This document shows, in pieces, positions 1 to 33,454 of a DNA stretch of 33,454 nucleotides. Position numbers and translations under genes: made by a program. This DNA comes from Alphaproteobacteria bacterium. Its GTDB lineage: Bacteria; Pseudomonadota; Alphaproteobacteria; Micavibrionales; Micavibrionaceae. The DNA is taken from contig JAUHXT010000018.1 of assembly GCA_030426925.1 (NCBI GenBank), positions 1 through 33,454 of the forward strand, read 5' to 3'. The notes beneath the pieces are model-generated. The model was not told where the DNA came from. It ran no database searches and saw nothing but the letters and a program-made list of their open reading frames with translations. Numbering within the stretch: the stretch's first letter is position 1; each line of letters begins with the position of its first letter.

Positions 1-1664
1 TCGAGGATTCAATCCTTTTGTCCGAACGCATTGTGCGCGACGATGTATACACCTCCATCCATATCGAGGAATTCGAGGTAATGGCGCGTGATACCAAGCT
101 GGGACCGGAAGAAATCACACGCGATATCCCGAACGTCGGGGAAGAGGCGCTGAAACACCTTGATGAAGCCGGTATCGTACACATTGGTGCGGAAGTGGCT
201 CCGGGTGACATTCTGGTCGGTAAGGTGACACCGAAAGGTGAAAGCCCGATGACACCGGAAGAAAAACTTCTGCGTGCCATCTTTGGTGAAAAGGCCGCTG
301 ATGTGAAAGACACATCTCTGCGCCTGCCGCCGGGTGCGAACGGTACAATCGTTGAAGTTCGCGTATTCAACCGCCGCGGCGTTGATAAAGACGAGCGTGC
401 GATGGATATCGAACGTGCGGAAATCGAACGTCTGGCGAAAGACCGCGATGACGAGCGTAAGATTCTGGAAGACGGTTTCTACGGCCGCCTGCGCGAATTG
501 CTTCAGGGTAAGAAAGTGGCATCCGCTCCGAAAGGTGCGCCGCTGAAAAAAGGCGATACGGTTACTGTTGCCGCTCTGGACGACATGAAGCGCGGTCAAT
601 GGCGTCAGATTGCCCTTGGCAATGACGAAGTCATGGCTGAAATCGAAGCGATGTCCAAAACATTCGATGACGCTGTGGACGATCTGAAAGAGCGTTTTGA
701 AAACAAGGTTGAAAAACTCCAACGCGGTGATGAGCTGATGCCGGGCGTGATGAAGATGGTAAAAGTCTTCGTTGCGATCAAACGCAAAATGCAACCCGGT
801 GATAAAATGGCCGGTCGTCACGGTAACAAAGGGGTGGTCTCCAAGATCATGCCAATGGAAGACATGCCGTACACTGAGGACGGTCAGCCGGTTGATATCG
901 TGCTGAACCCGCTGGGTGTGCCGTCCCGTATGAACGTGGGACAGATTTTGGAAACGCACCTTGGCTGGGCGTCTGCGAAACTGGGGCAGCAAATCGGTGA
1001 AATCATCGACAGCTTCAAGGACCCGGACGCAATCACCAAAGCGGAAGTCGATGGCCTGAAGAAGAAGCTCAAAGCTGTTTACGGCGATGATGAGTGGAAG
1101 AACAAGGTCTCCAAGCTTGAAGATATCCAGGTCGTGGAAATGGCCGACAACCTGCGCGGTGGTGTGCCGATGGCAACGCCTGTCTTCGATGGCGCGAACG
1201 AAGCGAACATCGACGAACTACTGGAAGAAGCCGGGCTGAACACAACAGGTCAGGTCACATTGATCGACGGTCGTACGGGTGAAAAATTCGCACGTCCGGT
1301 AACAGTTGGATACATCTACATGTTGAAACTGCACCACCTGGTCGATGATAAGATCCACGCCCGTTCAATTGGACCATACTCACTTGTGACGCAGCAGCCG
1401 CTTGGCGGTAAGGCCCAGTTCGGTGGCCAGCGCTTCGGTGAGATGGAGGTCTGGGCGCTTCAGGCTTACGGTGCGGCTTACACGTTGCAGGAAATGCTGA
1501 CGGTGAAATCCGACGACGTGGCCGGCCGTTCAAAGGTTTACGAAAGCATCGTTCGCGGTGAAGACAACTTCGAAATCGGTGTGCCGGAATCATTCAACGT
1601 TCTGGTGAAAGAACTGAAGGCACTGGGCTTGAATGTCGATATGAAGCAGAGCGGTACAAAATGA
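1..1664 (+). CDS. rpoB: DNA-directed RNA polymerase subunit beta (3' part, 5' end outside window)
   Basis: Beta subunit of core RNA polymerase, which forms the catalytic cleft with beta'. The open frame enters from the left edge at base 3 (reading [11 protein letters not shown]), so this is not the true start; about 553 C-terminal residues are present. Recognisable blocks are [24 protein letters not shown], the active-site-proximal [13 protein letters not shown] (about nt 795-835), [10 protein letters not shown] and the C-terminal clamp segment [18 protein letters not shown]. It ends with TGA at 1662-1664. rpoC follows after a 265-bp gap rather than directly. The family assignment is certain from these motifs. 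Confidence 0.98.
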
Positions 1665-1727
1665 CGGGATGCTTGGCGCAGCAATAGCCGCGCTTAGCCA
1701 GCCCGTCATCCCGGCGAAGGCCGGGAT
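1661..1727. repeat. REP-like intergenic palindrome (two adjacent hairpins) after rpoB
   Basis: Two neighbouring inverted repeats. ATGACGGG at 1661-1668, which includes the rpoB stop, pairs with CCCGTCAT at 1702-1709, with an inner TGGC/GCCA stem (1674-1677/1697-1700). ATCCCGGC at 1708-1715 pairs with GCCGGGAT at 1720-1727 around a GAAG loop. The second hairpin resembles the short GTCATCCCGGC..GCCGGGATC palindromes that I recall as common between genes in alphaproteobacteria. No T-run follows, so it is not a classical terminator; it could affect mRNA stability between rpoB and rpoC. A related hairpin lies at 11878-11895. Confidence 0.6.
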
Positions 1728-1739
1728 CTAAAACGGAGT

Positions 1740-1902
1740 GGAATGAGATAGGTGTTTACGAAGAATACAAAGATACTCTGGGTGTTTTTGCTGTTCGGTC
1801 TATTTGCAATGTATATGCACGGTAAGGCCTCAAACAGCGCCAGAAATATCAACTTCTTCAACACGATTGAGCCCGCCTCCGGCGTAAATGGGATGAGATA
1901 GG
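1740..1902. repeat. 13-bp direct repeat pair GGRATGAGATAGG, 150 bp apart
   Basis: GGAATGAGATAGG at 1740-1752 and GGGATGAGATAGG at 1890-1902 differ at one base and lie exactly 150 bp apart between rpoB and rpoC. The first overlaps the GTG of the micro-ORF and the second contains its stop codon. This could be the footprint of a local duplication or of a small insertion with target duplication. Confidence 0.5.
1752..1901 (+). CDS. possible 49-residue single-pass membrane micro-ORF
   Basis: A GTG-started open frame (1752) ends with TAG at 1899-1901. Residues 9-23 are strongly hydrophobic (ILWVFLLFGLFAMYM) after a basic N-terminus (VFTKNTK), which would fit a signal anchor with a short polar tail outside. 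There is no convincing ribosome-binding site at the usual distance (GGAG lies about 13 nt upstream), and I recognise no family. The frame is bracketed by near-identical 13-bp direct repeats (1740-1752 and 1890-1902). It may be a real small protein or chance; this gap otherwise holds only the palindrome. Confidence 0.25.
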   Translation: MFTKNTKILWVFLLFGLFAMYMHGKASNSARNINFFNTIEPASGVNGMR

Positions 1903-1929
1903 AACAGATTTTAAAAAGGCGAGAAAACT

Positions 1930-4900
1930 ATGAATGAACTGATGAACCTCTTTGGGCAGCCACAAGGCCCGCAGTCTTTTGACAGCATCCGGATCGCAAT
2001 CGCGTCGCCGGAACAAATCCGCAGCTGGTCATTCGGTGAAGTGAAGAAGCCGGAAACGATCAACTACCGGACGTTCAAGCCGGAAAAAGACGGTCTGTTC
2101 TGTGCCCGCATCTTCGGTCCGATCAAGGATTACGAATGTCTGTGCGGCAAGTACAAGCGCATGAAATACAAAGGGATCATCTGTGAAAAATGTGGTGTTG
2201 AAGTCACGCTGACGAAAGTCCGCCGTGAACGCATGGGGCATATTGAACTCGCCGCCCCGGTTGCACACATCTGGTTCCTGAAATCCCTGCCGTCCCGTAT
2301 CGGTCTGATGATGGACATGATGCTGAAGGATCTGGAACGCGTTCTCTACTTCGAAAGCTATATCGTTATCGAACCGGGTATGACCCCGCTGAAGCAATAC
2401 CAGCTTCTGAGCGAAGAAGAATACATGGACGCCCAAGACGAATACGGCGAAGAAAACTTCCGTGCCGGCATCGGTGCCGAAGCCATGAAGGAAATCCTGT
2501 CCCAGGTTGACCTGGAAGAACAGCGCGTACAGGTCGAAGAAGACCTGGCCGAAACAAATTCTGAAGCCAAGCGTAAGAAACTGGTCAAGCGCCTGAAGCT
2601 TCTGAACGCCTTCATCGAATCCGGCACACGTCCTGAATGGATGATTTTGGACATTGTTCCTGTTCTGCCGCCGGAACTGCGCCCGTTGGTTCCTCTGGAT
2701 GGTGGCCGTTTCGCGACATCTGACCTGAACGACCTGTACCGCCGCGTGATCAACCGGAACAACCGTCTGAAGCGCCTGATTGAACTGCGCGCACCTGACA
2801 TCATTGTCCGGAACGAAAAACGGATGCTGCAGGAAGCTGTAGACGCACTGTTTGATAACGGTCGCCGTGGCCGCGTCATCACCGGCGCGAACAAGCGTCC
2901 GCTGAAATCCCTGTCAGACATGCTGAAAGGGAAGCAAGGTCGCTTCCGTCAGAACCTGCTTGGTAAACGTGTCGACTATTCCGGTCGTTCCGTGATCGTG
3001 GTTGGCCCCGAACTGAAACTGCACCAGTGCGGTCTGCCCAAGAAAATGGCGCTGGAATTGTTCAAGCCGTTCATTTACCACAAGCTCGAAATCTACGGCA
3101 TGGCCTCTACTGTAAAGGCCGCTAAGAAGATGGTGGAAAAAGAGCGTCCGGAAGTTTGGGACATTCTGGAAGAAGTGATCCGCGAACACCCGGTTCTGTT
3201 GAACCGTGCGCCGACACTGCACCGTCTGGGTATTCAGGCATTCGAACCGACATTGATTGAAGGAAAAGCGATCCAGCTTCACCCGCTGGTTTGTACCGCC
3301 TTTAACGCTGACTTTGATGGTGACCAGATGGCCGTTCACGTGCCGCTGTCCGTTGAATCACAATTAGAAGCCCGCTCTTTGATGATGTCAACAAACAACA
3401 TCCTGTCCCCTGCGAACGGTAAGCCGATTATCGTACCGTCTCAGGACATTGTGCTGGGTCTGTACTATATTTCTATTGCACGGGATGGTGAGCCTGGTGA
3501 AGGCATGATCTTCCGCGGGCCTGGTGAAATCCAACACGCGATTACAGAAGGCCACCTGTCACTGCACGCCAAAATCAAATGCCGTTACCGCGGTGTTGAT
3601 GAAAATGGCGAGCCGGTCACAACACTGGTGGAATCGACGGCTGGCCGGATGCTGATTTCCGACCTGCTGCCACGTCACCCGAAAGTACCGTTTGATTCAA
3701 TCAACCGGGTTCTGACGAAAAAAGAACTGACGAACCTGATCGACCTTGTATATCGTCACTGCGGTCAGAAAGAGACTGTGATTTTCTGTGACCGTATGAT
3801 GAAACTTGGTTTCAGAAACGCGTGTGTTGCCGGTATTTCCTTCGGTAAAGCCGACCTGATTATTCCGAAAGAAAAGGAAAAGCTGGTTGGTGAAGCCAAA
3901 GAAAAGGTTGCCGAATACGAACAGCAATACCTTGATGGCCTGATCACCAAAGGTGAGAAATACAACAAGGTTGTCGACATTTGGTCAAAGGCGACAGACG
4001 ACGTTGCCGACGCGATGATGAGCCATATTTCCAATATTGAAGAAGTGGGACTGAACAGCGTTTACATGATGGCACATTCCGGTGCGCGGGGTTCTGCAGC
4101 GCAGATCCGTCAGCTGGCCGGTATGCGTGGTCTGATGGCTAAACCATCCGGTGAAATCATTGAAAACCCCATTACCTCTAACTTTAAAGAAGGTTTGACA
4201 GTTCTGGAATACTTCAACTCCACGCACGGTGCACGGAAAGGTCTGGCTGATACAGCGTTGAAAACAGCGAACTCCGGTTACCTGACACGCCGTCTGGTGG
4301 ATGTTGCACAGGACGCCGTGATCGTGGAAACCGATTGTGGAACCGAAAACGGTATCAGCATGACAGCCGTGATGAACGGTGCGGATGTTGTTGTGTCTCT
4401 GGCTGAACGTCTTCTGGGACGTTCCGCTGCCGAAGACATCAAGGACCCGCTGTCCGGTAAGGTTATCGTAAAAGCTGGTGAGCTGGTCGACGAGGTAACA
4501 TCCGAAGCGATAGAAACCGCCGGTATTGATACGGTAAAAGTACGCTCCGCCCTGACCTGTGAAACCCGCAACGGCATGTGCGCGACCTGTTATGGTCGTG
4601 ATCTCGCCCGCGGTACACCGGTGAATATTGGCGAAGCCGTTGGTGTTATGGCCGCCCAGTCTATCGGTGAGCCGGGTACGCAGCTGACCATGCGTACCTT
4701 CCACATTGGTGGTGCGGCCCAGCGTGGTGCAGAGAAATCATCCTACGAAGCAACTCTGGATGCCAAGGTTGAAGTGCGCAATCAGAACGTCGTGAAAAAC
4801 TCCGATGGCGTGAATATCGTCATGGGGCGGAATACGGAAGTTGTTCTGCTGGATGCGCAGGGCAAGGAACGTGTGGCACACCGCGTGCCGTATGGTGCGC

Positions 4901-6129
4901 GTCTTCTGGTGGGAGACGGTGCCAAGGTCAAGGCTGGCGACAAACTGGCTGAGTGGGATCCGTACACATTGCCGATCATCACGGAAAAAGACGGTATCGC
5001 GAAGTTCTATGACTTGGTGGAAGGCGTTTCTGTCGCCGACCGGACAGACGAAGCGACCGGTATTTCTTCCAAAGTTGTTATCGACTGGCGCTCACAGCCG
5101 AAAGGCGGCGATCTGAAACCACGTATCGCGTTGACAGGATCGTCCGGCAAAGTCCTGAAATTGCCGAATGGTCTGGATGCCAACTACTACATGTCCACGG
5201 ATGCCATTCTGTCTGTTGAAAACGGGCAGGAGGTAAAGGCCGGTGACATCATCGCACGTATCCCGCGTGAAACATCCAAAACACGGGATATTACCGGTGG
5301 TCTGCCGCGTGTGGCCGAACTGTTCGAAGCCCGCCGTCCGAAAGACTTTGCTGTGATCAGTGAGATCGACGGTCAGGTTGAATTCGGTAAGGACTACAAG
5401 GCCAAGCGCCGTATCATCGTGAACCCGACAGACAAGAGCCTGGAACCGGCAGAATACCTGATCCCGAAAGGCCGTCACCTAGCCGTTCAGGAAGGGGACT
5501 ATGTCCGTGTTGGGGACCCGATCCTCGATGGAGCGATGGTTCCGCACGATATTCTGGATGTTTTGGGCGTTGAGGCTTTGGCCGCATACCTCGTGAACGA
5601 AATCCAGGACGTGTACCGTCTGCAAGGGGTGAAAATCGATGACAAACACATCGAAGTGATCTCTCGTCAGATGATGCAAAAAGTGGAAATCACGGATGTT
5701 GGTGATACGACATTCCTGATCGGCGAACATGCTGATCGCGAAGAATACGAAGCCATCAACCAGAAATACAAAGATGACGGTAAACGTCCGGCAGAAGCAA
5801 AACCGCTGCTGCAGGGTATTACGAAGGCTTCTTTGCAGACCCGTTCCTTCATCTCCGCTGCATCCTTCCAGGAAACAACACGTGTCCTGACCGATGCAGC
5901 CGTGAATGGAAAAATGGACGAACTGCACGGCCTGAAAGAAAACGTCATCGTTGGACGCTTGATCCCGGCCGGTACGGGCGCGTATGTGAACCAGCTGCGC
6001 AAACTGGCGGCTGACCGCGATGCAATTGCCCTGGCCAGCCAGCAGCAAATGGAAGCTGTTGCGGCGGAAGAACAGGCCGCTCTGACGGACGGCGAGTCAG
6101 AAGAGGCCAAGGAAGCAGCCAACGGCTAA
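1930..6129 (+). CDS. rpoC: DNA-directed RNA polymerase subunit beta'
   Basis: Beta' subunit carrying the catalytic Mg-binding loop of RNA polymerase. It has 1399 residues, close to the 1407 of E. coli. The N-terminal zinc site has Cys70, Cys72, Cys85 and Cys88. The catalytic NADFDGD motif gives Asp461, Asp463 and Asp465. The second zinc site is Cys803, Cys877, Cys884 and Cys887, with the same spacing as E. coli. The trigger-loop/bridge-helix region ([16 protein letters not shown]) is intact. The ATG at 1930 follows AAGGCGAG. It ends at a strong terminator. Nothing is truncated or missing. Confidence 0.99.
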
Positions 6130-6153
6130 ATTAAAGGCCTAAAATAAATTTTC

Positions 6154-6183
6154 AAAAACGGGCTGCTTTAGGCCCGTTTTTTT
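6154..6183 (+). terminator. intrinsic terminator after rpoC
   Basis: AACGGGC at about 6157-6163 pairs with GCCCGTT at 6172-6178 around an 8-nt loop. The stem is flanked by an A-run on the left and followed by seven T's (6177-6183). It ends the rpoBC transcript 25 nt after the rpoC stop. Confidence 0.9.
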
Positions 6184-6184
6184 G

Positions 6185-6215
6185 TTGACGAACACCCATC
6201 AATTTTACTTAATAA
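6185..6215 (+). promoter_or_regulatory. possible promoter of the unknown gene after rpoC
   Basis: TTGACG at 6185-6190 and TAATAA at 6210-6215 are separated by 19 bp, a long but tolerable spacer. The pair lies directly behind the rpoC terminator and about 33 bp before the ATG at 6248, which is where a separate promoter would be needed. The assignment is by eye only. Confidence 0.4.
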
Positions 6216-6247
6216 CGTTCTCCAATTTTTTGCAGAGGGTAAAGTGT

Positions 6248-6973
6248 ATGACTGCTTCGGTAATAGATTCTCTTCTCTATATTAAATCTGTCTTTCCCGA
6301 TATTCACGGGAACACGGCCGTTAGCCTGCTGGCGCTGGCAGAAACAAGCCATCTGAGTGCAACAGGCAAACGATTGACGGATGCCGTGTATATATGCCCG
6401 CCCAACCGGAATTTAACCGTCGAGCGGCCAAAAGCCGATCCGGTTGCCAAAGACGGCGCATCAGGACTGATTGTGAAGGCTGACGGAGAACCGGCCATCC
6501 GCACTTGCGCAGACAGGATCGGACAGCAGGTCGTTTCCGCTATCAATGCAACGATCGATGAACTGGTGCGAATTCCGGCACTGCTGACAACGGCAGATCA
6601 GCCATCCAGACCGGATGAAGTGCAGCTATCAACCGCTTTTAGCCGAGCCGTGCGGGACAACCCGTTCTTCCCCAGGCCGGATGAGACAACGCGTGTGGAT
6701 CTGGAAGCTTTGCATGCTTCAGGTGTATCTGTGCTCCATACGGATGAGGAAAAACAGGCCTTCGTTGACGCCTGTGCGGCGAAAGCGCAAAGCCGTTCGA
6801 AATACGAACCAAAAGTGCAGGAATTACAAGGCGATAGGAAGTTTGGAATAGGCTCCGCCTTTACCAGAGAGGCGCCAGAACAGGAAGAGCCGGAAGACAT
6901 GCGCACCCAAATGATTAAAATAGCGCTGAAGACAGGTCAGAAACTCCCGCCGGGCTTGATCCTGAAAACCTAA
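6248..6973 (+). CDS. hypothetical protein between rpoC and rpsL (241 aa)
   Basis: I do not recognise this protein. The chosen ATG follows AGAGGG with a suitable gap; a longer in-frame TTG reading from 6182 would start inside the terminator and is unlikely. The product is soluble-looking, with no membrane segment or signal peptide. The N-terminal third (SVIDSLLYIKSVFPDIHG) is partly hydrophobic and the middle holds charged helical stretches. Residues from about 205 are acidic (EAPEQEEPED), before a short basic end (IALKTGQKLPPG). Codon use looks like host genes. It sits in its own small unit between the rpoC terminator and the str promoter, an unusual place since rpoC and rpsL are normally neighbours. 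Confidence 0.75.
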   Translation: MTASVIDSLLYIKSVFPDIHGNTAVSLLALAETSHLSATGKRLTDAVYICPPNRNLTVERPKADPVAKDGASGLIVKADGEPAIRTCADRIGQQVVSAINATIDELVRIPALLTTADQPSRPDEVQLSTAFSRAVRDNPFFPRPDETTRVDLEALHASGVSVLHTDEEKQAFVDACAAKAQSRSKYEPKVQELQGDRKFGIGSAFTREAPEQEEPEDMRTQMIKIALKTGQKLPPGLILKT

Positions 6974-6992
6974 AAAAATAGTAAACAAGTGC

Positions 6993-7022
6993 TTGACGTA
7001 ACGGGGGTTTTAACCTTATAGT
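6993..7022 (+). promoter_or_regulatory. sigma70-type promoter of the str operon
   Basis: TTGACG (6993-6998) and TATAGT (7017-7022) are 18 bp apart. They lie 195 bp before rpsL and just after the preceding gene. Transcription would start near 7029 and give a leader of about 190 nt. A G-run in the spacer (acgggggtt) is notable. Confidence 0.75.
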
Positions 7023-7217
7023 CCGGCCAGATTTAAGGAATCGGATGAGTTGGCTGTAGGCCGAAGCGTTGAAAAACAATGGCTTAGACGCAGCTCTCGT
7101 TCTTTAGTATGTAGAAAACTGACCCGGTGTTGAGGCCCTAAAAAAATCTCAATGCCCTTTTTCTGCGCTAAAACACTCATCCGTTAACATTTTGTACAAA
7201 AAGAGGAAGGCACGTAC
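7023..7217 (+). promoter_or_regulatory. untranslated leader of the str operon
   Basis: No credible ORF lies here. A weak hairpin (GTTGGC with GCCGA, around 7049-7062) follows the promoter. The rest is unstructured to the eye up to AAGAGGAAGG in front of rpsL. The length suggests post-transcriptional control but no known motif is recognised. Confidence 0.4.
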
Positions 7218-7619
7218 ATGCCAACGATACAACAGCTTATCCGCAAACCCCGCGCAAAAGGCGGCAAAAAGGCGATGAAAACAAACAACCGTGGTGCTTT
7301 GAAGCGCGGCAAGGCCAAAATGGCGTGTCCGCAGGCGCGCGGCGTTTGTACCCGTGTGTACACAACGACACCGAAAAAGCCTAACTCCGCTCTGCGTAAA
7401 GTGGCGAAGGTTCGCCTGACAACTGGGTACGAAGTGATTTGCTATATCCCCGGTGAAGGCCACAACCTTCAGGAACACTCCGTTGTTCTGGTTCGTGGCG
7501 GCCGTGTGAAAGACCTTCCCGGTGTGCGTTACACCATCATCCGCGGAACACTGGATACACAAGGTGTGAAAGATCGTAAACAAGCCCGCTCCCGTTACGG
7601 TGCGAAGAGACCGAAGTAA
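7218..7619 (+). CDS. rpsL: 30S ribosomal protein S12 (with N-terminal insertion)
   Basis: S12 lines the decoding centre of the 30S subunit. The 133 residues exceed the usual 123-124. The core motifs [20 protein letters not shown] and [12 protein letters not shown] are intact, with lysines at the classical streptomycin positions (in PKKPN and GRVKD), so no standard resistance substitution is visible. The extra length lies between RKPRA (residues 9-13) and ACPQ (36-39), where 10 additional mostly basic residues ([13 protein letters not shown] region) replace the usual short linker. The ATG at 7218 follows AGAGGAAGG. First gene of the str operon. Confidence 0.98.
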
Positions 7620-8150
<531 letters not shown>

Positions 8151-8192
8151 GAATTGTTAGGATACAAGATAGAGCAAGAGAAGTAATAGAGA

Positions 8193-10304
<2,112 letters not shown>

Positions 10305-10333
10305 ATTTATTTTAAGGAAAAGGACGAAGAAAA

Positions 10334-11509
<1,176 letters not shown>

Positions 11510-11533
11510 GGATAAAAGGTAAGGATTAGGACT

Positions 11534-11857
11534 ATGGAAGAACAAACAATTCGCATCCGCCTTCGCGCTTTTGACCATCGTATCCTTGATACGTCTACGG
11601 GCGAAATCGTGAATACAGCCAAAAGAACGGGGGCAAATGTCCGCGGTCCTATTCCGCTGCCGACCCGCGTTGAAAAGTTTTGTGTTCTGCGTTCCCCGCA
11701 CATTGACAAGGGATCACAGGAACAATTTGAAATGCGCACGCACAAGCGCCTGATCGACATCGTCGACCCGACACCACAAACGGTGGACGCGTTGATGAAG
11801 CTGGATCTGGCTGCCGGTGTGGACGTTGAAATCAAGATTGGACAAATGGCGGCGTAG
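11534..11857 (+). CDS. rpsJ: 30S ribosomal protein S10
   Basis: S10 sits in the 30S head and also acts with NusB in antitermination. The 107 residues carry [14 protein letters not shown] at the start, [17 protein letters not shown] in the middle loop, and [20 protein letters not shown] at the end, all family hallmarks. It begins only 24 bp after tuf, so str and S10 operons are probably read through. The start ATG follows AAGGATTAGGACT. Confidence 0.98.
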
Positions 11858-11877
11858 CCGGTTTTGGACAATCGCAG

Positions 11878-11895
11878 TCCCCGCGGAAGCGGGGA
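11878..11895. repeat. REP-like hairpin between rpsJ and rplC
   Basis: TCCCCGC (11878-11884) pairs with GCGGGGA (11889-11895) around a GGAA loop and is followed by TCTA. The element at 1708-1727 has a different but again fully paired stem (ATCCCGGC/GCCGGGAT), a similar purine loop and the same GGGATCTA end. The changed but still complementary arms suggest one family of mobile or structured palindromes. It lies in the 91-bp gap of an operon, so it would be transcribed. Confidence 0.6.
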
Positions 11896-11948
11896 TCTAC
11901 GTGGAAAAGCAATAGTGCTGATCCACCTCTGGAAAAAGGAAAAAAGAA

Positions 11949-12740
11949 ATGAGAACCGGAGTTATAGCACGCAAAGAAGGTATGACCCGCATCTTCACAG
12001 AAGATGGGCGTCAGGTTCCTGTGACTGTGCTGAAAATCGACAATTGCCAGGTTGTTGGCAACCGCACGGAAGAAAAGGACGGCTACATTGCTGTTCAGCT
12101 TGGTGCAGGTACGGCGAAAATCAACCGCACATCCAAGGCGATGCGCGGCGTGTATGCCAAGGCAAAAGTTGAGCCGAAGAAAAAGGTCGCGGAATTCCGT
12201 GTGTCTCCGGACAATGCTCTGGAAATCGGCGCGGAACTGTCCGCAAAGCATTTCGTGGTCGGCCAGTTTGTAGACGCACAGGGCACATCAATCGGTAAAG
12301 GGTTTGCCGGCGCGATGAAACGTCACAATTTCGGCGGTATGCGCGCGACACACGGTGTGTCTATCTCTCACCGTGCACACGGTTCTACCGGTCAGTGTCA
12401 GGACCCCGGCAAGGTGTTCAAAGGCAAGAAAATGGCCGGTCAAATGGGTAACAAGACAACAACGGCACAAAACCTGGAAGTCGTTGCGATCGATGAACAG
12501 GACAACCTGGTTCTGGTCAAAGGCGCAGTTCCGGGCAGCAAGAACGCATGGATCCTGCTGACAGACGCTGTGAAGAAAAAGGCGCATGCTGATATTCCTC
12601 TGCCTGCCGGCCTGATCGAAAAGAATGCACCGAAAGCGGAAGAAGCCCCGAAAGAGGCTGAAGCTGAAACGGCTGCCGAAGCGACACAAGAAGCTGACGC
12701 TCCTGCACAGGAAGCAGCTGAAGAGAAGAAGGAAGACTAA
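11949..12740 (+). CDS. rplC: 50S ribosomal protein L3 (acidic C-terminal tail)
   Basis: L3 binds 23S domains near the peptidyl-transferase centre. The core runs from [16 protein letters not shown] to about residue 225, with the central loop motif [14 protein letters not shown]. The total of 263 residues is longer than E. coli (209). The last 35 or so residues are an Ala/Glu-rich low-complexity tail ([19 protein letters not shown]) with no fold. The tail is acidic, in contrast to the basic tails on L22, S17 and L30 further along. rplD starts 2 bp after the stop. Confidence 0.97.
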
Positions 12741-12742
12741 CA

Positions 12743-13366
12743 ATGAAAATTGCAGTCAAAACAATTGAAGGCAAAGATGCTGGCGAAATTACGCTGGATG
12801 ATGCGATTTTCGGTGTCGATGTAAACACGGATGTGTTGCACAAGATGGTGAATTACCAGCTCGACAAGCGTCGCGGCGGTAACCACAAAGCCAAAGAACG
12901 TCATGAAGTGTCCGGCACAGGTAAAAAGCCGTTCCGTCAAAAAGGAACGGGATCTGCCCGTCGCGGTGACAACAAGCGTAACATCGACCGTGGTGGCGGG
13001 GTTGTACATGGCCCGCGCGTCCGCAGCCATGCAACAGACCTTCCCAAAGGTGTTCGCAAGGTTGCAATGAAATCGGTTCTGTCTGCGAAAGCAAAAGACG
13101 GCAAGCTGATCATCATTGATGACGCGAAAGCAAAAGACCACAAAACGAAAGCCATGGCGGCCAACCTGAACAAACTGGGTGTTGCCTCTGCCGTGATCGT
13201 TGCCGGTAAGGAAATTGATGTGAACTTTGCCCGCGCGACAGCCAACATTCCGCTGGTGGATGTTCTGCCGTCACAAGGTGCGAACGTATATGACATTCTG
13301 CGTCGCGACACGCTGGTTATGACCAAGGACGCGGTTGCAGATCTCACAGAAAAACTGAAGGGCTAA
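12743..13366 (+). CDS. rplD: 50S ribosomal protein L4
   Basis: L4 reaches into the peptide exit tunnel through its extended loop. The 207 residues are the usual length. The loop block [19 protein letters not shown] is present, followed by [13 protein letters not shown] and the C-terminal alpha/beta core ([16 protein letters not shown]). In E. coli L4 represses the S10 operon through a leader upstream of rpsJ; here tuf lies only 24 bp upstream, so that leader is absent. Confidence 0.98.
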
Positions 13367-13370
13367 GACA

Positions 13371-13691
13371 ATGGCTGCGAAGAAAAAAGAAAAAACAGAA
13401 GCACAGGAATGGATGTATGAAATCATCCGTAACCCTATTGTGACTGAAAAATCAACGCTGGGTTCCGAACACGGTCAGGTGACATTCAACGTTCCGTTGA
13501 AGGCAACCAAGCCGGAAGTAAAGGAAGCTGTGGAAACGATCTTTAAGGTAAAAGTTAAAGGCGTGAACACACTGCGTCAAAAAGGCAAGGCCAAGCGTTT
13601 CCGCGGTCATGTCGGTCAGCGCAGCGACATGAAAAAAGCGATTGTAAGCCTGGAAGACGGTCAGACAATCGACGTTGGTGTAGGTGTTTAA
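13371..13691 (+). CDS. rplW: 50S ribosomal protein L23
   Basis: L23 lies at the tunnel exit and docks trigger factor and SRP. It has 106 residues; the first dozen are Lys/Glu-rich ([14 protein letters not shown]) before the conserved [39 protein letters not shown] marks the second half. It begins 4 bp after rplD and ends 54 bp before rplB, with no SD-less peculiarities. Confidence 0.97.
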
Positions 13692-13745
13692 TTAAGGGAT
13701 AAATTATGGCGGCTTCGCCGAGAATGAGCATAAAGGTAAGAGAAA

Positions 13746-14573
13746 ATGGCACTGAAGAAATTTAAAGCAAGAACCCCGGGTACGCGTCAGCTGGTTATCA
13801 CTGACCGTAAAGACCTGTGGAAGGGCTCCCCTGAGAAGAGCCTGACTGAAGGTAAAAAGAAATCCGGTGGCCGTAACAACAAAGGCCGTGTGACAAACCG
13901 CAATATCGGTGGTGGTCACAAGCAGCGTTACCGCGTCATTGACTGGAAACGTAACAAGTTCGGCGTGGAAGGCACGGTTGAACGGATCGAATACGACCCG
14001 AACCGTTCCGCGTTTATCGCGCTGATCCAGTACTCAGACGGCGAAAAGGCTTATATCCTGGCCCCGCAACGCCTGCAGGCTGGTGACAAGGTTATTGCTG
14101 ATGAAAAAGCAGACGTAAAACCGGGCAATGCGATGCCGTTAAAATCCATGCCGGTTGGTACGATCATTTACAACGTGGAAATGAAGCCGGGTAAGGGCGG
14201 CCAGCTTTGCCGTTCCGCAGGAACTTACGCCCAGCTGGTTGGTCGTGATCAGGGCTACGCCCAGGTCAAACTGGCTTCCGGTGAGCTTCGTGTTGTCCGT
14301 CAGGAATGTATCGCCAGCGTTGGCGCCGTTTCTAACCCGGACCACATGAACACAAACATGGGTAAAGCCGGCCGCGCACGCTGGAAAGGGCAACGCCCGC
14401 ACGTTCGTGGTGTAGTTATGAACCCGGTCGATCACCCGCACGGTGGTGGTGAAGGCCGTACATCCGGTGGTCGTCACCCGGTGTCACCGACAGGTGTTCC
14501 GGCCAAGGGCTACAAAACACGTAAGAACAAAGCGACGGATAAATACATTATCCGCAGACGCAAGAAGAAGTAG
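13746..14573 (+). CDS. rplB: 50S ribosomal protein L2
   Basis: L2 helps subunit association and peptidyl-transferase function. The 275 residues match the family. [19 protein letters not shown] and the C-terminal [20 protein letters not shown] are intact, the latter with His230 and His232 next to the PTC-facing segment. The end is the usual basic RRRKKK. The ATG follows AAGGTAAGAGAAA. rpsS follows after 12 bp. Confidence 0.99.
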
Positions 14574-14585
14574 GAGCATTAGGAT

Positions 14586-14861
14586 ATGGCACGCAGTGTT
14601 TGGAAAGGACCGTTTGTTGATCGTCACGTTTTGAAAAAAACGGAAGATCACCGCGAAGGAAAAATCAAGGGAGTGATTAAGACATGGTCACGCCGTTCGA
14701 CGATTCTGCCGCAGATGGTTGGTATTACATATGGTGTCCACAACGGGAAAAAATTCATTCCTGTTTTGGTGTCAGACCAGATGATCGGTCACAAATTTGG
14801 CGAATTCGCCCCGACCCGCACATACAGCGGTCACGGCGCGGATAAGAAAGCCAAGAAGTAA
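14586..14861 (+). CDS. rpsS: 30S ribosomal protein S19
   Basis: S19 sits in the 30S head next to S13. The 91 residues are the family norm. Hallmarks are [26 protein letters not shown] and [20 protein letters not shown]. The ATG follows TAGGAGCATTAGGAT. No irregularities. Confidence 0.98.
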
Positions 14862-14886
14862 GGTTTTAGTTTAAGGAACGAAAACA

Positions 14887-15414
14887 ATGGGACAGACAGC
14901 AAACGCAAGACGCGTAAAAGAAAATGAAGCGATGGCTATGGCGAAGTATGTTCGTACTTCTCCGTACAAGCTGAATCTGGTTGCGCAGATGATCCGCGGT
15001 AAAAAGGCGGACAAGGCTATGATCGACCTGGATTTCAGCAACAAGCGCATAGCGCAGGACGTAAAAAAGGTTCTGCAATCCGCTGTTGCGAACGCTGAAA
15101 ACAACCACGGCCTCGACGTAGACAAGCTTTACGTTGCCGAAGCCCACGTTGGTAAGTCCATTATGATGCGCCGTTTCCGTGCCCGTGCCCGTGGCCGTGC
15201 GTCCCGTATTGAAAAGCAATTTAGCCGCATCACGGTCATTGTCCGTGAGAAAGAAGCGGAAGTAAAGAAAGCTCCGGCAAAGCCGGAAAAAGCCGCCCCG
15301 AAAAAGGACACGGCAAAGAAAGCTGCTCCGAAAAAAGAGGAAGCCAAGAAAACAGAAGACAAAAAACCAGCTGCGAAAAAAGCTGAAAGCAAATCCAAGG
15401 AAGAGAAGGCATAG
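14887..15414 (+). CDS. rplV: 50S ribosomal protein L22 with Lys/Ala-rich C-terminal tail
   Basis: L22 contacts all 23S domains and lines the exit tunnel. Residues 1 to about 120 are the normal fold ([20 protein letters not shown]; the tunnel-loop end [16 protein letters not shown]). The remaining 55 residues are a low-complexity basic tail built of [12 protein letters not shown] and KPAAKK units, so the protein has 175 residues against about 110-128 normally. Similar tails occur on S17 (C-terminal) and L30 (N-terminal). rpsC begins 3 bp after the stop. Confidence 0.97.
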
Positions 15415-15417
15415 AGA

Positions 15418-16116
15418 ATGGGACAGAAAGTTAATCCAATTGGTATGCGCGTTGGTATCAACCGGACATGGGATTCCCGCTGGTTTGATGACAGGAACTA
15501 TGCTGACAAACTGATTCAGGATCTGGAACTGAAAAAATACATTTCAGAAAAACTGAAAGCAGCTGGTATTTCCAAGGTTATTATCGAACGTGCGGCCAAG
15601 AATACAAAAGTATCTGTCTACACGGCTCGTCCCGGTGTGATCATCGGCAAAAAAGGTGCTGACATTGAAAAACTGCGCGGCGAACTGTCCAAGCGTGCAG
15701 GAAGCGAAGTCGCCCTGAACATTATCGAAATCCGCAAGCCGGAAATTGATGCCCAGTTGGTTGCTGAGGGCGTATGCCAGCAGCTTGAACGCCGCGTGTC
15801 TTTCCGCCGTGCGATGAAGCGCGCTGTACAAAGCGCTCTGCGCCTTGGTGCACAGGGTATTCGTCTGAACGTGTCTGGCCGTCTTGGTGGCGCGGATATT
15901 GCTAGAACGGAATGGTACCGCGAAGGCCGTGTTCCGCTGCATACTCTGCGCGCTGACCTGGATTACGGTTTTGCCGAAGCTTTAACGACTTACGGGATCA
16001 TTGGCGTAAAAGTCTGGATCTACAAGGGCGACATTATGGCGCATGACCCGAATGCCCGTGATAAACGCCTGGCTGACGCTCAAGGCGGTGCACCGCGCGG
16101 AGCACAGGGCCAATAG
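15418..16116 (+). CDS. rpsC: 30S ribosomal protein S3
   Basis: S3 forms part of the mRNA entry site. It has 232 residues, starting [22 protein letters not shown]. The type II KH motif [14 protein letters not shown] lies around residues 76-90, and the C-terminal domain shows [19 protein letters not shown] and [17 protein letters not shown]. It ends in a short Gly/Gln tail. No anomalies. Confidence 0.98.
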
Positions 16117-16125
16117 GGATTTTAA

Positions 16126-16154
16126 TTGAAATTTTTATGTAAAAACGGTATAAA
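16126..16154 (+). promoter_or_regulatory. promoter-like sequence just before rplP
   Basis: TTGAAA (16126-16131) and TATAAA (16149-16154) are 17 bp apart in the 41-bp AT-rich gap between rpsC and rplP. The -10 box ends only 3 bp before the rplP ATG, so a normal start point would fall inside the start codon region. It is either coincidence in AT-rich DNA or an internal promoter whose transcript uses a later start. Confidence 0.3.
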
Positions 16155-16157
16155 ACG

Positions 16158-16571
16158 ATGTTACAACCAAAGAAGACAAAATTTAGAAAAGCGCACAAAG
16201 GCCGTATCCATGGGAACGCTAAAGGTGGAACATCCCTGAGCTTCGGTTCCTGTGGACTGAAAGCCATGGCGCCGGACCGTATTACGGCCCGCCAGATCGA
16301 AGCAGCCCGCCGTGCGATAACACGCCACATCAAACGTCAGGGTAAAGTGTTTATCCGCGTTTTCCCGGACGTGCCGGTTTCCAAAAAGCCTTTGGAAGTT
16401 CGTCAGGGTAAAGGGAAAGGTTCAGTTGAATTTTGGGCTGCGCGCGTAAAACCTGGCCGTATCCTGTTTGAACTGGAAGGCGTGCCGCATGATCTGGCAC
16501 GTGAAGCCCTGGATTTGGCCGCGGCGAAATTGCCGATTGCAACAAAATTTATCACCCGTGTTGGTGAATAG
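16158..16571 (+). CDS. rplP: 50S ribosomal protein L16
   Basis: L16 organises the A-site tRNA region of the 50S subunit. The 137 residues begin [19 protein letters not shown], the invariant start, and include [13 protein letters not shown] and the loop [21 protein letters not shown]. The start is fixed by homology although no Shine-Dalgarno sequence precedes it (ACGGTATAAAACG), unlike nearly all neighbours. Confidence 0.98.
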
Positions 16572-16583
16572 GAGATTGGGACG

Positions 16584-16799
16584 ATGAAAGCAGACGATTT
16601 AAAAGGCAAAAGCTTTGATGAACTGAACAAGATGCTGCTTGATCTGCGTAAGGAGCAGTTCAACCTGCGTTTTCAACAGTCAGGCGGTCAGCTTGAAAAA
16701 ACGGATCAGGTAATGAAGATCCGTCGTGACATCGCCCGTGTGAAGACATTTATGAACCAGAAACGCCGCGAGGACGAAGCGTCCCGCAGCGCCGCTTAA
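16584..16799 (+). CDS. rpmC: 50S ribosomal protein L29
   Basis: L29 is a small helical-hairpin protein near the tunnel exit. It has 71 residues. LKGKSFDELNKMLLDLRKEQFNLRFQQSGGQLEKT is the family signature (residues 6-40), ending in a basic helix. The ATG follows AGGAGATTGGGACG. It lies 12 bp after rplP and 15 bp before rpsQ. Confidence 0.96.
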   Translation: MKADDLKGKSFDELNKMLLDLRKEQFNLRFQQSGGQLEKTDQVMKIRRDIARVKTFMNQKRREDEASRSAA

Positions 16800-16814
16800 G
16801 AGGAGAGAAGAGAC

Positions 16815-17231
16815 ATGCCACGCCGCGTTTTGGAAGGTGTAGTAACAAGCGACAAAATGGACAAGACAGTGACTGTTCTTGTTGAGCGCCGCTTCATGCA
16901 CCCGGTTTACAAAAAATACGTGAAGCGCACGGATAAATACGCCGCGCATGACGAAAAGAATGCATACAAGCCTGGCGACAAGATCCAGATCATTGAGTGT
17001 GCGCCGATCTCCAAGCGTAAGCGCTGGACTGTTTTAGAAGGCGGCGAAGCTGCTGTTGCACCGGCCAAGAAAGAAGCAAAGGCCAAAGCGCCGGCCAAGA
17101 AGGAAGAGGCAAAGAAAGCCGCTCCGAAAAAAGCCGAAGCAAAAGAAGACAAAAAAGAAACGGCCAAGAAGCCGGCAGCCAAGAAAACAGCTGCGAAAAA
17201 GACAACAAAGAAAAAAGAGGATAAGGAATAA
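16815..17231 (+). CDS. rpsQ: 30S ribosomal protein S17 with Lys/Ala-rich C-terminal tail
   Basis: S17 is an OB-fold primary binder of 16S rRNA. The core ([42 protein letters not shown]) fills residues 1-76. The 62 residues after it are low complexity ([30 protein letters not shown]), giving 138 residues against about 80-90 in the family. The tail shares units with those of L22 and L30. The reading frame is clean with no frameshift. rplN starts 3 bp after the stop. Confidence 0.97.
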
Positions 17232-17234
17232 GCC

Positions 17235-17603
17235 ATGATTCAGATGCAATCCAGCATGGATGTCGCTGACAACTCTGGTGCACGCCGCGTGGAGTGTATC
17301 AAGGTTCTGGGTGGATCCAAGCGCCGTACAGCAAATATCGGTGACGTGGTTGTTGTTTCTATCAAAGAAGCTATTCCGCGTGGCAAGGTTAAGAAAGGTG
17401 ATGTGCGTAAGGCCGTTATCGTGCGCTCACGTCATGGCCTGAAACGTGAAAGCGGTGAAAAAATCCGTTTTGACACAAACGCATGTGTTCTGATCAACAA
17501 CAACAGTGAGCCGATCGGTACACGTATTTTCGGGCCTGTGACACGTGAACTGCGTGGGAAAGGCTACATGAAGATTATCTCACTCGCTGGAGAGGTGCTG
17601 TAA
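17235..17603 (+). CDS. rplN: 50S ribosomal protein L14
   Basis: L14 lies at the subunit interface and is the target of RsfS. The 122 residues are exactly the common length. [19 protein letters not shown] and [19 protein letters not shown] are the family signatures. It starts 3 bp after rpsQ and its 3' end supplies the ribosome-binding site (GGAGAGG) of rplX. Confidence 0.98.
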
Positions 17604-17604
17604 A

Positions 17605-17928
17605 ATGACACAGGCGAAGATGAAAATTAAAAAGGGCGACAAGGTCGTCGTGATTGCCGGAAAAGACAAGGGCAAGTCAGGTGAAGTGCTGAAAGCTCTG
17701 CCGACGAAGTCCCGCGTGATTGTTCAGGGCGTGAATGTTGTGAAAAAACACAACCGTCCGACACAATTCAGCGCAGGCGGCATCGAGGAAAAGGAATTGT
17801 CCATCCATGTGTCCAACGTGGCCTTGGCTGACCCGAAAACGGACAAGCCGACACGCGTAGGGTACAAGGAGCTGAAAGGCGGAAAAAAAGTACGTGTCGC
17901 CAAAAAGTCCGGCGAAACGATTGAATAA
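17605..17928 (+). CDS. rplX: 50S ribosomal protein L24
   Basis: L24 is an assembly initiator bound near the tunnel exit. It has 107 residues with a KOW motif at the start ([23 protein letters not shown]) followed by [15 protein letters not shown]. It starts one base after the rplN stop, so translation is probably coupled. Confidence 0.97.
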
Positions 17929-17940
17929 CGGAGAAGTGAA

Positions 17941-18483
17941 ATGCAACCGCGTTTTAAAGAAAGATACGAAAACGAACTCATCCCGGCGATGAAGGAAAAG
18001 TACGGTTATAAAAATGACCTGCAGATCCCGAAACTGGAAAAGATCGTAATCAACATGGGTGTTGGTGATGCAACACAGGACCGTAAGGCTGCCGAAAACG
18101 CCGCCAACGACCTGATGCTGATTACAGGTCAGAAGCCTGTGATTACACACGCCAAGAAATCCAACGCGTCCTTCAAGGTACGTGAAGGCATGGCAATGGG
18201 CTGCAAGGTCACACTGCGCCGTGAACGTATGTACGAATTCCTGGACCGCCTGGTAACAATTGCGTTGCCGCGTGTGCGTGACTTCCGTGGCATCAATGGC
18301 AAAAGCTTTGATGGCCGTGGCAACTACGCATTCGGTCTGAGCGAACAAATTGTGTTCCCGGAAATTGAGTACGACAAAGTCGACAAGATCCGGGGTATGG
18401 ACATCATTATCTGCACGACTGCGGCAAATGATGAAGAAGCAAAAGAATTACTGCGCGGCTTTGAACTGCCGTTTCGGAATTAA
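17941..18483 (+). CDS. rplE: 50S ribosomal protein L5
   Basis: L5 binds 5S rRNA and contacts the P-site tRNA. The 180 residues are normal. [38 protein letters not shown] and the end [20 protein letters not shown] identify the family. The ATG follows GGAGAAGTGAA. Confidence 0.98.
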
Positions 18484-18500
18484 AGGAGCTAGAGAATAAC

Positions 18501-18806
18501 ATGGCTAAGAAATGTTCAGTGGAAAGAAACGAGAAGCGCCGCAAGCTGGCCAAAAGCCTTGGCAACAAGCGTGAAGCGTTAAAGGCCGTTATCAAGAACA
18601 AGGAAACAAGCATGGAAGAGCGTTTTGCCGCTGTTCTGGCTTTGGCGGAACTGCCGCGGAACTCTGCAAAGAACCGCATTCGCAACCGCTGCGCATTGAC
18701 AGGTCGCCCACGCGCGCATTACCGGAAATTCCGGATTTCACGTGTGGCGTTAAGAGAATTGGCATCCCGTGGCGAATTGCCCGGTGTAACGAAATCAAGT
18801 TGGTAA
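18501..18806 (+). CDS. rpsN: 30S ribosomal protein S14 (zinc-free form)
   Basis: S14 is part of the 30S head. The 101 residues are the long form that lacks the CxxC zinc motifs of the 61-residue type. [18 protein letters not shown] and [19 protein letters not shown] identify it. It follows rplE by 17 bp. Confidence 0.98.
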
Positions 18807-18821
18807 GAGGAGCGATATAAG

Positions 18822-19220
18822 ATGAGCATGAGCGACCCTCTGGGTGATATGTTGACACGCATTCGTAATGGTCAGGGCGCACGCAAGGCGGTTATTCCTT
18901 GCCCGTGGTCCAAGCTGCGCGAAAACGTGTGCAAGGTATTGCAGGATGAAGGCTACATCCGCGGCTACAAAGTCGTCGATGGCGAAAACAACAAAAGAGA
19001 AATGAGTATTGAACTGAAATACGAATCCGGCCAGCCGGTGATCCGCGAACTGAAACGCGTATCCAAGCCAGGTCGTCGTGTTTATCAAAAAGTGACAGAG
19101 TTCCAGCCGTTCTACAACGGTCTTGGCGTGGCTGTCGTGTCTACACCGCATGGTGTTATGGCCGACCACCGCGCGAGATCAGAGAATGTCGGCGGCGAAG
19201 TTCTTTGTCAGGTGTTTTAA
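18822..19220 (+). CDS. rpsH: 30S ribosomal protein S8
   Basis: S8 binds the central 16S domain and in E. coli represses the spc operon. It has 132 residues ([19 protein letters not shown] at the start; [26 protein letters not shown] at the end). The first ATG (18822) is preferred over the ATG two codons on because AGGAG lies 9 bp before it. Confidence 0.98.
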
Positions 19221-19235
19221 TTAAGGAAGAGAACA

Positions 19236-19769
19236 ATGTCTCGTATTGGTAAAAACCCGGTTGCAGTTCCTGACGGTGTCACGGTTGACATCAATGGTCA
19301 GGACATCAAGGTCAAAGGTTCTAAAGGCGAACTGGCGATTATCGTGCATGATGAAGTTGCCGTCACAAAGGATGACGACGGAATCAAATTCGCGCCGAAA
19401 TCAAAAAGCCGCCTGGCAAAAACTTTGTACCCGACCACCCGTACGCTGGTGAACAACATGGTTGTCGGCGTAACGGAAGGTTACAAGAAAGAACTGGAAA
19501 TCCACGGGGTTGGTCTGCGTGCAAACATGCAGGGCAACACGCTGGTGATGCAGCTTGGTTACAGCCACGAGGTACGTTTCGATATACCGCAAGGCGTAAC
19601 GGTTGCCGTTGAAAACCAGACGGAGATTGCCGTTGAAGGCATCGACAAGCAACTGGTTGGTGAAACAGCCGCTAAAATCCGCGACTTTAAGCGTCCTGAG
19701 CCATACAAAGGCAAAGGTATCCGCTATAAAGGCGAATATATCCTGAAGAAGGAAGGCAAGAAGAAATAG
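19236..19769 (+). CDS. rplF: 50S ribosomal protein L6
   Basis: L6 sits near the sarcin-ricin loop and the factor-binding site. The 177 residues form two repeats of one fold. [14 protein letters not shown] and the signature [24 protein letters not shown] are clear. The ATG follows AAGGAAGAGAACA. Confidence 0.98.
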
Positions 19770-19779
19770 GAATCGGGCC

Positions 19780-20160
19780 ATGAGCAAGAAAAGATTAACA
19801 CCAGTACAAAGACGTAAATTCGGAAACCGCGCAAAACTGCGTCAGGTGAACATCGAGCGCAATGCCGTTCGTGAAGTTCGCCCGCGTTTGAGCGTACACC
19901 GCACAAACAAGGAAATTTACGCGCAAGTGATTGATGATATTAAGGGCGTAACACTGGCGGCCGCTTCTACCCTGGACAAAGACCTGGGTATCAAGAACGG
20001 CGGAAACGCGGATGCAGCTTCCAAGGTTGGTAAACTGGTAGCAGAGCGTGCGAAAAAAGCCGGTGTTGAAAAAGTACAATTTGATCGCGGAAGCTTCCTG
20101 TACCATGGCCGTATTAAGGCTCTGGCCGATGGCGCCCGCGAAGGTGGATTACAGTTTTAG
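19780..20160 (+). CDS. rplR: 50S ribosomal protein L18
   Basis: L18 carries 5S rRNA into the central protuberance. It has 126 residues with a basic N-terminus ([21 protein letters not shown]) and the core [20 protein letters not shown] ending [21 protein letters not shown]. It lies 10 bp after rplF. Confidence 0.98.
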
Positions 20161-20172
20161 GAGATTTTGAAA

Positions 20173-20760
20173 ATGGCGAAACCACAAGAACAGAATAGAG
20201 ACCGCACGCGCGAAAGCGACGAGCCGGAACTGCATGAAAAGCTTGTTGCCGTTAACCGTGTCGCCAAGGTGGTGAAAGGTGGACGTCGCTTCGGTTTTGC
20301 AGCGCTGGTTGTTGTCGGTGACGGCCGTGGCCGCGTTGGGACTGGCCATGGTAAAGCCAAGGAAGTGCCGGAAGCAATCCGTAAGGCAACGGATCAGGCC
20401 AAACGCCAGATGATCCGCGTACCTTTGCGTGAAGGCCGCACACTGCACCACGATGTGAAGGGTGTATATGGCGCTGGTAAAGTGTCCTTGCGTTCCGCTC
20501 CAAAAGGTACCGGTGTTATTGCCGGTGGTCCGATGCGTGCGATTTTCGACTGTCTTGGTGTTCAGGACGTTGTGGCGAAATCTATTGGCACATCAAACCC
20601 ATACAACATGGTCAACGCAACATTCGAAGCGCTGAAAAACATGCAAAGCCCGCGTCAGGTTGCATCCCGCCGTGGCAAGAAAGTATCTGATATCGTATCG
20701 AACCGTGAATCGGCACACTCTACGGTTTCTGAAGATGAAACAGCCGCAGCTGAGGAGTAA
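20173..20760 (+). CDS. rpsE: 30S ribosomal protein S5
   Basis: S5 contributes to decoding fidelity and mRNA helicase activity. The ATG at 20173 has AGGAG 9 bp upstream; an in-frame TTG two codons earlier is ignored. It has 195 residues. The double-stranded RNA-binding domain ([22 protein letters not shown]) and the S5 C-terminal fold ([24 protein letters not shown]) are complete. The last 30 residues are a polar extension ending in an acidic run. Confidence 0.97.
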
Positions 20761-20765
20761 GAACT

Positions 20766-21119
20766 ATGGCTGAAGAGAAAAAGACAACGACAAAGAAGGC
20801 ACCGGCCAAGAAAGCAGCAGCAAAAAAGCCTGCCGCTGAGAAAAAGGCCGCTCCTAAAAAGGAAGCTGCTGAAGCAAAAGCACCTGTCGCTGAGAAAAAA
20901 GCTCCGGCGAAAAAGGCTGCTGCCAAGAAGCCGTCCGGTAAAACAATTACCGTGACACAAGTGGCATCTCCGATCGGCCGCAAGCAATACCAGCGCGCGA
21001 CATTGATCGGTCTGGGGCTGAACAAGATTGGCCGGACAAAAGAACTGGAAGACACGCCGGCAGTACGCGGCATGATCCGTGCGGTTCATCACCTGGTGAA
21101 AATTGACGAAGCCGCGTAA
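20766..21119 (+). CDS. rpmD: 50S ribosomal protein L30 with Lys/Ala-rich N-terminal extension
   Basis: L30 is normally about 60 residues. Here the L30 fold is residues 58-117 ([36 protein letters not shown]). It is preceded by 57 low-complexity residues made of [13 protein letters not shown]-type units. The start is fixed by GAGGAG 7 bp before the ATG and by the absence of a better internal start. The extension resembles the tails on L22 and S17 but is at the opposite end of the protein. rplO follows 25 bp on. Confidence 0.96.
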
Positions 21120-21144
21120 TTAAAGGTTTTAAGAGGATAAAGCG

Positions 21145-21681
21145 ATGAAACTCAACGAAATACAGCCAAATGAAGGCGCAGTGAAAGAACGCACCCGTAA
21201 AGGCCGCGGCATCGGTTCCGGCAAGGGCAAAACATGCGGCGTTGGCGTAAAAGGCCAAAAGTCCCGCCGTGGTGTTGCGATCAAGGGTTTCGAAGGCGGT
21301 CAAATGCCTTTGTACATGCGTCTGCCGAAGCGCGGTTTCAACAATATCTTCGCAAGAAAATTTGCTGAACTGACAACGGGCAAGCTGCAGGCCGCGATTG
21401 ACAAAAAACTGATCGATGCCAAAGGCGCGCTGGACGAAGACGCTTTGGTAAAAGCAGGCGTGGTTAGCAGCAAAAAAGACGGCATCAAGCTGCTGAACAA
21501 AGGCGAACTGAAAGCCAAGGTTGAGCTGAAAATTTCTGCGGCAACCGGTCCGGCAACAGAAGCCGTTTCCAAAGCTGGCGGCAAAATCGACATTATCGAA
21601 GTCAAGCCGAAGCCGGAAGGCAAACTGCCGAAAAAAGAAGGCAAAAAAACAGACAGAAAAGCTAAAAAAGCCAAGAAGTAA
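21145..21681 (+). CDS. rplO: 50S ribosomal protein L15
   Basis: L15 is a late-assembly protein of the 50S subunit. The N-terminal extended basic region KGRGIGSGKGKTCGVGVKGQ and the block FEGGQMPLYMRLPKRGFNN are the family signature. It has 178 residues against 144-160 usually; the surplus is a basic C-terminal tail (KLPKKEGKKTDRKAKKAKK). Last gene before the terminator at 21706. Confidence 0.97.
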   Translation: MKLNEIQPNEGAVKERTRKGRGIGSGKGKTCGVGVKGQKSRRGVAIKGFEGGQMPLYMRLPKRGFNNIFARKFAELTTGKLQAAIDKKLIDAKGALDEDALVKAGVVSSKKDGIKLLNKGELKAKVELKISAATGPATEAVSKAGGKIDIIEVKPKPEGKLPKKEGKKTDRKAKKAKK

Positions 21682-21705
21682 GCTTTTGTTTTAAATCATC
21701 AAAAC

Positions 21706-21733
21706 AGCCTGGCGCTCGTGTCAGGCTTTTTGT
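21706..21733 (+). terminator. intrinsic terminator between rplO and secY
   Basis: AGCCTG (21706-21711) pairs with CAGGCT (21722-21727) around a 10-nt loop, followed by a T-rich tract (TTTTTGTTT). This ends or attenuates the long rpsL-rplO transcript; in E. coli secY directly continues the spc operon. Confidence 0.75.
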
Positions 21734-21817
21734 TTATGGGATTTATGCATTGTATGACTTGCCAGAGCGGCTGGTTTTTTCTACATCTAATAGACTCATT
21801 TATAAGGAATTTTTCAT
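21734..21817 (+). promoter_or_regulatory. secY upstream region, probable promoter
   Basis: An AT-rich 84-bp stretch follows the terminator and leads into ATAAGGAATTTTTCAT before the secY ATG. TTGCCA at 21759-21764 could be a -35 box, but the matching -10 is weak (TACATC at 17 bp, TCTAAT further on). A promoter is expected here because of the terminator; the exact boxes are uncertain. Confidence 0.3.
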
Positions 21818-23185
21818 ATGGTATCTGCTGTTGAACAGCTTGCGAAAAACGCGAATTGGGGTGCGCTGGCAAAGGCCACGGAACTGAAGCAACGGATTAT
21901 GTTCGTCCTCGGCGCATTGATTGTATACCGCATAGGGACATATATCCCTGTTCCGGGCATCGATCCGCACATCTGGGGGGAGATTTACTCACAAAAGGGC
22001 GGCGGTATCCTCGATATGTTCAACATGTTCTCCGGCGGCGCGCTACAGCGTATGACCATTTTCGCCCTGAACATCATGCCGTATATCTCGGCCTCTATTA
22101 TTATGCAACTGGCAACAGCGATGTCGCCGGATCTGGAAGCCCTGAAAAAAGAAGGGCAGCACGGCCGCACAAAAATCAACCAGTACACGCGTTATTTGAC
22201 CGTATTTCTGGCATCCATTCAGGCATATGGTCTGGCCGTCGGTCTGGAAGGCATGCAGGGCTCAACCGGTCCGGCTGTCATTGATCCGGGCCTGTTCTTC
22301 CGTTTAAGCACGGTCATCACAATCGTTGGCGGTACAATTTTCCTGATGTGGCTAGGCGAACAGATTACACAGCGCGGGATCGGGAACGGTATTTCCCTGA
22401 TTATCTTCGCCGGTATTGTGGCCGAACTGCCGCGTGCGTTTGGTTCATTGCTGGAACTGGGGCGTCAGGGGCAATTCAATGCGCTGGAAATGATCGCCCT
22501 GCTGGCGCTGGTTGCCGGCGTGATTGCCTTCATCGTATATGTTGAACGCGCACAGCGCCGCGTAACGGTTCAATACCCTAAACGGCAAATGGCCGGGGGC
22601 CGGATGATGAGCGGCGGCGAACAAAACCACCTGCCGTTGAAACTGAACACATCTGGCGTTATTCCGCCGATTTTTGCATCATCCCTGCTGTTCCTGCCAT
22701 TGACCATCGCGAACTTCACTAATGCGGAAGGTGGCGGTATGTTGTCGGAAGTCGCGGACTTCCTGTCCCGCTATCTTGCGCATGGCCAGCCTGCTTACAT
22801 GCTGCTGTTCGGTGGTTTGATTATCTTCTTTGCGTTCTTTTACACTGCGATCGTATTCAATCCGCAGGAAAATGCAGACATGCTGCGTAAATATGGCGGT
22901 TTCATTCCCGGCATTCGCCCCGGTAACAACACGGCTGAATACCTGGATTTCGTTTTAACACGCATCACGGCGCTTGGTGCCCTGTACCTCGTGTTTATCT
23001 GTTTGCTGCCGGAATTCCTGATTTCCCATTATTCCATTCCGTTTTACTTTGGTGGAACGAGTTTGCTGATCGTGGTGAGCGTCACAATGGATACCGTCGC
23101 GCAGGTGCATTCGCACATGATCGCCCATCAATATGAAGGGTTGATCAAAAAGACAAAACTGCGTGGCACGCGTGGCCGCCGCTAA
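21818..23185 (+). CDS. secY: preprotein translocase subunit SecY
   Basis: SecY forms the protein-conducting channel of the inner membrane. The 455 residues carry ten expected transmembrane helices. The first (RIMFVLGALIVYRIGTYIPVPGID) is followed by the plug region, and later come the signatures ISASIIMQLATAMSP, ITQRGIGNGISLIIFAGI and the cytoplasmic loop motif YPKRQMAGGRMMSGG. The C-terminus ends KTKLRGTRGRR. The ATG follows AAGGAATTTTTCAT. adk begins 23 bp later, so the two are likely co-transcribed. Confidence 0.99.
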   Translation: MVSAVEQLAKNANWGALAKATELKQRIMFVLGALIVYRIGTYIPVPGIDPHIWGEIYSQKGGGILDMFNMFSGGALQRMTIFALNIMPYISASIIMQLATAMSPDLEALKKEGQHGRTKINQYTRYLTVFLASIQAYGLAVGLEGMQGSTGPAVIDPGLFFRLSTVITIVGGTIFLMWLGEQITQRGIGNGISLIIFAGIVAELPRAFGSLLELGRQGQFNALEMIALLALVAGVIAFIVYVERAQRRVTVQYPKRQMAGGRMMSGGEQNHLPLKLNTSGVIPPIFASSLLFLPLTIANFTNAEGGGMLSEVADFLSRYLAHGQPAYMLLFGGLIIFFAFFYTAIVFNPQENADMLRKYGGFIPGIRPGNNTAEYLDFVLTRITALGALYLVFICLLPEFLISHYSIPFYFGGTSLLIVVSVTMDTVAQVHSHMIAHQYEGLIKKTKLRGTRGRR

Positions 23186-23208
23186 CACATAATCATAAGG
23201 AACTGACC

Positions 23209-23802
23209 ATGAACTTGATTTTGATAGGCCCCCCGGGCGCTGGAAAAGGAACACAGGCCAAGATTCTGGAAGACAAATACGGTCTGAAACAGCTGTCCAC
23301 CGGTGACATGCTGCGCGCGGAAGTTGCTTCCGGTTCCGACCTCGGTAAAAAAGCCAAGGACATCATGGACCGTGGAGACCTGGTCCCCGACGACCTGATC
23401 GTTGATATGATTGCATCCCGCATGGAAGCCGATGACTGCAAAAACGGCGTCATTTTTGATGGTTTCCCCCGTACGGTCGATCAGGCGCAGGCGCTGGATT
23501 CCATGCTGTCGGAAAAGGGCAACCCGCTGGCCGCCGTCATCCTGTTCGAAGTGGACGAAGAAGAGCTGGTTGGCCGCCTGAATACCCGCGTGGAACAGGC
23601 AAAAGCGGCCGGGCAGGAGGTGCGTGCGGATGATAACGAAGAAACCCTGCGTAACCGCCTGCAGGTCTACCGCAATCAGACAGCGCCCATCATTCCATAT
23701 TACGAAGCGGAGGATATGCTCTCCCGCGTGGATGGCATGGCTTCGATTGACGAAGTCTCGGCCTCCGTTGCCTCTATTCTGGATAAGGCCAAAGCAGCCT
23801 AA
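23209..23802 (+). CDS. adk: adenylate kinase (short-LID form)
   Basis: Converts ATP and AMP to two ADP. The P-loop is GPPGAGKGT at residues 7-15, AMP-binding residues lie in STGDMLR and DGFPRTVDQA, and the C-terminal core is present. With 197 residues it lacks the long LID with zinc cysteines seen in the 214-residue type; a short linker (RVEQAKAAGQEVRADDNEE) takes its place. secY-adk is a common pair. No terminator is visible after it. Confidence 0.98.
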   Translation: MNLILIGPPGAGKGTQAKILEDKYGLKQLSTGDMLRAEVASGSDLGKKAKDIMDRGDLVPDDLIVDMIASRMEADDCKNGVIFDGFPRTVDQAQALDSMLSEKGNPLAAVILFEVDEEELVGRLNTRVEQAKAAGQEVRADDNEETLRNRLQVYRNQTAPIIPYYEAEDMLSRVDGMASIDEVSASVASILDKAKAA

Positions 23803-23821
23803 AACATTGTAAAATAAAGCA

Positions 23822-23849
23822 TTGACAGGACCCGCATTATGCCTATAAT
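23822..23849 (+). promoter_or_regulatory. promoter with consensus hexamers for rpsM-rpsK-rpoA-rplQ
   Basis: TTGACA (23822-23827) and TATAAT (23844-23849) both match the sigma70 consensus exactly and are 16 bp apart. The predicted start is near 23856, giving a leader of about 150 nt to rpsM. The -10 box is buried in the dyad described separately. Confidence 0.9.
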
Positions 23850-23853
23850 GCGG
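23832..23853. promoter_or_regulatory. perfect 9-4-9 dyad overlapping the -10 box (candidate operator)
   Basis: CCGCATTAT (23832-23840) and ATAATGCGG (23845-23853) are perfect reverse complements separated by GCCT. The right arm contains five of the six bases of the -10 hexamer and the left arm lies in the spacer. A dimeric DNA-binding protein here would block polymerase. The binder is unknown. Confidence 0.6.
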
Positions 23854-24003
23854 CCATCTTAAGCCCCAAAGAGCATAAAACGCCTTATCTAAGGCACTGT
23901 TTTTCCAAGGCTTTTGTTTGGTTTACAAACCGGCGCAGTTAAGTCGACAAAACATGGCTGTTTTACGGTTTGGTTTGATATTAGATAAAAGGAGAGACCG
24001 TCA
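23854..24003 (+). promoter_or_regulatory. structured leader of the rpsM operon
   Basis: No ORF is seen. Two short perfect hairpins occur: GCCTT/AAGGC with loop ATCT near 23882-23895, followed by a T-run (a weak terminator-like shape), and GGTTT/AAACC near 23920-23931. AAAGGAGAG before the rpsM ATG is the ribosome-binding site. A role in autoregulation is possible, but the E. coli S4 pseudoknot cannot be recognised and rpsD is not in this operon. Confidence 0.4.
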
Positions 24004-24375
24004 ATGGCTCGTATTGCCGGGGTAAACGTTCCCGATAAGAAACGTGCAGTGATTGCACTGACATATATTCACGGAATTGGCCGCGCGAAAGCACGTCAAA
24101 TTCTGGATGCTTGTGGTATTGAACGCACAAAGCGCATGTTCGACCTGACAGAAGACGAACTGAACCAGATTCGTGCGGAAGTCGACACAGACAAATACAC
24201 AATCGAAGGGGACCTGCGCCGTGAAGTGTCCATGAACATCAAACGCCTGATGGACATGAAATGCTACCGTGGCCTGCGTCACCGTAACCGTCTGCCCGTC
24301 CGCGGTCAGAACACAAAGACAAATGCCCGTACCCGTAAAGGCCCGGCAAAACCGATCGCCGGTAAGAAGAAGTAA
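24004..24375 (+). CDS. rpsM: 30S ribosomal protein S13
   Basis: S13 bridges the 30S head to the 50S subunit and the P-site tRNA. It has 123 residues: [29 protein letters not shown] at the start and [25 protein letters not shown] at the end, with the usual basic tail. First gene of the alpha operon, with AAAGGAGAG upstream. Confidence 0.98.
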
Positions 24376-24389
24376 GGAGGGTATGACCA

Positions 24390-24776
24390 ATGGCTAAAGC
24401 AATTCGTAAGAAAAAAGTTGTCCGTAAAAACATCACATCCGGTGTCGCGCACGTTGATTCATCATTCAACAACACGATGATCACGATTTCAGACGCACAA
24501 GGAAACGCCATTTCATGGTCTTCCGCTGGTATGATGGGTTTCAAAGGATCCCGTAAATCTACGCCGTACGCTGCGCAGGTTGCTGCGGAAGATGCAGGCC
24601 GCAAGGCACAGGAACACGGCATGAAGGAACTGGACGTACTGGTCAAAGGACCGGGCTCCGGACGTGAATCAGCCCTGCGTGCGTTGAGCTCAATCGGCTT
24701 CACAATCCGTAACATTAAAGACGTGACGCCAATCCCGCACAATGGTTGCCGTCCGCGCAAACGCCGCCGCGTATAA
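24390..24776 (+). CDS. rpsK: 30S ribosomal protein S11
   Basis: S11 lies on the platform near the E site. The 128 residues include [36 protein letters not shown] and the end [17 protein letters not shown] full Shine-Dalgarno sequence (AAGGAGGGT) precedes the ATG, stronger than those of its neighbours. Confidence 0.98.
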
Positions 24777-24784
24777 TAATTATT

Positions 24785-24806
24785 TTAACCACCAGAGGCC
24801 GGTTAA
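24785..24806. repeat. inverted repeat between rpsK and rpoA
   Basis: TTAACC (24785-24790) and GGTTAA (24801-24806) can form a 6-bp stem with a 10-nt loop in the 60-bp gap. No T-run follows, so it is probably an mRNA hairpin or processing site rather than a terminator. Confidence 0.4.
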
Positions 24807-24836
24807 GACCCGGATGACGTGAAAGGAAAGAACTAG

Positions 24837-25856
24837 ATGATACAGAAAAACTGGCAGGAACTGATTAAACCATCCAAAGTTGATATTGCGTATGGTGCTC
24901 AGGAAACAATCGGCAAAATCGTTGCGGAACCTCTGGAGCGTGGCTTCGGTCTGACGCTTGGTAACGCGCTGCGCCGTATCCTTCTGTCGTCACTGCAGGG
25001 TGCTGCCGTAACAGCGATCCAGATTGATGGTGTTCAGCACGAATTTTCATCCATCGAAGGTGTGCGCGAAGACGTAACGGACATTGTCCTGAACGTGAAA
25101 GCCATTGCCGTTCGTATGCATGTTGAAGGTCCGAAGAAAATGCGCCTGGCTGCTGAAGGCCCGTGCGAAGTAACGGCCGGTATGATCGAAGCTGGCGCGG
25201 ACATCGAAATCATGAACCCTGAACTGGTGATCTGTACACTGGACAAGGGTGCGAAACTGAACATGGAAATGACAGTGAACACGGGTAAGGGGTACCGTCC
25301 GGCCTCACATAACCGTCCGGAAGAAGCCCCTGTTGGCCTGATCCCGGTCGACTCTGTGTTCTCACCGGTTCGTAAAGTCACATACGATGTGGAAGACACA
25401 CGTGTGGGTCAGATCACAGACTACGATAAATTGACACTGTCTGTTGAAACAAACGGCGTCGTCACACCCGAAGATGCAGTGGCCTTGGCCGCGCGTATTC
25501 TTCAGGATCAGCTTCAGGTCTTCGTCAACTTTGATGAGCCGGACGTGAAGGAAGAAAAAGAAGAAGGCGACGACCTGCCGTTCAACCGCAACCTGTTGCG
25601 CAAAGTGGACGAGCTGGAACTGTCTGTCCGTTCTGCCAACTGCCTGAAAAACGACAACATCGTTTACATTGGCGACCTGGTACAAAAGAGCGAGAACGAC
25701 ATGCTGCGTACACCGAACTTCGGTCGTAAGTCGCTGAACGAAATTAAGGAAGTTCTGGCGAACATGGGTCTGCACCTTGGTATGCAGGTCGAAGGATGGC
25801 CGCCGGAAAATATTGAAGATTTGGCGAAACGACTGGACGACCCGTTCAGCGCCTAA
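24837..25856 (+). CDS. rpoA: DNA-directed RNA polymerase subunit alpha
   Basis: Alpha dimer scaffolds RNA polymerase and its C-terminal domain binds UP elements and activators. The 339 residues hold the N-terminal domain ([29 protein letters not shown]; about residues 1-235), an acidic linker (KEEKEEGDD) and the C-terminal domain ([36 protein letters not shown]; about 255-325). The ATG follows GAAAGGAAAGAACTAG. Confidence 0.99.
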
Positions 25857-25879
25857 ATTAAACGCGAGAGGATCAAGCC

Positions 25880-26344
25880 ATGAGACATGGTGTAAAACAA
25901 AGAAAACTGAACCGCACATCGGCCCATATGGAAGCGATGCTGTCCAACATGTCAGCGTCTCTGATCAAGCATGAGCAGATCACAACGACACTGCCGAAAG
26001 CCAAAGAGCTTCGTCCGTTCGTTGAAAAACTGATCACGCTGGGTAAGAAGGCAAAAGCCAGCCCGGATAAGGCTCTGGCAAACCGCCGCGTGGTTTTGTC
26101 CAAAATGCGCGATAAAACTCAGGCCGCGAAAATCTTTGACGTTCTGGCAGATCGGTACGCCGATCGTGATGGCGGTTACATCCGCATCATGAAGGCCGGT
26201 TTCCGTTATGGTGACAACGCGCCGATGGCCGTGATCGAACTGGTTGACCGTGACGAAGACGCAAAAGGTCAGGACAGCGGTCCGGTTTGGGACGACGAAG
26301 ACGAATTCGTAGAAGAAGAGCAAAAGGCAGTCGCCGCAGGCTAA
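25880..26344 (+). CDS. rplQ: 50S ribosomal protein L17
   Basis: L17 sits near the tunnel exit. The start [20 protein letters not shown] and the block [24 protein letters not shown] are the family signature. It has 154 residues, longer than the E. coli 127; the last 30 form an acidic tail ([11 protein letters not shown]) of a kind I recall in alphaproteobacterial L17. Last gene of the operon. Confidence 0.98.
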
Positions 26345-26370
26345 TCTCAAAATAAAATAAAGAATTTATC

Positions 26371-26432
26371 TGTTCCCGGGCGGATGTCCGGGACGGGTAA
26401 GAAAGCGGGTTCACGGCGGGCCCGCTTTTTTT
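26371..26432 (+). terminator. hairpin plus intrinsic terminator after rplQ
   Basis: AAAGCGGG (26402-26409) pairs with CCCGCTTT (26421-26428), followed by T's to 26432, a standard terminator. A second hairpin precedes it (TCCCGG with CCGGGA, about 26372-26393). The remaining bases up to panB at 26550 hold nothing recognisable. Confidence 0.85.
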
Positions 26433-26549
26433 CTTGTTGCGATCTTTTCCTGTTCATTGCGTCATCGCATCGTTCGCCTATGTCTTATAGGCTTCACTCT
26501 TTATTCCTTGTGAATAGAAAAAGCTCTTTGCAAGGAAACACAAGGGGGA

Positions 26550-27359
26550 TTAAGCGGATTTTTTGCGCTGCTGGTAAACGAAATCGGCGGACGGGAAAGC
26601 GCGGGCGCGCACTTCTTCCGCATAGGTTTTGACGGCGTCTTCCATGATTGGTGACACATTGGCGTAAGGCTTCACAAACTTCGGCTTTCGCCCGTCCGTA
26701 ATCCCCATCATGTCCTCGGTGACCAGTATCTGCCCGTCGCATGCGGCGGACGCCCCGATCCCGATGGTCGGAACGGCAATAGCGGCAGTGATGGCGGCGG
26801 CCAGCGGCTCGCTCACGCCCTCAACCACAATAGCGAAGGCTCCGGCCTGTGCTATGGCGCGCGCATCGTCCATAATGGCTTCGGCTTCGGCATTATCATG
26901 GCCGCGGGATTTATAACCGCCCAGCGTATTCACTGCTTGCGGGCGCAGGCCAATATGCCCCATGACCGGCACGCCGCGCTGTGTCAGGAAGGCGACCGTT
27001 TCGGCCATTTCCACCCCGCCTTCCAGCTTGATGGCCTGGCAGCCGGTTTCTTTCATGATTTGCGCGCCGTTGGTAAACGCCTGCTCTGGCGATGCCTGGT
27101 ACGATCCGAACGGCATGTCCACGACCACCAGCGCATTCTGGGATGAGCGAACAACGGCCTGCCCGTGACGGATCATCATCGGCAAATCGGCGCCCAGCGT
27201 GTCGTCCATGCCGTACAGCACCATGGCCATGGAATCCCCCACCAGCATCAAATCGCAATGCTGGTCCAGTATTTGTGCCACCCGCGCCGTATACGCGGTC
27301 AGGCAGACGATGGGCGTTCCACCCTTGGCTTCGGCTATATTCAGGACTGTTTTACGCAT
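26550..27359 (-). CDS. panB: 3-methyl-2-oxobutanoate hydroxymethyltransferase (PanB)
   Basis: First committed step of pantothenate synthesis: ketopantoate from 2-oxoisovalerate and methylene-tetrahydrofolate. The start at 27359 gives 269 residues beginning [13 protein letters not shown], the family norm; in-frame ATGs at 27383 and 27419 add an unconserved hydrophobic leader. Metal and substrate residues fit the family: Asp42 (LVGDSM), Asp81 ([10 protein letters not shown]), Glu113 (KLEGG) and the catalytic Glu180 (VVEG). It is alone on its strand with no panC beside it. The ribosome-binding site is weak, so the exact start is less sure. Confidence 0.95.
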
Positions 27360-27461
27360 GGGACAGGGATAGCCGGAACAGGACATAAGGGCAACAAAAA
27401 AGCTTACAATATTATACATAATAAGATAAATCGGTTCTGTGTCTTGATATAGGAGTTACAT
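27360..27461. promoter_or_regulatory. divergent intergenic region panB / orphan gene
   Basis: On the minus strand TATAAT occurs at 27416-27411, about 50 bp before the panB start, with a poor -35 box. The region is very AT-rich. On the plus strand ATAGGAG before 27462 is a good ribosome-binding site. Both promoters must lie in these 102 bp if the genes are expressed separately. Confidence 0.35.
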
Positions 27462-27950
27462 ATGTTTTGGACCCGTTTGGCCGCAGACATGGAATCTGAT
27501 GAGCTTTTTAACCACAGTAAGTCTAACATCCGCTGGGCATTCAGATTGGCTGCACAAGCCTTCGATTATGTTCTTCAAAATTCTACAGAGATATCACCAA
27601 TTGATAGACATGAATTTGGAGAACTGAGCCAATGGTTAAAAAATACGATCTCAACGGACGAGCGTTTATTAGAGTTTATGGCCGAAGGGTTGTCCATCAC
27701 AAAAGCATTCGATGAGGATACGATGGTGTCGGAAGAAGCCGAGTTTATTGAGGCCATTGAAAGAGACAAATTCCAGTATGTTAACAATTACGCGACATTT
27801 GCAGGCGAGCTGAATTATGCGATAACATATGCCAGCTATTTGGTTTTAAACAGACCAAAAATAGAATTGGAAAATGCTGATTATCTAAATCTTGGCGCTC
27901 TCAGACATATAATTAAAACCTATCGAGTGCCCTCAGTTCATATTCTTTAG
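27462..27950 (+). CDS. hypothetical protein, AT-rich orphan (162 aa)
   Basis: I do not recognise this protein. It begins MFWTRLAADMESDELF behind AGGAG at 8 bp. It has a mixed, acidic, helical-looking composition without signal peptide or membrane segment; residues 70-110 are especially acidic (EDTMVSEEAEFIEAIERD) and aromatic residues are frequent towards the end. GC is about 40% over the lines I counted by hand, against about half in the neighbours, and codons such as TTA, AGA and ATA are more frequent. This suggests recent acquisition or weak selection. Confidence 0.7.
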   Translation: MFWTRLAADMESDELFNHSKSNIRWAFRLAAQAFDYVLQNSTEISPIDRHEFGELSQWLKNTISTDERLLEFMAEGLSITKAFDEDTMVSEEAEFIEAIERDKFQYVNNYATFAGELNYAITYASYLVLNRPKIELENADYLNLGALRHIIKTYRVPSVHIL

Positions 27951-27980
27951 GTATATCCTCATTTCAGCCACATTTGCGTC

Positions 27981-28009
27981 TTGAATGTGCCGTGATCGCG
28001 CACTAGATT
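27981..28009 (+). promoter_or_regulatory. probable promoter of the HtrA-type protease gene
   Basis: TTGAAT (27981-27986) and TAGATT (28004-28009) are 17 bp apart. The predicted start is near 28016, only about 4 nt before the ATG at 28020, and no Shine-Dalgarno sequence is present (ATTTTTTATCGCT). The mRNA is therefore probably leaderless or nearly so. Confidence 0.5.
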
Positions 28010-28019
28010 TTTTATCGCT

Positions 28020-29438
28020 ATGACGACGCGTTTGATTCTACAGGTTTGTGCAGTATTTCTGATTGCCCTTGGGGCAACGGCTTTTGCGCAGCCGCGTGAA
28101 GCTCCGTCGTCAAGCGAACAGGTCATGTTGTCTTACGCACCCGTCGTCAAGCGCGTATCCCCGGCAGTTGTCAATATTTACACTAAGCGTGTTGTAACAC
28201 GATCTTACAGCCCGTTTATGAGCGATCCGTTCTTCGACCGCTTTTTTGGCGGGGGTATGGGAGGCTTGTCCCGCAAGCAGGTTGAGAATTCCCTTGGCTC
28301 CGGCGTGATCGTGGAATCCGACGGGCTGGTCGTCACAAACGCCCATGTGATTAAGGGCGCGCAGGAAATATCCGTCGTTCTGTCCGATGGCCGCGAATTT
28401 GATGCAAAATTGTCCTTGCTGGATGAACCGTCCGATCTGGCTGTCCTTCAGATGGAAACGGAAGGCGAGAAACTGCCATATGTATCGCTGCGCCCCAGTG
28501 AGACGCTGGAAGTTGGCGATATTGTCATAGCAATCGGCAACCCGTTCGGCGTAGGACAGACGGTAACCAGTGGTATTGTTTCCGCTCTGGCGCGCTCATC
28601 CCTGAACATCAATGATTTCAACTTCTTTATCCAGACCGACGCTGCGATTAACCCTGGAAATTCCGGCGGACCGCTGGTGGCGATGGACGGCCAGGTTGTG
28701 GGCATTAACAGCGCGATTTATTCCCGCGATGGCGGTTCACTGGGTATTGGCTTTGCCGTTCCATCAGAGATGGTGAATACCGTAATTGCCGCCGCAAAAA
28801 GCGGCCGCATGGGCGAACAGGGCGTTGTACGTCCGTGGATCGGCGTAACCGCACAGGCCGTGACCGCCGATATTGCCGACAGTCTGGGCCTGAATCGCCC
28901 CTCCGGCGTACTGATAGCAGATCTGCACGAAGTCAGCCCGGCAAAGAAAGCCGGGATAAAGGCCGGCGATGTGATTGTTGCCGTCAACGGCAAACAAGTC
29001 CGCGACCCGGCGGAAATGCGTTTCCGGCTGGCAACTGTCCCCCTGGGGGAGGCTGCTAATCTGGAATACTTACGCGAAGGCGAAAAGAAAACTGCCCTGA
29101 TGACAGCCATGGCCCCGCCGGAAATACCCGCCCGTGATGAACGTGTTCTGGAAGGGCCGCACCCATTAAACGGCGTACAGGTATCAAACATGAACCCGGC
29201 AGTGGCCGTAGAACTTGGTGTCGCCGATAAACATGGCGGCGTAGCGGTAATAGCGACAAATCCGCGAAGCTCCAGCTTCAGAGTTGTTCGACCGGGAGAT
29301 ATCATCCTGTCCGTCAACGAAGATGAGATAGAGGATGTAAAAGACCTGGAACGCGAAATGAAGCAGGGGGCTCGCAGGGATGGCTGGGCCTTGCTGATCG
29401 AACGTGCCGGCCGTAAGACACAGATCGTTATCCGCTAA
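28020..29438 (+). CDS. periplasmic HtrA/Do family serine protease
   Basis: Serine endopeptidase/chaperone of the DegP/DegQ/DegS type acting on misfolded envelope proteins. A signal peptide (LILQVCAVFLIALGATAFA, cleavage near residue 23) fixes the start. The trypsin-like domain has His109 (TNAHVI), Asp139 (SDLAVL) and Ser215 (GNSGGP). Two PDZ domains follow, at about 245-345 (PWIGVTAQAV) and about 370-470 (RPGDIILSVNEDEIED). It has 472 residues. The longer HtrA Q-linker loop is present but modest (YSPFMSDPFFDRFFGGG). Specific paralogue (DegP or DegQ) cannot be decided. The gene stands in its own unit. Confidence 0.95.
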   Translation: MTTRLILQVCAVFLIALGATAFAQPREAPSSSEQVMLSYAPVVKRVSPAVVNIYTKRVVTRSYSPFMSDPFFDRFFGGGMGGLSRKQVENSLGSGVIVESDGLVVTNAHVIKGAQEISVVLSDGREFDAKLSLLDEPSDLAVLQMETEGEKLPYVSLRPSETLEVGDIVIAIGNPFGVGQTVTSGIVSALARSSLNINDFNFFIQTDAAINPGNSGGPLVAMDGQVVGINSAIYSRDGGSLGIGFAVPSEMVNTVIAAAKSGRMGEQGVVRPWIGVTAQAVTADIADSLGLNRPSGVLIADLHEVSPAKKAGIKAGDVIVAVNGKQVRDPAEMRFRLATVPLGEAANLEYLREGEKKTALMTAMAPPEIPARDERVLEGPHPLNGVQVSNMNPAVAVELGVADKHGGVAVIATNPRSSSFRVVRPGDIILSVNEDEIEDVKDLEREMKQGARRDGWALLIERAGRKTQIVIR

Positions 29439-29493
29439 TCTGCTTTCTTTCCTGAAATCGACACGCTAAAATGTTCGTTTGTACGAGGACTAT

Positions 29494-30174
29494 ATGCACA
29501 AGACAAACGAACAACTGCCGAAAGCGTTATGGTTATGGATCCCTTTAGGGATGTTTATCTTCCAGGTTGTGGGGGAGAATTTCCTGTATCGCGATTATAT
29601 GGACTGGGTGGTTGCGGAAAACGGCCCGTATGAAACCCTGGAATTTTTGATACTGCTCGTGGCGCTAACTCTGGCAGTTTACACGCTGGTGCATATGGAT
29701 CGCTCAAACAAGCCCTTAACAGGTTGGATTGTCCTTGCGGCGCTGTGCTGTATATATGTGGCGGGCGAGGAGATAAGCTGGGGCCAGCATTTTCTGGATT
29801 GGACGACCCCCGAATTCTGGAGCACGATCAACGACCAGAATGAAACCAACCTTCACAACACCTCGTCATGGCTAGACCAGAAGCCGCGCCTGTTATTATC
29901 GGTCGGCGTTTATGTCGGCGGCCTGATTATCCCGTTCCTGCTGGAAAAGAAGCCGCTCCTGCTGCCTGAGCGTTTTGCAGTTATTTTCCCGACAAAGCAG
30001 TTCTTTATCTGCGCCGCTATCTGCCTGTTCGTCAAAATCGCCGATAAAGTCGGGGACGCGGTCGAATACTACATTTTCGGCCGGGGGGCGGAAAGCGAAG
30101 AACAGTTCTTGTTCTACTTTGTCTTTTTATATCTTCTTTTGATGAAAAAACGGCTCGTTCCTGCTAAACAGTAG
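29494..30174 (+). CDS. uncharacterised multi-pass membrane protein (226 aa)
   Basis: The ATG at 29494 follows GAGG at 8 bp; an upstream in-frame TTG is less likely. Five or six hydrophobic helices are visible (ALWLWIPLGMFIFQVV, LEFLILLVALTLAVYTLV, IVLAALCCIYVAGEE, LLLSVGVYVGGLIIPFLL, FICAAICLFVKIADKV, FLFYFVFLYLLL). Between helices 3 and 4 lies a striking polar stretch, GEEISWGQHF followed by NQNETNLHN-like residues, which I recall from uncharacterised bacterial membrane proteins. Charged Glu and His within the membrane region hint at an active site or ion site. It is followed after 2 bp by rarA. No function is claimed. Confidence 0.85.
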   Translation: MHKTNEQLPKALWLWIPLGMFIFQVVGENFLYRDYMDWVVAENGPYETLEFLILLVALTLAVYTLVHMDRSNKPLTGWIVLAALCCIYVAGEEISWGQHFLDWTTPEFWSTINDQNETNLHNTSSWLDQKPRLLLSVGVYVGGLIIPFLLEKKPLLLPERFAVIFPTKQFFICAAICLFVKIADKVGDAVEYYIFGRGAESEEQFLFYFVFLYLLLMKKRLVPAKQ

Positions 30175-30176
30175 GT

Positions 30177-31478
30177 ATGACAGCCAATTTGTTCCAAAGC
30201 GCCAATTTATCGGCAGATGCGCCGCGTCCGCTGGCCGACCGTCTGCGCCCGAAGGTGCTGGCTGATATCGTCGGGCAGGATCATCTGGTCGGCCCGGATG
30301 GCCCGATTGGGAAAATGGCCGCATCGGGCAAGCTTGCATCCATGATATTGTGGGGACCGCCCGGTTGTGGGAAAACCACACTGGCCAAAATACTGGCCGA
30401 CCATACCGACATGCATTTTGAAATGCTGTCCGCCATTTTTTCCGGCGTGGCGGATTTGCGTAAGACATTCGATGCCGCCCGCGCCAGACGCGAACAGGGC
30501 AAAGGAACATTGCTCTTTGTCGACGAAATCCACCGCTTCAATAAATCGCAGCAGGATGCGTTCCTGCCGGTGGTGGAGGACGGCACGATTACGCTCATTG
30601 GCGCAACGACTGAAAATCCCTCGTTCGAATTAAACGCCGCTTTGTTGTCGCGCTCCCAGGTATTCGTGCTGAAACGCCTCGACGAAACCGGGCTGGAAAG
30701 CTTGTTAAAAAGAGCGGAAGAGGAGATTGGCGCTGCCCTGCCGCTGGATGAAGAAGCGCGCGAAACATTAAAGGCGATGGCCGATGGCGATGGCCGTTAT
30801 GTCCTGACGCTGGCCGAACAGGTCTTTGCCCATGATGATGCGCTGGACCGGGAAGGCCTGATGGGCCTGCTGCAAAAACGTGCACCGCTCTACGATAAAA
30901 GCGATGACGGGCATTATAATTTAATAAGCGCGCTGCATAAAAGCGTGCGCGGCTCTGACCCCGATGCCGCGCTCTACTGGTTCGCGCGCATGCTGGCGGG
31001 CGGGGAAGACCCGCGCTATCTGGCACGGCGCATGATCCGTATGGCGTCCGAAGATATCGGTCTGGCCGACCCGCAGGCCTTGGCGGTGACATTGGCTGCA
31101 GCTGACGCCTATGAACGGCTTGGCTCGCCCGAAGGGGAACTGGCACTGGCGCAGGCACTCATCCACCTAGCGACGGCGCCGAAATCAAATGCCGCTTATA
31201 TGGCCTATAAAGCCGCCATGCGAACGGCGAAGGAAACGGGATCGCTGATGCCGCCTATACATATTCTGAACGCCCCGACAAAATTGATGAAGGAACAGGA
31301 TTATGGCGATGGCTACATTTATGACCATGACACGCCCGAAGGATTTTCCGGGCAGGATTATTTCCCCGAAGAAATGGGCCGCGTGGAATTTTACGATCCG
31401 CCTGAACGCGGTTTTGAACGGGATATCAGAAAACGTCTGGAATACTGGTCAAAGTTGCGGGGCAGGAATACGCAATAA
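30177..31478 (+). CDS. rarA: replication-associated recombination protein A (RarA/MgsA ATPase)
   Basis: AAA+ ATPase related to clamp loaders and RuvB that acts at stalled replication forks. Walker A is GPPGCGKTT at 60-68, Walker B is LLFVDEIHRF with Asp116 and Glu117, and sensor 1 lies in IGATTENPSFELNAALLSR. The C-terminal tetramerisation region includes KSVRGSDPDAALYWFARMLAGGEDPRYLARR and the end PDGDGYIYDHD-like block. It has 433 residues, normal. The start is 2 bp after the membrane gene, so translation is probably coupled. The last 30 bp overlap the convergent regulator gene. Confidence 0.97.
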   Translation: MTANLFQSANLSADAPRPLADRLRPKVLADIVGQDHLVGPDGPIGKMAASGKLASMILWGPPGCGKTTLAKILADHTDMHFEMLSAIFSGVADLRKTFDAARARREQGKGTLLFVDEIHRFNKSQQDAFLPVVEDGTITLIGATTENPSFELNAALLSRSQVFVLKRLDETGLESLLKRAEEEIGAALPLDEEARETLKAMADGDGRYVLTLAEQVFAHDDALDREGLMGLLQKRAPLYDKSDDGHYNLISALHKSVRGSDPDAALYWFARMLAGGEDPRYLARRMIRMASEDIGLADPQALAVTLAAADAYERLGSPEGELALAQALIHLATAPKSNAAYMAYKAAMRTAKETGSLMPPIHILNAPTKLMKEQDYGDGYIYDHDTPEGFSGQDYFPEEMGRVEFYDPPERGFERDIRKRLEYWSKLRGRNTQ

Positions 31479-31865
31479 GCTGGTTTCAAAACGGAAGCTT
31501 CCACCCCACCCCGGTGTTATTAAATTGTAGCCAGTTTTACCGTCACCCAAAGTAATGCCCTTCAGACTTTTACGCAGAACGGACATATGTACCCGTATTC
31601 TGTTTCGGGCATCGTCATCAGGAATTCTCGGGAACAGACTGTCCTGAAGATGGCGCATTGAAACGCTGTGATTATCAGCTTCGAGTATAAGCTGTAACAG
31701 GCGTGTCGGCATTGCGCGCAGGCGAACCTCTTGTTCTTGGTAACACACAACGCCATGATGTATGCGCGGTGTACCGTCACTATTGATATGGTTTGCCCGA
31801 CCGGCCTCTCTAAAGACAAGCTTTAAGCTAAACCCCTCAACGGTTATTATGGTATTTTCTGACAT
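31449..31865 (-). CDS. stand-alone winged-helix (OmpR/PhoB-type) DNA-binding protein
   Basis: The 138 residues match the transcriptional regulatory C-terminal domain: VRLRAMPTRLLQLILEADNH, then SVSMRHLQDSLF and the recognition region ARNRIRVHMSVLRKSLKG, the normal order of OmpR-type winged helices (about residues 45-118). No receiver domain precedes it, so it is not a standard response regulator. The N-terminal 40 residues resemble nothing I know. It is divergent from the DUF429-like gene with a 34-bp gap and convergent with rarA, whose 3' end it overlaps by 30 bp. The start codon lies at the predicted transcription start. Confidence 0.75.
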   Translation of the reverse strand: MSENTIITVEGFSLKLVFREAGRANHINSDGTPRIHHGVVCYQEQEVRLRAMPTRLLQLILEADNHSVSMRHLQDSLFPRIPDDDARNRIRVHMSVLRKSLKGITLGDGKTGYNLITPGWGGSFRFETSLLRIPAPQL

Positions 31866-31870
31866 GCGGC

Positions 31871-31898
31871 TTTATAGCAAATAAACACGAGACGTCAA
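31871..31898 (-). promoter_or_regulatory. promoter of the winged-helix gene (leaderless)
   Basis: On the minus strand TTGACG (31898-31893) and TATAAA (31876-31871) are 16 bp apart. Only GCCGC separates the -10 box from the ATG at 31865, so transcription should start at or next to the A of ATG. No ribosome-binding site exists. The 34-bp divergent gap also serves the gene at 31900. Confidence 0.65.
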
Positions 31899-31899
31899 T

Positions 31900-32781
31900 A
31901 TGAAAAATTATGAACTATTCTGCGGAATTGACTGGAGCGGGGCCAAAACACCGGTCAACACAAAGTCGATTGCTGTGGCCTTGGCTTGGCCGGACAGGGA
32001 AGCGCCCCATGCTTCCGGCAAAATCTGGTCGCGTGAAAAGGTTGCCGACTGGCTGGTGGCCATGGCCGAAAAGGGCAAGCGCATGCTGGTCGGCATCGAT
32101 TGTAATTTCGGCTACGCGCAGGAAATCGGGGTACGGCAGTTCGGACCGGACTATGATTACCGTGATCTCTGGCAGGCTGTGGAAGCGGCCAATCAGAATG
32201 AAGCCAACTATTTCGCCGGTGGATACTGGCAAAACGCGTCCTATGCACCGTATTTCTGGACGGAAGGCAAAATGCCGGACGGTTTTACCATGCCCAAACG
32301 GCTGACCGAAACCACTTGCGGGCAGGCGGGGTATGGCTGGCCCGAAAGCCCGTTTAAGCTGATAGGTGCCAAGCAGGTGGGTAAAGGAGGTCTGGCGGGT
32401 ATGCGCATGGCACTGGATTTGAAGGAAAAGCTGGGCAGTGCAATCGCCATCTGGCCGTTTGAACGGGATACGGATGATGCAGTCATAGTTATGAGCGAGA
32501 TTTACCCGCGCCAGTTCCTGCGCCGTGCCGGACATGGTAATGCCAAGGTACGGACGATGGCGGAGCTGAATACAGCTATGACTGCTCTGGGTTCAGAGAA
32601 AGCGGAAGTCAAAGGTGCGGACATTACCGACCACGACGCCGATGCGCTCATCTCCGCTGCCGGATTGCGGTTTTTATGCGGGTCAGGTAAAACAGTGCCT
32701 GATAACATTGCCCATCCGCCAATGCTGGACGATTTAGCCGCCAGCCGGGAAGGGTGGATTTTTGGGGTTGGAGACAAATAA
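31900..32781 (+). CDS. DUF429-like RNase H-fold protein of unknown function
   Basis: The 293-residue protein begins CGIDWSGAK, with Asp11 in the first strand, has a second acidic strand end at Asp67 (LVGIDCNFGY) and ends with TDHDADALISAAGLRF (Asp244, Asp246, Asp248). This pattern is that of RNase H/RuvC-like folds and of the DUF429 group, from memory. A nuclease activity would be an inference only. In between are aromatic-rich segments (NYFAGGYWQNASYAPYFW) and a Trp/Arg-containing GWPESPFK. The ATG has GAGACG upstream. crcB begins 1 bp after its stop. Confidence 0.7.
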   Translation: MKNYELFCGIDWSGAKTPVNTKSIAVALAWPDREAPHASGKIWSREKVADWLVAMAEKGKRMLVGIDCNFGYAQEIGVRQFGPDYDYRDLWQAVEAANQNEANYFAGGYWQNASYAPYFWTEGKMPDGFTMPKRLTETTCGQAGYGWPESPFKLIGAKQVGKGGLAGMRMALDLKEKLGSAIAIWPFERDTDDAVIVMSEIYPRQFLRRAGHGNAKVRTMAELNTAMTALGSEKAEVKGADITDHDADALISAAGLRFLCGSGKTVPDNIAHPPMLDDLAASREGWIFGVGDK

Positions 32782-32782
32782 C

Positions 32783-33163
32783 ATGCAGATAATTTTGGCT
32801 ATAGCGGCCGGCGGGGCAGCGGGGGCGGTGATGCGGCATTTCGCCAATAATGCCATCATGCACCAGGTAACCTCCGGTTTTCCCTACGGAATATTAAGCA
32901 TCAACGTCATTGGTTCCCTTTTGATGGGGGTAATGGTTGGCCTGTTTGCCCATGTCTGGCAGCCGCCTGCCGAAATCAAGGCGTTTTTAACGGTCGGTGT
33001 GTTGGGCGCATTTACTACCTTTTCAACCTTTTCTCTGGATGTTGTGACCCTGTATGAACGCGGCGCTGTTTTGGCCGCTGCCGCTTACATCACGGCCTCC
33101 GTGATTTTATCAATCGCAGGCCTGTTCGCAGGGCTTTTGCTGGTAAGGCATTTCGCATCATGA
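32783..33163 (+). CDS. crcB: fluoride ion channel CrcB/Fluc
   Basis: Small dual-topology channel that exports fluoride. The start at 32783 has GGAG at 9 bp; the in-frame TTG at 32762 lies inside the preceding gene and is rejected. The 126 residues form four helices with family hallmarks: GGAAGAVMRH in helix 1, INVIGSLLMG in helix 2, and VGVLGAFTTFSTFSLD with the phenylalanine and Thr/Ser lining in helix 3. No fluoride riboswitch is seen upstream. The stop overlaps the next start as ATGA. Confidence 0.96.
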   Translation: MQIILAIAAGGAAGAVMRHFANNAIMHQVTSGFPYGILSINVIGSLLMGVMVGLFAHVWQPPAEIKAFLTVGVLGAFTTFSTFSLDVVTLYERGAVLAAAAYITASVILSIAGLFAGLLLVRHFAS

Positions 33164-33454
33164 GCAAGGTACGTCATGTCACGGTATCGGAAGGCGATGA
33201 TGGGCAGCGGCTGGATCGCTGGCTAACCCACCAGACGGTAAAACCCCCACTGGCTTACCCACCAGATGGCTTACTCACCAGATTGGTTACTCACAGTTTT
33301 ATTACTCACCAGATTGGTTACTCACCAGATTCACTACCCACCCTTTTTCTTACCCACCACTCTCCCTTACCCACCCTTTTTCTTACCCACCACTCTCCCT
33401 TACCCACCCTTTTTCTTACCCACCACTCTCCCTTACCCACCCTTTTTCTTACCC
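33160..33454 (+). pseudogene. RluC-type 23S rRNA pseudouridine synthase, N-terminus only, running into a tandem repeat
   Basis: The ATG overlaps the crcB stop (ATGA). Codons 1-22 read VRHVTVSEGDDGQRLDRWL, the typical N-terminal S4-like start of RluC/RluD-type enzymes. From codon 23 (about 33226) homology stops and the frame reads tandem repeat sequence (THQTV..., later PTLFLTHHSPL units of 11 residues), staying open to the window end. No catalytic domain is visible here. Either the gene is disrupted by the repeat, or the sequence beyond is an assembly error. The gene cannot be judged intact or broken from this window. Confidence 0.6.
33224..33454. repeat. 16/17-bp tandem repeat (33-bp higher-order unit) at window end
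   Basis: A core TTACYCACC recurs at 33255, 33271, 33287, 33302, 33318, 33335, 33350, 33367, 33383, 33400, 33416, 33433 and 33449, after a first copy at 33224. Early copies are degenerate and share CAGATTGG; from 33334 on two types alternate (TTTTTC and ACTCTCCC after the core) to give an exact 33-bp period. The array runs out of the window. Copies become more uniform towards the end, as expected of recent expansion. Confidence 0.9.

Follow-up and report, generated by a model that had tools for sequence, protein, structure and literature searches.

The alpha operon leader of E. coli (Rfam family RF00140, Alpha_RBS), an S4-binding pseudoknot, stands before rpsM. Further candidate S4 leaders have been described before rpsM or rpsD in Clostridia, Fusobacteriales, Bacteroidia and Flavobacteria (PMC7247131). 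At the level of promoter DNA, A/T-rich sequence around -18 is described as stimulatory (PMC12825309). For imperfect inverted repeats, template-switch mutation has been reported in E. coli (PMC7202029) and also in heavily transcribed DNA of RNase H2-deficient yeast (PMC3820800).

The locus compared with these systems is the rpsM-rpsK-rpoA-rplQ operon of a Micavibrio-like alphaproteobacterium (genome of 2.14 Mb with one 16S match), contained in a 33,454-nt stretch of DNA that is referred to here as the window. Its leader RNA occupies the same place before rpsM as RF00140 and, like the leaders of PMC7247131 (which precede the rpsM operon in Clostridia and Fusobacteriales), it is structured and restricted in lineage; the available text of that study gives no rpsM leader for the Alphaproteobacteria. 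Its promoter is similar to sigma-70-type housekeeping promoters in having exact hexamers, an A/T-rich segment near -18 and a GC-rich discriminator, but differs in its 16-bp spacer, in a fixed AAAT-N-C element within that spacer and in a pattern that, in the genomes compared, is almost confined to rpsM.

The rpsM locus and the relatives compared

The window carries a ribosomal-protein cluster (gene names read from ORF translations) consisting of L18, S5, L30, L15, secY, adk, rpsM (S13), rpsK (S11), rpoA and rplQ (L17). The adk stop is at 23802 and the rpsM ATG at 24004, and the promoter sits between them. By eye, the L30-like part of the L30 ORF (20766-21119) is preceded by a long N-terminal extension with many Lys, Ala and Glu residues, and L15 (21145-21681) has a Lys-rich C-terminal tail.

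Searches detected rpsM in 53 of 58 relatives and in 94 of 104 family genomes, and the top rpsM relatives in the named collection were Micavibrio and other alphaproteobacterial MAGs. The 150 rpsM loci were reduced to 110 distinct upstream regions (judged by the last 200 nt), 107 of which contained a promoter candidate and 106 a candidate with TTGAC (92 from the family and 14 from the order), with the window counted at each step. The regions dropped were L063, L160 (with just 14 nt of upstream sequence) and L190, in which a stricter scan found no promoter candidate, and L189, which lacked TTGAC. The compared relatives belong to other genera, so that the host genus is represented by the window alone; the two nearest, L003 and L112 (89% and 88% S13 identity, respectively), belong to a single genus. 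In L003, the nearest relative, approximately 1.1 kb (211-1340) separates adk from the rpsM promoter, a segment that is absent from the window.

A conserved promoter upstream of rpsM

The promoter and its first gene have the following parts:

23822-23827, + strand: -35 hexamer TTGACA of the rpsM-rpsK-rpoA-rplQ promoter (TTGAC in 106 of the 107 loci with a promoter candidate, window counted, in a scan that favours such matches)
23836-23842, + strand: conserved spacer element, ATTATGC at -20 to -14 (family consensus AAAT-N-C at -19 to -14, from 93 promoters)
23844-23849, + strand: -10 hexamer TATAAT, an exact consensus that is conserved in relatives
23850-23855, + strand: GC-rich discriminator GCGGCC (in the family, G/C 96% at -6, C 95% at -5 and G 89% at -4, in a scan that gave a small bonus to CG)
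24004-24375, + strand: rpsM, which encodes ribosomal protein S13 and opens the operon (compared loci at 61-89% S13 identity)

An earlier note on this DNA described both hexamers as exact matches to consensus, and all 12 of the 12 bases of TTGACA-16 bp-TATAAT (23822-23849) agree with it. A transcription start is predicted at approximately 23856 from spacing alone. Among the 110 distinct rpsM upstream regions, 106 contain a TTGAC-N16..18-TATAAT-like promoter, with hexamers 16-18 bp apart at the orthologous place as in promoters of the sigma-70 type. As the scan favours consensus, conservation of the hexamers is partly built in and the columns outside them are the informative ones. In the 93 promoters with a 16-bp spacer, A or T is found at -18 in 92%, A at -17 in 82%, T at -16 in 84% and C at -14 in 84%, and the same promoters have an A/T box upstream of the -35 and a GC-rich discriminator. 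Information per column is high at -18 to -16, at -14, at the -10 and in the discriminator, and does not exceed 0.12 bit in any column from -25 to -21. These comparisons support the view that a strong-looking, conserved promoter would drive rpsM-rpsK-rpoA-rplQ.

The pattern TTGAC-N17-TATAMT-SCGNC has 45 sites in 44 of 103 family genomes and no exact match in the other 59. By position, 42 of the 45 are the rpsM promoter; two lie elsewhere (in G024 and G092) and one (in G020, where rpsM was unmatched) is unplaceable. With a slightly narrower pattern, the host genome has one exact match, the rpsM promoter, and three matches at two mismatches. In genomes with a pattern match, the rpsM promoter thus appears to be close to the sole promoter of its kind. 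No AAAT-N-C spacer element was seen by eye in the family rrn promoter rows. In many of these rows (16S loci L212-L241) the T at -7 is missing, the sequence being TTGACA or TTTACA-N17/18-TATAA with A, C or G as the next base, and a second promoter-like row is often found nearer the 16S gene.

A perfect dyad over the -10 element

The earlier note also reported a perfect dyad covering the -10 of this promoter, and its geometry was confirmed: two 9-nt arms, 100% complementary, flank the 4-nt loop GCCT (a 9-4-9 arrangement). The dyad extends from -24 to -3 and takes in the 3' part of the spacer, the -10 without its first T and the first four bases of the discriminator.

23832-23840, + strand: left arm CCGCATTAT (-24 to -16), composed of a non-conserved GC half (-24 to -21) and an A/T-rich segment (-20 to -16)
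23845-23853, + strand: right arm ATAATGCGG, composed of most of the -10 together with the first four bases of the GC-rich discriminator, in columns that are conserved in relatives

How unusual such a dyad is depends on the question asked. The window has three places (four hits, two of them at the same place) with a perfect inverted repeat of arm length 9 or more and loop length 3-10, and 20 first-order Markov resamples averaged 1.25; a single dyad of this kind at some point in the window is therefore unremarkable. When the spacer letters were shuffled with the -10 and discriminator fixed, arms of at least 9 on this -10 arose with P = 3.5e-4 (200,000 shuffles), a value to be read with the caveat that the dyad was noticed because of its place on the -10. 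The dyad is therefore rare at this spot, not rare per window.

The earlier note proposed that this arrangement is an operator for a dimeric repressor or a structural DNA signal, and it named relatives that keep the -35 and -10 while losing the left arm without compensatory change as the observation that would speak against it. This is the situation in the two nearest relatives: L003 reads TTGACC-ttaaaggctaaatccc-TATAAT-gcggcc with a longest arm of 3 bp, and L112 reads TTGACG-N17-TATATT-gcgcc with a longest arm of 4 bp, so that in this genus the promoter is kept and the dyad is absent. More generally, arms of 5 or less are found in 89 of the 106 loci (the nearest relatives included), and arms of at least 8 in three promoters, those of the window, L055 and L122. 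Among the other loci, L015 alone has the letters CCGCATTAT in its spacer, together with a TAGAAT -10 and arms of 6. The comparison of arm and spacer conservation suggested in the earlier note gave a divided left arm, the GC half of which falls in columns of at most 0.12 bit each and the A/T half of which falls where relatives are A/T-rich, and a conserved right arm.

The genome and relatives were searched for the 22-bp dyad, as the earlier note had also advised. Whether or not the loop letters were left free, the host genome yielded no second site at up to three mismatches. Three of 103 family genomes have the inner dyad, in a single copy each; of the two copies besides that of the host, the one in G084 and its rpsM lie on separate contigs, and the rpsM of G114 was unmatched. 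The arms of a dimeric operator should be conserved, or should change together, in close relatives, and L003 and L112 have no left arm. Arms that differ in a paired manner are confined to comparisons with more distant lineages, for example L055, where the loop also differs. Further genomic sites, also looked for in a dimeric operator, were not found, although a regulator with a single target would lack them too. Because the left arm is absent in the nearest relatives and the genome holds no second site, a sequence-specific operator is unlikely.

Where long arms do occur in other lineages they have other letters: TGGGCGCATTA/TAATGCGCCCA in L055, CGCATTAT/ATAATGCG in L122, GCAATAT/ATATTGC in L019 and GGGCGGA/TCCGCCC in L045. 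Long inverted repeats between the spacer and the -10/discriminator, with differing letters and loops, were observed in L055, L122, L059, L030, L045 and L056.

Complementarity between the spacer and the -10/discriminator

When spacers were swapped among all loci, the number of promoters with arms of at least 6 dropped from 17 to 6.2 ± 1.9 of 106 (observed value reached in 0 of 500 swaps), and without the window the corresponding numbers were 16 and 5.9 of 105 (0 of 500); this free swap is somewhat lenient, as some other segment pairs also gave low values (e.g. mean-based p values of 0.002 and 0.004). In 15 draws of a single locus from each genus (window counted), arms of at least 6 were found in 6-8 of 47 promoters compared to 1.8-3.0 expected, while for arms of at least 7 p ranged from 0.000 to 0.525 across draws.

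A swap confined to members of the same genus (79 promoters in 20 genera) gave a mean longest arm of 4.23 versus 3.96 ± 0.07 (0 of 5000 permutations), and the mirror-repeat control of this swap gave p = 0.35. Out of 11 segment pairs examined within genera, spacer versus -10/discriminator was the strongest (p = 0.0003), followed by pairs at 0.0097 and 0.049. Under altered window and loop settings, the within-genus effect ranged from 0 of 2000 to p = 0.0375; with similar spacers removed it had p = 0.0006 (60 promoters), and with genus g28 also removed, p = 0.0034 (54 promoters). Five genera were examined singly: g28 (p = 0.009) and g3 (p = 0.011, with a mirror control of 0.026) carry most of the effect, and p did not reach 0.1 for g35, g8 or g10 alone. 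The energy of the folded single-strand DNA was lower than that of within-genus chimeras (0 of 3000). The reversed-spacer folding control shifted too (p = 0.008), and therefore composition contributes part of the effect.

The excess is small (0.27 bp on the mean longest arm) and has no fixed letters, position or loop; loops range from 4 to 17 among arms of at least 6. In rrn promoters, no clear effect was found (p = 0.14 and 0.16) in sets of 28 and 20 promoters, which have little power. These 28 P1 and 20 P2 rows were drawn from 30 loci, with L223 left out as a repeat of L220 and L239 lacking a P1 row; the P2 rows of L235 and L237 are doubtful. Dyad symmetry itself is commoner than chance at the rpsM promoter, which stands against a reading by plain chance. 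For the structural signal of the earlier note, the case is weak: a small within-genus excess of complementarity in which neither letters nor geometry are conserved.

Origin of the dyad

We consider it probable that the dyad is a lineage-specific by-product of a conserved near-consensus promoter rather than an operator, and that the leader RNA described below is the likelier site of feedback. The right arm would be kept because the -10 and GC-rich discriminator serve promoter function, and the A/T half of the left arm because the family retains A/T-rich sequence from -20 to -16; its GC half is located in a free stretch of spacer and matches in a few lineages only. The perfect match could most readily have arisen by local template-switch (quasipalindrome) mutation, in which the free arm is rewritten to the complement of the constrained one, with composition assisting in reaching it. 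Template switching of this kind would yield recurrent dyads of variable letters and loops. The likeness to quasipalindrome-associated template switching is that the arms of an imperfect inverted repeat grow more similar; the difference is that for the rpsM dyad the process is deduced from the pattern alone. We favour an origin of this kind, by mutation through template switching with the -10/discriminator as the fixed partner, over selection for DNA structure. Against it, a mutational cause should act elsewhere too, yet the rrn promoters have no clear effect.

Selection might instead act on inverted-repeat symmetry at the -10 and not on its letters, for example as a hairpin- or cruciform-prone element that would assist supercoiling-dependent opening. 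In its favour, spacers are complementary to their own -10/discriminator in the inverted and not the mirror sense (among all loci, with one locus per genus and within genera), arms differ by lineage (as in L055, L122, L019 and L045), and the folding energy is lower than in within-genus chimeras. We nevertheless regard it as unlikely: the gain averages only 0.27 bp, 89 of 106 loci including the nearest relatives have arms no longer than 5, loops of the longer arms span 4 to 17, only g28 and g3 (the latter with its low mirror control) stand out among five genera, and the reversed-spacer control assigns part of the effect to composition. A broader version, in which the rpsM promoter of the Micavibrio family is selected for dyad symmetry with each lineage using its own letters, and in which supercoiling-sensitive opening is joined by the new leader RNA as a second, translational layer, seems to us quite improbable. 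A genus-specific operator, at which a dimeric repressor (or activator) would control rpoA and S13/S11/L17, is likewise quite improbable, and slightly less likely than selection for structure. A perfect 9-4-9 dyad does lie where a repressor would block RNA polymerase, but it is missing from the nearest genus compared, has a single genomic site at up to three mismatches, is largely accounted for by the -10, the discriminator and the -18 A/T segment, and is matched in other lineages by long arms of different letters and geometry.

Two further readings are very improbable. The left arm could be a mirror -10 on the minus strand (CATAAT, which matches 5 of 6 bases) with the same discriminator, making the promoter bidirectional, and pseudo-symmetrical -10 elements do drive divergent transcription in E. 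coli (PMC12825309). The predicted starts are 26 bp apart, however, compared to the preferred 18, 10 and 23 (small variations allowed) given in the same source, the scan called no minus-strand promoter-like site here, and L030, L045, L056 and L188 have long arms without a reverse -10; on spacing and scan the bidirectional promoter was rejected. Alternatively, the dyad could form an RNA hairpin in secY-adk read-through transcripts, as a terminator or a protector of the 3' end. The region 23828-23860 folds as RNA at -12.5 kcal/mol and the dyad lies 30 nt past the adk stop, but the left arm is lost in relatives and no T run follows the dyad (CCATCTTAAG). An intrinsic terminator, for which a G+C-rich hairpin followed by a T run was sought, was rejected, and none was called here in the terminator scan.

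A structured leader RNA before rpsM

A covarying leader RNA was identified at 23911-23991, directly upstream of rpsM, within a transcript predicted to run approximately 148 nt from its start to the gene. Its parts, with a further hairpin nearer the 5' end, are as follows:

23882-23895, + strand: small 5' leader hairpin GCCTTATCTAAGGC (other self-complementary hairpins are seen there by eye in some close relatives)
23911-23922, + strand: P0 5' strand, pairing with 23980-23991 (clear by eye in some near relatives only)
23926-23932, + strand: P1 5' strand CAAACCG (covariation; within the match to model R1)
23936-23939, + strand: P2 5' strand CAGT, pairing with 23957-23960
23957-23960, + strand: P2 3' strand GCTG (covariation; within the R1 match)
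23966-23972, + strand: P1 3' strand CGGTTTG (covariation; within the R1 match)
23980-23991, + strand: P0 3' strand ATTAGATAAAAG, which reaches into the beginning of the Shine-Dalgarno AGGAG (23990-23994)

At the 5' end of the leader, the hairpin GCCTTATCTAAGGC is followed by ACTGTTTTTCC, possibly an attenuator or a structural domain.

The fold shared among relatives is built on a 7-bp helix, P1, which closes a 6-nt loop in the short form and a longer insert in the others. The insert of 28 long forms comprises a stem P2 and a small stem P3 around an NUAACGN-like loop; the window has P1 and P2 but no P3 loop of that kind. The P1 filter was passed by 78 of 107 loci with distinct cores (20 short and 58 long). 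Alignment A1 contains the 20 short forms and A2 contains 28 of the 58 long forms, picked by eye for a loop around UAA. P1 pairing was used to choose these sequences, so that its 100% pairing is by construction, and pairing in P2 and P3 was not used. In A1, 21 cells of P1 carry changes on both sides (0 of 500 shuffles), while two of five measures were within the range of the shuffles (pairs changed on both sides, 187 of 500; further pair types, 40 of 500). In A2, 10 of 13 pairs are changed on both sides, with 47 such cells (0 of 500 shuffles for the whole structure), and this includes all six P2 and P3 pairs, each changed on both sides in some sequence.

The window belongs to neither training set, and model R1 matches it at 23920-23983 with 40.2 bits (E-value: 6.2e-12). 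The short-form model R2 was found in 44 of 142 order genomes, in 44 of 44 cases directly before rpsM (41 by coordinates and three by tblastn). Across 337 class genomes, R1 has a match in 11, and the three from the family are at rpsM; the matches in the other eight are weak (E-values 3e-4 to 0.009) with no rpsM in the fetched 3 kb, as is a second, weak match in G010. A fold that covaries, placed in the 5' leader of an operon for ribosomal proteins, is expected of ribosomal-protein leader RNAs, and on these alignments we regard the element as a candidate new leader of this type.

In the minimum-energy fold of the window, 23912-23922 pairs with 23980-23990, and 23899-23906 with 23991-23998 as part of a further predicted helix (23896-23906 with 23991-24001), so that AGGAG is paired over its full length of five bases. 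The energy of the fold is ordinary (z = -1.20, with 27 of 200 shuffles folding at least as well). P0 is strong in the window, but its pairing over 77 loci was not above permutation (p = 0.12 overall and 0.38 within genera).

Only one Rfam family was hit in the window, Alpha_RBS (RF00140), at 35 bits versus a gathering threshold of 38. Membership of the window was rejected: the alignment rests mainly on the start of the rpsM coding sequence, and its helix uses bases other than those of P1 and P2, so that its pairs differ from the covarying helices. In relatives, Alpha_RBS matched in 20 of the 20 scanned, at 24.1-45.3 bits, with 6 of the 20 at or above gathering; at the rpsM of 11 control loci outside the Alphaproteobacteria, it scored 19.6-23.8 bits in the four where it was listed. 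Some alpha-operon leader signal, or a distant relation, may thus be present in the relatives. Mimicry of 16S rRNA, suspected from 16S motifs as a helix-31-like loop, was likewise rejected, as the 28 A2 sequences locally aligned to the host 16S showed no consistent place (p = 0.05-0.87). The main text of a study of the RNAs of an alphaproteobacterium (PMC2704228) does not mention rpsM, and a literature search on rpsM or S13 leaders found no such paper among the matches listed, as judged partly by titles or the openings of abstracts.

Implications for control of the operon

Feedback on the operon would most likely act at a later step than the promoter, via the structured leader RNA that lies ahead of the rpsM start codon. 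The predicted leader fold of the window would pair the Shine-Dalgarno sequence; P1 and P2 are backed by covariation, and a ligand and its effect are putative. The leader RNA is accordingly a likelier means of control of this operon than the dyad. Of the strong promoter under tight control proposed in the earlier note, the conserved, strong-looking promoter is upheld and the leader RNA adds a further control-like element, while the operator for a dimeric repressor is not sustained.

A tempting but weak operator assignment can thus be replaced by two checkable facts: a promoter architecture that, in the genomes compared, is nearly exclusive to a single operon, and a covarying leader RNA before rpsM. 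If the tendency toward dyads at this promoter were due to selection and not to mutation, the family would present an unusual case of DNA symmetry that is kept without its letters.
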